DNA of 64,000 bases. Origin: Armatimonadota bacterium (GTDB taxonomy: Bacteria; Armatimonadota; Fimbriimonadia; Fimbriimonadales; Fimbriimonadaceae). The stretch lies in NCBI GenBank assembly GCA_016789105.1, contig JAEURN010000004.1, forward strand, positions 248,001-312,000. Direction: 5' to 3'. The translations under genes were made by a program, and so were the position numbers. The notes beneath the pieces were generated by a model. It ran no database searches. It saw nothing but the letters and a program-made list of their open reading frames with translations, and was not told where the DNA came from. This document shows, one piece after another, positions 1 through 64,000 of the stretch (position 1 is its first letter; each line of letters opens with the position of its first letter).

Positions 1-84
1 GGCGACGCCGTTCCTGAACCGGCTACGATGACCCTGCTTGCCGGAATTACCCTTGCGGCCATTGCCCGGCGCCGAAAGAACTGA
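1..84 (+). CDS. PEP-CTERM sorting-domain protein, C-terminal end only
   Basis: Only the last 27 codons are inside the window. They read a VPEPATM motif, a hydrophobic stretch and a basic RRRKN tail before the TGA at 82-84. This is the tripartite PEP-CTERM signal that exosortase recognises to process and anchor exported proteins in the cell envelope. The body of the protein lies before base 1, so nothing can be said of its function. Three further PEP-CTERM proteins occur at 5019, 36404 and 37093, so the organism uses this system, although no exosortase gene is present here. Confidence 0.85.
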   Translation, partial: GDAVPEPATMTLLAGITLAAIARRRKN

Positions 85-106
85 TCCAGTCCGGTATTGA
101 TGTGAG

Positions 107-133
107 GCAGGCCCCCATGGGGCCTGCTTTCTT
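107..133 (+). terminator. Rho-independent terminator after the PEP-CTERM gene
   Basis: A perfect 9-bp stem (107-115 with 119-127) closes a 3-base CAT loop and is followed by TTTCTT. It separates the PEP-CTERM gene from tgt. Confidence 0.8.
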
Positions 134-177
134 GTGAGTCCCGGCTGACCTGGCCCGCATTAGGAGAGACTTCTTTC

Positions 178-1275
178 GTGAGGCTCCGCTTTCAGTTGTT
201 GGCGACCTGTCCGCACACGGGGGCGCGGCGGGGCCGCATCCACACCGCGCATGGCACGGTGGAAACGCCGTGCTTCATGCCGGTTGGGACTCAGGGCAAC
301 GTCAAGACCGTCGGCAGCGAGGATTTGGAGCCGATGGGTTTTGAACTGGTTCTTTCCAACACCTACCATTTGAGCCTCCGGCCGGGCGAAGACCTTGTCC
401 ACCGTTTCGGCGGCCTCCACGATTTCATGGGTTGGCGGGGCGCAATTCTGACGGACAGCGGCGGCTACCAGGTGATGAGTCTCAGCGACCGGAACCTGAT
501 CGATGACGACGGCGTGACCTTCAAGAGCCATTTGGACGGCCGCGAGATCCACCTGACCCCGGAGCGCAGTATGGAGATCCAATCCAAACTCGGCGTGGAT
601 ATTGCCATGTGTTTGGACCAATGCCCGCCTTACCCTTGCTCCCGAGATGAAGCGGCCAGGGCCATGGCGCGCACCCACAAATGGCTTCCGCGCAATTTGG
701 CCGCCAAGGGCGGGCGAACCAACCTGTTTGGCATCGTGCAGGGGGGAGTCCACGAAGACCTCCGCCGGGAAAGCGCCGAGGTGGTCAGTGGCCTCGACTT
801 CGACGGTGTGGCCATCGGAGGCGTGAGCGTGGGCGAGCCCACAGAGATGCAGTACCCGGTCGTGCAGTTTACGGCCCCTCTGCTTCCAAAAGACAAACCC
901 CGGTACTTGATGGGCGTTGGGCACCCGCAAGACATCCTTCATGCCGTTTCGTGTGGAGTGGACATGTTCGACTGCGTCTTGCCAACCCGGATGGCCCGCC
1001 ACCACTGCCTTTATACGCTGCAGGGAAGGGTAAACGCGCTCAACCAAAGGTGGGCAGAACACAAGGGTTGGTTTGATGAAGGCAGTGTCTTCCCAGTGGC
1101 AGAGCGGTACTCGGCCGCCTATCTCCGCCATTTGTTCAAGGCTGGCGAACCGTACGGTGCCCGGCTTGCGAGTCTGCACAACCTCTCGTTTTATGCCCGC
1201 ATGATGGCGGAGGTTCGGAGCGCCATCGAGTGTGGGACGTGGCCCAGCCTAATGGCCCGTTACGCCCAGGCGTGA
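178..1275 (+). CDS. tgt: tRNA-guanine transglycosylase-like protein lacking the zinc cysteines
   Basis: Queuine/preQ1 tRNA-ribosyltransferase family, which exchanges G34 of GUN anticodons for a queuosine precursor. It is 365 residues, the usual length. Visible family features are DSGGYQ with the general acid/base Asp93, GIVQGG, AIGGVSVGE, and the nucleophile region MFDCVLPTR with Asp265. The start is GTG 178, with GGAGAG at 163-168 as ribosome-binding site. The C-terminal zinc site is abnormal. Where the family has C-x-C-x2-C, this protein has Ser303, Phe305 and Ala308, although the surrounding YSAAYLRHLF and the fourth ligand His334 (in LHNLSFY) align without gaps. The strand after the nucleophile (MARHHCLYT) is also divergent. 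Membership in the family is certain; activity on preQ1 or queuine is inferred. Confidence 0.9.
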   Translation: MRLRFQLLATCPHTGARRGRIHTAHGTVETPCFMPVGTQGNVKTVGSEDLEPMGFELVLSNTYHLSLRPGEDLVHRFGGLHDFMGWRGAILTDSGGYQVMSLSDRNLIDDDGVTFKSHLDGREIHLTPERSMEIQSKLGVDIAMCLDQCPPYPCSRDEAARAMARTHKWLPRNLAAKGGRTNLFGIVQGGVHEDLRRESAEVVSGLDFDGVAIGGVSVGEPTEMQYPVVQFTAPLLPKDKPRYLMGVGHPQDILHAVSCGVDMFDCVLPTRMARHHCLYTLQGRVNALNQRWAEHKGWFDEGSVFPVAERYSAAYLRHLFKAGEPYGARLASLHNLSFYARMMAEVRSAIECGTWPSLMARYAQA

Positions 1276-1327
1276 TCTGGGCGGCTCAGTGACCTGGAGG
1301 GCGGGGTTGGTACCATCCCGCCAAGCC

Positions 1328-1840
1328 ATGGGTTTGCGCGACGTGCCGCTGGGGAAAAACGCCCCCGAAGAAGTGAACGTGATCATCGAGATCCCGCGCT
1401 TTAGCACGAACAAATATGAATACGACCCGGACATGGATGCCATGAAGTTGGATCGGGTGCTGTATTCACCGCTTTTCTATCCTTGGGATTACGGGTTCTT
1501 GCCCCGCACAACCTATTTGGACGGCGACCCGATCGACGCTTTGGTGCTGGTTAGCCACCCTACCTATCCGGGCATCGTCGTCGAAGCCAAACCCATCGGG
1601 GTTTTGGAGATGATCGACCAAGGCATGCCGGATGAAAAGCTCCTTTGTGTGGCCAGCAAGGATCCGCGGTTTGGAAACCGGGAGCGGATGAAAGACATCC
1701 ACCAACACACATTGGACGAAGTCGTCCACTTTTTTGAGATTTACAAGCAGTTGGAGAACAAAGCCGTCGAGATCAAAGGGTGGAAAAAGCGCGAATTCGC
1801 CTACGAGATCATTGAGAAGTTTAAACACGAAGGCGAATAA
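1328..1840 (+). CDS. ppa: Inorganic pyrophosphatase, family I
   Basis: Hydrolyses pyrophosphate to phosphate in the cytoplasm and so drives biosynthetic reactions. The 170-residue protein has the typical opening (VPLGKNAPEEVNVIIEIP), NKYEYD, and the metal-binding DGDPIDALV signature. Start ATG 1328 gives the normal family length; an in-frame GTG at 1289 would add 13 residues with no similarity. No good ribosome-binding site stands before either start. It follows tgt by 52 bases on the same strand. Confidence 0.93.
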   Translation: MGLRDVPLGKNAPEEVNVIIEIPRFSTNKYEYDPDMDAMKLDRVLYSPLFYPWDYGFLPRTTYLDGDPIDALVLVSHPTYPGIVVEAKPIGVLEMIDQGMPDEKLLCVASKDPRFGNRERMKDIHQHTLDEVVHFFEIYKQLENKAVEIKGWKKREFAYEIIEKFKHEGE

Positions 1841-1862
1841 GTTGTTCACCGCCGGTGGGCTG

Positions 1863-1868
1863 TAGAAT
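1863..1868 (+). promoter_or_regulatory. -10 box TAGAAT, leaderless start at 1875
   Basis: TAGAAT is followed by 6 bases and then the GTG start of the lipoprotein gene, so transcription would begin at the start codon itself. Confidence 0.6.
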
Positions 1869-1874
1869 GCCGGT

Positions 1875-3206
1875 GTGAAACCGATCATCGCCCTCTGCTC
1901 GTTTTTAACCGTGGCGATAGGGTGCGGGCCTATGGCCGGTTCTGGCCCACGGGCGCGATTGACGGATGGGGCCCCCGCGCAGGGATCGCTGGCGGAGAGC
2001 CGGACGGTATCCGCAAGTGATTCTGCCTACCACGATTTGTTGAAATTGGTCGACGGACTTTCGCCAGAAACGCTTAAAGCGGTGGACACTCCCATGCCCC
2101 AACGAGTCGCAGGTCAAAAAGCGATGCTTGTCGCGGTTGGGATGGAGTTCGAACCTGCTGTGCGCAAACTCACGGATTCGCATCCTTGGCAATTACCGGC
2201 CGCAGCGGGCATTGGTTCTGAAGATCAGAGCGGGGGCGAAATTTCCGACTTGGGCAAAGTGAAGATCGCGGCGAAGCTACTTTACGCCTATGCCGAGACT
2301 GTCGAAGAAGGCGGCAACCCCGAGCTCGGCGCAAGGGCCTTGCTCACGTGCCGGCAACTGGGCATGCGGGTGATGGAGGACAGCCGGTCTTTGATTGTGA
2401 GTTTTGTCGGCATCGCCGTCGATGCCATTGCCGATAAAGGGATTCGCACCGCCATCTTGCGGGGCAATTGGGGCGCTGGGGAAATCAAGTCTGTTCAAGG
2501 TCAGGGCGCGGGCCGTTTTTCCGCCGCTGTATCGCTCGGGAAGTCGCTGGAATCCGAATTTGAAAACTCCGTCCTGCCCATCATCGGCCGATCCACGTTC
2601 CCTGTCCGCGACCGCGAAAAGCAACCTTGGTTGCAGGGCACCGATGAGGAGGTGCTGTCGTTCATGGAACAGAACCCGCATCCGTTCGACCAAGCCCAAA
2701 CTGCCGAGATGGCGCGGAAATATGTTCAACTTTCGATAGGGGAGTTGCAAACGAACCCTTTGGATGGCCGTGCTTCGGCCAAATTCTGGGAAGAGGCGGT
2801 GGGTGACGTTCCCACCGAAGAGGCCGACGAACGGGCCATGCTCACCTGGTGCAAAACCAAGCCGAATGCTTTTGGACGATACCTGCTGTCGGTTACGATG
2901 CCTGCGATTGGTCAGGCCCGGCAGGCGGCGATCCGCAATGAGGCTATCCGGGGTCTGACTGAGGTCGCCATGGCCGCCCGCCGGGGTTGGGCCGAGACCG
3001 GCAAGTTGCCGGCCACCTATGGTGACCTCAAGGCTTTTGGATTGCCGAGCGATGTCAGCGACCCTTACACTGGCAAGGCATACCAATACGACCCGGATCG
3101 GGGGATTGCCTGGAGCACCGGTCCAGATGGCCAGGATGATGGCGGCCAAGACCCGCCAGAATCCCACCGCGACGACGCCAAAGATTGGGTCGTGCGGGTC
3201 AAGTAG
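1875..3206 (+). CDS. Predicted lipoprotein of unknown function
   Basis: 443 residues. The N-terminus is a short signal peptide ending in a plausible lipobox (AIGC, Cys17). The body is soluble and hydrophilic and matches no family I know. The C-terminal ~90 residues (a helix, then LPATYGDLKAFGLP, DPYTG, YQYDPDRGIAWSTGPDGQDDGG) resemble the tail of secretion-system pseudopilins and related exported proteins, where a Gly/Asp-rich loop binds calcium. That comparison is by eye only. The GTG start lies 6 bases after a TAGAAT box. The next gene starts 2 bases after its stop, so the two probably form one transcript. Confidence 0.75.
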   Translation: MKPIIALCSFLTVAIGCGPMAGSGPRARLTDGAPAQGSLAESRTVSASDSAYHDLLKLVDGLSPETLKAVDTPMPQRVAGQKAMLVAVGMEFEPAVRKLTDSHPWQLPAAAGIGSEDQSGGEISDLGKVKIAAKLLYAYAETVEEGGNPELGARALLTCRQLGMRVMEDSRSLIVSFVGIAVDAIADKGIRTAILRGNWGAGEIKSVQGQGAGRFSAAVSLGKSLESEFENSVLPIIGRSTFPVRDREKQPWLQGTDEEVLSFMEQNPHPFDQAQTAEMARKYVQLSIGELQTNPLDGRASAKFWEEAVGDVPTEEADERAMLTWCKTKPNAFGRYLLSVTMPAIGQARQAAIRNEAIRGLTEVAMAARRGWAETGKLPATYGDLKAFGLPSDVSDPYTGKAYQYDPDRGIAWSTGPDGQDDGGQDPPESHRDDAKDWVVRVK

Positions 3207-3208
3207 CC

Positions 3209-4123
3209 ATGCGGGTGCATGTTTTTGGCGATTTACCTCCGGTGGAGCGCGAGGTCTTTGCCGGATTTGAGGCGACGTTTGGTGAACATGTTCCGGAAGA
3301 TACTGAGATCCTTGTGCACGGTGGAGTCAGCGGAGATGACCGTCACGATAACGTCAAGGCCATCATCGTGCCGTGGGCCGGGGTGCCGGAGGGCGTGCGT
3401 GAATACGCCATGCGCCACGATGTCCCGGTTTTCAACCTCCACCACAATTCCGGGGCCACCGCTCAGACGGCGATCGCCCTTTTGCTGGCGGTGACCCGGG
3501 ATATTGCCGGAATGGATCGGCAGTTCCGGGCCGGTTCCTGGTCTGCGCGGTTCAGCGGGGCCCGGACGATGGACCTGACCGGCAAGACGGCAGTGGTTTT
3601 GCCGGTGGGGTCGATTGGGCAGCACATAGCCCGGGCGTGCGAGGCTTTGGGCATGCAGCCTATCGGGGTGGCACGCACGGCCCGCAACGGCATTTGGGGA
3701 ATTAGCGAACTGGAAGGTCTTTTGCCATCAGCCGATGTCCTGATCGTTTCGTTGCCTCTCACAGAGGAAACCCGGGGGTTGATCGACTCCCGGAAAATCG
3801 GGCTGCTGCCGGCGGGTTCGGTAGTGGTCAATGTTGGCCGCGGGGCGGTTTTTGAAGAACAGCCGTTGTACGAGGCGTTGCGGTCAGGGCATTTGTTTGG
3901 GGCAGGAATCGACGTTTGGTGGAACTATCCGTCCACCGAATCGGAATGGGTCGAACCGGGGGAATGCGATTGGCGTTCGCTCCCCAACGTTGTAATGACC
4001 CCGCACCGGGGCGGAACGGGAGTCGGCGAAATCAACCGGTGGCGGGCGGTGCGTTCAATTCTTGATCAGCTGCAAAGTGGGGACTTCAGCTCCTCTCAAG
4101 TGAACTTGGAATTAGGCTACTAG
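3209..4123 (+). CDS. D-isomer-specific 2-hydroxyacid dehydrogenase family protein
   Basis: 304 residues, cytoplasmic, NAD(P)-dependent oxidoreductase fold. Family marks are DLTGKTAVV before the nucleotide-binding loop, NVGRGAVFEE with the substrate-binding Arg, GAGIDVWWNYP, and MTPHRGG with the catalytic His. The usual GxGxxG reads PVGSIG, so the first glycine is Pro, which may alter cofactor binding. The start is ATG 3209, two bases after the upstream stop, giving translational coupling to the lipoprotein. The substrate cannot be named; the N-terminal domain is short and closest in style to phosphoglycerate or formate dehydrogenase-like members. Confidence 0.82.
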   Translation: MRVHVFGDLPPVEREVFAGFEATFGEHVPEDTEILVHGGVSGDDRHDNVKAIIVPWAGVPEGVREYAMRHDVPVFNLHHNSGATAQTAIALLLAVTRDIAGMDRQFRAGSWSARFSGARTMDLTGKTAVVLPVGSIGQHIARACEALGMQPIGVARTARNGIWGISELEGLLPSADVLIVSLPLTEETRGLIDSRKIGLLPAGSVVVNVGRGAVFEEQPLYEALRSGHLFGAGIDVWWNYPSTESEWVEPGECDWRSLPNVVMTPHRGGTGVGEINRWRAVRSILDQLQSGDFSSSQVNLELGY

Positions 4124-4158
4124 GCCCTGCAATCAAAAGCTGCGAATACCGTACTAAG

Positions 4159-4878
4159 GTGTGGATGGATTACCAAGAAACGCTCAAGGTATTGAGGGTC
4201 GAAGCTACCCAAAGACGTCGCGGAACCAAAAGGCTCCGCATATTCTTTTCCATCGCTTTAGGCATTCACGCGTTGCTGTTGCTGTTGCTGATTCTGCAAG
4301 GCAAAGAGACCTTGGGCAACGCGGCCATCGCCTTTTTTCCGGTGGCTGTTCTGCTCGGAGGAATTTCGATGGGTATGACACCCCAAGGGAAGTCGGCACT
4401 TTTGACGATGGCCCAGTCGGGAAATCCTGAGATCGTTGGCCTTTTGATTGAATCGATGGATTGTGGAGACGCGGCGGTTGTCGACGCGGCAAGGAATGCC
4501 CTAAAGTCACTCTTGCCGGATCTTGGCCAAGGGGCAGTGCCCCTCGATCAAGTTCAATTCCGAGTTCTGGTTGAGCGCCTGCCACAGGAATCGGAGGACC
4601 TGGCAGCGCTTTTTGTAGAGAGTTTGGCAAAGATCGGCCGACCCGAGTCGATTCCCGTGTTGGAGTCTCTTGCGGCCGAACAACCGTCACCGTATCTCCG
4701 CAGAGATTCGAAGGCAATTCGGGCGGCCGCAAAAAAGGCGCTCCCTGAATTGCGCATCCGGTTGGCTAGCGAAATCATCCGCAAAAAACTCCAGGAAGTT
4801 GATGCTTTGCGGGAAAGGCTGGGAGCATCGCGGGAACTTTCGTCGCAAACTCAATCACAAACGGTTCTAGAAGAGTGA
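4159..4878 (+). CDS. Membrane protein with two N-terminal helices and HEAT-like tail
   Basis: 239 residues of unknown function. Two hydrophobic segments lie near residues 28-46 and 53-72. The rest is a soluble, mostly helical domain with repeated pairs of helices (SGNPEIVGLLIESMD, AVVDAARNALKSLLP, LAALFVESLAKIGRPESIPVLESL) resembling HEAT repeats, then a charged helix near the C-terminus. Start is GTG 4159 or ATG 4165; neither has a clear ribosome-binding site. The gene sits 35 bases after the dehydrogenase and may be the end of that transcript. Confidence 0.65.
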   Translation: MWMDYQETLKVLRVEATQRRRGTKRLRIFFSIALGIHALLLLLLILQGKETLGNAAIAFFPVAVLLGGISMGMTPQGKSALLTMAQSGNPEIVGLLIESMDCGDAAVVDAARNALKSLLPDLGQGAVPLDQVQFRVLVERLPQESEDLAALFVESLAKIGRPESIPVLESLAAEQPSPYLRRDSKAIRAAAKKALPELRIRLASEIIRKKLQEVDALRERLGASRELSSQTQSQTVLEE

Positions 4879-5018
4879 CGGCGACCGGCTCTGCCGCAAT
4901 CTAGTTCGGCTACAGATACCCCAGTATTTTTGCGTGTTTTTAATAGTTCGGCGGGAAAATCGTATATATTTTTTATTGAGTCTCGATCCCCGTTGGGATC
5001 CAACTCGAGAGGAGCTAA
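4879..5018 (+). promoter_or_regulatory. AT-rich promoter and leader of PEP-CTERM gene
   Basis: This gap is clearly more AT-rich than its surroundings. TATATA at 4963-4968 is the best -10 candidate, followed by a leader of about 48 bases ending in AGAGGAG (5008-5014), a strong ribosome-binding site for ATG 5019. No convincing -35 element was found. Confidence 0.4.
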
Positions 5019-5882
5019 ATGAAAACACGTTACACGCTTTTGGCGGCCATGGCCGCCGTTTCGGCGATGTCCTTTGGGCAACGATTCTTCATGTCGACCG
5101 ATTTGATGTCTTACGACATGACCATGACCAAATACGCGACGCTCAGCGACGCCCAAAACGCGACCAATGCTCTGGGCTCTTACACCTTGACGGATGGGGC
5201 AACCAACGACCGTCGTGACATGGGCACGTACTTCGTCCGCGACGTGGCCACCTTCGACACCGACCAGGCCATCTTCTTGACCGCGTGGTGGTACACCACC
5301 GACCCGAACAACGGTCAGTACAGCGGATGGGGGAACCCGAACAATACCAACACGGGGTTCATCCAAATGTACGATGGCGATGCCTCTACGGTGACGAGTT
5401 GGGATGCCCAATGGAGCGTTTTGAATGCCGGAGTGGTCGATGGATCCACGTTCACCTTGTCTGCCCAAGGCGCGGGTGCTGATTACACGAGCGACTTTGC
5501 CCGCCTGTGGCATGGGGCAACCGGCGGCGCGGGATCGCTCACGCGGGGGATTTTCCACAGTTGGAACTTCCAATATTCCGCGACCGGGCTCACGGCCGAT
5601 TGGGACAACACCCACGGGCTTTACGCCGCTTACGACCATCCCGACGCGGTGACCGGCTCGATCAGCGGCATTTTTGAGAACACGAACACCACAGACACCC
5701 AATACAACGGGTTCTATGTCTTTAACGGGAATCTAAATGTGGGAAGCTGGGCATACGCCCAAGGCGGGAACTTGAACGGCGCCTTCGCCGATTCGGCTTT
5801 TGGTGCCGTGCCCGAGCCGGGTTCGATGGCCTTGCTGGGACTTGTCGCTCTGGCTGGTCTGCGGAAGCGGGCCAAGAAGTAA
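5019..5882 (+). CDS. Exported PEP-CTERM sorting-domain protein
   Basis: 287 residues. A Sec signal peptide (about residues 1-20, ending SFGQ) leads into a secreted, Asn/Thr/Gly-rich domain with no recognised family. The C-terminus carries VPEPGSMALLGLVALAGL followed by RKRAKK, the exosortase target: motif, transmembrane segment, basic tail. Unlike most first genes here it has a real ribosome-binding site (AGAGGAG, 5008-5014) and a leader. It is monocistronic, bounded by the hairpin at 5902-5935. Function unknown; it is probably a surface or matrix protein. Confidence 0.85.
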   Translation: MKTRYTLLAAMAAVSAMSFGQRFFMSTDLMSYDMTMTKYATLSDAQNATNALGSYTLTDGATNDRRDMGTYFVRDVATFDTDQAIFLTAWWYTTDPNNGQYSGWGNPNNTNTGFIQMYDGDASTVTSWDAQWSVLNAGVVDGSTFTLSAQGAGADYTSDFARLWHGATGGAGSLTRGIFHSWNFQYSATGLTADWDNTHGLYAAYDHPDAVTGSISGIFENTNTTDTQYNGFYVFNGNLNVGSWAYAQGGNLNGAFADSAFGAVPEPGSMALLGLVALAGLRKRAKK

Positions 5883-5901
5883 ATCGGTCACAGACATAAA
5901 T

Positions 5902-5935
5902 CAGTCCCCTCCCGGCCAAAGCCGGGAGGGGACTG
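5902..5935. terminator. Bidirectional terminator between PEP-CTERM gene and miaB
   Basis: A perfect 15-bp stem (5902-5916 with 5921-5935) with a CAAA loop lies between two convergent genes, six bases after the hairpin from the miaB stop codon. The plus side is followed by TTGTCTT. Confidence 0.88.
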
Positions 5936-5941
5936 TTGTCT

Positions 5942-7324
5942 TCAGACCATCTTTCCGCTGAGCCCCCAAAGGTGGGAGCGGTCGATGTGAACCGGAACCG
6001 TTTCTCCCCGCAAGTTGGCTTCGCCGGGGAAGTGCACCATGCGGAAACACCGGGAGTACCCTTGGAGCAGAGAAGGATTCTTGGGGGAAGGGCCTTCAAC
6101 CAACACCTCGTAGGTGTTGCCGACGCAGGCAAGGTTTTTGGCAAGGGTGATTTCCCGCTGTACGGCGATCAGTTTGTTCAGGCGGTCTTTTCCGGTCTGG
6201 GTGGGAACCTGTTCCATGCCGGCCGCCGGGGTGCCGGGGCGTGGCGAATACCGGAACATGTAGGCGTTGTCAAATTGGAACCTCTCCATGGCCAGAAGGG
6301 TGCCTTCGAATTCCTCTTCGGTCTCACCGGGGAATCCGACGATGATATCGGTTGTGAGGCCGATCTCGGGCATTTTCCCCCGAAGTTCCTGGACGATCGC
6401 GGCAAAAGATTCAACCGTGTAAAGCCGCTTCATTCGTTTGAGCAAGTCATCGTTGCCGGCTTGAAGTGGCATATGGCAATGCTCCATGACTTGCGGCACC
6501 CGGTGGATGGTGTCGATGAGATCGGTACGGAAATCGCGCGGATAGGGCGACGTATAGCGGATGCGTTCGATGCCGGGAATGCCCGAGACCAGTTGCAGGA
6601 GCCGGCTGAACGGCACTTGGCCTTCGGCGAGGTTTTTGCCGTAGCTGTTGACGGTTTGCCCCAGGAGGGTGACTTCTTTGGTTCCCAGTTCGGCAAGCCT
6701 TCGGACTTCTTGGATGATGTCTTGGGTGGGGCGGCTGCGTTCGCGGCCCCGAGTGGTGGGGACGATGCAGAAAGTGCAGAATTTATCGCACCCGTATTGG
6801 ATGGGCACAAAAGCTTTGAGCTTGGCTTGCCGCCCGACGTTCCTTTGGGGGATTTGGGTGACGACCGCGCCTTTGCGCTCGGGCAACTCCAACCGGGTTT
6901 GGAACCGTTTGCCTTGCAAGGCTTCTTCCACCAGCCCTTGGATTTGGCTAACTTGGGCCGTGCCGATAACGAAATCGACAAGGGGGTTACGTTGCTTTAT
7001 TTCATCGGCGCGGATTTGTGCCATGCATCCGGCGACTCCGATGATCACCTCGGGTCGGCCGGCTTTGATGAGGCTGAGTTCCCCCAAGAGGGAAAACGCC
7101 TTGTCTTCCGGCTTTTTCCGGACGCTGCACGTGTTCAGGATGACAACTTGGGCCTCCCTCCAACTTGCGGCGGGTTTGAGTCCGAGCCCCTGGAGATAGA
7201 GCGCGATTTGCTCGCTGTCCTCCTCGTTCATTTGGCACCCCCAGGTTTGGACAAAGTAAGTCCCTGTCCGCGTTTTTGGCGGAGTGGGCCGGGAACCAGG
7301 ATGCAGGAGAGTGACGTTACCCAT
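5942..7324 (-). CDS. miaB: tRNA-2-methylthio-N6-dimethylallyladenosine synthase
   Basis: Radical SAM methylthiotransferase that adds the methylthio group to i6A37 in tRNAs reading UNN codons. The 460-residue protein has the N-terminal cluster cysteines (QTWGCQMN, NTCSVR, GCMAQ), the radical SAM motif CDKFCTFC, and a C-terminal TRAM RNA-binding domain (TYEVLVEGPS..., GETVPVHI). ATG 7324 is taken as start; a TTG at 7375 would add 17 residues. It is divergent from the VKOR-DsbA gene. With mnmA and tgt it makes three tRNA-modification genes within 9 kb, though they are not one operon. Confidence 0.95.
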   Translation of the reverse strand: MGNVTLLHPGSRPTPPKTRTGTYFVQTWGCQMNEEDSEQIALYLQGLGLKPAASWREAQVVILNTCSVRKKPEDKAFSLLGELSLIKAGRPEVIIGVAGCMAQIRADEIKQRNPLVDFVIGTAQVSQIQGLVEEALQGKRFQTRLELPERKGAVVTQIPQRNVGRQAKLKAFVPIQYGCDKFCTFCIVPTTRGRERSRPTQDIIQEVRRLAELGTKEVTLLGQTVNSYGKNLAEGQVPFSRLLQLVSGIPGIERIRYTSPYPRDFRTDLIDTIHRVPQVMEHCHMPLQAGNDDLLKRMKRLYTVESFAAIVQELRGKMPEIGLTTDIIVGFPGETEEEFEGTLLAMERFQFDNAYMFRYSPRPGTPAAGMEQVPTQTGKDRLNKLIAVQREITLAKNLACVGNTYEVLVEGPSPKNPSLLQGYSRCFRMVHFPGEANLRGETVPVHIDRSHLWGLSGKMV

Positions 7325-7408
7325 AGGTGCAGGTTGCGGAGAAAGGCTTACATGGTACCAGGCGGTCAGGTTCAAGTTGAGTCCGGGAAGGGTTCAGGGC
7401 GGGGGGCG

Positions 7409-7414
7409 TATAAT
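7409..7414 (+). promoter_or_regulatory. -10 box TATAAT, leaderless start at 7421
   Basis: A perfect TATAAT followed by exactly 6 bases and a GTG start codon. This is the clearest leaderless promoter in the window and it fixes the start of the VKOR-DsbA gene. Confidence 0.75.
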
Positions 7415-7420
7415 CGCAGG

Positions 7421-8581
7421 GTGACTTCGACGCTATTGAACCGGGTAATCATCGCCCTTTCGTTCTTGGGGATGTTCGTTGCGGGCGTGCTGAGCTATTC
7501 GGCCGCCATGCGGGTTGACGTCCCTTGCCGCGCCGACGGGATCGTGAACTGCGCCGGAGTCACCACCAGCGAGGCCAGCAAACTGTTTGGGGTTTCGGTG
7601 GCGTACATCGGCTTTGCCGTCTACGCCGGGATTCTGACTCTGGCAATCATCCGCTCGCGCAATTCAGGCGGTTTGTGGAAGAAGGCTGCGACGGCCGGTT
7701 TTTGGATGACGGGCATCGGGCTCGCTTTCAGCATTTACCTCCAGACCATTTCGGTGACACAGCTCCGCGAAATTTGCGAATGGTGTTTGACTTCGGCCTG
7801 CACCATGTTGATCCTGTTCATCTTGCACGGGATGGTCAACCAATTCGGCGAAGAGCCGGTACCGGAAGACAAGGATGAGGTGAAGGTTCGGTTCTTTAGG
7901 ACAAAGAACGATATGACTGTTGTGGCCGTCGGGGCCGTAATGGCCTTGGCTGCGTTCGGGTTCACGGCGAGCGGCATGACGAAGGAAATGAATGCTGAAA
8001 TCCCGGGCATGAAGCTTGCCGGCGTGACCGCCGCCGACATCATGACCGACCCGAACCGCGTGGGAGGCAACCCTGATGCCAAGGTGGCAATCATCGAAGT
8101 GGCCGACATCTTGTGCCCTGCTTGCCGCGCTTCGTATGACGACTACCACAAGCTCCTTGACAAGTACAACGGCAAAGTCAAGCACTACTTTGTCCTGTTC
8201 CCCTTGTTCAACCTTCAAGGGCACGAGAACTCTGCCGTTGCCGCCGCCGCGGCGCAGTTTGCCGCCAACGAAGGCAAATTCTGGCCGTTCATGGACGAGG
8301 CCTTTTCAAAGAGCAATGAAGAACGGGTGAAGACATATGACGGCGTGGTTGGGATTTTGGGTGACATCGGCCTGAGCACCAAAAAGTTCAAAGAAGAACT
8401 CAAGGGCGACGCCTTGGTCGACCAAGTGAACAACGACTTCAACATGTGCACGTCGAAAATCAAGGTTTCGGGGACTCCCACATTCATCCTTGCCGTCGAA
8501 GGCCAACCCTTGAGGGCTTACCAGTTGAATGGACTTAAGACGGCACTCGAAAGTCCGAGCGTCCAACAGGCGTTGAAGTAG
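7421..8581 (+). CDS. VKOR-DsbA fusion, disulfide-bond-forming membrane protein
   Basis: 386 residues. The N-terminal half is a vitamin K epoxide reductase-like domain with about four or five membrane helices, the loop cysteine pair Cys36 and Cys44, and the quinone-side active motif Cys119-Glu-Trp-Cys122. After another membrane segment (about 163-182) comes a thioredoxin-fold DsbA-like domain with Cys232-Pro-Ala-Cys235 and the cis-proline loop SGTPTF. Substrate thiols would be oxidised by the DsbA part, reoxidised by the VKOR part and the electrons passed to quinone, so one protein does the work of DsbA plus DsbB. The open frame extends upstream across miaB, but the TATAAT box fixes GTG 7421. 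mnmA starts 4 bases downstream. Confidence 0.9.
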   Translation: MTSTLLNRVIIALSFLGMFVAGVLSYSAAMRVDVPCRADGIVNCAGVTTSEASKLFGVSVAYIGFAVYAGILTLAIIRSRNSGGLWKKAATAGFWMTGIGLAFSIYLQTISVTQLREICEWCLTSACTMLILFILHGMVNQFGEEPVPEDKDEVKVRFFRTKNDMTVVAVGAVMALAAFGFTASGMTKEMNAEIPGMKLAGVTAADIMTDPNRVGGNPDAKVAIIEVADILCPACRASYDDYHKLLDKYNGKVKHYFVLFPLFNLQGHENSAVAAAAAQFAANEGKFWPFMDEAFSKSNEERVKTYDGVVGILGDIGLSTKKFKEELKGDALVDQVNNDFNMCTSKIKVSGTPTFILAVEGQPLRAYQLNGLKTALESPSVQQALK

Positions 8582-8585
8582 TTGG

Positions 8586-9662
8586 ATGTCCAAGAAGCCG
8601 ACCGTTTGCGTCGCCATGAGCGGCGGAGTCGATAGCAGCGTTGTTCCGATCTTGCTGAAGAAACGGGGCTACGAGGTCGTCGGCGTCACCATGCAGATTT
8701 GGCAAGAAAGCCAAACTGACCCCCGCCACTCTGGTTGTTGCTCGTTGGGCGCTGTGGAAGATGCCCGCCGGGTTGCGCGCATGCTGGATATGCCGCATTA
8801 CGTCATCAACTTCAAAGATCAGTTCAAATCGACGGTCATCGATGAATTTGTGGACGAATATTCAAAGGGGCGCACTCCCAACCCTTGCGTGACGTGCAAC
8901 CGCAAGGTCAAGTTCGACGCCCTTTTGAACACCATGCAAGAGTTGGACTGCGACAAACTTGCAACCGGGCACTATGCCCGCATCCGGTTCGATTCCAAAC
9001 GGGGCCTTTACCGGCTGATGAGGAGCAAGGGAGGGAACAAGGATCAGAGTTACGTCCTGTATGCCACGACCCAAGAGCAGCTCGCCAAGGTCATGTTCCC
9101 GCTCGGTGAACTGGGTGATAAGGCCGAATGCCGAAAGATCGCCCGGGAAGCCGGCCTGCCGGTGGCCAATAAGCCCGATTCCCAAGAAATCTGCTTTGTG
9201 AGCGAGGCGGGCGGGTACCGCTCGTTCATGCGCAAGAACAAACCGGAGATCTTTGAGGACGGGGAATTGGTCGACACCGCCGGGAATGTGGTGGGCACTC
9301 ATTCGGGGGTTGCGGATTTCACGGTTGGCCAGCGCCGGGGCATCAAGGTCGCCACGGGCAAGCCGCTTTATGTAATCGGATTGTCCCCAGACCGCAACCA
9401 GGTCGTTGTTGGCAGCAATGAAGAGCTGCTCCAACGGGAAGTCCGGTTGGAAGATATGACGTGGAGCGCATTTGGCAGCCACGAGATGCCGATGCGCGTG
9501 ATGGCGAAAATCCGCTACAACATGGATGCGCGGCCCGCAATGCTGTATGCTTTCCCCGAGCCGGTTTTGGTTTTCAACAAACCGGTTCGTGCCGTGACCC
9601 CCGGCCAAATCGCGGTGGCTTACCGTGGCGAGACCGTGGTTGCCGGCGGCCGGATCAAATAA
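8586..9662 (+). CDS. mnmA: tRNA-specific 2-thiouridylase
   Basis: Makes s2U34 in tRNA-Glu, -Gln and -Lys using ATP and a relayed sulfur. The 358-residue protein has the PP-loop SGGVDSSV near residue 12, the first catalytic Cys in NPCVTCNRKVKF, the second in QEICFVSEAGGY, and GHYARI, DQSYVL and VGQRRG motifs. It starts 4 bases after the VKOR-DsbA stop, and the next gene begins immediately after its own stop, so it lies in a tight operon from 7421 to 10264. Confidence 0.95.
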   Translation: MSKKPTVCVAMSGGVDSSVVPILLKKRGYEVVGVTMQIWQESQTDPRHSGCCSLGAVEDARRVARMLDMPHYVINFKDQFKSTVIDEFVDEYSKGRTPNPCVTCNRKVKFDALLNTMQELDCDKLATGHYARIRFDSKRGLYRLMRSKGGNKDQSYVLYATTQEQLAKVMFPLGELGDKAECRKIAREAGLPVANKPDSQEICFVSEAGGYRSFMRKNKPEIFEDGELVDTAGNVVGTHSGVADFTVGQRRGIKVATGKPLYVIGLSPDRNQVVVGSNEELLQREVRLEDMTWSAFGSHEMPMRVMAKIRYNMDARPAMLYAFPEPVLVFNKPVRAVTPGQIAVAYRGETVVAGGRIK

Positions 9663-10031
9663 ATGCCTGGTTCGACATTCAGTTTCCTGTTGGTCTTCAA
9701 CATTGTTTTGGCTGTCGTGCTGCTTGCGGCGGTCGGGGTGATGTTCCGTGCGCTGGTCGATATGCGTCGTTGGGTCAAGCAGATCGGCGACCGCATCGAC
9801 AAACTGGATGCGCGTTTGGAAGCCCAGCAGAGGCAGGTCGAAGAGTTGCGTCGCCAAGTGGCCGAAGCCCCCGATCCCATCCAATCCGTGATCGGTCACT
9901 TGGCCGGGTGGCGCAAGAACGGGCCCCTGAAAACCGTAGTGGCCTTGGGCTCCAGCCTATTTGCGGCATACTTCAAAGGGAAACGTTCCAGGGTGTTGCC
10001 CCGTAGCGTAGAATCAAAGGATCAGAAATGA
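9663..10031 (+). CDS. Small membrane-anchored coiled-coil protein
   Basis: 122 residues, unknown function. One transmembrane segment near residues 7-30 is followed by a coiled coil rich in Arg, Asp, Glu and Leu (IDKLDARLEAQQRQVEELRR), and a second weakly hydrophobic stretch (VVALGSSLFAAYF) near residue 95. ATG 9663 directly follows the mnmA stop. The end overlaps the next gene in ATGA at 10028-10031. Pairing with a YtxH-type protein suggests a joint envelope role, which is inference only. Confidence 0.65.
   Translation: MPGSTFSFLLVFNIVLAVVLLAAVGVMFRALVDMRRWVKQIGDRIDKLDARLEAQQRQVEELRRQVAEAPDPIQSVIGHLAGWRKNGPLKTVVALGSSLFAAYFKGKRSRVLPRSVESKDQK
10009..10014 (+). promoter_or_regulatory. -10 box TAGAAT upstream of the YtxH gene
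   Basis: TAGAAT lies inside the 3' end of the previous gene, 13 bases before ATG 10028. It could give an internal transcript with a leader of about 6 bases; AAAGGA at 10016-10021 may be a weak ribosome-binding site instead. Confidence 0.4.
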
Positions 10032-10264
10032 GTGCAAACGAAGACAAAAATGGTTTGATCTATCTTTTGGCCGGTTTTGGCCTGGGTGCCTTGATCGGTG
10101 CTGTTGCCGGGCTGCTTTTTGCCCCGAAATCGGGTGAAGAAATGCGCGGGGAACTTGCCGACAAGCTGAAAGACGCCAAGGGCAAGACCGAAGACTGGAT
10201 TGCCGAGCAGCGGAGCAAGCGCCAGCAATCGATGGCGATCGAATCCGACGAAGCCGGCGCCTGA
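10028..10264 (+). CDS. YtxH domain-containing protein
   Basis: 78 residues with the YtxH pattern: a glycine-rich membrane helix (LLAGFGLGALIGAVAGLLFAPKSGEE, read in pieces) followed by an amphipathic helix with repeated Lys/Asp/Glu (ELADKLKDAKGKTEDW). Family members are small membrane-associated proteins linked to general stress in Bacillus; their molecular role is unclear. It overlaps the preceding gene by 4 bases and sits 20 bases before the transporter gene. Confidence 0.82.
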   Translation: MSANEDKNGLIYLLAGFGLGALIGAVAGLLFAPKSGEEMRGELADKLKDAKGKTEDWIAEQRSKRQQSMAIESDEAGA

Positions 10265-10284
10265 CCCGTTAGACGTTGCCCCGC

Positions 10285-11496
10285 ATGAAAAGCTGGAGGA
10301 TCCTACTGTGGGTTGCCGTGGTGGCGGCCGTATTGGGATTCCTTTGGGCTGTGCGGGGCGTTTTGTTGCCGTTCGTCTTGGCTTGGCTCATCGCCGTCTT
10401 GCTGGAGCCAGTGATCGCGGCTATGGGCCGCGCTCGAATCCCCAGGCCCTTTGCCGTCACCGTTATTTGCGTCGTGTTTTTTGGGGGGATTGGCCTTGCT
10501 GCCTGGGGCCTTGCCCCCCAAATCGGACAGCAAGCCAATAATCTGCGGGTCACGGTTCAGGGGCTGGTTTCCAAACTGGCCGAAGAATCGGCCGACGACA
10601 ACCCGTTCGTCCGCTGGAACCCATCGGTGATCGCCAAGCCGGCTGGACCTTTGGGGTCTGTGGACGAGACGCTTTCCGCTTATCGCGGAACCTTGGAGCA
10701 GTTCGGCCTGCCCACGACCCGGCGGGCCTTTACGGCGCAATACATCGACCCCTACCGGGAAAACATCTCGCGCACCGTGCAGCAGGTCTTCAACGGGGTT
10801 GTCGGGTTTTTGGGCGGGGCGGTTTCGCAAGTCGTCCTCCTGGCCTTCACGCCCTTGTTCACGATTTTTCTTTTGATGGATCTGCCCTCGTTCCAATCGC
10901 GCTTCCGCAATTGGATACCTCCGGCGATCCGACGCGAAACCATGGAGTTTTTGGAGGATGTCGGCGATGTCTTCCAGAACTACCTCCGCGGAATCGTTGT
11001 GAACATTTCCCTGTATGTGCTCGTTCTAGGGACGGTGCTGACCTTGCTTGGGGCACCCTATTCCATCATCTTTGCGGTGGTGGCGGGGCTGTTCTATCTC
11101 ATCCCGAATATCGGCGGTTTGTTTAGCGTGGCGGTTTTGATTTTGATGACGGGGTTGAGCGGGGTCAGCCGGGGCCCCTTGGTCGCGATGCCAAACAGTT
11201 GGGCCTTTGCCGCCGTGCTCGGGGCCGCATTTTTTGTCATCACCACCACCTGGGATATGGTGATCACCCCGAGGGTTGTTGGGAGCGCCGTCAAACTGCA
11301 CCCATTTGTCGGGATGTTCGTCGTGTTTTGCGGCGGGGCGCTGTTCGGCGTTGTCGGGATGATGTTGGCCTATCCGGCGGCCGGGGTTGTCAAGCTGATG
11401 TTGGAGCGGGTTTTGCACGTGACCAACAACCCTTCTGGCCCCAACTCCGAACTGCCGGCGGTGCCTTTGCGGCACCGTGACGACGCGTCGGTCTGA
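10285..11496 (+). CDS. AI-2E transporter family (PerM/UPF0118) membrane protein
   Basis: 403 residues with about seven or eight membrane helices and the large extracytoplasmic loop between helices 2 and 3 seen in this family. Typical segments are VLLPFVLAWLIAVLLEPV, LAFTPLFTIFLLMDLPSF, YLIPNIGG and TPRVVGSAVKLHPFVGM. Family members export small molecules or ions (autoinducer-2 in TqsA, sodium/lithium antiport in others), so the substrate is open. ATG 10285 was chosen over TTG 10276. Confidence 0.87.
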   Translation: MKSWRILLWVAVVAAVLGFLWAVRGVLLPFVLAWLIAVLLEPVIAAMGRARIPRPFAVTVICVVFFGGIGLAAWGLAPQIGQQANNLRVTVQGLVSKLAEESADDNPFVRWNPSVIAKPAGPLGSVDETLSAYRGTLEQFGLPTTRRAFTAQYIDPYRENISRTVQQVFNGVVGFLGGAVSQVVLLAFTPLFTIFLLMDLPSFQSRFRNWIPPAIRRETMEFLEDVGDVFQNYLRGIVVNISLYVLVLGTVLTLLGAPYSIIFAVVAGLFYLIPNIGGLFSVAVLILMTGLSGVSRGPLVAMPNSWAFAAVLGAAFFVITTTWDMVITPRVVGSAVKLHPFVGMFVVFCGGALFGVVGMMLAYPAAGVVKLMLERVLHVTNNPSGPNSELPAVPLRHRDDASV

Positions 11497-11533
11497 TCCG
11501 CTGAACCCATAGAGGCGTCAAAATAGAGTGTCT

Positions 11534-14574
<3,041 letters not shown>

Positions 14575-14637
14575 TCCCGGACATTGCCAATGGGGGTCGG
14601 GCCGTTTGCCTTGTCCTGGGCGTGGGTCGCCAACCCG

Positions 14638-15624
14638 ATGGTGCCATCCACATTGTTTGAGTACACGATCGCTGGGAACGGCATCGATTTTGGGCTCTGC
14701 GTGAGTTCGGGCCAGGTTTTCCGTTGGCAATTCCAGAACGGGATTTGGCGTGGATCGATCGGCTCGGCCGGGTTCGAAGTGACAGAAGTGGGATTGGATC
14801 CATCAGCGGGATCAGACGGACCCGCCGGGGGCCTCAGCGTTCGCTCGAATGTGCCTCAAGGCGAATTTGTCCGCATCTTCGGCACCGACCGCACTGACGG
14901 GCAGTGGTTTGGCGAAGTTCTTAGCCGTGACCCTGACTTGGCAGTTGCCCTGGAATGCTGCCGGGGGCTACGTTTGATCCAACAGGACGACCCGGTGGAA
15001 ACGCTGTTCTCGTTCATCTGTTCGGCCAATAACCACGTCAGCCGGATCGAGGCGATGGTGAGGCGCCTGGCGGGATACGGGCCGGAGCCGGGATTTCCCA
15101 GTTTGGAGGCGCTGGCGGGGATCAATAGTGGGGACTTGAGGAAGGTAGGTTTCGGGTATCGGGCAGAACGAATCCCGGCCGCTGCCTCCGCCGTGATCCG
15201 GCTGGGCGGCCGGGATTGGTTGGATGGGTTGAAATCCCTTGAATCCGTAGTGGCGGTGCAGGAACTGCAGGCGTTGCCGGGGGTGGGGCCAAAAGTGGCC
15301 GAGTGCGTCGCACTTTTTGGGCTGGGGCATGGCGACGTGGTGCCGATCGACACCCACATCTGGAATGCGGTTTGCCGTCGCTACTTTCCAGATATGCGGG
15401 GACTGGGCCTGACCCCTGTCCGCCGAAAACTCGTCGGCGACCACCTGCGAGAGAGATTTGGTTCGGAGGCAGGTTTGGCGCATTTGGTGTTATTTGTGGA
15501 TGAGTTGAAGAATTGGCGGAACCGACGGAAAGCCAGCCCCGCCCGTCCCGACGCCAATCCCTCGGCGGGGCGCGGCTGCCCAGCCCGGCGGGGGAGGGCG
15601 GCCACCGCCGCGAAGGTAACCTGA
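14638..15624 (+). CDS. ogg: 8-oxoguanine DNA glycosylase, Ogg1 type
   Basis: Bifunctional base-excision enzyme for 8-oxoguanine in DNA. The N-terminal OGG_N domain is seen in LCVSSGQVFRW; the helix-hairpin-helix/GPD core reads LPGVGPKVAECVALF with the Schiff-base Lys, then VPIDTHIWNAV with the catalytic Asp. This is the eukaryote-like family, rarer in bacteria than MutM. ATG 14638 fits the domain start; ATG 14584 or 14590 would add residues without similarity. After about residue 300 comes a low-complexity Pro/Ala/Arg tail encoded by an extremely GC-rich inverted repeat, probably not part of the fold. The aldo/keto reductase gene starts 2 bases after its stop. Confidence 0.85.
   Translation: MVPSTLFEYTIAGNGIDFGLCVSSGQVFRWQFQNGIWRGSIGSAGFEVTEVGLDPSAGSDGPAGGLSVRSNVPQGEFVRIFGTDRTDGQWFGEVLSRDPDLAVALECCRGLRLIQQDDPVETLFSFICSANNHVSRIEAMVRRLAGYGPEPGFPSLEALAGINSGDLRKVGFGYRAERIPAAASAVIRLGGRDWLDGLKSLESVVAVQELQALPGVGPKVAECVALFGLGHGDVVPIDTHIWNAVCRRYFPDMRGLGLTPVRRKLVGDHLRERFGSEAGLAHLVLFVDELKNWRNRRKASPARPDANPSAGRGCPARRGRAATAAKVT
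15536..15571. repeat. GC-rich inverted repeat inside the 3' end of ogg
   Basis: GCCCCGCC at 15536-15543 pairs with GGCGGGGC at 15564-15571 around a 20-base loop; further G/C runs continue to about 15610. It encodes the odd Pro/Ala/Arg tail of the glycosylase and could be a small inserted palindromic element. Confidence 0.4.
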
Positions 15625-15626
15625 AC

Positions 15627-16577
15627 ATGATGAATTACCGGAAGCTGGGCAAGTACGGGATCCGCGTCAGCGAAGTGGGCTTGGGTGGGTGGCTGACCCA
15701 CGGCCGGTCGTTGCAAGATGAAACCACCGAGCAAATCGTCAAGAAGGCGTTCGACCTCGGGATCAATTTCTTTGACACGGCCGACGTTTACAACAAGGGC
15801 GAGGCGGAGATCAGCCTGGCAAAAGCGGTCAAAGGTTTCCGGCGAGACGACCTGGTGATCGGCACCAAGTGCTTCTTCCCATTTTCGGACGGTGTGAACG
15901 ACCGGGGCTTGGGTCGCAAGCATATTATGGAGTCGGTGAACCACTCGTTGCGGCGGTTGCGGATGGACTACATCGACGTCATGCAATTCCATCGGTTCGA
16001 TCCGGAGACGCCAATGGAAGAGACGGTGCGGGCCATCGACGACCTGATCCGCCAGGGAAAGGTGCTCTATTGGGGGGTGAGCGAGTGGCCGGCGGCCCAG
16101 ATCGCGCGGGCCTGCCACGTGGCCAAGGAGTGGGGGTGCTGCCTGCCAGTGAGCAACCAGCCGTGTTACAACATGCTCTACCGGCAGATCGAGCAACATG
16201 TGATCCCGACATGCGAGCAGTACGGGTTGGGACAGGTCGTGTTTTCGCCTCTCGCCCAAGGCATTTTGACGGGCAAATACCGGCCCGGCCACCCGGCGCC
16301 AGAAGGCTCCCGCGGGGCCGACGAGACGAGCAACATGTTCATGGGCCGCGACCTGCAAGATGACTGCCTGACGAAGGTCCAGGAGCTGGCCGGCTATGCG
16401 GAGGGATTGGGATGCACGGTGGGCCAGTTGGCCCTGGCGTGGTGCTTGCGCATGCCGAATGTGAGTTCGGTGATCGTCGGGGCGACGTCGACCGCGCAGA
16501 TCGAGGAGAATGCCCAGTCTTCGGGCCTTGAATTTGGCCAAGATGTTTGGGATCGGTGTGAGGCGATCCTTGCTTAG
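15627..16577 (+). CDS. Aldo/keto reductase, potassium-channel beta-subunit-like group
   Basis: 316 residues, TIM-barrel NADPH-dependent carbonyl reductase. The start RKLGKYGIRVSEVGLGGW and the catalytic tetrad are visible: Asp in FFDTADVYNKGEAE, Tyr in the same motif, Lys in VIGTKC, His in MQFHRFD. The cofactor end has SPLAQGILTGKY and SVIVGATSTAQIEEN. The set matches the Kv-beta/YghZ-like subgroup. Substrate unknown. It is coupled to ogg, whose stop is 2 bases before ATG 15627. Confidence 0.9.
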   Translation: MMNYRKLGKYGIRVSEVGLGGWLTHGRSLQDETTEQIVKKAFDLGINFFDTADVYNKGEAEISLAKAVKGFRRDDLVIGTKCFFPFSDGVNDRGLGRKHIMESVNHSLRRLRMDYIDVMQFHRFDPETPMEETVRAIDDLIRQGKVLYWGVSEWPAAQIARACHVAKEWGCCLPVSNQPCYNMLYRQIEQHVIPTCEQYGLGQVVFSPLAQGILTGKYRPGHPAPEGSRGADETSNMFMGRDLQDDCLTKVQELAGYAEGLGCTVGQLALAWCLRMPNVSSVIVGATSTAQIEENAQSSGLEFGQDVWDRCEAILA

Positions 16578-16597
16578 GCCCGTTGCGGCCGCCTCCG

Positions 16598-16603
16598 TAT
16601 AAT
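16598..16603 (+). promoter_or_regulatory. -10 box TATAAT before the ACT-lysC operon
   Basis: A perfect TATAAT 52 bases before GTG 16656, giving a leader of roughly 45 bases, long enough for some control. No recognisable riboswitch or attenuator is seen in it. Confidence 0.5.
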
Positions 16604-16655
16604 CGCAGGTTGGGGCAACGGCGCCGCAAATCCTTTTTGAGTTGAACGTAACGCA

Positions 16656-17207
16656 GTGACCCAAGAGCCGAACGCCGATCTGGGCAGCCAGCCATTCGCC
16701 AAACAATTGGCCGACCCCTCGCAAATCCCCCTGACCCATGCCGAAACCGGTTTTGAAAAGGCGCGCGGCGTCAACCGGGTGGAGATCCGTCCCGGGTTTG
16801 CCAGCGCGCGGGTTGGCGGGCTCGCTGGAGATGTGCCGTCCCAAAGGCTGGCCGTGTTGCGGGCCGTTTATGATGCGGAAATCAGTTTCGACTTCCTGAA
16901 ATTCGCGGCCGACGGGATGAGCTTTGTCGTGAAAGAGGAGGTCCGCGGGACGCTGGAATCGGTCTTGGCCTCAACCGGCTTGGAGTTTGAAGTCCGGGGG
17001 GGCCGGGCCGTCCTCATCGTGCATGCCGTTAACATGAGAGACGAAGCCGGGCTGGTGGCCAAGGTGGTGAGCCAAGTGATCGACAGCGGAGCGACAATTG
17101 AACACTTAGGCGAAATGCACGACCGCTTGTTGATGTTGATGGGCGAAACCGGGGCAAACGATGCCAAGGCCATGCTCCTTGCGGCCTACCCGGGGGCGGC
17201 CGCTTGA
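16656..17207 (+). CDS. ACT-domain protein coupled to aspartate kinase
   Basis: 183 residues with no catalytic domain. After about 45 residues, two ACT-like units can be traced: VNRVEIRPGFASARVGGL... with a second beta-alpha-beta unit, and AVLIVHAVNMRDEAGLVAKVVSQVIDSGATIEHLGEMHDRLLMLM. ACT domains bind amino acids and regulate enzymes such as aspartate kinase. The stop TGA overlaps the TTG start of lysC (TTGA, 17204-17207), so the two are made together. I infer a separate regulatory subunit or Lys/Thr sensor for the kinase. Start GTG 16656 is not supported by a clear ribosome-binding site. Confidence 0.7.
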   Translation: MTQEPNADLGSQPFAKQLADPSQIPLTHAETGFEKARGVNRVEIRPGFASARVGGLAGDVPSQRLAVLRAVYDAEISFDFLKFAADGMSFVVKEEVRGTLESVLASTGLEFEVRGGRAVLIVHAVNMRDEAGLVAKVVSQVIDSGATIEHLGEMHDRLLMLMGETGANDAKAMLLAAYPGAAA

Positions 17208-18553
17208 AATTCAAAGTCTTAAAATTTGGGGGGACGAGCGTCCGGACGGCGGAAGCCCGGCATTTGGCCGCCCTCAAAGTGATTTCCGCCAAAGAGCAAG
17301 GGTTTGCCCCGGTTGTCGTCGTGAGCGCGATTGGCCGGCGCGGCGAACCTTATGCCACCGACACGCTGAAGGCTTTTTTGGAAGAAGCCGACCCGACCAC
17401 GGTTCCCGATGCCCGCGAAATGGATCTCGTCATGGCGTGCGGGGAAATCGTGAGCGCAAGTGTTTTCGCCACATTGCTCAAAGGGTTAGGGTGCCCGGCC
17501 ATGAGCCTCCGGGGCGGCCAAGCCGGGATCCGGACGGACGGGGTTTATGGCAACTCGCGCATCCTTGGAATCCAACCGCTCGGCGTCATCGAAGCGGTGG
17601 AACGAGGTTACGTGCCGGTGGTCTGCGGATTCCAGGGCGTGTGGGTTCAAGGGGGGCTTCCGGGCGCCGAGCTAACTACTCTCGGCCGCGGGGGAAGCGA
17701 CACGTCGGCGGCGGCTTTGGGCGCGGCACTGCGGGCGGAAGCGGTCGAAATTTACACGGATGTTGACGGCGTCAAGACGGCCGACCCGGACTTTGTGAAG
17801 GACGCCCCGACGCTCCGGCGCGTGACCTACGACGAAGTGGCCGAGATCGCCCACTTGGGGGCCAAGGTGTTGCATCCGAGGGCGGCGGAGATCGCCATGA
17901 AGTTCGACATCCCGCTTTGGGTGAAGAGCACATTCAGCGAGGAGCCGGGGACGGAAATCGTCCCAAGTCGGGAGCTCCCGGGTCGGCGCGTGACGGGGGT
18001 CACCCATTCGGGGAAGCTGGTGTATTACCAAGTCGACCTCAACGAGGCGGAACCCGGGCACGTGAAAGAACTCCAATCGCGGATCTACGACGCTTTGGCA
18101 CGGTACGAGGTGAACGTGTTCATGACGAACCTGGGCCCGACGAGCATCGGGTTCGCCGTAGAGCGAGAGATGTCGCCAGAAGTACAAGACATGCTGGATG
18201 CGTTGGTCTTGCCGGCGGCGGGCCAAGATCGGGTTGTTTATTTGGTGCAGAGCAGCAACGAACCGACCAAAGCCTTGGAAACCCAGCGCAAACTGCTGGA
18301 GCCCCTGGGCGAAGTGCGGGAGCTGAAATTTGCGGTGAATGAAGGGTGCACGATGGTGAGTCTGGTCGCCTACGACTTTTTGCAACAGCCGGGCGTTTTC
18401 TACCGGGTCATGAGTTTGATGCATGGCGAGGGCATCCCGATTTTGCAGACCAACGACAGCGATTATTCGCTGAGCGTGTTGATTCCGGAAAGCGAATTGC
18501 GCCGGGCGGTGGCGGTGTTGCACGAAGAATTCGGGCTCTCGGCGATCAGCTGA
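17204..18553 (+). CDS. lysC: Aspartate kinase
   Basis: Phosphorylates aspartate, the first step to lysine, threonine, methionine and diaminopimelate. The 449-residue protein has KFGGTSV at residues 7-13, GEIVSA, GRGGSDTSA and YTDVDGV in the kinase domain, and C-terminal ACT repeats (HSGKLVYYQVDL..., CTMVSLVAYDFLQQPGVFYRVMSLM...). The start is an unusual TTG overlapping the stop of the ACT-domain gene, which indicates translational coupling. Confidence 0.94.
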   Translation: MKFKVLKFGGTSVRTAEARHLAALKVISAKEQGFAPVVVVSAIGRRGEPYATDTLKAFLEEADPTTVPDAREMDLVMACGEIVSASVFATLLKGLGCPAMSLRGGQAGIRTDGVYGNSRILGIQPLGVIEAVERGYVPVVCGFQGVWVQGGLPGAELTTLGRGGSDTSAAALGAALRAEAVEIYTDVDGVKTADPDFVKDAPTLRRVTYDEVAEIAHLGAKVLHPRAAEIAMKFDIPLWVKSTFSEEPGTEIVPSRELPGRRVTGVTHSGKLVYYQVDLNEAEPGHVKELQSRIYDALARYEVNVFMTNLGPTSIGFAVEREMSPEVQDMLDALVLPAAGQDRVVYLVQSSNEPTKALETQRKLLEPLGEVRELKFAVNEGCTMVSLVAYDFLQQPGVFYRVMSLMHGEGIPILQTNDSDYSLSVLIPESELRRAVAVLHEEFGLSAIS

Positions 18554-18647
18554 GCCATCTGGCCACTGGCGAGAGGGAGGCGGGTCGCAGGGACAGGTTT
18601 GATGAGATCCCTATCGGGGGCCGGGCCCGCAACCCGCTGACATCAGT

Positions 18648-18653
18648 TAGACT
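18648..18653 (+). promoter_or_regulatory. -10 box TAGACT, leaderless start at 18660
   Basis: TAGACT, 6 bases, then GTG 18660. It supports the GTG start of the GDP-fucose synthase gene, which has no ribosome-binding site. Confidence 0.6.
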
Positions 18654-18659
18654 AGGGCA

Positions 18660-19613
18660 GTGCTTGAGCCCGATTCCCTGATCTACGTGGCGGGCCACCG
18701 GGGGATGGTGGGCTCGGCGGTGGTGCGCGAATTCCGCGCCCGCGGGTTCGACCGGATTCTGACGGCAAGGCGCGAGCGGCTTGACCTTCGCGACCAAAAG
18801 GCGACCCACGAATTTCTGAAAGAAACCCAGCCAGATGTGGTCGTCATGGCGGCGGCGCGGGTGGGCGGGATCCTGGCGAACTCGAACTACCCGGCCGAAT
18901 TCCTCTATGACAATCTCGCCATGACCGCCAATGTCATTGAAGGGGCGTTTGCCGCCGGCACGGAGCGGTTGCTTTACCTGGGCAGCGCGTGCATCTACCC
19001 GCGCGACGTCCCACAGCCAATGCGTGAGGATGCCCTGCTCACCGCCCCGTTGGAGAAAACCAACGAGCCCTATGCAATCGCCAAGATTGCCGGATTGAAA
19101 TTATGCGAATCGTATCGGCGGCAATACGGGGTCACCTTTCATTCTGCGATGCCGACAAACCTTTACGGGACGGGGGACAACTACCATCCCGAAAATTCAC
19201 ATGTCCTGCCGGCAATGATCCGCCGGTTCCATGAAGCCAAGGAGGCCGAATTGCCGGAGGTTGTGATTTGGGGTTCCGGCACCCCATTGCGCGAGTTCCT
19301 CCACACGGACGATTGCGCGAGAGCGCTTTTGTTCCTTTTGGAAATGGAAGAGCCGCCGGGGTGGGTGAATATCGGCAGCGGCATCGAAATCTCGATCCGG
19401 GGCCTGGCGGAAGTGGTTGCCGGCATCGTGGGCTTCACCGGGACGATTGTGCAGGATGGGACAAAGCCCGACGGCACCCCACGGAAGCTAATGGATTCGT
19501 CGGTTTTGCGGGGGTTGGGGTGGAAACCGGAAATCGACCTGGAGACAGGAATCGAGTTGGCGTACCGCGAATTTTTGGCGGAGCTGGAAAACGGAACGGT
19601 GAGGAGTTATTGA
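18660..19613 (+). CDS. fcl: GDP-L-fucose synthase
   Basis: Epimerises and reduces GDP-4-keto-6-deoxymannose to GDP-L-fucose for surface glycans. The 317-residue short-chain dehydrogenase has the NADPH loop GHRGMVGSA (residues 12-20), GSACIYP with the catalytic Ser, and Tyr138-x3-Lys142 in PYAIAKIAG, followed by the family-specific [22 protein letters not shown]. No GDP-mannose dehydratase (gmd) lies nearby, so the substrate must be supplied from elsewhere. Confidence 0.93.
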
Positions 19614-19701
19614 GCGGGGGGAGCTTCCGTGCCCCGTCCTCCGTTACCACCAGCCCTGGTGACACCCGCCACCCCATTCTAACGCCAGATCTGACTGGAT
19701 G

Positions 19702-20688
19702 TCACCGACGGCCCACTGATTCTTTGATGGCGTGGGCGAACTGCCCTACGCACCGTTCCAGCGATAGGTAATCCTCGGCCCGTGCCCGGGCCGCGTTCCC
19801 GATGGCTTCCATCGATTGGGGGGTGGCAAGGAGGTCGATGATCCGGTAATACGCATCGTCGTCGCCGTCAAAAAATTCGAGGCTGATTTCGGGGACTCCG
19901 ATTTCGCGCAAGGAAGAGAGTTCCCTCAAAACGACAGACTTGCCGAGGGCCATGCCCATAGCGGCGGCCATTTTGAACCCGGAGCGTCGATCTGGACAAA
20001 AAACGAGGTCTGCCGCTTGGATGAGGGTCCATGTATCGAATCCGGGATCGACCGGTTCGGCGGTGGCGAGTTTGCGGTTCCCGCCGAGGATTTGGAAGCG
20101 CGCGGCGAGCCGGGGGACTTCTTCGGCAAGTTGTCCCGAAATTTCGTCGAAGACGTCGATGGCGGAATCGGTGACGGCCCGCCCCACTCCCACTACCAGG
20201 CGCGCGTTTTGGTCAACGCCCAGCATGTCGCGGGCGACTTCCTTTGATGGCAGTCCTGCGGGGACGGCGACCCCCGGGACAATGACTTCCAGGTTCACGG
20301 CGTCGGCGTCGTCCAGAATTCGCTTCCCGGCGCGGCTGCAGCAGATTCCGATCCGGGCCGCCCCAAGCCGGCCGATCAACTGGTCGTGGGTGGTTTTGGG
20401 GGTGTCGTAGGCAACGTATCCCCAAGGCTTCTTGAGGTAGAACGCTTCGCTGCAAGCCCACGCGCACCGGTATCCCCAGGCGAGGATGAAATCGAATCCT
20501 TTGCCGGCGTCGCGGACTTGCCGGCTGACTTTGCGGTCGACGGCCCAGCCGGTTTTTTCGGGGATCCAATCGTCAGCGACATCGATGACGGCTTCTATTC
20601 CATTTGATTCCAAGCCCGGAACCAGCGACCGGGCTAGGCTGGCGGCTCCGCCAAACTTCTGCCGGGTGAGGAAGAGGGCGCGCAGCAT
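19702..20688 (-). CDS. Glycosyltransferase, group 1 (GT4-like)
   Basis: 328 residues, GT-B style. The N-terminus (LRALFLTRQKFGGAASLARSLVPGLE) matches glycosyltransferases of group 1; the C-terminal Rossmann half has a donor-site region (SGFKMAAAMGMALGKSVVLRELSSLREIG) corresponding to the usual 'EgfG ... EAmA.G.PVva' block but without the full E-x7-E motif, so activity is likely but not certain. It begins 4 bases after the MoxR stop and would be co-transcribed with it. No other glycan genes adjoin it on this strand. Confidence 0.7.
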   Translation of the reverse strand: MLRALFLTRQKFGGAASLARSLVPGLESNGIEAVIDVADDWIPEKTGWAVDRKVSRQVRDAGKGFDFILAWGYRCAWACSEAFYLKKPWGYVAYDTPKTTHDQLIGRLGAARIGICCSRAGKRILDDADAVNLEVIVPGVAVPAGLPSKEVARDMLGVDQNARLVVGVGRAVTDSAIDVFDEISGQLAEEVPRLAARFQILGGNRKLATAEPVDPGFDTWTLIQAADLVFCPDRRSGFKMAAAMGMALGKSVVLRELSSLREIGVPEISLEFFDGDDDAYYRIIDLLATPQSMEAIGNAARARAEDYLSLERCVGQFAHAIKESVGRR

Positions 20689-20692
20689 CGGG

Positions 20693-21640
20693 TCAGCGGG
20701 GGACGACCTGGGCGTCCAAAATGCGTTGGAGGACTTGCTCCACGCCGAATCCTTCGATTTCGGCTTCTGGCCTCATGATGACGCGGTGGCGGAGGACAGG
20801 CATGGCGAGTTCTTTGATGTCATCGGGGATGACGAAGTCTCGGCCCCGGATGGCCGCCAATGCCTGGGAGGCGGCAACCAAGGCGAGCCCGGCCCGCGGC
20901 GATCCACCGACCATCAGGTCTCCGCTGGACCGCGTCGCGCGGACGATGTCGTAGATGTAGCGGAACATGCGGTCTTCCATTTTCACCGCGCGGACTTGGG
21001 ACCGAACGGCGTTGAGGCCTGCGATGTCGATGACGGGTTGGATTTGGGCGGCTTCCAGGTTTTGGGCGCGGAACCCAGCGTGGAATCGGCGGAGGACATC
21101 CACTTCTTGCTCGTCGCCGGGGTAGTCCATCACGATTTTGAAGAGGAACCGGTCTTGCTGGGCTTCGGGGAGGGGATACGTGCCTTCGTATTCGATGGGG
21201 TTTTGTGTTGCAAAAACCATGAAGGGCTTGGGCAGCGTGTATCGGACGCCGTCGATAGTGGCTGTCCGTTCCTCCATGGCTTCCAAGAGAGCGGCTTGAG
21301 TTTTGGGGGGTGTCCGGTTGATTTCGTCGGCAAGGAGGACAGAGGTGAAGATTGGCCCTTGCCGGAGGGAGAACTCACCGGTCCTTTGATCGAAGATGTT
21401 GGTGCCGATGACATCGCTCGGCATGAGGTCGGGGGTGAATTGGATCCGCTTGAATTCGAGGTTGAGGGCTTGGGAGAAGCTCCTGACCATCAGGGTTTTG
21501 CCCAGGCCTGGGACACCCTGGAGCAGGCAGTGCCCGTCGGCAAAAAGGGCGACAAGGGCCTGTTCCACCGCCCGCGACTGCCCGACTATCGCCTTACCCA
21601 CTTCGGCATAGATCCTGGTTGCGACCTCGGCAACGTGCAT
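20693..21640 (-). CDS. MoxR-family AAA+ ATPase
   Basis: 315 residues, cytoplasmic chaperone-like ATPase. It has the Walker A GVPGLGKT, the Walker B/sensor segment LLADEINRTPPKTQAALLEAM, FATQNPIEYEGTYPLPEAQQDRF and GGSPRAGLALV, all diagnostic of MoxR. Family members assemble metal or cofactor sites or act with VWA-domain partners. Here the usual DUF58 and VWA genes are absent and a glycosyltransferase follows. ATG 21640 is chosen because a TACGAT box precedes it by 6 bases; the open frame runs 50 codons further. Confidence 0.92.
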   Translation of the reverse strand: MHVAEVATRIYAEVGKAIVGQSRAVEQALVALFADGHCLLQGVPGLGKTLMVRSFSQALNLEFKRIQFTPDLMPSDVIGTNIFDQRTGEFSLRQGPIFTSVLLADEINRTPPKTQAALLEAMEERTATIDGVRYTLPKPFMVFATQNPIEYEGTYPLPEAQQDRFLFKIVMDYPGDEQEVDVLRRFHAGFRAQNLEAAQIQPVIDIAGLNAVRSQVRAVKMEDRMFRYIYDIVRATRSSGDLMVGGSPRAGLALVAASQALAAIRGRDFVIPDDIKELAMPVLRHRVIMRPEAEIEGFGVEQVLQRILDAQVVPR

Positions 21641-21646
21641 GGGTGC

Positions 21647-21652
21647 ATCGTA
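21647..21652 (-). promoter_or_regulatory. -10 box TACGAT, leaderless start of moxR
   Basis: Read on the minus strand: TACGAT, 6 bases, ATG 21640. It faces the divergent promoter at 21695. Confidence 0.55.
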
Positions 21653-21694
21653 CCATCGGGGGGCCGGCACCGGATTGGGAACGATACGGGCCGG

Positions 21695-21700
21695 TAGACT
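21695..21700 (+). promoter_or_regulatory. -10 box TAGACT before the 21738 operon
   Basis: TAGACT lies 37 bases before ATG 21738, implying a leader of about 30 bases. It is divergent from the moxR promoter 43 bases away. Confidence 0.45.
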
Positions 21701-21737
21701 GTTCCTCTTTGCGGGCGGGGCCCGCCATCCCACAACG

Positions 21738-22844
21738 ATGAAACAATCGACCAAAGTTTTGCTGTTTGCTACTGGGGTTGCCGCCGCCATTTACGGCGGG
21801 TTCTGGGGTTTTGGTGAGTGGCAAGTCGGAAGCTTCCAGCCAAAGCCGATCAGCCCCGGCAAAGTCTCGCTGGTGGCCGTGAACACCGATTTGGGATTTG
21901 CCATCCGGGTGGCGAACAATGTGGCGCACCTTGTCCAGGTCGATAAGGCCGTCGGATTCGATGCGCCGCAAAAGGAGGGTTCGGAAGAAGATGCCCGCCG
22001 CATCCCCATGCGGGAGTTGTTGCAATCCTTGCAGGGCGATGAGGCCGCCCTTTCGCGACTGACTATGGTTTTGAACCGCATGAATCCCGATGACCTCCAG
22101 CCAACCGATGTGGTGTGGAATGCCGAGGACATCGAAAAAGCCATTGGTGGCGACACCGTTCTGAAGACCAAGCTCGAGCAAGACCTGAACATGTCGCTAG
22201 ACGGGAACCCCCCGGCCGAAGTCCGCCCCAAGAGCATCTTGAACGGCATCGTTGTCATGGTTCCCGTTCCGGTCCATGTAAATGTTTCGGGCGAAGAGAG
22301 GGTGATGATTGCCCGGATCCCGCAGGCCTACCAGCCCCAAATGGCCAAAGACCTGGCCCAGATCATCGAGAAGCGATTCAACCCAACAAAAGAGTTCATT
22401 GTCGGGAATTACCGTGAAGTTGCCAAGAAGTACGGCCCGGGCAAAATTCAGGAAGATGTGCGCCAAAAGCTGTCCCAACTGATCTCCGAAGAGAAAAAAT
22501 CGTTGCTGGCGGAAAAACCGGAACAAGTCTTGCGGGGGGCAGCAGTGCTTGTCAACGAAACGATGATCAGCGGTGCCTCGACCAGTGTCCGCAAGGATGA
22601 GAAAGGGAACAACATCTACACCATCCACCTGCAGATGACGGACGAGGGCCGTTTGCGCCTTTGGAAGTACAGCCGCAAACGCAAGGGCTCGCACTTGCTG
22701 GTGGTGGTGAACGGGGTGGCGATTGCCGCGCCGCGGGTGACGACAGAATTGGCCGGCCACTCTTTGGACTTGACCGACCTGAAGGACCGTCGGCTCGTCG
22801 AAGATGCCGTGTCGCAGATCAAATCGTTGAAACAGGCAAAATAA
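21738..22844 (+). CDS. Membrane-anchored protein with SecD-P1-like C-terminal domain
   Basis: 368 residues. One N-terminal transmembrane anchor (about residues 8-26) is followed by an exported domain. The last ~75 residues (IYTIHLQMTDEGRLRLWKYS..., SHLLVVVNGVAIAAPRVTTEL) follow the order of the SecD periplasmic P1 head (F-x-i-T-x-e-G, 'lAi.lDg.v.saP.v...i'). The membrane channel of SecD is absent. I infer a periplasmic domain borrowed from SecD; what it binds is unknown. It starts an operon-like run of same-strand genes to rodA. Confidence 0.62.
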   Translation: MKQSTKVLLFATGVAAAIYGGFWGFGEWQVGSFQPKPISPGKVSLVAVNTDLGFAIRVANNVAHLVQVDKAVGFDAPQKEGSEEDARRIPMRELLQSLQGDEAALSRLTMVLNRMNPDDLQPTDVVWNAEDIEKAIGGDTVLKTKLEQDLNMSLDGNPPAEVRPKSILNGIVVMVPVPVHVNVSGEERVMIARIPQAYQPQMAKDLAQIIEKRFNPTKEFIVGNYREVAKKYGPGKIQEDVRQKLSQLISEEKKSLLAEKPEQVLRGAAVLVNETMISGASTSVRKDEKGNNIYTIHLQMTDEGRLRLWKYSRKRKGSHLLVVVNGVAIAAPRVTTELAGHSLDLTDLKDRRLVEDAVSQIKSLKQAK

Positions 22845-22854
22845 CAGGTAGACC

Positions 22855-23559
22855 ATGAAGTTGCTCACAATCGGATGCATTGCCGCGCTGGCCGCGGCGC
22901 TCTCCTTGGCGGGATGTGGGAAATCGGACGACAAGTCCGTTGCCGGCCCGGCCCCCAAAATCGAAAAATTCCCGGAATCCACCAAGATTTCAGATTTGTT
23001 CCCCACGACGGTCGGGGCCCAGTCCGCGTTTAAGCCCACAACCGGCACCGGCGAAATGACTTTGAAGGTCACCGACGTGCAGGATATGGGGGGTACCAAG
23101 TCGGTGACGGTGGATGTTTTCCAAAACGGGGACAAATCCGACACGATCAAATGGCGGGTTTCGGATGAAGGGATTTTCCAAGAAACGGCCCGCAATGGCA
23201 AGCCGTACAACCCACCGCAGCCGGTTGTCGGCCCGGCAGTTAAGGATACGAAGCAGGTCGACTACAACGGCAACGGCCCGTATCCATCAGTTAACAAGGA
23301 CGAACCTGTTTCTGGTCCGTTGAAAGGCATTTTGCGAAATCGCGGGATCGAAGTCGTGGACACCGGCATGGGGCAGATCGAGGCATTGGCCGTGGAGAGC
23401 ATCTACCAATATTCCGCCGGGAAGAACACGTACCGGGTCTCAAACGTCACTTGGTTTGCACCCAAATACGGTATCGTCCGGATGCTCCAGCAAACCCAGA
23501 GGAGCGACGGTCAAACCCAATCGTTTTCGATGAAACTCACGAGTTTCCGGAGCAAATAG
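22855..23559 (+). CDS. Lipoprotein, first of four similar exported proteins
   Basis: 234 residues. Signal peptide with lipobox LAGC at Cys21. The exported part is beta-rich with ISDLFPTTVGAQ near the front and NVTWFAPKYGIVRM near the end. That closing motif (aromatic, Ala/Glu, Pro/Gly, Gly, aliphatic) recurs in the next three genes, suggesting one fold repeated four times. The gene starts 10 bases after the preceding stop. Function unknown. Confidence 0.7.
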   Translation: MKLLTIGCIAALAAALSLAGCGKSDDKSVAGPAPKIEKFPESTKISDLFPTTVGAQSAFKPTTGTGEMTLKVTDVQDMGGTKSVTVDVFQNGDKSDTIKWRVSDEGIFQETARNGKPYNPPQPVVGPAVKDTKQVDYNGNGPYPSVNKDEPVSGPLKGILRNRGIEVVDTGMGQIEALAVESIYQYSAGKNTYRVSNVTWFAPKYGIVRMLQQTQRSDGQTQSFSMKLTSFRSK

Positions 23560-23573
23560 AGTCGCTGAAAGCC

Positions 23574-24302
23574 ATGCGTTGGTCCCTGTATCCCGCCATC
23601 CTGTTCGCCCTCGCGCTCGGCCTTGCCGCGTGCACCCCGCCCGCCACGGATAAGCCGAAAGAGGAAACCGGCACAACCGGGGCCAGCGGCTCTTCCAAGC
23701 CGGAGACGGCCGCCACGGAGCCGGTACCAGATGCCCTGAAGCATGAAGGGTTCAAGTATTACGGCTTGGAGGCTACGAACGAGCAGAGCTACGAGTTTGA
23801 TATGAACGGCTCGAAGCGGGAAGGCAGCCAAAAGCTCACGTATAAGGGGCTAAAGGACGGCAAGCCGCAATTCACCATCGAACGGTCTGGCGCGCTGCAA
23901 CAGATTGGCACCGAGAATGTTGAAGTGCGCGAGGATGGCGTCTACATTGTTTCGACAGACCGGATGCAGGCCCTCAAGACGGCCATGATGGCGTTGCCGG
24001 CCAAGTTGGAAGTCGGCAAAACATGGGATATCACCGAGGACGTCAAAGATGACCTGGGCAACGATGTGAAAATGAAGGCGACCAACAAGATCGACGGACC
24101 GGAAAAGCTCAAAACGGCCGCCGGCGAGTTCGACTGTATGGTGGTTTCCATGACCGGCACCCTGGATTCCAACGGCAAGAAGCAAACGGTGAGCGGAAAA
24201 ACCTGGTTTGCGGCCGGCATCGGCACAGTCAAACTTCAAGTGACCTCGCAGTCGGGCAAAGACAAACCAGTCGCTTATACGATCACTTTGGTCAAACAGT
24301 AA
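23574..24302 (+). CDS. Lipoprotein, second of four similar exported proteins
   Basis: 242 residues. Signal peptide with lipobox LAAC, then a Thr/Glu/Pro-rich linker to about residue 50 that would hold the domain away from the membrane. The domain has LEVGKTWDITEDV, AAGEFDCMVVSMTG and the closing GKTWFAAGIGTVKLQV. This order (GKxW, then GxFxC, then WFAxGxGxV) is reminiscent of DUF3108/TapB-like beta-barrel lipoproteins; the match is by eye. ATG 23574 is preferred over upstream in-frame codons because it begins the signal peptide. Confidence 0.68.
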   Translation: MRWSLYPAILFALALGLAACTPPATDKPKEETGTTGASGSSKPETAATEPVPDALKHEGFKYYGLEATNEQSYEFDMNGSKREGSQKLTYKGLKDGKPQFTIERSGALQQIGTENVEVREDGVYIVSTDRMQALKTAMMALPAKLEVGKTWDITEDVKDDLGNDVKMKATNKIDGPEKLKTAAGEFDCMVVSMTGTLDSNGKKQTVSGKTWFAAGIGTVKLQVTSQSGKDKPVAYTITLVKQ

Positions 24303-24328
24303 AGGCTCGCTGGCACGTCATAACGGTT

Positions 24329-25006
24329 ATGGTTGCAACGATTCTCGCCGCTGCCTTGGCCATCGGCACATCGGACGTCCAAGACTATTTCCCGCTTGCC
24401 GCTGGTTCGGTTCGCACTTACGAGGAAGAAGTCGTTGCCAACGGCAAAAAGTTCACCCTTTCGGTTGTGGAGACCGTCGGTTCGGAAACCGCGCTCAAGC
24501 GGTTCGAGCCGTATACAGATCCGGACGACAAAGAGAATCCACAAAAGTACCGCCCAGTCGAAGGGATGGGCATTGAGGTTTTGACTTCGGTCGATGGCCG
24601 CAAAGGGATCCCGACCTACTACGAATACCGCGACAACCGGGTGTTCATCGTCGGCGTTGAAACCGGCGTCTTGATGGAGAAGGTCTATCCGATTTTCGCC
24701 ATCGGGAGGAATCCGGAGCAATGGTCTTATTCGGGGGAAATTCCGGTCATGGGTGCGCCGGCCCTTGCGACGATCGAAGGCGAAACGAGGGTGCGCAAGG
24801 ATTACCGCTTTGAGGGCAAAGATTATCCGGCGGTTGAAACAACTTTGCACACCCACATCAGTTTCGGGGGCGACCTTGATGCCGATTCCGTGCAACGATC
24901 AGTCTATGCCAAGGGACTTGGGCTGGTGGAGTTTGAGGAAAAGGGGAAACAAGGGAGCAACACGACCACCCGCAAGCGTAAACTAGTGAAGGTGCGGAAC
25001 GGATAG
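24329..25006 (+). CDS. Secreted protein, third of four similar exported proteins
   Basis: 225 residues with a short N-terminal hydrophobic segment (VATILAAALAIGTS) that acts as signal peptide but has no lipobox Cys, unlike its neighbours. It shows the family pattern VQDYFPLAAGSVRTYEEE at the start, KDYPAVETTLHTH in the middle and SVYAKGLGLVEFEEKG at the end. ATG 24329 follows a CATAAC sequence by 4 bases. Function unknown. Confidence 0.66.
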   Translation: MVATILAAALAIGTSDVQDYFPLAAGSVRTYEEEVVANGKKFTLSVVETVGSETALKRFEPYTDPDDKENPQKYRPVEGMGIEVLTSVDGRKGIPTYYEYRDNRVFIVGVETGVLMEKVYPIFAIGRNPEQWSYSGEIPVMGAPALATIEGETRVRKDYRFEGKDYPAVETTLHTHISFGGDLDADSVQRSVYAKGLGLVEFEEKGKQGSNTTTRKRKLVKVRNG

Positions 25007-25023
25007 CCGCACCGTTTCCGACG

Positions 25024-25710
25024 ATGCGACCCAAGACGACCTTTGCCCTGCCCCTGCTCCTGGTCGCCTTGTTGGTCGGATGCACTCCGCCGGCTGCAAA
25101 GCCAAACCCGACGCCCGAACCCGAACCGGTTTCGATCCCGCAAGAGTTCGCCAACCGCGATGCCCTCAAACCAGGAGCATCGCCCCCGCGCGAGGCGAAC
25201 CTCATCCTGAACGGCACCGAAATCCCCGTCGTCTTGAAGGAAAAGCGCGATTCCAACTTCATCGTTTATTCCTGGATCGTCGATCCCGCCGGTGAATCGG
25301 GCGAACCGGTGGAAGTGGAGAGCGAAAAATACTTCGATACGACGGATCTCTTCTCATTCGCGGCGACTGCACAAGAAAAATATGACCCCCCCATCAGCCT
25401 CATCCAATATCCGATGACGGTTGGAAAAGGGTGGGAGTGGGCCGGGGAGGTCATCACCGGCAAGTCCAAGGCCAAAGCCAAGGCTTCGGTCTCCTCAAAA
25501 TCAGACACCCTGAATCTGTCAACGGGCAAAGTTTCGGCACTGATGGTGGTTGTGGAACTGGCCTACGACGGGATCTCGTCGCCGAACAAGCGGGAGCTCA
25601 AGTTTTGGTTTGAGCCGGGCAAGGGCCTCATCCGGCGTGAGCTTTGGGCAAGCTCGACCCGGACTCCCCGTACTTCTGCCGACACCACTCGGGAAAAAGA
25701 GGGCCAGTGA
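25024..25710 (+). CDS. Lipoprotein, fourth of four similar exported proteins
   Basis: 228 residues. Lipobox LVGC at Cys20, then a Pro/Glu-rich linker. The domain has MTVGKGWEWAGEV, STGKVSALMVVVEL and the closing FWFEPGKGLIRREL, the same order as in the gene at 23574. The stop overlaps the GTG start of rodA (GTGA, 25707-25710), which ties this lipoprotein set to the cell-elongation gene. Confidence 0.7.
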   Translation: MRPKTTFALPLLLVALLVGCTPPAAKPNPTPEPEPVSIPQEFANRDALKPGASPPREANLILNGTEIPVVLKEKRDSNFIVYSWIVDPAGESGEPVEVESEKYFDTTDLFSFAATAQEKYDPPISLIQYPMTVGKGWEWAGEVITGKSKAKAKASVSSKSDTLNLSTGKVSALMVVVELAYDGISSPNKRELKFWFEPGKGLIRRELWASSTRTPRTSADTTREKEGQ

Positions 25711-26825
25711 CGCTCAACGCCAGCCACGACCCGCTGGTGATTGAACGGAAAGAATCCCGCGGCCACGATTGGGGGATGCTGCTGACGGCGGCGCTGTTGC
25801 TGGCGGTGGGGATTTTCTCGCTTGCGAGCATAGACAATGCCCGGGGAACGGTTTTTGCCAGCCGCCAAATGATTTTTGCCGCCCTGGGTATGGTTGTTTT
25901 CTTCATCTTCAACCGGATCAAATTGGCGACCTTTCGGGCGATGGCCCCGGTCCTTTACGGGGCCAACATCCTGGTTTTGGTTGCCACGCTTTTGGTCGGC
26001 AAGAGCCGCGGCGTGACATCGCGCTGGATCGATATCGGACCGTTCCAGTTCCAACCGAGCGAAATCAGCAAGCTCCTTTTGGCCTTGACCCTTGCGACTT
26101 ATTTCGCCAACCGGGAAGACAAGATGGACGAGTTGGGAACCTATCTGGGGGCGCTCTTGCATGCGGCCCCGATCCTTGCCCTCATCTTGTTACAGCCCCA
26201 CTTGGGGGCGACTGTGGCCCTTTTGTTCCTCCTCCTTTCGGTTGCAATTGCCGCCGGTGTCCCTTGGAAGTACTTTCCGGCCACATTGGCCATCCTTGTG
26301 GCGGTCGGGGGTATTGCCTGGTTCACGCCCAAGGTAATGCCGCCATATATGCGCGCCCGGGTGGAGGCCCAGATCGACAAGTTTGTGGGTGGCGACCACG
26401 ATCCCCGCGGCAAGGACTACCAGCAATGGCAGTCCAAAATGGCGATCGGTTCCGGCGGTGCCACGGGAGAAGGGTTTTTCCGTGGTGAGCAAAAGGCGGC
26501 GGGAGTGATTCCAGTGCAGGAGGCGGACTTCATTTTTTCAGTGATCGGCGAAGAAGGAGGGTTCTTTGGCTCCTGCCTGGTGTTGTCGCTGTACGGCGCG
26601 TTCTTCTTTTTTGTGTGGCGGCGCGGGTTCATGGCTCAGACCTTGATGGGTCGCTCGGTTGCGGTCGGCCTGATGGCGGTTTTGGGATTCCACACGGTGG
26701 CAAACCTTGCCATGGTGATCGGCTTTGGACCGGTTGTTGGACTTTGGTTGCCTTTCATGAGCCACGGTGGAACGTCTTTGTGGATGTGCATGGGTGCATT
26801 GGGTTTGCTGGACCAATGCGAATGA
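25707..26825 (+). CDS. rodA: SEDS peptidoglycan glycosyltransferase RodA/FtsW family
   Basis: Polymerises lipid II into glycan strands together with a class B penicillin-binding protein. The 372-residue protein has about ten membrane helices and typical blocks: SRGVTSRWIDIGPFQFQPSEISK, LLQPHLGATVAL, QSKMAIGSGG, ADFIFSVIGEEGG and LPFMSHGGTSLW. The position before the GSGG block carries a slightly long Asp/Gly-rich loop (GGDHDPRGKDYQQW). RodA is favoured over FtsW by sequence style but not proven. The GTG start overlaps the upstream lipoprotein stop; ftsK follows. Confidence 0.88.
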   Translation: MTLNASHDPLVIERKESRGHDWGMLLTAALLLAVGIFSLASIDNARGTVFASRQMIFAALGMVVFFIFNRIKLATFRAMAPVLYGANILVLVATLLVGKSRGVTSRWIDIGPFQFQPSEISKLLLALTLATYFANREDKMDELGTYLGALLHAAPILALILLQPHLGATVALLFLLLSVAIAAGVPWKYFPATLAILVAVGGIAWFTPKVMPPYMRARVEAQIDKFVGGDHDPRGKDYQQWQSKMAIGSGGATGEGFFRGEQKAAGVIPVQEADFIFSVIGEEGGFFGSCLVLSLYGAFFFFVWRRGFMAQTLMGRSVAVGLMAVLGFHTVANLAMVIGFGPVVGLWLPFMSHGGTSLWMCMGALGLLDQCE

Positions 26826-26832
26826 TCCCTGC

Positions 26833-26838
26833 TATACT
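26833..26838 (+). promoter_or_regulatory. -10 box TATACT upstream of ftsK
   Basis: TATACT lies 15 bases before ATG 26854, implying a leader of about 8 bases. Confidence 0.5.
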
Positions 26839-26853
26839 AAGTTCAGCCTAAGG

Positions 26854-29079
26854 ATGGGCAAACCACAAACAGATTCCATGGCACGGAGCCGCAAGACCAA
26901 GGACGCGCCCTCGCACCGCGTTCCAGATATCGCCGGGATCATTTTATTGGCCCTGGGTTTTATTGTGCTCATCGGTCTGGGCATGAGGCAAGGCGGTCTG
27001 GTTGGAGATTCTTTGGCCAGCTTTTTCAGCCTGATTTTCGGACGGGGGGCCTGGATAGTTCCACTGACACTTGGGGGGGTCGGCATCGGCCTAATCCGCG
27101 GCCATTCGAAGGTGGCGGCAACCCACCTGGTCTGGGGTGCCTCATTGATCTTTTTGGGCATCTTGGGCGGACTTGCCTCCCCGGTCGGTGGCGACTTTTT
27201 CACCGATGGCGCCATGGCGGGCTCCGGGGGCTACATCGGGGCGGTGGTGGGGTGGACCCTCACCTCCTTGTTGGGGGCGGGCAAGGTTGTTGCAATCGTA
27301 TCGATGGTTGTGATCGGCATCACCTTGTGCGTCGACCAGCCGGTTAAGGAGCTCATTGGCAAAATCACCCCAACGTTGCGCGAACCGGAAGACCAAAAGC
27401 CGAAGCGCAAGGCGGTTGTGCAATCGCGGGAGGAAGAAGCCGGAAAGGAATCCTTGCGTGACAAAACCCTGAGGATGCTGGGCAACCAACCTGGCGAGGA
27501 AGAACCGGAGCCGGAGCCGACCCGCCGGGCGGCACCCGTCATCACCGAGTCCAAGCCGCGAGCCAAGCAGCCGGATTTTGAACTCGATTCCACAAACCAC
27601 GGCCCCAAAGACGGCTATGTTTTGCCGCCGCTTGATTTGCTCGTCACCCCGTCATCTAAGAAGAAGCGCGACCCCAAGGAAGTCCAGCGGAACATCGAGA
27701 TTTTGGAAGACACTTTGGAGCAGTTCGGTGTCCAAGCCAACGTGATGGAGGTTGCCAACGGCCCGACGATCACGCGGTACGAGGTGGCACTCGGCGCCGG
27801 GATCAGGGTCAACAAAATTAAAAACCTGGCCGACAATGTCGCGCTGTCACTTGCCGCGCAAAGCGTCCGGGTCGAAGCGCCGATCCCGGGCAAAAGCGCG
27901 ATCGGGTTTGAGATTCCGACCGCCCAGCGCCAGATGGTCTACCTGCGCGAGATGGTAGACAGCCTGGAGTTCCACGACACCGCAAGCAAGCTGACGGTCG
28001 CCTTGGGCCAAGATGTTGCGGGGATCGCAAAGTACACCGACCTCACCCGCATGCCGCACTTGTTGGTTGGCGGGGCAACCAACTCGGGCAAATCCATCTG
28101 CCTGGCTACCATCATCATGTCGCTGATCTTGCGGATGACCCCGAAAGATCTCCGACTGGTGATGATCGACCCCAAACGGGTGGAACTCACCTTGTTTGAA
28201 GCCTTGCCCCACTTGATGTGCCCTGTGGTCAAAGATGTGAAGGAGGCGGCCGGGGTTTTGCGGGCAGTGGTGCGCGAAATGGATCGCCGGTACGATATGT
28301 TTTCTGAAGCCGGCGTGCGCAACATCGACGGTTGGAACGCCAAGGCCAATTTTGCCGACCGCCTGCCCTACATCGTAGTGATTGTGGACGAGCTTGCCGA
28401 TCTCATGATCCAATGCCGCAACGAGGTCGAAACCAGCATCGCCCGCCTGGCCCAGCTCGCCCGCGCGACCGGCATCCACCTCATCATCGCCACCCAGCGC
28501 CCCAGCGTGGATGTCATTACCGGCACGATCAAAAACAACATCTCTAGCCGGATTGCGTTTGCCGTTTCAAGCGGGACAGATAGCCGCACGATCCTCGACC
28601 AAGTCGGCGCCGAGGATTTGATCGGCAAGGGGGACATGCTCTTTTTACCGATCGATGCGACAAAGCCGATCCGCGTCCAGGGATGCTATGTCAGCGAAAA
28701 GGAGATCGAGGACGTTTGTAAGTTCTGGAGCGACCAAGAAAAGCCGAGTTACACGATCAACCCGGTCGAAGTGGCGATCCGGGACAAAGAAGACCAGATG
28801 CGGGAACAGTCCGATGCGGACGAGCATTGGGACGATGCGGTGCGGTGGGTGGTGGAACGGGGATCGGCCAGCACGTCGATGCTGCAACGGCGGTTTTCGA
28901 TCGGGTTCCAGCGGGCTTCCCGTTTGCTGGACATGATGGAGGAACGGGGGATTGTTGGCCCGCGCGACGGCCCGCGCCCGCGCGAGGTCCTTGTGGACGT
29001 GATGCAGGTCGAATCGATCTTGGGGAACGCGGCATATGAATCCCCGATGCCGGACGGCGCCTATTTGGATGAGGATTGA
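26854..29079 (+). CDS. ftsK: DNA translocase FtsK/SpoIIIE
   Basis: Pumps chromosomal DNA through the division septum. 741 residues: four N-terminal membrane helices (to about residue 165), a short charged linker to about 250, the alpha/beta motor with Walker A GGATNSGKS (Lys413) and Walker B VIVDELADLM, the TQRPSVDVITG block, and a C-terminal winged-helix gamma domain (DDAVRWVVERGSASTSMLQRRFSIGFQRA) that reads KOPS-type DNA sequences. ATG 26878 is an alternative start. Confidence 0.94.
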   Translation: MGKPQTDSMARSRKTKDAPSHRVPDIAGIILLALGFIVLIGLGMRQGGLVGDSLASFFSLIFGRGAWIVPLTLGGVGIGLIRGHSKVAATHLVWGASLIFLGILGGLASPVGGDFFTDGAMAGSGGYIGAVVGWTLTSLLGAGKVVAIVSMVVIGITLCVDQPVKELIGKITPTLREPEDQKPKRKAVVQSREEEAGKESLRDKTLRMLGNQPGEEEPEPEPTRRAAPVITESKPRAKQPDFELDSTNHGPKDGYVLPPLDLLVTPSSKKKRDPKEVQRNIEILEDTLEQFGVQANVMEVANGPTITRYEVALGAGIRVNKIKNLADNVALSLAAQSVRVEAPIPGKSAIGFEIPTAQRQMVYLREMVDSLEFHDTASKLTVALGQDVAGIAKYTDLTRMPHLLVGGATNSGKSICLATIIMSLILRMTPKDLRLVMIDPKRVELTLFEALPHLMCPVVKDVKEAAGVLRAVVREMDRRYDMFSEAGVRNIDGWNAKANFADRLPYIVVIVDELADLMIQCRNEVETSIARLAQLARATGIHLIIATQRPSVDVITGTIKNNISSRIAFAVSSGTDSRTILDQVGAEDLIGKGDMLFLPIDATKPIRVQGCYVSEKEIEDVCKFWSDQEKPSYTINPVEVAIRDKEDQMREQSDADEHWDDAVRWVVERGSASTSMLQRRFSIGFQRASRLLDMMEERGIVGPRDGPRPREVLVDVMQVESILGNAAYESPMPDGAYLDED

Positions 29080-29128
29080 ATCCGGGCCTGCCTGAAAGCC
29101 ATTCGCCCGGACCGGGCACACTCGGAAT

Positions 29129-29518
29129 ATGGCCGACGAGATGCCCAAGCCCCCAGAAACAGCAAGTTGCTGGATCCCGCTTGGAGTATTGGCCGCAGTG
29201 GCAATCCTCTTCGTTATCGCGTTGCCGATCTCGCGAACCCTGGTTGGCGACCCGATCCGGATGGCAGAGAAAGGCGCCGTGAAGGCGGCCGAGCTTTATG
29301 TGGATCGCGAGTCCCTCCCCGGCTCAATGTTCGACCAAATGGTGGGGAAAGTCGATTCGAAGCGGGTTGTGAAAATCGGGATTGAAAAGGGCCCGCCCGC
29401 CAAGGTTTTCGTCACTCTAGATCTAAAAGGGGATAAGGGCGCCGGGGTGGCAACCTTGGCATTGGTCAAAGAGGGAGGCGACTACCGCGTGGTGGATTCG
29501 GCGGTGGACCGCCGGTGA
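29129..29518 (+). CDS. Small membrane-anchored protein of unknown function
   Basis: 129 residues: one N-terminal transmembrane helix (about 14-36) and an exported alpha+beta domain (EKGAVKAAELYVDR..., KVFVTLDLKGDKGAGVATLALVKEGGDYRVVDSAV) that looks like a small NTF2/DUF4878-type fold; this is a guess. Its TGA overlaps the GTG start of the deacetylase gene (GTGA, 29515-29518), so the two are co-translated and may act together at the envelope. Confidence 0.62.
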   Translation: MADEMPKPPETASCWIPLGVLAAVAILFVIALPISRTLVGDPIRMAEKGAVKAAELYVDRESLPGSMFDQMVGKVDSKRVVKIGIEKGPPAKVFVTLDLKGDKGAGVATLALVKEGGDYRVVDSAVDRR

Positions 29519-30195
29519 CCGGGGCGGCTTTGTTGTTGCAGGCCTTGCTGATGCCTCGGCAGTATCCGATCCCGCCCGGGTTCGCGGGCCGATTTGTCGC
29601 GGCCCGCATCCCCACAACTCAAAAGGTGATCGCCCTGACCTTCGACGATGGTCCAGATCCGGTGACGACGCCGAAAATTTTGGCGGCCCTGCAGGCAAAC
29701 CACGCCCACGCGACATTTTTTGTGTTGGGGCGCAATGCCCGGCAATACCCGTGGCTGTTGCGCCAAATCGTTTTGGATGGCCACGCCATCGGTACCCACT
29801 CCTTTTCCCATGCCGCCCGGCTCGGACTGGGGGTCGCATCGGCTGAGAACTCCCTGACCTCACAGATCGTGTACCAGGCGACGGGGATGCGCACTCCGCT
29901 ATTCCGGCCGCCATATGGGATGCGGGATAGTGCGCTGAACCAGGATGCCCGTTCGCGCGGTTGGGTGTCGTTCTTCTGGTCGATTTCATCTGCAGATACG
30001 GCGACCAAGGATCCTGAAGTCGTATTCCGGAATGTCTGCTTTACCCCGGGCAACGGCGAGATCGTGCTGATGCACGACGTGAAGCCGCACACGGCTGAAG
30101 CCGTGCCCAAAATTTTGGAAGAACTTGGAGGCCGGGGATACCGTTTTGTGACCTTGCCCGAATTGATTCGGTTGGCCCCGCCAGCGGGCACCTGA
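29515..30195 (+). CDS. Polysaccharide deacetylase (NodB/CE4 family)
   Basis: Removes acetyl groups from N-acetylated sugars of peptidoglycan or other glycans. The 226-residue protein has all CE4 motifs: TFDDGPDP (catalytic Asp44, metal Asp45), HSFSH (metal His pair), RPPYG, and LMHD near the end. A short hydrophobic N-terminus may anchor or export it. The GTG start overlaps the preceding gene. Location just after ftsK fits a cell-wall role. Confidence 0.9.
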   Translation: MTGAALLLQALLMPRQYPIPPGFAGRFVAARIPTTQKVIALTFDDGPDPVTTPKILAALQANHAHATFFVLGRNARQYPWLLRQIVLDGHAIGTHSFSHAARLGLGVASAENSLTSQIVYQATGMRTPLFRPPYGMRDSALNQDARSRGWVSFFWSISSADTATKDPEVVFRNVCFTPGNGEIVLMHDVKPHTAEAVPKILEELGGRGYRFVTLPELIRLAPPAGT

Positions 30196-30219
30196 GCCTA
30201 TCGCGCCGAATCAAACGCG

Positions 30220-30225
30220 TAGAAT
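30220..30225 (+). promoter_or_regulatory. -10 box TAGAAT, near-leaderless start at 30234
   Basis: TAGAAT, 8 bases, ATG 30234 of the OsmC gene. Confidence 0.6.
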
Positions 30226-30233
30226 CAGGTGGT

Positions 30234-30689
30234 ATGGCAAAAATGCATGAGTACCCGGTGACGGTTCGCTGGCAAGGCGGGCGGGGTGGTTCGGGACAAG
30301 CATCAGGAGATCGGTCGGGGACGGCAAGCCCCCTGGCTACGCCCCCAGAATTCGGCGGATCCGGCAATGGCACAAACCCAGAAGAGCTTTTGGCCAAGGC
30401 GGTCGCGGGCTGTTACAGCATCACATTTGGCATTATCGCCGAAACCCGCAGGATCCCCCTGGTGGGCGTTGAAACCCATGCCACCGGGGTTGTGGAAGAA
30501 AACGGGCCGCAGTTCACCTACCAGTCCATCACCATCCGCCCCACGATCACGTTGTCGGCGGATGCGACGGACGAGCAGGTAGCCCTGGCTGAACAGATGT
30601 CCCACAAAGCCGACCTTTACTGCATCATCACCAACGCGATCCGCGACAAGGTGTCGATCTCGGTTGAACCGACGATCATCCGCGGCTAG
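30234..30689 (+). CDS. OsmC/Ohr-family peroxidase
   Basis: 151 residues, cytoplasmic. OsmC and Ohr proteins reduce organic hydroperoxides with two cysteines; here Cys60 (AVAGCYSITFG) and Cys130 (KADLYCIITNAIR) occupy the expected positions. TNPEELLAKAVAGC is the classic signature, placing it nearer OsmC than Ohr. It has its own promoter and is followed 24 bases later by tpiA. Confidence 0.9.
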   Translation: MAKMHEYPVTVRWQGGRGGSGQASGDRSGTASPLATPPEFGGSGNGTNPEELLAKAVAGCYSITFGIIAETRRIPLVGVETHATGVVEENGPQFTYQSITIRPTITLSADATDEQVALAEQMSHKADLYCIITNAIRDKVSISVEPTIIRG

Positions 30690-30700
30690 CCCGATTGGAG

Positions 30701-30706
30701 TAACCT
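30701..30706 (+). promoter_or_regulatory. -10-like TAACCT, leaderless start of tpiA
   Basis: TAACCT, 6 bases, ATG 30713. The same hexamer at the same spacing precedes the DinB gene at 35857. GGAG at 30697 is too far from the ATG to be an ideal ribosome-binding site. Confidence 0.4.
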
Positions 30707-30712
30707 CCGACA

Positions 30713-31507
30713 ATGCGGAGCCCCCTTGTTGCCGGCAACTGGAAAATGAACCTCACTTCTGCCGAAGGGGAGGCGCTTGTAAACGAGATCGTGCACTTGG
30801 CGGGTGAACAGTTCGATGTCGACGTCGTGGTTTGCCCGCCGTTTTTGGCCATCCCCAAAATTGCAGACGTGTGCCGCCGTTCACGGGTGAAGCTTGGGGC
30901 GCAAGATTGTTTTTGGAAGGATAGCGGCGCGTTCACCGGCCAAGTGAGCCCAACCCAGTTAGCCGAATTCCATGTGGACTATTGCATTGTTGGACACAGC
31001 GAAACGCGGGGCCGGTTTGGCCAATTGGAGATTCCCGAATCTGCGGCCAGCCTTTTTTCCGAATCGGATGAAACGGTCAACCTCAAAATCAAGGCCCTGT
31101 TCTTCCATGGCATCACGCCGATTTTGTGCGTGGGTGAGACTTTGGCCGAGCGGGAATCTGGCCAAACCGACCCGGTGATCGCCGCCCAGCTCAAAGGGGC
31201 TCTTGACGGGATCGACGCTTCCGAGTTGTTCGGATTGGTTGTGGCCTATGAGCCGGTGTGGGCCATCGGCACGGGCCGAACCTGCGATGCTGCCGAGGCC
31301 AACCGGGTTTGCTCGGTGATCCGTTCCGAGATCGAAGCGATTGCGGATGCCGAAGTTGCCCAAAGTGTTCGCATCCTTTATGGCGGTTCAGTGAAGCCCG
31401 AAAATGCGGCCGAATTGTTTGCCCAAGCGGATATCGACGGCGGATTAGTTGGCGGGGCAAGCCTGAAGGCGGCGGGGTTCTTGGAAATCATCCGCGCCGT
31501 GGGCTGA
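30713..31507 (+). CDS. tpiA: Triosephosphate isomerase
   Basis: Interconverts dihydroxyacetone phosphate and glyceraldehyde 3-phosphate in glycolysis. The 264-residue protein has GNWKMN with catalytic Lys11, the electrophile His95 in VGHSETR, Glu180 in AYEPVWAIGTG, and YGGSVKPEN for phosphate binding. An insertion of about 13 residues (QLEIPESAASLFS) follows GHSETRGRFG, explaining why it is longer than the usual ~250. Start ATG 30713. Confidence 0.95.
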   Translation: MRSPLVAGNWKMNLTSAEGEALVNEIVHLAGEQFDVDVVVCPPFLAIPKIADVCRRSRVKLGAQDCFWKDSGAFTGQVSPTQLAEFHVDYCIVGHSETRGRFGQLEIPESAASLFSESDETVNLKIKALFFHGITPILCVGETLAERESGQTDPVIAAQLKGALDGIDASELFGLVVAYEPVWAIGTGRTCDAAEANRVCSVIRSEIEAIADAEVAQSVRILYGGSVKPENAAELFAQADIDGGLVGGASLKAAGFLEIIRAVG

Positions 31508-31515
31508 CCGGGATA

Positions 31516-31535
31516 GTTGCGGGCTTGGCCGCAAC
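31516..31535 (+). terminator. Hairpin after tpiA
   Basis: GTTGCGG (31516-31522) pairs with CCGCAAC (31529-31535) across a 6-base loop. No T run follows, so termination is only possible. Confidence 0.35.
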
Positions 31536-31609
31536 CCGGTGGTATTGCCGATAATTGGGTGGGTTCCGGCGTCCTTAATTAGAGACCAAACCTTTCGGGG
31601 ATTGAGACC

Positions 31610-32098
31610 ATGGCATTAACCACCCTTGCTGCGATGCTCTTGTTGGCCGATGGCGAAGGCGTCAGCAACATCAAAGACGACGGCCCACAGGCCCAACATG
31701 TATTGGTCGCTTCGATGGCGGCAAAGCTTGGCATGACGCTGTTTGCCCCAGACAAAACCGCACGAGGTTTTGCTATGGCCTCGATCGAATCGGTGATGTT
31801 GGAAGGAACCGACCCGTTCGGCCTCGGCCGCCGTCCGGCCGTTCGGATGAGGTTTGTCAACAAGGGCACCGCGACCGCCTTTGATATCTATGAAGTAAAG
31901 AGCTCCGGGTCGGTCAATGCAGCCAAACATATGGCCTGGTTGCTCGGTTCGGGCAGTTTTGAGGGCAGCCCGAGCCCCCATGACACGGTGGCCACCCTCA
32001 AACGCGCCGACACCGACTTGGCCTTTGCTGGCGGCCTTGTGAGTGAACCAAGCGCACTTGAGCTGCTCAAGCGGCTTGTGAAGATTTCTCCCAACTGA
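31610..32098 (+). CDS. Hypothetical protein
   Basis: 162 residues; no family recognised. A short hydrophobic N-terminus (ALTTLAAMLLLADG) may be a weak signal peptide. The rest is mixed alpha/beta with few charged clusters (RRPAVRMRFVNKGTATAFDIYEV). A possible -10 GATAAT lies at 31550 with a leader of about 55 bases, and GGGGAT before the ATG could act as a ribosome-binding site. It is monocistronic, ending at the hairpin at 32119. Confidence 0.6.
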   Translation: MALTTLAAMLLLADGEGVSNIKDDGPQAQHVLVASMAAKLGMTLFAPDKTARGFAMASIESVMLEGTDPFGLGRRPAVRMRFVNKGTATAFDIYEVKSSGSVNAAKHMAWLLGSGSFEGSPSPHDTVATLKRADTDLAFAGGLVSEPSALELLKRLVKISPN

Positions 32099-32118
32099 TC
32101 TCCCGTCCCTTGGAAAAT

Positions 32119-32144
32119 GGCGGCCCGGGTTGCCCTGGGCCGCC
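32119..32144. terminator. Convergent terminator between 31610 gene and msrB
   Basis: GGCGGCCC (32119-32126) pairs with GGGCCGCC (32137-32144) with an inner GGG/CCC pair; it overlaps the end of msrB and is followed by TATTCCTTT on the plus side. Confidence 0.7.
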
Positions 32145-32554
32145 TATTCCTTTGGAGTCTCTTTGAACCGGATGCTCAGGCTGTTGATGCAATACCTCTG
32201 GCCCGTGGGGGTTTGGGGCGCGTCATCGAAAACATGGCCGAGATGCGACCCGCAGTTCTTGCACCGGACCTCGATCCGGTGCATGCCGTGAGAAGTGTCT
32301 TCGATGTATTCGATGGTGTCGGTGAAAGATCGGAAAAAGCTCGGCCATCCGCAACCTGAGTCAAATTTGGCGTCACTGCCAAAGAGCAACGTGTCGCAGG
32401 CGCGGCACCGGTATTCGCCCTCACCCTTAAAATCCCAATACTCGCCGGTGAATGGCCGCTCGGTACCGTGTTCCCTGAGCACGTGGAATTCGTCTTCGTT
32501 GAGTTGTTCGCGCCATTCTGCCTCTGTCTTTTCGACTTTGTAGTCTCCACTCAT
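32144..32554 (-). CDS. msrB: Peptide-methionine (R)-S-oxide reductase
   Basis: Repairs oxidised methionine in proteins. The 136-residue protein has both zinc CxxC pairs (CRACD and CKNC), SGCGWPSF, the substrate region [20 protein letters not shown] and the catalytic Cys in [11 protein letters not shown]. Its ATG overlaps the stop of the polytopic membrane protein upstream (ATGA, 32551-32554), so it is the last gene of the ECF sigma operon. Confidence 0.95.
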
Positions 32555-34317
32555 CTGTTTGATTCGACGCTGGGAATGAGCGTCTTGTTAGCGGGTTTCC
32601 CTCCGTTAAGGGCGGTGAGGCAGTCTTCGTGCAGCAATTGCGAATAGGCGGTCTCGTGCTTTTGGTAGCCGGCGAGCCGGTTAGACGCCTGGAGGCTGGC
32701 ATAGCAGGCTCCGGCAAACAAGGCGAGTCCGAGCGAAGCGGCAACAAGGGCCTGGCGCCGGGCCAATTGCCGATCCGCATCCACAATTGCCAAGGTGGAA
32801 AGGCAGAGGCAAGCCAAGATCAATGGGAGGGAAGCAATACCCGTTTGCCCGGAATAGGCGCCACCAAGGGCGGCGGGCATCCACGCCATGGCAAGCCCCA
32901 AACTGGCCAGCAGCAAAGCAATGGAAAGGAACCGACTGAACTTGGTTTCTGGCTTGCGGTTCTTGTGCCAGGCAAGAATGACCAGGGCCGCCATCAGCGC
33001 GACTTGGCCCAACACCTCTTCGAGTGCGGTGTTGCGTTCAAAAAAGTAAAGGGCGATTGCGACGATGGTGACATGGATCACGGGGACGAACCGTTCGGTG
33101 ATGCTGATGAGCGCAATGGGCAGGCTCACAAGGAGGATCGTCACCACGGTGGGCACATGGAACGAAAACGCCGTGGGAGTTGCCGCCAAGCTAACCGAAA
33201 GCGGCACGAGCGCCAGGTAGCGGATGGGTTTGACCCAGGCACGATCCGCGAACCGCTGGGTGGCCAGCAGGAGGGTGACCACGGTGGCCGTGACCAGGAG
33301 CACCGGCAACGGCAGTCCGCAAAGCAACGGAGAAGCGAGGTACAGGACGTCAAAGTCGAGGGCATCATTCCCGTCGATCGAGTAACTGTATTGGGAGAGG
33401 TGCAACGCCTGCTCAAATTGGTTGCCGGGGTGCAATCCTTGCCCTTCGGCGGCTCGGGTGAGGTCAGAAACCTGTTCCAGCGAGAGCAGTTTGCTCTTAT
33501 AGATCGATTCGGACACCGACTTGGAAACGGCTTCGGCGATGAGGGATTTGCCGACCACTTGGGTGATGGTGAACCCTCCGGGTTCCAGCATCGTTTTGCC
33601 GATCGCGATGACGGCCAGGCGTTGTTTGACCGTCTTCTCCCGGTCGCCGGCGATCCACTTGCGGCAAAGAGTCCTTATGGGCGAAAGATCCTTGAACAGG
33701 ACCATGGCAAGGTTGCTCAGCCGCTCCATTGCCGAGGGCTCGTAAACAAGGGATCCCATGCGCCTATCCACCTCTTGTTGGGCGTAGTTTTCGTACCTTT
33801 CACACTTTGCGGCGGTAAGGAGATAGTCTTCCGCCTTCCCGCTCTCCCCTTGGGCGTCGGCGATCACGGCCAGCATCAGCGGGAAGAATGAGTTGCCGGG
33901 GTCTTTGGCTCGACCGAGTTCGGCGGCTTCTTGACACTTGCCGTAAAGGGATCTGATCCTCGCCTGATCCCCCTTTGGGATACCGGATGTGGTCCCTTGG
34001 AAAGTCGCTGGCGTGCCATTGCGGACGGCAACCCCGATGACATCGACCTCGCCAGAATCGATGGCCGCTTGGACATAGGCTTCGCGGCGAAAGAACTGGT
34101 CGGCATGGCGTCCATCGGCAATGATTTCGGTGTCTGCCCCAAGCCGGTGAAACTCAGCGAGTTCCCCCTTGTACATGGTTTGCGGCGAGTACCGCGGGAA
34201 GCCCATCGCACGCAGGGCGGCAAAGGAGTTGAGCCGTCCATCAGGGACAGCCAGATAAAGGGCAAGGCACAGCAAGGCCAAGCCCCCCATCCACTTGAGA
34301 GGGTTGAGGGATTCCAT
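32551..34317 (-). CDS. Polytopic membrane protein of unknown function in ECF sigma operon
   Basis: 588 residues. One membrane helix at the N-terminus (about 8-26), then a soluble domain of about 300 residues with TPR-like helices ([52 protein letters not shown]), then eight or nine helices in the C-terminal half. No known family. It lies between a sigma factor plus small protein and msrB, all overlapping or closely spaced, so I infer a sensor or effector in an envelope or oxidative-stress response. ATG 34317 begins the first membrane helix; the frame is open for 24 codons further. Confidence 0.72.
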
Positions 34318-34331
34318 AGTTGGATCCTTAG

Positions 34332-34493
34332 TTAGGATTGGGGGGTGGCTTCCTCGGCGGGCGGCGCCTTTTTGCGGCCGAGTTGGCACAACCAGCTGGC
34401 GAGGGCTTTCCAGATGATCGGCTCAGGTTTGGGCGGGTGATCCATCCGGTCGAAGTGGTCGCGGAGAAGGCTGTCGATTTGGGCGTCGGTCAT
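34332..34493 (-). CDS. 53-residue protein directly after the ECF sigma factor
   Basis: This short gene sits in the gap between sigma factor and membrane protein. ATG 34493 overlaps the sigma stop (ATGA) and TAA is at 34332-34334. The product starts MTDAQIDSLLRDHF, has a mildly hydrophobic, Trp-rich middle (IIWKALASWLCQLG) and ends in a Lys then Pro/Glu tail. Size, position and coupling suit a small anti-sigma or co-regulator, but it lacks the zinc-binding His/Cys motif of ZAS anti-sigma factors. The membrane protein gene starts 14 bases later. Confidence 0.6.
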   Translation of the reverse strand: MTDAQIDSLLRDHFDRMDHPPKPEPIIWKALASWLCQLGRKKAPPAEEATPQS

Positions 34494-34978
34494 GATTCAC
34501 CCCAGATTTTTTTGAATTCGACCCGGGCCTGGTTCAGCCTGCTGGCGACCGTGCCCATGGGGATTTGGAGGGCATCGGCGATTTCCCGGTAGCTGTAGCC
34601 TTCACCCAGGTGGAGGGCGATGACTGCCCGATGGTCGGGCGAGAGCCGGCCCAAGGTCTGTTCGATCTCCATATCCAGTTGGGGGTTTTCGGTGTTTGGC
34701 AGGCTTTCGGGAAGTTCTGAAACCGGCTTGGCAGATCTCAGGACGTCGATGGCGCAATTGGCAACCGTGCGCCGGACATACCGGATGAGATCAGGTGAGA
34801 GGGTGGGGAATTGCGGTGAATCCAACAGCCGCAGGAAAGCGTTTTGCACAGCGTCTTCGGCACTGGCTTGGTTGCCGGTGATCCGGCGCGCCATCCGGAG
34901 GGAATCTGCCCGATGCGATTCCAGTATGGCGGCCCGGTTGATCAGGGTGGCCTGGGTAGGGGAGAGTCGTTCAGTCAT
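34490..34978 (-). CDS. ECF RNA polymerase sigma factor (sigma-70 family)
   Basis: 162 residues with region 2 (ESHRADSLRMARRITGNQASAEDAVQNAFLRLL in pieces: AEDAVQNAFLRLL is the core-binding/-10 helix) and region 4 (LSPDHRAVIALHLGEGYSYREIADALQIPMGTVASRLNQAR, a helix-turn-helix reading -35). No region 1 or 3, as in ECF factors. ATG 34978 begins the conserved part; the frame is open for 51 codons more. A TAGAAT box lies at 35002-35007. It is first gene of an operon with the 53-residue protein, the membrane protein and msrB. Confidence 0.9.
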   Translation of the reverse strand: MTERLSPTQATLINRAAILESHRADSLRMARRITGNQASAEDAVQNAFLRLLDSPQFPTLSPDLIRYVRRTVANCAIDVLRSAKPVSELPESLPNTENPQLDMEIEQTLGRLSPDHRAVIALHLGEGYSYREIADALQIPMGTVASRLNQARVEFKKIWGES

Positions 34979-35001
34979 GGGCCGTTCACCCTGGATAACT
35001 G

Positions 35002-35007
35002 ATTCTA
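35002..35007 (-). promoter_or_regulatory. -10 box TAGAAT upstream of the ECF sigma gene
   Basis: On the minus strand TAGAAT lies 23 bases before ATG 34978, leaving room for a short leader with AGGGTGA as weak ribosome-binding site. Confidence 0.4.
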
Positions 35008-35037
35008 TTGCTAATTTCTTCAATCTGCTCAACAAAA

Positions 35038-35063
35038 GTGCCCGGCTCACGAGGGCCGGGCAC
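35038..35063 (-). terminator. Terminator after sodA
   Basis: GTGCCCGGC (35038-35046) and GCCGGGCAC (35055-35063) form a 9-bp stem; on the minus strand TTTTGTT follows. It separates sodA from the sigma factor operon. Confidence 0.8.
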
Positions 35064-35088
35064 CTTTGTTGAGAGGTTGTTCGCTTAT

Positions 35089-35703
35089 TCAGCGGGGGAG
35101 TTTTGCGTTCACGGCATCCCAATCGATACACTGCATGTAGGCTTCGATGTACTTCATGCGGGCGGTTTGGAAGTCCAGGTAGTAGGCGTGCTCATAGACA
35201 TCCATGGCCAGGAGGAGAGTGTGGTTCCAAGTCGGGAATGTGTCTTGGCTGTCCCCGATGTAAGTGTGGATCCTTTGCTCCTCGTGGTCAAATCCCAAAA
35301 AGACCCATCCCCTTCCGGCCATTCCGGTGGATTTCCAGTCGGCTTCCCAATGTTCAAAACTGCCATAGGCTTCCTTGATGAGTGTGGCCACGTCACCGGT
35401 GGCGTGGCCGCCGGCCCCGCCGAGGGTTTCGAAATAAACTTTGTGGTTGATGTAGCCGCCGTAGGCGAAAGCGTAGTTGACTTTGAGCGCCCTCATTTGG
35501 CTATAGACTTGGTTTGCCTTTGTGGGATCAACATCGGCTTCGGCCAGGAGTTTGCGGATTTCGTTGGTCTTGTTCGCGTAGCCTTTCCAAAGCCCGAGGT
35601 GGGCGTCGTGGGTGGCTTTTGAGATGCCGGCCGCGGCGGTCGAGTAGACCTTTTCGGGCAACGCTTCTGGGACGGTTACTAGCTTTGTTTCCATGGCTGT
35701 CAT
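35089..35703 (-). CDS. Superoxide dismutase, Fe/Mn family
   Basis: Converts superoxide to peroxide and oxygen. 204 residues. The C-terminal half is typical: GRGWVFLGFD, and Asp and His ligands in MDVYEHAYYLDF; the second His ligand is in GYINHKVYF. The first helix reads THDAHLGLWKGYANK, one residue shorter between His and Tyr than in E. coli SodA/SodB, a variant I associate with a divergent branch of the family. Start is ATG 35703 or 35694. It lies upstream of, and separate from, the ECF sigma operon that ends in msrB. Confidence 0.88.
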   Translation of the reverse strand: MTAMETKLVTVPEALPEKVYSTAAAGISKATHDAHLGLWKGYANKTNEIRKLLAEADVDPTKANQVYSQMRALKVNYAFAYGGYINHKVYFETLGGAGGHATGDVATLIKEAYGSFEHWEADWKSTGMAGRGWVFLGFDHEEQRIHTYIGDSQDTFPTWNHTLLLAMDVYEHAYYLDFQTARMKYIEAYMQCIDWDAVNAKLPR

Positions 35704-35844
35704 CTGGTTTTACCTTGGGTTTTGCGTACTCCTCCGCGATCCTGGGTGTGTCCGGCAGGAGTCGGAAGGCCCCTGCCCCTGGATTGGGGAAGAAAAAACC
35801 AAAAAATCCAGATTCATCCCCTTCTTTCGCGGCTTGAGTGTGTG

Positions 35845-35850
35845 TAACCT
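35845..35850 (+). promoter_or_regulatory. -10-like TAACCT, leaderless start at 35857
   Basis: TAACCT, 6 bases, ATG 35857; a twin of the arrangement before tpiA. Confidence 0.4.
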
Positions 35851-35856
35851 GGAGCT

Positions 35857-36330
35857 ATGGATGATTTTGCACTCCACGCACTTCAGTCCGCTCCGAAAGT
35901 TGTCGAACGGGTTCTCAGGGTTTTTCCGCACGACCGATTGGACGACAGGTTCGACACCGACCGGTTTACCGCCCGGGAGGTCGTTGCCCACTTGGCGGAC
36001 TACGAGCAGACGGTCCTCGACCGCATCCGCGCGGCGAACTCCAAGCCGGGAAGGGAAGTCCCGGCCTATGATCCGGACGCTAATGCCGCCGAACACCACT
36101 TTGGCGAGAAGGACGTGTTCCATGAAGCCGAGGTTTACGAAAGCAGACGCGGTGTGACGATCGAATACCTGCAGGGCCTGACCGCAGAAGACTATGCCAA
36201 AACGTTCACCCTTCCCGACGGTCGGGTGTTTTCGATTTCAGATTATCTCTGCCATATCCTGCGGCACGACCTGAACCACTTGGAGCAGATGTCGCACTAC
36301 TTGGCGACGGAAGTCGCTACGATCACCTGA
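35857..36330 (+). CDS. DinB-family four-helix-bundle protein
   Basis: 157 residues. Four helices with the metal-binding histidines of the DinB/YfiT group: VVAHLADYE in helix 2 and HILRHDLNHLEQM in helix 4. Family members include thiol-dependent transferases such as bacillithiol S-transferase. The substrate here is unknown. Monocistronic, with a strong terminator at 36349. Confidence 0.82.
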   Translation: MDDFALHALQSAPKVVERVLRVFPHDRLDDRFDTDRFTAREVVAHLADYEQTVLDRIRAANSKPGREVPAYDPDANAAEHHFGEKDVFHEAEVYESRRGVTIEYLQGLTAEDYAKTFTLPDGRVFSISDYLCHILRHDLNHLEQMSHYLATEVATIT

Positions 36331-36348
36331 TCGGTTGCCAAAGTAAAA

Positions 36349-36392
36349 AGAGTCCGCCCCCAGGCCAGGATCCTGGGGGCGGACTCTTTTTG
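36349..36392. terminator. Strong bidirectional terminator
   Basis: A perfect 16-bp stem (36349-36364 with 36372-36387) with a 7-base loop, flanked by A5 on one side and T5 on the other, serves the DinB gene and the convergent PEP-CTERM gene. Confidence 0.93.
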
Positions 36393-36403
36393 TTGAGTTC
36401 CTA

Positions 36404-37078
36404 TTACTTGCGTTTGCGGCGTGCGGCGGCAATGGCGGCCGCCATGCCGAGGACGGCCATGGTGGCGGGTTCGGGGACGGCTTGGACATAGTCCACGGCC
36501 ACGTCGCCGGAATTGGCCGTATCGAAGTCAACTTGAATTTGGTCGACATCGGCAAAGTTGACACCGGTGAAGCTGCTGAACAAGAACGTCGTGAGCTCAG
36601 GAGTGTTGATCGCGCTACCGAACAGGGTTTGCGACACGGTGAAGTTGGTGCCGTTCCCGTTGCGGACGTTCATCCGGATCGTCAGGTCGCCATCGCGGGA
36701 AAGAGTGCGGATTTCAAACCGGTTTTCGGCGGAGAGATTGAGGTTGAGGTCGTTGTAGCTGGTGCTGTTGGGGCCGGTCATGGTCAAGCCATAGCCCACT
36801 GCGCCGAGGCCATCGACACCCGACTGAGAGTTGATGCTGAGGGCACCGGAGTTGGTGTCGACATCAAGGCTCAGGCCGAAGGCGTTGTTGGTGACGGCGA
36901 TGTAGACGACACGAGTGCCGCCGACCATCGAGCCGTTTTGCATGAAGTACTGGCTGCCGCTGGTGAGCGAGCTCGTGGCCGCCCCGGTGCTGAAGTCGTC
37001 GATCATGACGAGGGCATGGGCCGAAGCCGCCGCGAGGAGTGCGGTTAAGGTTGTGATGAACGTGAACTGGGCTTTCAT
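36404..37078 (-). CDS. PEP-CTERM protein, tandem copy B
   Basis: 224 residues. Signal peptide to about residue 22 (ending AHA), then VMIDDFSTG, an exported beta-rich domain, and the C-terminal VPEPATMAVLGMAAAIAAA plus RRKRK. It is a paralogue of the gene just upstream at 37093 (both begin the mature part with MIDDFSTG and share NFADVDxIxxxxDTxxSGDxxxD before the motif). GGAGAG 8 bases before ATG 37078 is a good ribosome-binding site. Confidence 0.87.
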   Translation of the reverse strand: MKAQFTFITTLTALLAAASAHALVMIDDFSTGAATSSLTSGSQYFMQNGSMVGGTRVVYIAVTNNAFGLSLDVDTNSGALSINSQSGVDGLGAVGYGLTMTGPNSTSYNDLNLNLSAENRFEIRTLSRDGDLTIRMNVRNGNGTNFTVSQTLFGSAINTPELTTFLFSSFTGVNFADVDQIQVDFDTANSGDVAVDYVQAVPEPATMAVLGMAAAIAAARRKRK

Positions 37079-37092
37079 TTGAGACTCTCCGT

Positions 37093-37749
37093 TTATTTGC
37101 GCTTGCGGGCAACCAGTGCTGCCGCGCCAAGGCCAAGGGCAATCAGGGAAGCCGGCTCGGGGACGGCTTCAAAGGAATCGATGACGGTGTCCCCGCTCGC
37201 GGTGGTGTCGAGGTAGATCCCGATGGAATCGACATCGGCAAAGTTTTGGGCACCGAATTCCGCAAACGAGATCGTCACGACCTGCGGGGTCATGACCATG
37301 CCGGGTGTGAGGTTGTGGAGGCTGGAAAAGGCCAAGTTGCCCCCGTTGGTGCGGATGGCGATTTGAATGGTTGCTGCCAAGTCGTTGCTGAGGACGTTGA
37401 TATTGAAGGCGTTTTGGGTGGACAGATCGAGGTTGAGATCCGTTCCGACGGTAAAGCTCCCAGCCGAATCGGATCCGTAACCGATGATGGATCCGGCATC
37501 GACGGACGTTTTGCTATCCGAGGCAAAAATTCCGTTGATGACCACGTTGGAGTGGGTCAGGCCGAGAGGGTTAGCGGAAATGCTGTGATATACCCAGCGG
37601 TTGCCGCCGGGCACCGAAGCCGCGGTGTAGGTGGAATTGCTACCGGTGTTGATTTGATCGTTGATGTTCCCGGTGGAAAAGTCATCGATCATCAAGGCAT
37701 GGGCCATACATCCGAAGCCCAATAGGCCAAATAAGGCAAAAGTTTTCAT
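37093..37749 (-). CDS. PEP-CTERM protein, tandem copy A
   Basis: 218 residues with signal peptide (MKTFALFGLLGFGCMAHA), mature start MIDDFSTG, a secreted domain rich in Asn, Thr and Ser, and the C-terminal VPEPASLIALGLGAAALVA plus RKRK. It is a tandem duplicate of the gene at 36404, 14 bases apart, so they are co-transcribed. Start ATG 37749; a TATACT box at 37806-37811 gives a leader of about 50 bases. Confidence 0.87.
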   Translation of the reverse strand: MKTFALFGLLGFGCMAHALMIDDFSTGNINDQINTGSNSTYTAASVPGGNRWVYHSISANPLGLTHSNVVINGIFASDSKTSVDAGSIIGYGSDSAGSFTVGTDLNLDLSTQNAFNINVLSNDLAATIQIAIRTNGGNLAFSSLHNLTPGMVMTPQVVTISFAEFGAQNFADVDSIGIYLDTTASGDTVIDSFEAVPEPASLIALGLGAAALVARKRK

Positions 37750-37805
37750 CCTGGTTTTTTCCTCTGCGAATCGGCCGGGAGCCAAATGCCCCTCGAGCCA
37801 TCACT

Positions 37806-37811
37806 AGTATA
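37806..37811 (-). promoter_or_regulatory. -10 box TATACT for the tandem PEP-CTERM genes
   Basis: On the minus strand, TATACT 56 bases before ATG 37749. The 223-base gap to enolase holds nothing else I can identify except a weak palindrome (GGCCTTCTGGCC) near 37843-37854. Confidence 0.5.
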
Positions 37812-37972
37812 GACGGTTCGATTGCCGAAGGTTGGGCAATGTTTGGCCTTCTGGCCAGAACAAGTAAGTTTACGGGGAGACCAGGATCAAAATGGATACG
37901 CCCAACTGGGGCCGTATGGACGTATCCTTAATGTGTTCTTATTGCTTTGCCGATTGATAGTTGTTTACAAAA

Positions 37973-39328
<1,356 letters not shown>

Positions 39329-39336
39329 TCACCGAC

Positions 39337-40053
39337 ATGGCCGGCCGCGAGAGCTACTTCTGGCACAAACTCCATTCTCTGACGGGAATCATCCCAACGG
39401 GGTTCTATTTAGTCCAGCACCTGACCCTCAATTCCTTCTCTTTGGCCGGGGCTCCCGCGTTCGACTCGATCATCCATTTTTTTGGAAATCTGCCGCTGCA
39501 TTTCCTGTACTTCTTGAAGTTCGGGGTTGTGTGGCCGGCGTTGATATTCCACGCGGTTTACGGCCTGTTCATCGTGTCCCGGTCCGAAGGCAACTATAGC
39601 CAGCCGTCGTTGAAGTTCCGCGAGAATCGGTACTACACCTTTCAGCGGTGGACGGGCATTTTTGCATTTGTCTTTTTGGCCTACCACATGGCATCAACCT
39701 CGGTTTTGGGCCAGATCAAAGGCGAATCGGCGATTGAATACGCCACCTGGGCCGAGCGGCTATCGGCCCCATTTGGCACGCACCTGGTGTTGCTTTTTTA
39801 CGTGGCCGGTGTGCTGGCCAGCAGTTACCACTTTGCCTACGGGATTTGGAACTTCTGCATCCGCTGGGGCATCACGATCAGCGAATCGGCCCAGCAGAAA
39901 ACGGCTAAGCTGAGCCAAGCGCTATTCGTCGCGGTGAGCGCCATCGGGATCTTGGCACTGCTCGGTTTCTTCTTCCCCGTGTTTGGCGGGGCCAAGCACC
40001 AAGCGTCTCTGGAAAAATCTGCGGTTTCCCGTCCCGTCAACCTTCAAAAGTAG
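39337..40053 (+). CDS. sdhC: Succinate dehydrogenase cytochrome b558 subunit
   Basis: 238-residue membrane anchor of complex II with five helices and histidines for heme b (HKLHSLTGIIPTGFYLVQHL, LIFHAVYGL, AYHMAST, SSYHFAYGIWNF). The b558 family carries electrons from SdhA/SdhB to menaquinone. Here sdhA and sdhB do not follow: the next gene, rfbC, is convergent and overlaps its last 17 bases. The catalytic subunits must be encoded elsewhere. Confidence 0.88.
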   Translation: MAGRESYFWHKLHSLTGIIPTGFYLVQHLTLNSFSLAGAPAFDSIIHFFGNLPLHFLYFLKFGVVWPALIFHAVYGLFIVSRSEGNYSQPSLKFRENRYYTFQRWTGIFAFVFLAYHMASTSVLGQIKGESAIEYATWAERLSAPFGTHLVLLFYVAGVLASSYHFAYGIWNFCIRWGITISESAQQKTAKLSQALFVAVSAIGILALLGFFFPVFGGAKHQASLEKSAVSRPVNLQK

Positions 40054-40594
40054 GCCGGTTTTCCGGTTTGAGGTCTTTGTAAAGGGGGAGCCCTTCATCT
40101 TTGGGGCTCAGCTGCGGGCTCCCGATGGGCCATGGGATAGCAAATTGGGGGTCATCGAACCGGATCCCAGAGTCTTGGTGGTGGCGGTAGGGGGCCGTGC
40201 ACTTGTAGGCCACTAGTGCCGTTTCGCTCAGCACACAGAATCCGTGGGCAAAACCTTCAGGGATGAACAGGGAACGGTGGTTGCCCTCGCTGAGGTGTTC
40301 GGCGTGCCATCGGCCAAATGTCGGCGACCCTTCGCGGATGTCCAGCGCCACATCCCAGATCTCACCTTGGACGCACTGAACCAGCTTGCCCTGGGTGAGC
40401 GGATATTGAAAGTGCAGCCCCCGCAAAACGCCATGCCGGGAAAAACTGAGGTTGTCCTGGACAAAAACGTGGCTGAACCCGAGGTCGGTCAACTTTTCGT
40501 CATTAAACGTTTCTAGGAAATAGCCGCGCTCATCGCCAAACACCTGGGGTTCGATGACGGCGACGCCGGGGATGTCGGTGGTCAAGACCTTCAT
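40037..40594 (-). CDS. rfbC: dTDP-4-dehydrorhamnose 3,5-epimerase
   Basis: Third enzyme of dTDP-L-rhamnose synthesis. 185 residues, cupin fold, with [32 protein letters not shown] (catalytic His region), [11 protein letters not shown], and [13 protein letters not shown]. Its ATG overlaps the rfbA stop (ATGA, 40591-40594). The 3' end overlaps sdhC by 17 bases on the other strand. The order is rfbB-rfbA-rfbC; rfbD, the final reductase, is missing from this operon. Confidence 0.95.
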
Positions 40595-41460
40595 TTCAGG
40601 ATTTTGAGGAGGTATTGGCCGTAGGCGTTTTTGGCCATCGGCTCGGCAAGGGCGTGCAACTGGGCGCTGTCGATCCAGCCCATGCGGTAGCAGATCTCTT
40701 CGATGTTGGCGACCATGAGGCCCTGGCGCGTTTCGACGGCTTGGACGAAATTGGCGGCCTGGAGCATGGATTCGGCCGTGCCGGTGTCCAACCAGGCAAA
40801 CCCCCGGCCAAACCGGGTGACATGGAGGGAGCCTTGTTCCAGGTAGATCCGGTTAAGGTCGGTGATTTCAAGTTCACCGCGTGCCGATGGGCGGAGCGAC
40901 TTGGCGAATCCGACGACCTGGGGATCGTAAAAATAGAGCCCGGTCACGGCAAAGTCCGACTTCGGATTCTCCGGTTTCTCTTCGAGCGATTCGGCGCGGC
41001 CCACCGCATCAAAACTGACGACGCCATAAGCCTCTGGGTGGTCGACCTGGGTGGCGAAAACGGTGGCCCCTTCTTTCCGGTCGTGGGCTTCCCGGACGAG
41101 CCCGGTAAGGTTTTGTCCGTAGAAGATGTTGTCGCCCAGGACAAGGGCGCTGGGGTCGCCCGCAATGAACTGCTCGCCGATCAAGAACGCCTGGGCGAGC
41201 CCCTCTGGGCTGGGTTGTGCGGCGTATGAGAGGTTGATCCCCCACTGCGACCCGTCGCCCATCAAACGGATGAAAGATTCCTGTTCGTGGGGCGTGGTGA
41301 TGACGAGGATATCTCTGATCCCGGCAAGGAGCAAGACGCTCAAAGGGTAATAGACCATCGGCTTGCTATAGACGGGAATGAGCTGTTTGCTGACCCCCCG
41401 CGTGATGGGGTGGAGCCGGGAGCCAGAACCGCCCGCCAGGATGATCCCCTTGCGCCTCAT
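40591..41460 (-). CDS. rfbA: Glucose-1-phosphate thymidylyltransferase
   Basis: Makes dTDP-glucose from dTTP and glucose 1-phosphate. 289 residues with [42 protein letters not shown], and [10 protein letters not shown] 41460 overlaps the rfbB stop (ATGA); the frame is open for 31 codons more. Translation is therefore coupled along rfbB-rfbA-rfbC. Confidence 0.95.
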
Positions 41461-42515
41461 TTGTCCGAGACCCCCGCGTAATGCTCGTCGATCCACTTCA
41501 AGTAGGATCCCGATCGGACGGATTCGGTCCATGCTGGATTGTCGGCATACCATTTAACCGTTTGGCGGAGGCCTTCTTCAAAAGATTGCTTGGGCCGCCA
41601 ACCAAGTTCCCGTTCGATTTTCGATGTGTCGATGGCGTATCGGAAATCGTGCCCGGGTCGGTCGGCGACAAATGTGATGAGCGATTCGACCGTATCAACC
41701 TTTTGGTGGGTAATTTCCGCGACGGCGGCGCAGATGGCCCGGACGACGTCGATGTTGGTCCGTTCTGCCTTGCCGCCGATGTTGTAAGTCTCGCCAACCC
41801 GCCCCTCGGTCATCACGGTATAGATGGCTTCGGCATGGTCGCCGACATAGAGCCAGTCCCGGATATTGGCCCCTTTGCCGTATACAGGCAAGGGCTTGCC
41901 GGCCAATGCGTTGAGGGCCATGACGGGGATCAGCTTTTCGGGAAATTGCAAGGGCCCATAGTTGTTGCTGCAGTTGGTAACTTTTACCGGCAATCCATAG
42001 GTGTGATGCCAGGCCCTAACCAAATGGTCAGATGCGGCCTTTGACGCGCTATAGGGACTGTTGGGGGAATAGGGCGTGTCTTCACGGAAGCTGCCCGTCT
42101 CCCCCAATTCGCCAAAGACCTCGTCAGTGCTGACATGGTGGAAGACCTTGCCATCCAGGTCTGTGCCCCATTTTGACCTGGCCGCCTCCAAAAGGTTGAA
42201 TGTGCCGACGATGTTGGCATTCAGGAAATCTCGGGGGTAGCGGATGCTGCGGTCGACATGGGTTTCCGCGGCAAAGTGGACGATGTGCGTGGGATCGAAC
42301 GAATCCACGGCTTGGTGGGTTGCTTCGGCATTGGCCAGGTCGACCCGAGCAAAGGCATAGTTCTCCAAATCCTCCAACGCCGCGAGGGAGAGGGGGTTCG
42401 CCGCGTAGGTCAGCGCATCGATGTTGAGGAACTGTGAATCTGGAAGCCCCGGCACATAACGGAGAAGGAAATTGGCGCCGATAAATCCGCAACCGCCGGT
42501 GACCAGGATCCTCAT
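41457..42515 (-). CDS. rfbB: dTDP-glucose 4,6-dehydratase
   Basis: Second step to dTDP-rhamnose. 352-residue extended short-chain dehydrogenase with [11 protein letters not shown] at the NAD loop, [20 protein letters not shown], the catalytic [10 protein letters not shown], and [17 protein letters not shown]. It is first in the operon; a TAACCT box precedes ATG 42515 by 9 bases. Confidence 0.95.
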
Positions 42516-42524
42516 CGGGTGCCA

Positions 42525-42530
42525 AGGTTA
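42525..42530 (-). promoter_or_regulatory. -10-like TAACCT for the rfbBAC operon
   Basis: Minus strand: TAACCT, 9 bases, ATG 42515. Third occurrence of this variant hexamer. Confidence 0.4.
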
Positions 42531-42574
42531 CCCGTGCGGGCGACACCAGAGGCGGTTCGTTTCGTCAGACATTC

Positions 42575-43675
42575 ATGCCCATGTGCGCAGCCGTGTTGAT
42601 TTGCTCGCTGGCCATGCCACGGGTCGACCCGATTGGGCGGCCGGTCGAGGTTTTCGCCAGCGGGGAGCACCCCTATACTCGGACGCCAGGGATTGCCGTT
42701 TTGCCAAACGGGCGGATTCTGGTCGTCGCGGCTTCGCAGGAATCCCTTGCGGATGAAAGTGGTAACAAGATCCTGGTCAAGTCGAGCGGGGATGGCGGCC
42801 GGACTTGGGGCAATGGGGTCACGCTCGCTGGCAATGGGTCTGAAAGCGCGCAGTCACCTGTCATCGTGGCCTCGGGGGAAAAGGTCTTTGTGCACTTTGC
42901 GGTCTTCCCGGCGGGGACCGATTCTTACCATTTGGACACGGGTTTCGGGGCAAAGGGCCAGAAAACCTATGTTTCCGTGAGCCGGGATGGAGGGACGACC
43001 TGGATTCCCCCGGTGGAGACAACCCGTGCCATCCGGCGTGAAGGAGTGCAATCCGTCAATTTTGGCCCTGGCCGGGGGATCGTGCTCCAACGCGGTCATT
43101 ACAAGGGGAGGATCGTTGTCCCAATGCACACGCGGGTCGGCGGCGCGGCGGCCAGCGGGGCGGTTTGGAGCGACGACGGCGGCAACAGTTGGCAAAGCGG
43201 TGCCACCGTTGAAGCCCCAGACGGCGTTTTTCCAAACGAATCCGGCTTGGCGGAGTTGGAAGATGGCAGCTTGGTCTTTAATGCCCGGGCGGCGGGCGGG
43301 ATCGGCAAACGCGTGCAAGCGGTTTCTGGTGATGGCGGGGCGACTTGGTCGGGGTTCGAGGTCAAGTCAGACCTTCCGGACTCGGTCTGCCATGCCGGGA
43401 TCCTGCGGCACCGGTTCGAAGGGGTGGCGCAACCGGGAGTTCTCCTGCTATCAATGCCGAGCCCAGCCGGTCGCATCGACGGCTTGGTTCGGGTCAGCAC
43501 AGACGATGGGCGTACATGGCCAGGCTCGTTCGAGGTTGCCAAAGGCTACTTCGGCTATTCGGCCCTGGCAAACTTGGAAAACGGGGAGGTCGGGCTCGTT
43601 TATGAATATGCCCCTCGTGGAGGCTCAGACCCCCAGCTTGGGATCAGGTTTTTGCGCCTCAAAGTTTCGGGCTGA
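42575..43675 (+). CDS. Sialidase-like exported glycoside hydrolase (GH33/BNR)
   Basis: 366 residues with a signal peptide (to about residue 14). Five Asp-box repeats mark the six-bladed propeller: SGDGGRTW, SRDGGTTW, SDDGGNSW, SGDGGATW and STDDGRTW. The arginine-containing RTPGIAVLPNGRILV matches the front of the active site, NESGLAEL the conserved Glu region, and YSALANLENGEVGLVYEY the Tyr/Glu end. It would cleave terminal sialic acid or a related sugar outside the cell. ATG 42581 is an alternative start. Divergent from rfbBAC. Confidence 0.85.
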   Translation: MPMCAAVLICSLAMPRVDPIGRPVEVFASGEHPYTRTPGIAVLPNGRILVVAASQESLADESGNKILVKSSGDGGRTWGNGVTLAGNGSESAQSPVIVASGEKVFVHFAVFPAGTDSYHLDTGFGAKGQKTYVSVSRDGGTTWIPPVETTRAIRREGVQSVNFGPGRGIVLQRGHYKGRIVVPMHTRVGGAAASGAVWSDDGGNSWQSGATVEAPDGVFPNESGLAELEDGSLVFNARAAGGIGKRVQAVSGDGGATWSGFEVKSDLPDSVCHAGILRHRFEGVAQPGVLLLSMPSPAGRIDGLVRVSTDDGRTWPGSFEVAKGYFGYSALANLENGEVGLVYEYAPRGGSDPQLGIRFLRLKVSG

Positions 43676-44980
<1,305 letters not shown>

Positions 44981-45005
44981 GCAACGGCCCCGACCACTCG
45001 CTTGT

Positions 45006-45878
45006 TCACCGCGAGGTGCGGATGTCCGTGACCCCGCCTTTCCCCATCACGCAAAAGGCGGTGGCGAGCGGGTCCGACTGCAATCCCTTGTCCGCGATGA
45101 CCGTGGCGGTCACGCGGTTCGTTACGCCCATGCCGGTTCGCGGATCCACGATGTGGGAATAGCGGATGCCGCCGATTTCGACGTACTGTTCAGAATCGCC
45201 GGACGTGCTGACGGCGCATTGCGCCAAGGCCCGGGGGGCAGATTCGCCGGGAATTTGGATAGGCCATCCTTCGGAACCGGGTGGGGCGGCGCCCGCGGCG
45301 ATGTCACCGCCCGATTGGACAATGGCGCGGCCGAACCCGGCCCTGGCCAGGCACTCAAGAGCGGCATCGCAGGCGTACCCTTTGGCAATGCCGCCGAGGT
45401 CGATGCCGATACCTTCTTTGAGGATGGTGACAGATTGGTTGACCGGATCAAGCTTCAAAAACCGGTACCCGACGTGGGAAACGGCTTGCCGGAGTTCGAT
45501 CGGGCCGGGCATCCGCCCGGTTTGTCGGGCGTTCCGCCACAATTTGACGGCGGGGCCAGCGGTGACGTCAAAGGCGCCGCCGGTTTGTTCGCTGACCTGC
45601 TGGGCTTGTTCAAGGACGATCCAGAGATCTTTAGAGACGCTTGTTTGCTGGAGTGGCTTGATCTGTCTGATTTCGCTGGAAGGGCGGTAATCGCTCATTT
45701 CCTGCTCAAGCTGTTCCACCCTGGCATAGGCGGCAGCGGCTGCCTGTTCGGCTTGTTCGCGGTCCGTTGCGTAAAAGGCCAGCCGGAATTCCACGCCCAT
45801 GTGGATTTCGGTGAATGCAAATTTTTGGATGGCTTGATTTTGGCTCCCCAATAGGGCCGTCAGCACCGCGCTGAGCAT
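45006..45878 (-). CDS. apbE: FAD:protein FMN transferase
   Basis: Attaches FMN covalently to Thr in target flavoproteins such as Nqr or Rnf subunits. 290 residues with MSDYRPSSEI, FDVTAGPAVKLW, IDLGGIAKGYACD, VQSGGDI and HIVDPRTGMGV, all family blocks. The N-terminus has only a weak signal-like segment. ATG 45878 is placed by the TAAACT box 8 bases before it; the open frame continues antisense through the next gene. No target protein is encoded nearby. Confidence 0.92.
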   Translation of the reverse strand: MLSAVLTALLGSQNQAIQKFAFTEIHMGVEFRLAFYATDREQAEQAAAAAYARVEQLEQEMSDYRPSSEIRQIKPLQQTSVSKDLWIVLEQAQQVSEQTGGAFDVTAGPAVKLWRNARQTGRMPGPIELRQAVSHVGYRFLKLDPVNQSVTILKEGIGIDLGGIAKGYACDAALECLARAGFGRAIVQSGGDIAAGAAPPGSEGWPIQIPGESAPRALAQCAVSTSGDSEQYVEIGGIRYSHIVDPRTGMGVTNRVTATVIADKGLQSDPLATAFCVMGKGGVTDIRTSR

Positions 45879-45886
45879 CTCACCAG

Positions 45887-45892
45887 AGTTTA
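45887..45892 (-). promoter_or_regulatory. -10 box TAAACT for apbE
   Basis: Minus strand: TAAACT, 8 bases, ATG 45878. It is 16 bases from the divergent box at 45909. Confidence 0.55.
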
Positions 45893-45908
45893 GTCCACCG
45901 GCCGGTTG

Positions 45909-45914
45909 TACAAT
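45909..45914 (+). promoter_or_regulatory. -10 box TACAAT, leaderless start at 45921
   Basis: TACAAT, 6 bases, ATG 45921. The whole 42-base gap to apbE holds two divergent promoters. Confidence 0.6.
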
Positions 45915-45920
45915 GGGGAA

Positions 45921-46676
45921 ATGCTGCTGGCGACGGCGCTCGGTTTGGCGATGCAACAAATGGATTTGGAAACCATGACCGTGAAGTTGGAGGGCCACTT
46001 GGCGGAATACAAGATGGTCAAGCTTCCGGGAGGGGAATTCAACTATCGCAAAGAAGTCGCGCGTTTGAAACCCTTTTGGATCGGGACGACCGAGGTCACC
46101 TGGGATCTCTACGACATCTTTGCCTACCGCCTGGATCTGAGCCAAGAAGAGGCCGTGAAGGAAGAGGTCATCAAAAGCCGCCCCAGCAAGCCCTATGGCG
46201 AGCCGGACCGCGGGTACGGGCACCAGGGGTATCCGGCCATCGGGGTGCATGTTCTGGCCGCCGAAGCGTTCTGCCAGTGGTTGAGCGCAAAGACAGGTAA
46301 AAAATTCCGGTTGCCGACCGAAGCCGAATGGGAATATGCGGCCATGGCGGGCAACCCGAATTTGCCAGATCCGCTGGACGGCTATGCCTGGACTTGGGAT
46401 AACGCCGATGACAAAACCCACCCCTGCGGTTCGCTGAAGCCGAATGCCTTTGGGCTGTTCGACATGCTTGGAAACGCCAGCGAGTGGGTCACTCTCGCGG
46501 ACGGGAAATCAACGACAAAAGGCGGTCACTTTTACAACAAGCCGAAGTCGTTTGCGTACACCATGGCCGAGGATTACCGGGCGGATTGGCAGATGCGTGA
46601 CGCCCACACCCCCAAAAGCCGATGGTGGCTGAGCGACGGCGAATTCGTCGGGTTCCGCGTGGTCTGCGAACCCTGA
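45921..46676 (+). CDS. Formylglycine-generating-enzyme-like (SUMF1) exported protein
   Basis: 251 residues. Short signal peptide (LLATALGLAMQQ), then the FGE/C-type-lectin fold: MVKLPGGEF, IGTTEVTWDLYDIF, YPAIGVHVLAAEAFCQWLSAKTGKKFRLPTEAEWEYAA in pieces, NAFGLFDMLGNASEWV, and the ending FVGFRVVC. True FGEs oxidise a sulfatase Cys to formylglycine, but most bacterial members have other or unknown roles, and no sulfatase is nearby. The TACAAT box fixes ATG 45921 over TTG 45906. Confidence 0.85.
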   Translation: MLLATALGLAMQQMDLETMTVKLEGHLAEYKMVKLPGGEFNYRKEVARLKPFWIGTTEVTWDLYDIFAYRLDLSQEEAVKEEVIKSRPSKPYGEPDRGYGHQGYPAIGVHVLAAEAFCQWLSAKTGKKFRLPTEAEWEYAAMAGNPNLPDPLDGYAWTWDNADDKTHPCGSLKPNAFGLFDMLGNASEWVTLADGKSTTKGGHFYNKPKSFAYTMAEDYRADWQMRDAHTPKSRWWLSDGEFVGFRVVCEP

Positions 46677-46738
46677 CGGCAGTTGACCAGAGAATTGGGC
46701 GGCGAGTTGGTACAAAGCCCAAACAAGGCAATTGACGG

Positions 46739-48244
46739 TTATGCCTTTCGAAAGGTGATCGTGGCCCGGGTGCCCTGTCCGGGGCTGCTTTGAATCGTAA
46801 ACTTTCCCCCGTGGGCGCCCACGATGGATTCGACGATGCTAAGGCCGAGCCCAGTGCCGCCCGCGGATTGGGTGCGAGCAGAATCGACCCGGTAGAACCG
46901 CTGGGTGACTTTTGAAAGGTGCTCGGGTGGAATGCCTTCGCCAGTATCGGACACGGAGGTCTCGACAACCCCATCCACTTCTTCGACCGACACCTTGACC
47001 GTGCCGTCGGGTGGGGTGTGGCGGGCCGCATTGGTGAGGAGGTTGACCAGGGCGCGCTCTAACATCTGGGGATTGGCCAAAACCTTTTTGTCTTTGATTT
47101 CCAGTTTCAGGCGCGGGTCGCGGTCGAGCCCTGCGATTTGGACTGCGTTCGCGATGGCGGCCGTGAGCGAGGTGGATTCAAGGGCGGGGTTTTCTTTGAG
47201 GTTTTCGGTCCGGGCCAAAGTCAACATCTGATCGACTAGTGCGGCCATGTGGTCGGTTGCGGCTTGGATCGTTTGGAATCGGGCCCGGGAATCCGGGTCG
47301 ACCGTTTGGTCTTCTTCGGCGGCGCTTGTCACGATCTTGATCCGGGTGAGCGGGGTCCGGAGTTCGTGGCTGGCATCCGCAGTGAACTGCTTTTGGGCTT
47401 TCAGCACCTCTTCCTTTTGAGTGAACGACGTCTGCAGCCGGGAGACCATCCCATTGAACTCCTCGGCTAGCTGGGCAAACTCGTCGTCGCCTTTGGTGGA
47501 GATCCTTTGGCTGAGGTCGTTGGCGCTGATCATATGGGCGGCCGCCGTGAGTTCTTCGACCGGCTTGAGCGCGCGCCTGGTCAGGAATGCCGCGCCCAGC
47601 GATGCCAACAGGATGGTGGCAGGGGCGAGGATGCCGAAGACGACCAGTTGGGACGACTGGAGGGCCCGGAGAGGTGCCAGGTCGGCCGCGACTTGGACGG
47701 CCCCGACAACCTGGCCCCCGTTGCGGAGCGGAACCGAAAGCACCCTCACTTGGCGGCCCTGGAACTCTGCTTCGGAATAGATTGGCTTGCCCGCCATCGC
47801 CTTCTTCGCGGCCGGGGCATCCCACGGCTCCTTGATGCTGGGATCGAGGACAGACTGCCCTTGGCGGTTGACAAACCTTGGTCGCCGGATGGTGATGAGT
47901 TCGATCGAGCCTTCATCGAGACCTTCGGGGATGGGCATTTGCCGGAACCGTTCAAATGGGCCGCGCCGGAACCCAGGTTGCCCCGGTTGCCCCAATTGCC
48001 CCGGTTGGATGGGCTGGCCTATCCCTTGCGGGTCGCCCATGCCGGTCGCCCCCGGTTGGTTCTGATTCGGCGGACCGCGAAATTCTTGCGCGATCTGCCC
48101 GGCCCGGATGCTGAGTTCGCCGTCGATGGACTGCAACACCAGCCGTTGGGAGGCGAAAGCCATCAAGCCTCCCAAGGCAAGCATCGCCAACGCCAAGGTG
48201 GCGACGTTCCACAGGGTCAGGCGGGTTTTGAAACTGGCAGACAT
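46739..48244 (-). CDS. Two-component sensor histidine kinase
   Basis: 501 residues: membrane helices near 11-34 and 199-223, an extracytoplasmic domain between them with a Gln/Pro/Gly-rich insert (about residues 58-95), HAMP domain, HisKA with His293 in DASHELRTPL, and HATPase with NLLTNAARHT, DTGEGIP and GGTGLGLSIV. It phosphorylates the response regulator at 48250. ATG 48244 is used; a TTG at 48253 overlapping the regulator stop (TTGA) is an alternative. The signal is unknown. Confidence 0.92.
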   Translation of the reverse strand: MSASFKTRLTLWNVATLALAMLALGGLMAFASQRLVLQSIDGELSIRAGQIAQEFRGPPNQNQPGATGMGDPQGIGQPIQPGQLGQPGQPGFRRGPFERFRQMPIPEGLDEGSIELITIRRPRFVNRQGQSVLDPSIKEPWDAPAAKKAMAGKPIYSEAEFQGRQVRVLSVPLRNGGQVVGAVQVAADLAPLRALQSSQLVVFGILAPATILLASLGAAFLTRRALKPVEELTAAAHMISANDLSQRISTKGDDEFAQLAEEFNGMVSRLQTSFTQKEEVLKAQKQFTADASHELRTPLTRIKIVTSAAEEDQTVDPDSRARFQTIQAATDHMAALVDQMLTLARTENLKENPALESTSLTAAIANAVQIAGLDRDPRLKLEIKDKKVLANPQMLERALVNLLTNAARHTPPDGTVKVSVEEVDGVVETSVSDTGEGIPPEHLSKVTQRFYRVDSARTQSAGGTGLGLSIVESIVGAHGGKFTIQSSPGQGTRATITFRKA

Positions 48245-48249
48245 AGCCG

Positions 48250-48921
48250 TCAATCGGGGGGCCGCAGGACGTATCCGACGCCATGGACAGTGTGGATCAA
48301 TGCCGGGGCTCCGGGCGGGTCGACCTTTTTCCGGAGCGATGAAACGTGGAAGTTGACGGTGTTTGGCAAGGTGTCGAGATTGTTCCAGACCCGTTCCAAA
48401 ATGGCATCGCGGGTGAGGACTTGCCCGGACCGGCGCGCCAGGGCTTCTAGCAAGGTGAATTCTCTTTTTGTCAGGTTCAGGTCTTGGCCCGCCCGCGAGG
48501 CCGTGTGGTGCAGGGGGTCGATGGTCAGGTCGGCTATTTCGATGAGTTTGCCTTTGAGCTGGGTGTCCCGGCGAGTGATGGCGCGCAACCGGGCCGTGAG
48601 TTCTTGGAATGCAAACGGCTTGACAAGGTAGTCGTCGGCCCCGGCGTCGAGCCCGGCGACCCGGTCTTCTATGGCATCTTTGGCCGTCAGCATCAAGATC
48701 GGGGTTGGGTTTCCGCCGGCCCTAATCGCCCGGCAGACTTCAAGTCCGCTAGGGGCGGGGATCATGATGTCGAGCACGATGGCGGCATAGGCGTTTTCGC
48801 CGACCAATCGGAGGGCCGTTTCACCATCCCGGGCGACATCGGGGGTGTTTCCGGCTTTGCGGAGGGCGCGTTCGAGTTCGCTCGCGATGACGAGGTCGTC
48901 TTCCACGATCAGGATGCGCAT
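48250..48921 (-). CDS. Response regulator, OmpR/PhoB family
   Basis: 223 residues: receiver domain with acidic pair Glu7/Asp8/Asp9, phosphoacceptor Asp51 in IVLDIMIP and Lys in YLVKPF, then a winged-helix DNA-binding domain (LTKREFTLLEALARRSGQVLTRDAIL, VNFHVSSLRKKV, IHTVHGVGYVL). It precedes and is coupled to the kinase gene. ATG 48921; the open frame extends 10 codons more. Confidence 0.94.
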   Translation of the reverse strand: MRILIVEDDLVIASELERALRKAGNTPDVARDGETALRLVGENAYAAIVLDIMIPAPSGLEVCRAIRAGGNPTPILMLTAKDAIEDRVAGLDAGADDYLVKPFAFQELTARLRAITRRDTQLKGKLIEIADLTIDPLHHTASRAGQDLNLTKREFTLLEALARRSGQVLTRDAILERVWNNLDTLPNTVNFHVSSLRKKVDPPGAPALIHTVHGVGYVLRPPD

Positions 48922-48972
48922 CCTGCTATTTTGGGCAACAGCTGTTTGCAAGTTGTGAGGAAAGGCGGTGAC

Positions 48973-49368
48973 TCACGCCAAGTACTCGAGGAGCACGTCG
49001 TGGCCAAGGTAGAAGTGGCCGCTATATTCCCCCGCTTTGAACCACATGAGGGCGGGGGGAACTCCGGGATAGAGGAAATCCACAACCGCTTGCGCTTCGG
49101 CGGCCGTCAAAGCCGATCCATCGCATCGCACCACGATGAGGTGCAGCAGGTCTTCTTCACCTTCGAACTGGTACCGGTACCCCGCCACGGTGCCTCCGTA
49201 CGGGTTGGGTTCGATGCCGACGCTGAGCAAAGCGAATTCATCTGACGGCCTGGAGACCCCGGGGTCGAAATCGGGCAGCTTGATCGTGACTCCGGCCTTG
49301 ATGTCTTGCAAGATGCGGGCGATGACGGCGTTGCGCCATTCCGATTCAGCGGGGCTCGTTTGCACCAC
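48973..49368 (-). CDS. Hypothetical protein
   Basis: 131 residues, soluble, acidic, no signal peptide. Notable pieces are LPDFDPGVSRPSDEFALLSVGIEPNPYGGTVAGYRYQFEGEEDLLHLIV (in parts) and a C-terminal EAQAVVDFLYPGVPPALMWFKAGEYSGHFYLGHD. No family recognised. GTG start lies 5 bases after a TAGAAT box (a second GTG, 8 bases after, is possible). Ends 51 bases before the response regulator start. Confidence 0.6.
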   Translation of the reverse strand: MVQTSPAESEWRNAVIARILQDIKAGVTIKLPDFDPGVSRPSDEFALLSVGIEPNPYGGTVAGYRYQFEGEEDLLHLIVVRCDGSALTAAEAQAVVDFLYPGVPPALMWFKAGEYSGHFYLGHDVLLEYLA

Positions 49369-49373
49369 ACATG

Positions 49374-49379
49374 ATTCTA
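49374..49379 (-). promoter_or_regulatory. -10 box TAGAAT, leaderless start at 49368
   Basis: Minus strand: TAGAAT, 5 bases, GTG 49368. Confidence 0.55.
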
Positions 49380-49405
49380 CAACCCATTTTCGTGCCCTAT
49401 CGGGC

Positions 49406-49411
49406 TAAACT
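49406..49411 (+). promoter_or_regulatory. -10 box TAAACT for the 49421 gene
   Basis: TAAACT, 9 bases, ATG 49421. It selects ATG 49421 over ATG 49412, which would sit directly behind the box. Confidence 0.5.
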
Positions 49412-49420
49412 ATGCGGACT

Positions 49421-50686
49421 ATGGCGAAGCACGGCTTGACCCGGCGCGACTTTATGGCAGGGTCTGCGGCCTTGGGGGCCACGGCGATGATGCCCAACTT
49501 TGCATTTGCCGAGGCCAAAGAAACAATGAAAGTCGGATTGATCGGGTGCGGTGGTCGCGGGCGCGACGCCGCCATCAACTGCATCGACTCTAGCGAAGGG
49601 GTCGAGATCGTCGCAATCGGGGATGCGTTCGCCGACCACCTGCAACAGGGGGTCGACACTCTCAAACAGTATCGCCCCAAGAACCTGACGGCACCCAAAG
49701 AACAGTTGTTCGTCGGTCTTGACGCCTACGAAAAAGTGTTGCAGTGCGACGTGGATCTTGTGATCCTGACGACGCCGCCGGCCTTCCGGGCGCAGCACCT
49801 CACGGCCGCCATCAATGCCGGGAAGCACGTGTTTATGGAAAAACCGGTTGCCGTGGATGGCGAAGGGATCCTCCAAGTCTTCGACGCCGCCGATTTGGCC
49901 AAAAAGAAAGGTCTTGCGATTGTTGCGGGCACCCAGCGCCGTCACGAAGATTCCTACCGGGAAACGATGAAGCGCATCCACGATGGGGCCATTGGTGATG
50001 TGGTGAGCATGCGCGCCTATTGGAACCAAGGCGGTCTGTGGAACGTGAACCGGACGCCTGAGATGTCGGATCTGGAATGGCAGATGCGCAACTGGCTCTA
50101 CTTCACCTGGCTCAGCGGAGACCACATCGTGGAGCAACACATCCACAACATCGACGTTTGTCTTTGGGCCTGCCAAAAAACGCCGCTTTCAGCGGTTGCC
50201 CTGGGCGGCCGCGAGGTGAGGACGTCGCCGGCATTCGGGCACATCTTCGACCACTTTGCCGTGGAATTCGACATGGGCGATGACGTCAAGATCCACAGCT
50301 ATTGCCGCCAGCAAGACGGCACGGCCGGCAACGTGAGCGAGTTTGTGGTGGGCACAAAGGGCAAAAGCAACCCGAACGGGCGGATCATGGGTGAAAACGC
50401 TTACCGCTACGACGCGGAGAACAAAGAAAACCCCTACATGGTTGAACACCGCGACTTGATTGCCAGCATCCGGTCGGGCAACCCGCTCAACGAAGGGCGC
50501 CAAGTGGCCGAATCTGTTTTGGCCGCCATCATGGGCCGGCTTGCCGCCTACACTGGCCAAGTGGTGACCCGCGAACAGGCGTTGAAAACCAAGGGTTTGG
50601 TTCCCAAGGAATACCACTGGGACATGAGCCTGAGCGTGCCCGAACCGTGCCACCCGGGCCGGACAAAGATCGAAGACTTCATGTAA
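49421..50686 (+). CDS. Gfo/Idh/MocA-family oxidoreductase with Tat signal
   Basis: About 421 residues. The N-terminus has a twin-arginine signal (LTRRDFMAGSAALGATAMMP), so it is exported folded with NAD(P) bound. The Rossmann domain has KVGLIGCGGRGRD, the EKP motif is in VFMEKPVA, and the substrate domain carries SGDHIVEQHIHNID, a conserved His-rich block. Exported members of this group act on sugars or sugar derivatives such as myo-inositol or N-acetylated amino sugars; the exact substrate cannot be told. Confidence 0.9.
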   Translation: MAKHGLTRRDFMAGSAALGATAMMPNFAFAEAKETMKVGLIGCGGRGRDAAINCIDSSEGVEIVAIGDAFADHLQQGVDTLKQYRPKNLTAPKEQLFVGLDAYEKVLQCDVDLVILTTPPAFRAQHLTAAINAGKHVFMEKPVAVDGEGILQVFDAADLAKKKGLAIVAGTQRRHEDSYRETMKRIHDGAIGDVVSMRAYWNQGGLWNVNRTPEMSDLEWQMRNWLYFTWLSGDHIVEQHIHNIDVCLWACQKTPLSAVALGGREVRTSPAFGHIFDHFAVEFDMGDDVKIHSYCRQQDGTAGNVSEFVVGTKGKSNPNGRIMGENAYRYDAENKENPYMVEHRDLIASIRSGNPLNEGRQVAESVLAAIMGRLAAYTGQVVTREQALKTKGLVPKEYHWDMSLSVPEPCHPGRTKIEDFM

Positions 50687-50712
50687 GGCCGCTCCGGCCT
50701 TGACGAGGGCGC

Positions 50713-50742
50713 AGCCCCCTCCCTTGCGAGGGGGCTCTTTTA
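50713..50742 (+). terminator. Terminator after the Gfo/Idh gene
   Basis: AGCCCCCTC (50713-50721) and GAGGGGGCT (50728-50736) form a 9-bp stem followed by CTTTTA. Confidence 0.85.
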
Positions 50743-50811
50743 CCGGTTTTTGCAAGGGAACCGCTACCGGTTGCCGATTGTCTGTAATGGTCGGTCTATC
50801 CGGATTGCGCG

Positions 50812-50826
50812 GTTAAGCTCCTTAAC
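50812..50826. promoter_or_regulatory. Palindrome upstream of the 50878 gene, possible operator
   Basis: GTTAAG, CTC, CTTAAC forms a perfect 6-3-6 inverted repeat 33 bases before the -10 box at 50860, the position expected for an activator or repressor site. No T run follows, so it is not a terminator. Confidence 0.3.
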
Positions 50827-50859
50827 AAATGAGGGAGGGTGGCACAAATCCTGCACTGG

Positions 50860-50865
50860 TAGACT
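50860..50865 (+). promoter_or_regulatory. -10 box TAGACT for the 50878 gene
   Basis: TAGACT, 12 bases, ATG 50878. Confidence 0.5.
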
Positions 50866-50877
50866 GCTAACAAGATC

Positions 50878-51867
50878 ATGTCGGAAGGAAAAGTTCTCGT
50901 TGCAGGTGCCGGTGGGTTCATCGGCGGACACCTGGTTGAATACCTCAAAAACAAAGGGGTTTCAAACATCGTCGCGGTCGATAAAAAGCCGTATTCGGAG
51001 TGGTACCAAGTCCACGATTACGCCGAAAACAAAGTGCTGGACCTGCAGTACTTGGATGCCTGCGAAAAATCGTTGGAAGGCGGGGTCACCACCGTTTACA
51101 ACCTCGCCGCCGATATGGGCGGGATGGGGTTCATCGAAAACAACAAAGCCCTGTGCATGTTGAGCGTGCTCATCAACACGCACCTGTTGGAAGCGGCTCG
51201 GCACCAGGGCAAGGTCAACCGGTTCTTCTATGCCAGCTCGGCCTGTGTCTACAATGGCGAAAAGCAGCAAGACACCAACAACCCTGGCCTTAAGGAAGAA
51301 GATGCCTACCCCGCCCTGGCTGAAGACGGTTACGGCTGGGAAAAGCTGTTCAGCGAGCGCATGTGCCGGCACTTTATGGAAGATTTCGGGATCACGACCC
51401 GGGTTGCGCGTTTCCACAATGTCTATGGCCCCTTTGGCACCTACGATGGTGGCCGGGAAAAGGCACCGGCCGCCATGTGCCGCAAAGTGATCGCCGCCAA
51501 ACTGAGCGGCAACCACGCCATGGAGATTTGGGGTGACGGCGAGCAAACCCGGAGCTTCATGTACATTGACGATTGCACGTACGGCATCGACCGAATCATG
51601 GATAGCCACATCGAGTACCCAATCAACCTGGGCAGCGACGAAATGGTATCCATCAACCAATTGGTTGACATCGTCGAAGAGATCGCCGGGATCAAGATGG
51701 AGCGAAGCTACAACCTTGATGCCCCCAAGGGCGTGCGAGGTCGCAGCAGCGATAACACCTTGATCAAGAAGGAACTGGACTGGGCGCCATCAATTGCGTT
51801 GAAAGACGGCATGGCAAAAACGTACGCCTGGATTTACGACCAGATGACGGCAAAGGCCGCGGTCTAA
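50878..51867 (+). CDS. GDP-mannose 3,5-epimerase-like NAD-dependent epimerase
   Basis: 329-residue extended short-chain dehydrogenase. NAD loop GAGGFIGGHL, then blocks that match plant-type GDP-mannose 3,5-epimerase: NLAADMGGMGFIENN, FFYASSACVYN, YGWEKLFSERMCRHF with the catalytic Tyr-x3-Lys, RFHNVYGPFGTYDGGREKAPAAMCRK (in pieces) and EMVSINQLV. That enzyme makes GDP-L-galactose or GDP-L-gulose. Bacterial members are found in surface glycan clusters. It is followed 32 bases later by a glycosyltransferase, supporting such a role. Confidence 0.85.
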   Translation: MSEGKVLVAGAGGFIGGHLVEYLKNKGVSNIVAVDKKPYSEWYQVHDYAENKVLDLQYLDACEKSLEGGVTTVYNLAADMGGMGFIENNKALCMLSVLINTHLLEAARHQGKVNRFFYASSACVYNGEKQQDTNNPGLKEEDAYPALAEDGYGWEKLFSERMCRHFMEDFGITTRVARFHNVYGPFGTYDGGREKAPAAMCRKVIAAKLSGNHAMEIWGDGEQTRSFMYIDDCTYGIDRIMDSHIEYPINLGSDEMVSINQLVDIVEEIAGIKMERSYNLDAPKGVRGRSSDNTLIKKELDWAPSIALKDGMAKTYAWIYDQMTAKAAV

Positions 51868-51899
51868 CCGGATCGGTTCAAAGGACGGGTGGCACGCAC

Positions 51900-53093
51900 A
51901 TGAGGATTGTGATCCACGATTATGCGGGCCACCCGTTTCAGGTTCAACTGAGTCGATATTTGGCCGGATTGGGGCACGATGTGCTCCACATATATTCCTC
52001 CTCGATCAGCGGGACGCCCCAGGGGGCGCTCACCCGCCAGCCGGGCGACCCGGCTGGATTCGAGGCCCACGGCATCAGCCTGGGCTATACCATCGACAAG
52101 ACGAAGTTCTTTCAGGTCTATTTTCAGGACGATGTGAAGCACGCCGCTCTGGCCGTGGAGCAGGTTGAGCGGTTCCAACCGGATGTGGTCATGGCGGCCA
52201 ACACCCCTTTGAGGATCAATGCCGCGCTCCAGGAGCATTGTTGGCGGCACAATGCCAAGTTCGTTTTTTGGGTTCAAGATCTTTTTGGGGAAGCAGCCAA
52301 ACGCATCCTGGCGGGCAAGTGGGGTGGCATGGGTTCGTTTGCCGGCGCCTACATGCAGGCGTTTGAACACCGGCTTCTCAAGAAGAGTGATGCCATCGTG
52401 CTGATCGCCGAAGCCTTCCGTGGACACATCCCCAAAGTGTCTTGCCCGGTAGAAGTGATCGAAAACTGGGCTCCTTTGGAAGAGATGCCGCTTCGGGATC
52501 GGGTGAATCCTTGGGGGGCCAAGCACGGATTGGCCGAAACGCGTAACTTCATCTATTCGGGAACCTTAGGGATGAAGCACAACCCTGACCTTTTGGTGGG
52601 GGTTGCAAAAGCGTTCCAGGAAGTTTCCGATGTGCGGATGGTGGTGATCTCTCAAGGCAAGGGGATGGAGTATCTGACCGCGGCTAAGGCCGAAATGGGT
52701 TTGGGCAACCTTGTTTTGTTGCCGTTCCAGGACTTTGCCGATTTGCCCGACGTGATGGCAACGGCCGACGTGTTGGTGGCGATTTTGGAGCCGGATGCCG
52801 GGGTTTTCAGTGTCCCCAGCAAGGTATTGAGCTACCTCTGCGCCGGGCGGGGGATCTTGTTGGCGGTGCCACCGGAAAACCTCGCCGCGCGGATCGTGGC
52901 GGAAAACGGGGCCGGCATGGTCGTGCCGCCGACGGATGTCCCAGCTTTTGTGGCAGCGGCGCGGGAGATGCTGGCCGGGGATCTTTCCGGCTATGGGTCT
53001 GCCGCCCGGGCCTATGCGGAGCGCACGTTCGACATCGATGCCATCGCGGCTCGGTTTTTGGATGTGTTTAGCCTGGCAGGGGTGAGGGTCTAA
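51900..53093 (+). CDS. Glycosyltransferase, GT4 family, WbuB-like
   Basis: 397 residues, GT-B fold. N-terminal domain starts MRIVIHDYAGHPFQVQLSRYLAGLGH and has FWVQDLFGEAAKRIL; the C-terminal donor domain has FIYSGTLGMKHNPDLLV, LPDVMATADVLVAIL and VPSKVLSYLCAGRGIL, close to WbuB/FnlA-cluster fucosamine transferases. Likely transfers a sugar during surface polysaccharide assembly, together with the epimerase before it. A terminator follows at 53246. Confidence 0.85.
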   Translation: MRIVIHDYAGHPFQVQLSRYLAGLGHDVLHIYSSSISGTPQGALTRQPGDPAGFEAHGISLGYTIDKTKFFQVYFQDDVKHAALAVEQVERFQPDVVMAANTPLRINAALQEHCWRHNAKFVFWVQDLFGEAAKRILAGKWGGMGSFAGAYMQAFEHRLLKKSDAIVLIAEAFRGHIPKVSCPVEVIENWAPLEEMPLRDRVNPWGAKHGLAETRNFIYSGTLGMKHNPDLLVGVAKAFQEVSDVRMVVISQGKGMEYLTAAKAEMGLGNLVLLPFQDFADLPDVMATADVLVAILEPDAGVFSVPSKVLSYLCAGRGILLAVPPENLAARIVAENGAGMVVPPTDVPAFVAAAREMLAGDLSGYGSAARAYAERTFDIDAIAARFLDVFSLAGVRV

Positions 53094-53245
53094 GCCCTTC
53101 AAATATGGCAAATTTTAGTTTGGATCAATTTGAGCATAGGTAAATCACGATATGAGCTATTTTAGAAACAGGTAAAAATACTGGCTACAAGCGTCTACAA
53201 AATGAGTAATAATATTTTTGGATTGGGAGATCCCGGTCGGCAATT

Positions 53246-53275
53246 GGCCTCGGAAGATTCCGAGGCCTTTTGTTT
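53246..53275 (+). terminator. Terminator after the glycosyltransferase
   Basis: GGCCTCGG (53246-53253) and CCGAGGCC (53260-53267) with loop AAGATT, followed by TTTTGTTT. The 150 bases before it are strikingly AT-rich and hold no gene I can support. Confidence 0.88.
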
Positions 53276-54038
53276 ATGGAAAGACTTTCATCCCATATCC
53301 ATCAGGTACGCCCGCTGGTGATTTTCGGAACTTCGAACTTACTGTTTGGTAGCTTCGACTTTGACTACTTGGATTAAGGTGTCTTGTGCCGATTGGAGTT
53401 GCGCACAAGTCAGCGATTTGAAGGCCGGTGGAATTACATTTTTTGTTCATGAAAGTAATGTCAAAATTGCACATTTGTTGATTCATGGCATTTTCGCCGT
53501 CACAGATGCGTCTAAATGCGAGCTCCAAGTCTTTATCTTCTTTTTGTCCACGATGCTCAACGATCAAAAATGTCTTCTTGTCAACTGCACTAAGGTCTTT
53601 AAGATGCATGGATAGTCGTTCCATGCAAAACTTTAAAGCAATTTCATAAGGGTTGTGCGGGGTACTGTACCGCTGTTTATGTTTGTTTTTGTCAATGACT
53701 GCTGCAATGAGCGTAAAATCTAGTGAGTCAACGGTTTTGTCCAAATCGCTAAGGAAAACTTCTCTCTTAGCACTGTCAAATAGGAAAGCGAATGGGCCTC
53801 GATTGCGCTTTATGTCGCTCGTGTGAAGAACGACGTTATCGTGGCCCCACCAACGAAACTTCAAGCGTTGAATAGCCGGTACTGCCGCATCAATATAGCT
53901 ATCCTTATGAAAAATTACGAAGACAAGTACGAACACTGGGTACTGTGGATCTATCGATGCCATTCCGTGATCCCCACTCTCATCTACATAAACAATGTAG
54001 TCGCTAAAGATGTCACACTGACGGAAATTGGACTCCAC
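53274..54038 (-). CDS. DUF3800 domain-containing protein (probable nuclease-fold accessory gene)
   Basis: 254 residues. The signature YVDESGDHG (Asp19, Glu20, Asp23) opens the domain; other blocks are LHTSDIKRNRGPF and GLQIADLCATPIGTRHLNP with a late Asp. DUF3800 is thought to have an RNase H-like acidic active site and is common in defence and mobile loci, but its activity is unproven. The gene is visibly AT-richer than all neighbours and uses codons such as TTA, ATA and AGT, a sign of transfer. Start GTG 54038, 15 bases after the MATE stop. No partner gene is present. Confidence 0.8.
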   Translation of the reverse strand: MESNFRQCDIFSDYIVYVDESGDHGMASIDPQYPVFVLVFVIFHKDSYIDAAVPAIQRLKFRWWGHDNVVLHTSDIKRNRGPFAFLFDSAKREVFLSDLDKTVDSLDFTLIAAVIDKNKHKQRYSTPHNPYEIALKFCMERLSMHLKDLSAVDKKTFLIVEHRGQKEDKDLELAFRRICDGENAMNQQMCNFDITFMNKKCNSTGLQIADLCATPIGTRHLNPSSQSRSYQTVSSKFRKSPAGVPDGYGMKVFP

Positions 54039-54053
54039 AGGCAGTATTGTACG

Positions 54054-55478
54054 TTAAACCCTCGCTGTTTTCCACCTTCCGAGGTGCCACAACCAAATAC
54101 AAGCCAACCCCTGGACCGCTTGGGTGATGGCCAAGGACGACCACGCCCCGGCAGACCCCATGCCAAGGCCCGGGAACGAAACAATCCCAAAGTTGACGGC
54201 CCCCAGGGCAAGGAATGCGGCCAATGGAACCCGGAGCGCCCACATGGCCAGCAGGGTCACCCAAAACGGGCGTTTGGTGTCGCCCGCCCCTTGCATGGCG
54301 CTCAGCAGCACCATGGCATAGCCGAAGAGGGTCTCTGTCGTGCAGACATGGCGGAGATAGCTTGCGGCTTGGGCGGCATATTCTGGCTTGCCCTGCAAGA
54401 CGCTGTTGGCGATCGGATCCGCAAAAATGAAGATCCCGATTGCCGCCACGGTGCTGACGATTCCGGCCTGGTGGGCGGCCATCCAGCCGAGCCGGCTTGC
54501 CCGGTCGGGCCGGCCCATCCCCAGGGATTGCCCCACCAAGGCAGAAGCGGCGATGGCCAAGCCGAACGATGGCATGAACGCGAGGGCTTCGATGGAAAAC
54601 CCGGGCCGGATCGCCCCGATAGCGAATTTGCCTTCTGGGATTTGGGTGAGGATCCCGGTGAAGGCCATCAGGGAGGTCACCCGCACCACCGACATCAACC
54701 CGGCGGGGGCTGCGAGGTTGAAAATGCGTTTGGCCCAGTCGACCGGCGGGGGCGTCAGCCGACCGATTTCTCCCAACTCCGTCCGTTTCACAAAGACCAG
54801 GTAGATCCCGGCGGAGATCCAGGCCGAAAGGGTGAGGGCCAGGGCCGCCCCGTTGAGTCCCAGCCCCGCACCGGGCACCGTCACCGGCCCAAATTGCCGA
54901 GGAGGGAAGATCAGCAGGTAGTTGAATGCGATGTGCATGCCGATCTGCATGCCCGAAATCACCATCGGCGATTTGGTGTCCCCAATCCCCCGGAGGGAGC
55001 CCGCCAAGGTTTGGATGACGAAACTCGGCAACAGGACAAAGCTGACGATCCGCAAATACTGGACCATGAGGTTTGCCGCGTGGGGGGCATCTTTGGGCAC
55101 CAAGAAGTTGGCCGCCAGCCCCGATAAGGGGATTGCGGCGACCGTGAGAAGCAGACTGCAATAAATGGCAAAACTCAAGCACCGCTGGTGCGATTCGCGG
55201 TATTTGGCCGTGTTCCTTTCGCCAAACGCCCGGCTGACCATGGCGGTGGCGGCAACCCCAACGGCCATGGAGAGGCTGATGAGGAGGAAAAGGGTGGTGG
55301 TGGCCGAACCGATGGCGGTAAGGGCATCGCCTTCAAGATGGCTGACAAAGTAGCTGTCCAGCAGCGAATTGACGGTTTGGAGTGCGTTGAGCGCCACCGC
55401 CGGCCAGGCAAGCATCCACACGGTTCTTAGAGGGTGCTCTTCGGCTTGGTGCAGGTCGGGTGTCTCGTCGGTCTCCAC
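54054..55478 (-). CDS. MATE-family efflux transporter
   Basis: 474 residues with twelve membrane helices in two homologous halves. Exports drugs or metabolites in exchange for H+ or Na+. Marks include MLAWPAVALNALQTVNSLLDSYFVSHL at helix 1, AVGVAATAMVSRAFGERN, SLRGIGDTKSPM, ASALVGQSLGMGRPDRA and MQGAGDTKRPF. The GTG start follows a TAGACT box by 14 bases. The DUF3800 gene lies directly downstream. Confidence 0.93.
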   Translation of the reverse strand: METDETPDLHQAEEHPLRTVWMLAWPAVALNALQTVNSLLDSYFVSHLEGDALTAIGSATTTLFLLISLSMAVGVAATAMVSRAFGERNTAKYRESHQRCLSFAIYCSLLLTVAAIPLSGLAANFLVPKDAPHAANLMVQYLRIVSFVLLPSFVIQTLAGSLRGIGDTKSPMVISGMQIGMHIAFNYLLIFPPRQFGPVTVPGAGLGLNGAALALTLSAWISAGIYLVFVKRTELGEIGRLTPPPVDWAKRIFNLAAPAGLMSVVRVTSLMAFTGILTQIPEGKFAIGAIRPGFSIEALAFMPSFGLAIAASALVGQSLGMGRPDRASRLGWMAAHQAGIVSTVAAIGIFIFADPIANSVLQGKPEYAAQAASYLRHVCTTETLFGYAMVLLSAMQGAGDTKRPFWVTLLAMWALRVPLAAFLALGAVNFGIVSFPGLGMGSAGAWSSLAITQAVQGLACIWLWHLGRWKTARV

Positions 55479-55492
55479 AGGGGGTTTTGCAG

Positions 55493-55498
55493 AGTCTA
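55493..55498 (-). promoter_or_regulatory. -10 box TAGACT for the MATE gene
   Basis: Minus strand: TAGACT, 14 bases, GTG 55478; leader of about 7 bases. Confidence 0.45.
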
Positions 55499-55564
55499 CG
55501 TTTTTGTCAGGATTTGTCCCGTGACTGTTGCGGGATTGTTAACCCAATCCGCCAGTTCTGACAG

Positions 55565-55570
55565 TATGAT
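55565..55570 (+). promoter_or_regulatory. -10 box TATGAT, leaderless start at 55577
   Basis: TATGAT, 6 bases, ATG 55577. Confidence 0.6.
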
Positions 55571-55576
55571 TGCGGG

Positions 55577-56236
55577 ATGCGACACGAAATCCTTTTCCAG
55601 CCTGAGTTCGCCGTGGCCAAGATCATGCTCGAACCAGGCGAGGCGATCCGGGCAGAAAGCGGGGCCATGATGAGCATGACGGCAAACATGCACCTGGATT
55701 CCAGCATCACGGGCGGCCTGGGCAAAATGTTTGGGCGGATGCTGACCGGGGAATCGGCCTTTCAATCCACTTACACGGCTCAGAATGGCCCGGGTGAGGT
55801 CTTGCTGGCCCCAAGTCTTCCCGGAGACATTGCCGTGGTCGATGTCAGCCAGCGATCCATGATCGTAACCAGCGGGTGCTTTTTGGCCGGGGACGTGCGG
55901 CTCGACTTCAAAACCCAAACCAGCATGAAAGGGTTTTTTGGCGGGGAAGGCTTGTTCATGACAGAAATCAGTGGTCCGGGCCTGCTTTTGCTCAGCAGCT
56001 ACGGGGCGATCTTGCCGATCGAGTTGGCCCCCGGCCAACCCTACATTGTGGATACCGGCCACTTGGTGGCGTTCCACTCGGGCATGGGTTACAACCTCCG
56101 CAAAGCCACGCGCAGCCTCCTTGGAACGGTCACCAGTGGGGAAGGGATCGTGGCAGAAATGGTCGGCCCGGGCACCGTGTACACGCAGACGCGGACTTTA
56201 AGCGCCTTGGTTGCCATGATGCCATCGCGGGGCTGA
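55577..56236 (+). CDS. AIM24/TIGR00266-family protein
   Basis: 219 residues, all-beta. The order PGEAIRAESGAMMSMTANM, ITGGLGKMFGRMLTGESAF, FLAGDVRLDFKTQTS, GLFMTEISGPG and VDTGHLVAF is diagnostic of the AIM24 family, whose mitochondrial member helps inner-membrane organisation; bacterial function is unknown. The TGA stop overlaps the ATG of the next gene (TGATG). Confidence 0.9.
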   Translation: MRHEILFQPEFAVAKIMLEPGEAIRAESGAMMSMTANMHLDSSITGGLGKMFGRMLTGESAFQSTYTAQNGPGEVLLAPSLPGDIAVVDVSQRSMIVTSGCFLAGDVRLDFKTQTSMKGFFGGEGLFMTEISGPGLLLLSSYGAILPIELAPGQPYIVDTGHLVAFHSGMGYNLRKATRSLLGTVTSGEGIVAEMVGPGTVYTQTRTLSALVAMMPSRG

Positions 56237-56598
56237 TGCTCCGCAAGCCTTACACCACGCTCCGCCAAGCCGGGTTCATGGCCCCTGAGCCTTTGCCATC
56301 GCCGGTGGTTTTGGGGATTTTTGACATTGGCCAGGTTCCCGATGCGGAAATCTGGATGCGCCTGCTGGAACGGCAATTTCCGAATCTCGGCTGGCGGATC
56401 CTTAGTTTCGGAGTGGACTTGGAACTGGCCCTAGCCCCAAGCCGGTTCCGGCGGGTTGTCCCGGGTCGTGCTGATTGGGGTCAACCACGGGAGTTCGCAT
56501 ACTGCGTGTCCGGCGGGCTTTTGATGGCCGGCCCTCCCACTGAAGAAGCGTGGGAGGAATTCGAGGCGGCGGTCAGCCGCCTTGGACGAGCGAGTTAG
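56236..56598 (+). CDS. Hypothetical protein coupled to the AIM24 gene
   Basis: 120 residues, no recognised family. It has mixed alpha/beta blocks (VVLGIFDIGQVPDAEIWMRLLERQFPNLGWRILSFG in pieces) and a C-terminal GPPTEEAWEEFEAAVSRLG helix. ATG 56236 overlaps the upstream stop. The reading frame is open further upstream through the AIM24 gene, but that part is a shadow. Its end overlaps the convergent gene at 56573 by 26 bases. Confidence 0.55.
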   Translation: MLRKPYTTLRQAGFMAPEPLPSPVVLGIFDIGQVPDAEIWMRLLERQFPNLGWRILSFGVDLELALAPSRFRRVVPGRADWGQPREFAYCVSGGLLMAGPPTEEAWEEFEAAVSRLGRAS

Positions 56599-57355
56599 CG
56601 ATGGCCCGGGAACCGGCAGGCGGACTGAACGTGTAGTCCGTCCCGGCAAATTCGTTGCTGTCCACGGAGATGCTCCAGTCGTTCTTCAACGTCACTCCGC
56701 CACGGTTTGCCGATGTCCGACCGGTGATGTTGGTGAGGGAAAGGTATCCCGGGGGGTTTTCGGTGGCGTTGTAAGTCACAGATCGCGTGTTGGGCACCTG
56801 GGAGAGGAATTGGTATGTCTGGTTCGGCACTTCAGAAACGATTTGGCTAACCGGCATCCAAGGCAGCCATTTGTTCGCCGCATAGGCTTGGCCGTTCAGT
56901 GACGCCTCATAGGCCTGTTGTGCCGTTTGGACAAGGATTTGGTCTTCGCCCACGATCAGTTTGCTCAGGGTGCGGAATGTGGCGGTTGCCCGATCGGCGT
57001 AGGCCAATTGGTTATAGGTAAACGAGGAGTAGGAATTCCCGGCCACGGTGTAGTGCCAGATCCGGGCCCCATCCACCGCTGCCCGCCTGACAAGGCTGCC
57101 GTTCCGGTAAGTCCGGTATTCCATCCGGTAATCAAAGGCCCCGGGGTTGGGATCCAAATCCCGAACCACGAGGATCGAAACCAAGTTAGAAACGGTGCCG
57201 TTGTTGTCTTCGGTACCAGCCTTGTAGAGGGTGTAAACGGGTTGGTCGCCAAGGTTTTGCAGGGCGTTGCCCATCATGGATTTTGCCCCTGCCAAATCGG
57301 CCTGTGCAAATGGTGCGGCCAACGCCGCGCAAACCAGGAGAGTGCCCTTCTTCAC
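56573..57355 (-). CDS. Secreted protein of unknown function
   Basis: 260 residues. Sec signal peptide (MKKGTLLVCAALAAPFAQA), then an exported beta-rich domain with RDLDPNPGAFDYRMEYRTYRNG, RIWHYTVAGNSYSSFTYNQ and NRGGVTLKNDWSISVDS. The order (mean structure: lipid- or polymer-binding half-barrel) recalls LolA/DUF2092-like proteins, a guess from style alone. The 3' end overlaps the gene at 56236 on the opposite strand. Confidence 0.65.
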   Translation of the reverse strand: MKKGTLLVCAALAAPFAQADLAGAKSMMGNALQNLGDQPVYTLYKAGTEDNNGTVSNLVSILVVRDLDPNPGAFDYRMEYRTYRNGSLVRRAAVDGARIWHYTVAGNSYSSFTYNQLAYADRATATFRTLSKLIVGEDQILVQTAQQAYEASLNGQAYAANKWLPWMPVSQIVSEVPNQTYQFLSQVPNTRSVTYNATENPPGYLSLTNITGRTSANRGGVTLKNDWSISVDSNEFAGTDYTFSPPAGSRAIANSLVQGG

Positions 57356-57461
57356 GGCTGATTAGACGACGATTCCAGGGTCTAGGTTCCCGTCGGACGG
57401 TTTGCCCCGCGGTATCCTCATCGTCGACAACACGTTCCCATTGTTTGGGAGGGAAAAGCCA

Positions 57462-59321
57462 ATGGCACAAGAAAAGTACGAAGATTCACACCTTTATAAG
57501 TTGCGGCATTCCGCTGCACACCTGATGGCCCAAGCCATCACGGAACTTTATCCCGGCTCCAAGCTGGCAATCGGCCCGCCGATCGAAAATGGTTTTTATT
57601 ACGACATCGACTTTCCGGAGCCGATTAGCGAACATGATCTAGGCAAGATCGAACAGCGGATGCGCGAGTTGGCCAACCTGAACCAACCGATCATTAGGCA
57701 AGTTGCGCCCGACGTCGAATCCGCGCGGAAGGTGATTTTGGAAGAATGCACGCTGGGGCAAGGGGAAGAAACGGCCCTTTACAAACTCCAACTCCTGGAC
57801 GCGATCCCTGCCGGGGAAGAGGTCAGTTTTTACGACCAACAGGCTGTGGACAAACAAGGCAAAACACGGCGGTTCATCGACCTTTGTCGTGGGCCGCATA
57901 TTGAATCGACGGGGGCGATCAAGCATTTCAAACTCATGTCTTTGGCGGGTGCCTATTGGCGTGGCGACGTCAAAAACAAGCAGCTGACACGAATTTATGG
58001 CACGGCTTTCGAAACCAAAGAAGAGCTCGAACTCTATTTGCACAACCTGGAAGAAGCCAAAAAGCGCGATCACCGCAAACTCGGCCGGGAGCTTGGCTTG
58101 TTCATGTTCAGCGAAAAGGTGGGGCAAGGATTGCCGCTGTGGCTGCCCAAAGGAGCGATGCTACGCGATGTCCTCAGCGACTTCCTCAAAATGGAACAAG
58201 CCCGTCGCGGTTACCAAGGGGTGGTGACCCCGAACATCGCCAGCAAGCGGCTTTATGAGAAATCGGGGCACATTCTCACCTACCGCGAAAAGATGTTCCC
58301 GTTTATGGAAGATGAGGAGAAAGAGACATTCATCCTAAAGCCGATGAACTGTCCGTTCCACATTGAAATATATAGCTCTGCGCTAAGAAGTTATCGCGAT
58401 CTGCCGGTTCGGCTTGCTGAATTCGGGACGGTTTACCGATATGAGCAGAGCGGCGAGCTTGCCGGAATGCTCAGGGTGCGCGGGTTCACACAGGATGACG
58501 CCCACTTGTTTGTCCGCCCGGATCAATTGCTCGACGAGTTCAAGGGCGTCGTCGATCTGATGATGGTCGTGTTGGCCAAGCTGGGATTGACCGACTACCG
58601 GGTGAGGGTTGGGACTCGCGACGTCGAAAATGCCAAATATGTCGGTCATGACGAAAACTGGCAACTGAGCGAAGCGGCCATCATGCAAGCGTGCGACGAA
58701 CTCGGCTTAGAATATGAGGTTTCTCCGGGAGATGCCGCCTTTTATGGCCCAAAACTCGACCTGATTATCAAAGACGCTCTGGGCCGGGAGTGGCAGATGG
58801 GGACTGTGCAGGTGGATTACAACTTGCCAGAGCGGTTTGAGTTGGAATACATCGGCGAAGACAGCAAACCCCACCGGCCGATTATGATCCACCGGGCGCC
58901 GTTTGGCAGTTTGGAACGGATGATCGGGTTGTTGACGGAACAGTATGCCGGTGCGTTCCCATTTTGGCTGGCCCCAGTGCAAGTTGCCGTTTTGCCCATC
59001 GCCGACCGGCATGTCGGTTATGCCAAGCACATCGCCTCGCAGTTGCAAGGATATGCAAGCAAATTAGTGGCCGAAGGCGATCAAGTCCCGTTTGAACCGG
59101 CGGAAATCCCCTCGCCCGGGCTCCGGGTGGAGATTGATGCCAGCCGGCAAACCCTAGGAAAGAAAATTCGCGAGTCCCAGAGGCTCAAAATCCCCTACAT
59201 GCTGATCATCGGCGACAATGATGCCGAAGCGGGCACGGTTGGGGTCCGGAACCGGGAAGAGGGTGACTTGGGGGCCATGGATTTGGGCACATTTGCGCGG
59301 CTTGCCGAAGAAAAACAGTAA
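57462..59321 (+). CDS. thrS: Threonyl-tRNA synthetase lacking the TGS domain
   Basis: Charges tRNA-Thr. 619 residues: the protein begins directly with the editing domain (HSAAHLMAQA and CRGPH), then the class II core with MNCPFHIEIY (zinc Cys), TQDDAHLFV (zinc His), MIHRAPFGSLERMIGLL (zinc His and motif 3) and the anticodon-binding domain (VAVLPIADRHVGYA). The ~60-residue N-terminal TGS domain of E. coli ThrS is absent. ATG 57462 has a strong ribosome-binding site GGGAGGG at 57447-57453, and the frame above it does not encode a TGS domain. Confidence 0.95.
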   Translation: MAQEKYEDSHLYKLRHSAAHLMAQAITELYPGSKLAIGPPIENGFYYDIDFPEPISEHDLGKIEQRMRELANLNQPIIRQVAPDVESARKVILEECTLGQGEETALYKLQLLDAIPAGEEVSFYDQQAVDKQGKTRRFIDLCRGPHIESTGAIKHFKLMSLAGAYWRGDVKNKQLTRIYGTAFETKEELELYLHNLEEAKKRDHRKLGRELGLFMFSEKVGQGLPLWLPKGAMLRDVLSDFLKMEQARRGYQGVVTPNIASKRLYEKSGHILTYREKMFPFMEDEEKETFILKPMNCPFHIEIYSSALRSYRDLPVRLAEFGTVYRYEQSGELAGMLRVRGFTQDDAHLFVRPDQLLDEFKGVVDLMMVVLAKLGLTDYRVRVGTRDVENAKYVGHDENWQLSEAAIMQACDELGLEYEVSPGDAAFYGPKLDLIIKDALGREWQMGTVQVDYNLPERFELEYIGEDSKPHRPIMIHRAPFGSLERMIGLLTEQYAGAFPFWLAPVQVAVLPIADRHVGYAKHIASQLQGYASKLVAEGDQVPFEPAEIPSPGLRVEIDASRQTLGKKIRESQRLKIPYMLIIGDNDAEAGTVGVRNREEGDLGAMDLGTFARLAEEKQ

Positions 59322-59383
59322 TCATTTCAAAGTCATGAGGGGATTGGGCGGGAATTGTGGAACAACCCTTGCAGGTTGACCTT

Positions 59384-59728
59384 ATGCGTCGTCGTCGAGC
59401 CTTCACCCTTGTAGAAATCATGATCGTGGTGATGATCATTGGGATCATCCTGATGATTGCCGTCCCGAGCTGGATGCGGATCCGGGAAAAGACGCAGATC
59501 ACCTCCTGCATGGAGAACCTTCGGGTGATCAACGAAGCCAAAGCCCACTGGGGCATGGAGAACAATATGGGCTCAAACGACACGCCGACCGAGGCCGACC
59601 TGGCACCGGTCTATCTGAAGAAGTACCCCAAGTGCCCTGGCAGCGGAACTTATACGATCGGCGACATTAGCACTGAGGCCAGTTGCAGCGTCCATGGGAC
59701 GCGGTCGGTTCCGATCGGCACGCCTTAA
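59384..59728 (+). CDS. Type IV prepilin / pseudopilin-like protein
   Basis: 114 residues. The class III signal RRRRAFTLVEIMIVVMIIG, with Glu at mature position 5, is cleaved by prepilin peptidase after the Ala or before Phe. The C-terminus has YPKCPGSGTYTIGDI and ASCSVHG, a Cys-paired ending usual for small pseudopilins. It may be a minor pilin of a type II secretion or competence apparatus. ATG 59384 is preferred over GTG 59357. Confidence 0.85.
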   Translation: MRRRRAFTLVEIMIVVMIIGIILMIAVPSWMRIREKTQITSCMENLRVINEAKAHWGMENNMGSNDTPTEADLAPVYLKKYPKCPGSGTYTIGDISTEASCSVHGTRSVPIGTP

Positions 59729-59731
59729 CGA

Positions 59732-60919
59732 CTATTCGTGGCGGAGGCACTCAACCGGGTGCATCCGCGAGGCCTTAGCGGCGGGCGCGACCCCGAACAG
59801 AATCCCCAACCCCACTCCAGTTGCCAAAGTCATGGCGACTGTGCCCCCGGTCAGTAGCGGCTTGATGGAGGTTGTGGCCGCAATGGCGTAAATGGTGGCG
59901 GCACTAACCGCGAGCCCCATCAGGACTCCGGCAAGGCCGATGAGGGCGCTTTCAAGGAGGAACTGCCGGAAAATTGCACGACGGCTGGCCCCGACCGCGA
60001 GCCGGACTCCGATCTCCCTGGTTCGCTCGCCAACGGACATCAGCATGACCGTCATGATGCCGAGCCCACCGACGGCAAGGGCAATCGAAGTCAGCCCCAC
60101 AACCAAAGTCCCCAAGATCCCCAACACATCAAAAACAAGCTTGAGCAAATCTTCTTGGGTCAGCACGGAAAACTGCGAATCCTGGAGCCGCCTCCCCAGA
60201 ACCTGCTTGATTTTGGGAAGGAGCAATTTAGGATCCACACTGTTGTCGATCTGCACCATGATCCGGTCGATCTGGACATTTTGTTGGGTGGATTGGATGT
60301 AGGGGAGCGGGATATAGACGACATTGACCAAGCTGAATGCCGAGAACGGGCTGGATTCTGAGTGCTGGTCTTGGATGACGCCGACCACTCGGTAGGGCTC
60401 TCCGTTGACGGTGACGTTTTTGCCGACCGCCGACGAATTGGGAAAAAGCTCATCGGCGGCGATCGAACCGATCACGCAGAACCGGCCCTTGGCTTCTTGC
60501 GGAGTGAAGTACCGTCCTTCTTTGAGTTTGCCGGGTTGCATCCCCAGCCATTCCGGGGTTGCGGCGATGATGACTGGATAGGCTTCCAGCTTTTCCGCTT
60601 GGATTCCTCCGCCGGCAAAGCTGAGTTGGGCCACGTGCTTGACGCCATCCAAGCGGGCGATTTCGTCGGCTGATTGGGGGGTGAGGAACGATTTGCCGCC
60701 GATATTGGGGTTGAACGAACCGAGGTCTATCCGCCCTGGCACCACGATGAGCAGGTCGGCCCCCAGCCCATCGATTTGACCCGTGATGTCCTTTTGCACG
60801 CCAAGGCCGATGCTGACAAGGAGCAGAATGGCAATGGAGGCGACGGCAACCCCGACTGTGCTGAGTAACGATCCGCGGATGTTTTCGAACAGGGACTGGA
60901 TCGCATCGCGGAAGGCCAT
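59732..60919 (-). CDS. ABC transporter permease, MacB-like
   Basis: 395 residues: N-terminal membrane helix (about 20-42), a large periplasmic MacB-PCD domain (SADEIARLDGVKHVAQLSF, GRYFTPQEAKGRFCVIGSIAADELFP, VNGEPYRVVGVIQDQ) and three C-terminal helices with the FtsX block VGERTREIGVRLAVGASRRAIFRQFLLES and the ending HPVECLRHE. Such permeases act mechanically with a MacB-type ATPase; the ATPase gene is not adjacent here. Convergent with the prepilin gene, 3 bases apart. Confidence 0.9.
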   Translation of the reverse strand: MAFRDAIQSLFENIRGSLLSTVGVAVASIAILLLVSIGLGVQKDITGQIDGLGADLLIVVPGRIDLGSFNPNIGGKSFLTPQSADEIARLDGVKHVAQLSFAGGGIQAEKLEAYPVIIAATPEWLGMQPGKLKEGRYFTPQEAKGRFCVIGSIAADELFPNSSAVGKNVTVNGEPYRVVGVIQDQHSESSPFSAFSLVNVVYIPLPYIQSTQQNVQIDRIMVQIDNSVDPKLLLPKIKQVLGRRLQDSQFSVLTQEDLLKLVFDVLGILGTLVVGLTSIALAVGGLGIMTVMLMSVGERTREIGVRLAVGASRRAIFRQFLLESALIGLAGVLMGLAVSAATIYAIAATTSIKPLLTGGTVAMTLATGVGLGILFGVAPAAKASRMHPVECLRHE

Positions 60920-60967
60920 TGGCGAAACGTTCCTACGTCCGGATGGGATGGGGAATCGGCACGCGGG

Positions 60968-61159
60968 TTACTTGATCGCCATATCTTTGGCAGTTGCGCC
61001 GGCCGCCTTGCGGCGTTCCATGGAGGCAGGGTTGGTATTTTTTGGTGTCTTCTTGACGATTTCGGCGTCGCCTTGCGTGGGTTGGGGCTCCGAATTGCAA
61101 GCGGCAAGGGCGAATCCGGCAAAGACCACCCCGGCGAGGAGGAAGAAGGGGAGTTTCAT
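60968..61159 (-). CDS. Micro-lipoprotein, copy 2
   Basis: 63 residues: signal peptide MKLPFFLLAGVVFAGFALAAC with the lipobox Cys at residue 21, then a hydrophilic tail with SEPQPTQGDAEIVKKTPK and RRKAAGATAKD. It matches the neighbouring copy at 61250 in the same order (SEP-PT-GDA-K-PK-AAG). ATG 61159 lies 7 bases after TATAAT; ATG 61168 overlaps that box and is rejected. It is upstream of the ABC permease on the same strand. Confidence 0.7.
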   Translation of the reverse strand: MKLPFFLLAGVVFAGFALAACNSEPQPTQGDAEIVKKTPKNTNPASMERRKAAGATAKDMAIK

Positions 61160-61166
61160 GGATTTC

Positions 61167-61172
61167 ATTATA
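61167..61172 (-). promoter_or_regulatory. -10 box TATAAT, leaderless start at 61159
   Basis: Minus strand: perfect TATAAT, 7 bases, ATG 61159. It also shows that this gene is transcribed apart from the copy beyond the terminator at 61196. Confidence 0.6.
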
Positions 61173-61195
61173 TGGCCGGTTGGCTTAAAAAGAGA

Positions 61196-61227
61196 AAAGG
61201 GCCGGACGGAAGTCCGTCCGGCCCTTT
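61196..61227 (-). terminator. Terminator between the two micro-lipoprotein genes
   Basis: A perfect 14-bp stem (61196-61209 with 61214-61227) with loop AAGT; on the minus strand TCTCTTTTT follows. Confidence 0.9.
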
Positions 61228-61249
61228 CAGCTTAGCTCACGCCAAGCAG

Positions 61250-61474
61250 TTACTTGCCGTCTGATGGCGGAGGCTCGAGCGTCATCGGCTCAGAGCTTGC
61301 CTTGGTTCCGGCAGCGTCGCGTTGACCAGCGGCCGCAGGGGCTTCACCCTTGGGCATATCTTTGGTCACAGCGGCATCGCCTTCAGTCGGAGCGGGTTCC
61401 GAGGAACCGCACCCAGCGAGGAAAGCCGAGCAGGCGAAGATCGTTGCGATTCCGACCAGCCAGACGTTCCTCAC
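61250..61474 (-). CDS. Micro-lipoprotein, copy 1
   Basis: 74 residues: signal peptide with lipobox LAGC (Cys22), then GSSEPAPTEGDAAVTKDMPK and a flexible Ala/Pro-rich tail ending in MTLEPPPSDGK. It is a paralogue of the gene at 60968. GTG 61474 starts 1 base after the stop of the large prepilin gene, so the two are co-transcribed. No globular domain is expected; it may be a small envelope-anchored partner of the pilin-like protein. Function unknown. Confidence 0.7.
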   Translation of the reverse strand: MRNVWLVGIATIFACSAFLAGCGSSEPAPTEGDAAVTKDMPKGEAPAAAGQRDAAGTKASSEPMTLEPPPSDGK

Positions 61475-61475
61475 G

Positions 61476-62390
61476 TTAGTACCACACCTCTTCGAACGGA
61501 GCGGTCGGGACGGTGCCGTCCCAGTCCGGGGTGAAGGAGTAGATGTGGCAGTAGTACTGGTCGTACCAGCCGCCACCCGGGCGGGCCGCGCTGTCGTAGC
61601 GGGTCCACGGGTCGTTGCGGAAGTCAGATGCGCCGTTCAGCGTCATGCCGAGCCGTTTGAACTTGGCGGAGCTGTCAGCGTAGACGTAGTTTTCACCGTT
61701 GCCAAAGACGTGGTGCGAACCGAATTGGCTTTGGCCGTTGGCACCACCGAAGATGATGACGACGGTCCATTGGCCGTTGGCGCTGCTACAGGTCGGCGTG
61801 GCCGGCACGTAGTTACACGTCAGGTTGGTGGCGGTGGCGCAGTAGAGGGCCGGGCTGGTGATGGTGGCACCCTTGAAGTTCAGGTTGCCCCAGTAGCTGT
61901 GCCACATCGGCGTGTTGCTCACGCGGTTGATGGCCGTGTTGCTGTAGCCGGCGAGGAGGCCGTTGTAGGTGTAGCCGACGGTTGCCGGTTCCTTCAAGAA
62001 CGTACCGGTGTAGACGTTGCGGATTTGACCGTCGATAGCCGTCATTTGGTAGTTCTTGCGGTACGGGTTGGTGGCGTTGACCGGGGTGGCGTTCATGAAC
62101 GACAGCCAAGCGGCGTTGGTGGAGCGGAGGTCGCCCGGAACGTCGTGGTAGTAGTTCAAGCACCAACCGGTTGCGCAGCCAGCATAGTAGCCGTAACCTT
62201 GCGGGAACAGGTCGTCGTAGTCGCTGAGGTAGATGACGGTCGCCGTCCCCATTTGCTTGATTTCAGCCAAGCTCTTCGCTTTCTTTGCAGCCACTTTGGC
62301 TTGAGCGAAAACGGGGAACAAGATGGCGGCCAGGATTGCGATGATGGCAATGACCACCAGCAGTTCAATCAATGTAAAGGCACGCTTCAT
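61476..62390 (-). CDS. Large prepilin-like exported protein (DUF1559-style)
   Basis: 304 residues. Class III signal MKRAFTLIELLVVIAIIAIL with Glu5, followed by FPVFAQAKVAAKKAKSLAEIKQMG, the pattern common in Armatimonadota and Planctomycetota prepilins. The rest is a Tyr/Asn/Trp-rich extracellular domain with four Cys and the late block FGSHHVFGNGENYVYADSSAKF, resembling the H-x9-DG ending (here H-x9-D). Strong ribosome-binding site GGAGGAAGGA precedes ATG 62390. It leads an operon with the micro-lipoprotein at 61250. Confidence 0.85.
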   Translation of the reverse strand: MKRAFTLIELLVVIAIIAILAAILFPVFAQAKVAAKKAKSLAEIKQMGTATVIYLSDYDDLFPQGYGYYAGCATGWCLNYYHDVPGDLRSTNAAWLSFMNATPVNATNPYRKNYQMTAIDGQIRNVYTGTFLKEPATVGYTYNGLLAGYSNTAINRVSNTPMWHSYWGNLNFKGATITSPALYCATATNLTCNYVPATPTCSSANGQWTVVIIFGGANGQSQFGSHHVFGNGENYVYADSSAKFKRLGMTLNGASDFRNDPWTRYDSAARPGGGWYDQYYCHIYSFTPDWDGTVPTAPFEEVWY

Positions 62391-62432
62391 AAGTTCTTCC
62401 TTCCTCCATGAAAGGTTCGTGGAGTTGAAGTG

Positions 62433-62462
62433 AGTATATGCCAAGGAACAGCCGGAATCCAA
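62433..62462 (-). promoter_or_regulatory. Promoter of the large prepilin gene, with -35 and -10
   Basis: Minus strand: TTGGAT (62457-62462), 18-base spacer, TATACT (62433-62438), then a leader of about 35 bases with a strong ribosome-binding site. It is one of the few promoters here with a recognisable -35. Confidence 0.55.
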
Positions 62463-62533
62463 GGATTTTTTAGAATAGGGAACAGAAAATCCAGGTTCAC
62501 CGCAGGTCTGGGCTAGGACCTTAGGAATTCAAG

Positions 62534-62551
62534 ATAGGTCTTTAGACCTAT
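62534..62551 (-). terminator. Palindrome after the helicase gene
   Basis: ATAGGTCT (62534-62541) pairs with AGACCTAT (62544-62551), directly abutting the helicase stop. The T run is weak, so it may be a terminator or a binding site. Confidence 0.45.
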
Positions 62552-63855
62552 TAGGAGAGTAGGCCGGCTCTCTGGGCAAAATCCAAGGCGTGCGGATTGA
62601 CGATGAGGTCGCGTTCGTTAACCGGCCTGGTGAGGGAAAGCCCGGCCAAGGTGCGGCACCGGGACAGTGCAACATACACTTGGCCGTGGCTGAATGCGGG
62701 CCTGTCCAGGTCGATATGGATCCGGTCGAACGTGAGCCCCTGTGATTTGTGGATCGTCACCGCCCACGCCAGTTTGAGAGGGAGCTGAGTGAAACTGCCG
62801 ATGGGTTCGGTCACGATTTGGTTCCGGAGCCGATCCCAGCCGTAGCGGCTCTTCTCCCAAACCTCAGGATTGACTTCTACGACGGCCCCTCCTTCATCGA
62901 GTTGGACTTGGGCGGAAAATTCGTCGGTCCCGACCACGGTTCCCAATGATCCGTTGACCCACTCTTTGCCATTTTTGACGAACATCACCCGGGCCCCAGG
63001 TTTCAGCCGCAAGTTTTCATCGGCTGGGAGTTCACGCCCAAAGTTGCCCTCGACCTTGGCGGGATAGTGCCTCTCGGGGTAGGGCAGTTCCATCAGGTGC
63101 CGGTTGTTGATTAGGTTGGCGCGGGCATTGGTAACGGTGAGGGTCAAGGTTGCTCCTTCGGCAGGTTCGCCGACCCTCTCGTTGATTAGATGGACTTCTT
63201 GCGGGTCGCCAGACCGGATTTGGTCAAGGATGTAGAGGAAATCCGGGTCGTTGGCTTGCCGATGGACTGTTTTGAGTTCGATGACGTCGATTCCGACATC
63301 TTTGACTACCCTGGAATCAAAGAAGAACGGGCTGTTGAAATGGTGGGCCAGGAATTCTTGTTCGGCCGGTCCCCCGACCACCGGTTCCAGTTGCCAGATG
63401 TCTCCAAAGGCCACGATCGGCACGCCGCCGAACGCGTATCCCGATTTCCGGTTCCGCATCAAGGAGAGGTGGATGGCGTCCATCAGGTCGGCGCGCACCA
63501 TGCTCACCTCGTCCAAAAAGACCATTTGGAGGCTGTTGATGAGACGGCTTTTGGGTTGGCCGCCCCGGAACACAGGAATCTCGGCCGTTTCCGGATCCAT
63601 GGGCCCCAGGGGAAAGTTGAAGAAGCTGTGGATGGTTTGGCCGCCGGCATTGAGGGCAGCGATGCCGGTCGGGGCTAGGGTGACGCCCTTGAGCTGGAGG
63701 TTGGCCCGGAGGTGCCGGAGCAGGGTGGATTTGCCGGTTCCCGCCCGCCCTGTGACAAAGACCAGCCTCCCACCGACGAGCGACCCTTCGATTTGGCGGT
63801 AGGCGGAAAGCTGTTCTTCTGAAAGTTGGATTTCTCCCGGGAGGATGGGGGACAT
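62551..63855 (-). CDS. Pif1/RecD-like superfamily 1 helicase
   Basis: 434 residues. Walker A GRAGTGKST (Lys42), PTGIAALNAGGQTIHSFF, Walker B MVFLDEVSMV (Asp115-Glu116), FGDIWQLEPVVG, a long insert with NGSLGTVVG, and the closing TIHKSQGLTFDRIHIDL and QVYVALSRCRTLAGL. These are the motifs of Pif1-type 5'-3' helicases, which act in recombination, replication through structures, or plasmid biology. ATG 63855 is chosen; the frame is open for 35 codons more but those overlap the next gene. Confidence 0.9.
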   Translation of the reverse strand: MSPILPGEIQLSEEQLSAYRQIEGSLVGGRLVFVTGRAGTGKSTLLRHLRANLQLKGVTLAPTGIAALNAGGQTIHSFFNFPLGPMDPETAEIPVFRGGQPKSRLINSLQMVFLDEVSMVRADLMDAIHLSLMRNRKSGYAFGGVPIVAFGDIWQLEPVVGGPAEQEFLAHHFNSPFFFDSRVVKDVGIDVIELKTVHRQANDPDFLYILDQIRSGDPQEVHLINERVGEPAEGATLTLTVTNARANLINNRHLMELPYPERHYPAKVEGNFGRELPADENLRLKPGARVMFVKNGKEWVNGSLGTVVGTDEFSAQVQLDEGGAVVEVNPEVWEKSRYGWDRLRNQIVTEPIGSFTQLPLKLAWAVTIHKSQGLTFDRIHIDLDRPAFSHGQVYVALSRCRTLAGLSLTRPVNERDLIVNPHALDFAQRAGLLS

Positions 63856-63868
63856 CGGCTGGGCCAGG

Positions 63869-64000
63869 TTACTCGGTACCCGGGGTGTGGCCGCCTTGCT
63901 GGGCCAGCCATTTTTCGATGCGTTGGTCGTGGACAAACCAAATGATCGCCACAGCGACATAGACCGCCATTGCCAACCATTGGTTGTAGAACCCGATCGC
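63869..64000 (-). CDS. Membrane protein C-terminus, TMEM175/DUF1211-like (partial)
   Basis: The last 43 codons of a gene running off the right edge, ending at TAA 63869-63871. They encode a final membrane helix and short tail (QWLAMAVYVAVAIIWFVHDQRIEKW), which resembles the end of TMEM175-type potassium-channel proteins. It is 13 bases upstream of the helicase on the same strand. Confidence 0.5.
   Translation of the reverse strand, partial: AIGFYNQWLAMAVYVAVAIIWFVHDQRIEKWLAQQGGHTPGTE

Follow-up and report, generated by a model that had tools for sequence, protein, structure and literature searches.

The window, a 64,000-nucleotide stretch of DNA from a genome of the Fimbriimonadaceae (Armatimonadota), carries near its left end the gene tgt, encoding a tRNA-guanine(34) transglycosylase (Tgt) of 365 amino acids with a GTG start (positions 178–1275; all features of the window described here lie on the plus strand). 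An inorganic pyrophosphatase gene (1289–1840) follows downstream and is mentioned for context only. The tgt product matched the NCBIfam equivalog Q_tRNA_tgt (TIGR00430) over its full length (residues 5–362) with 446 bits, the cut-off being 306.75 bits, and PF01702 with 470 bits; its score of 137 bits for archaeal TgtA (TIGR00432) fell short of the cut-off of 350. A search of the genome assembly, which is 99.96% complete, revealed no second Tgt, so that the gene is the sole copy.

An enzyme with its catalytic residues but no zinc cysteines

Alignment to the Zymomonas mobilis Tgt, gap-free in this region, bore out the original prediction that Ser303, Phe305 and Ala308 occupy the positions of the three zinc cysteines and that the fourth former ligand, His334 (codon 1177–1179), is kept and aligns with the zinc histidine. 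By codon arithmetic the former zinc loop, S303-V-F305-P-V-A308 at the C-x-C-x2-C position, spans 1084–1101, slightly upstream of the predicted location (1087–1107), the residues themselves having been named correctly; comparison with relatives agreed. Equally, the general acid/base Asp93 (454–456; Asp102 in Z. mobilis) and the nucleophile Asp265 (970–972; Asp280) were intact, as had been proposed, and invariant in the sets compared. The preQ1-type pocket is conserved as well, with Asp147, Cys149 and Val218 aligning with Asp156, Cys158 and Val233 of Z. mobilis Tgt.

The stretch MARHHCLYT, which the prediction had singled out as unusual, proved mostly ordinary. Both tRNA-contacting arginines, Arg271 and Arg274, are kept, and His275 is the commonest residue at its position among zinc-type Tgts (47/94). 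Only His276 stands out, being found in 19 of 24 members of the zinc-less clade described below vs. 2 of 94 zinc-type Tgts.

What the protein lacks is the structural zinc site, C-x-C-x2-C plus His, a customary rather than strictly defining trait of Tgts. The zinc domain has been described as a hallmark of these enzymes (PMC6165067), and zinc as required by them (PMC9508795). We treat the open reading frame as a variant inside the bacterial Tgt family, because the zinc site has been lost several times within that family and the equivalog score is far above the cut-off.

Loss of the zinc cysteines throughout a clade of Fimbriimonadales

We read the Tgt sequences of 36 Fimbriimonadaceae genomes, including the one under study, and of six genomes from a second family of the same order (f5). 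C-x-C-x2-C was absent from all 42, none of which kept more than one of the three zinc cysteines. The complete set of three cysteines and His was retained in the other three families of the order that were read (f2, f3 and f4; 9/9 Tgts), and likewise in each of the 27 distinct Tgts that were read from other Armatimonadota. On the tree the 42 zinc-less Tgts formed one clade (support 100/98), with f3, f4 and f2 as its successive zinc-type sisters. Judged from these sequences, the simplest history is one loss of the zinc site in the common ancestor of the two zinc-less families.

Ser303, Phe305 and His334 were invariant, and Asp300 nearly so, in 35 members of the Fimbriimonadaceae. In a wider set, just five internal positions, V140, Q225, S303, F305 and W355, carried a residue that is fixed throughout the clade but uncommon among zinc-type Tgts. 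With Ser303 and Phe305 fixed, the replacement is conserved and not drifting. Purifying selection was also evident, with dN/dS values of 0.03–0.05 in unsaturated pairs of close relatives.

The original prediction had named two observations that would overturn it, a sequencing error in the zinc loop and a second canonical Tgt that would make this gene a decayed copy. Neither was found, and an explanation by an error in sequencing or assembly, or by a copy in decay, was rejected as having next to no probability. Nothing spoke in its favour: the same replacements recur in 42 genomes, the reading frame is open throughout, the dN/dS values are low and a second copy is absent. The zinc-less protein is therefore real. 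It had been presented as one odd enzyme; the trait is inherited across an entire lineage and recurs elsewhere in bacteria.

Predicted fold, dimer interface and queuosine pathway

The AlphaFold model of the full-length Tgt had a mean pLDDT of 92.6, with a block mean of 88 for residues 301–310 and 97 for the helix after the loop. The equivalent loop of a zinc-type control Tgt reached 97, so that in the zinc-less protein the loop is predicted with somewhat less certainty. Compared with the Z. mobilis structure, the model gave Z 53 and 1.3–1.4 Å over 363 residues, zinc sub-domain included; the predicted TIM-barrel fold, together with the two catalytic aspartates, is what membership of the bacterial Tgt family calls for. 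In the Z. mobilis dimer, an aromatic cluster brings Phe92 together with Trp326, Tyr330 and His333 of the partner subunit (PMC5395182), and these three hot-spot residues come directly after the zinc loop. Their counterparts by alignment, Tyr311, Tyr315 and His318, lie at the start of the following helix (1108–1131), and the hot spot as a whole (Phe83, Trp86, Tyr311, Tyr315 and His318) is kept in sequence. Set beside known bacterial Tgts (TIGR00430; Z. mobilis 1pud, Thermotoga maritima 2ash), the Fimbriimonadaceae enzyme is thus alike in predicted fold, catalytic aspartates, preQ1 pocket, tRNA-contacting arginines and the aromatic residues of the dimer hot spot; unlike them, it has Ser303, Phe305 and Ala308 and no C-x-C-x2-C.

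Could His334 still bind a metal together with ligands other than cysteine or with nearby side chains, the site being altered and not lost? The invariance of His334 in the clade, and the near-invariance of acidic residues such as Asp300, would fit such a site. However, almost every Tgt has this histidine, so that its presence here is no sure sign of a metal. No additional Cys or His has become fixed in the zinc-less clade, a site of four ligands cannot be restored while Ser and Phe fill two of the ligand positions, and another zinc-less group (L246, L247 and L252, see below) has lost the zinc histidine too. We consider an altered metal site unlikely.

QueC, QueF, QueA and QueG are present in the genome under study, which settles the check for queA and queG that the original prediction had proposed, and in nearly all Fimbriimonadaceae relatives. 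Replacement of QueG by QueH was discarded as a candidate, no QueH being found in 61 genomes. These pathway genes bear on the possibility that the Tgt fold has been kept for a changed role, be it on another base, on another RNA or DNA, or as a non-catalytic partner. The zinc sub-domain of known Tgts contributes to tRNA binding (PMC6165067), and V140, Q225 and W355 are specific to the clade, as a new role might lead one to expect. Against this, the genome has no other Tgt and has kept QueC, QueF, QueA and QueG; the catalytic residues of the protein, those of its preQ1 pocket and Arg271/Arg274 are all intact; and its equivalog score clears the cut-off by a wide margin (446 vs. 307). A changed role is, if anything, a shade less likely still than an altered metal site. 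Between the two outcomes first envisaged, stabilization of the fold by other means is favoured by the confident fold, the conserved sites, the purifying selection and the Que genes, and the change of role is not.

Very probably, then, the gene encodes a working, preQ1-specific Tgt in which the zinc knuckle has been replaced by a metal-free core. The enzyme would exchange guanine 34 of GUN-anticodon tRNAs for preQ1, and its product would feed QueA and QueG. In the scenario that we envisage, the ancestor of the Fimbriimonadaceae and their sister family lost the structural C-x-C-x2-C/His site; the conserved Ser303 and Phe305 at the old ligand positions may have come to support metal-free packing, His334 staying in place, and the fold, the active site and presumably the dimer interface built on the zinc sub-domain would have been retained. 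A point against a working zinc-free Tgt is that E. coli Tgt was reported to need zinc for activity (Chong 1995, as cited in PMC9508795). Even so, the 'essential' zinc of Tgt seems replaceable in an enzyme that presumably still works, given that the sole Tgt of this genome is without the three cysteines, that the loss is lineage-wide, and that it is repeated in the Verrucomicrobiota.

Recurrence in Verrucomicrobiota and other zinc sites

A distant match, the Tgt of an Opitutaceae member (locus L123), was missing two zinc cysteines. Among Opitutales, 46 of the 50 loci read were without C-x-C-x2-C, in a graded series in which many kept the third cysteine alone and others none. Across a wider sample of Verrucomicrobiota the motif was kept in 59/70 loci, the exceptions being members of the Opitutales clade plus a small group, L246, L247 and L252, that has Gln in place of the zinc His in addition to the cysteine loss. 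These Tgts (L168–L210, L246, L247, L252) resemble those of the Fimbriimonadaceae in having lost two or three zinc cysteines. They differ in their replacements, which read Leu/Val-x-Asn-Tyr-x-Cys/Thr, or Gly-x-Pro with His to Gln, and on the tree they have an origin separate from the Fimbriimonadales loss.

How often the site was lost depends on the placement of two smaller groups. The best tree of 175 sequences needs five changes, and its starred branches force at least three. AU tests did not reject joining L206, L208, L209 and L210 with the Fimbriimonadales (p 0.49), nor joining L246, L247 and L252 with the Opitutales (p 0.49). Because merging of these groups thus stays unrejected, we take two to three independent losses as the safe minimum indicated by these sequences, with five on the best tree.

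Zinc sites of other proteins were also inspected. Zinc-free (C-) forms of the ribosomal proteins S4 and L31 are known in bacteria (PMC3087516), and L31 of the genome under study is of the cysteine-free type (L352, G000:C4:483000-483500), as were the other Fimbriimonadaceae members read (L312–L321), all lacking cysteines at the zinc positions; L31 was of the four-cysteine type in f2 to f5. Strict coupling of zinc-less Tgt to zinc-free L31 was rejected, as f5 combines zinc-less Tgt with four-cysteine L31. Zinc saving across the queuosine pathway is likewise unsupported: QueC kept the four cysteines of its zinc site (C-x6-12-C-x2-C-x2-C) in all 30 loci read, that of the genome under study among them. 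Fimbriimonadaceae may possibly tolerate the loss of zinc sites in general. The C- ribosomal proteins parallel Tgt in that a structural zinc site has gone and the protein is still used; unlike them, Tgt is a tRNA-modifying enzyme, and a sole copy rather than one of a pair of paralogues.

We found no earlier description of a zinc-less Tgt in the part of the open-access literature that was searched. On balance it is likely that zinc is dispensable in bacterial Tgts and has been replaced repeatedly by metal-free cores, which would define a class of zinc-free Tgts with lineage-specific solutions and possibly with changes in the stability of the dimer or in regulation when zinc is limiting. Natural zinc-free Tgts with differing replacements would offer test cases for the part of zinc in folding, dimer formation and tRNA binding, and would also show how a structural metal site can go while the protein stays. 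For the zinc-less lineages, errors would arise wherever an annotation pipeline or an estimate of the metal proteome counts one zinc for each Tgt.

Several further Tgt types were seen in the Verrucomicrobiota. The Tgts of L206, L208, L209 and L210 are divergent zinc-less proteins, set apart from other Verrucomicrobiota by a long branch, with V217, D219 and F220 in place of S, G and E in the base-recognition stretch. A separate type in Opitutales carries CVHPTR with an insertion behind it, and some of its members have a zinc-cysteine loss of their own (L214, L215 and L217 compared with L211–L213 and L216). Finally, some Opitutales and other Verrucomicrobiota have a second, long Tgt (L282:55-2103, L280, L283) with frames of ∼680–760 amino acids, in which CIIPTQ or CIIPNK replaces CVLPTR; that of L282 has an MnmC-like methyltransferase domain (PF05430) fused to its C terminus.
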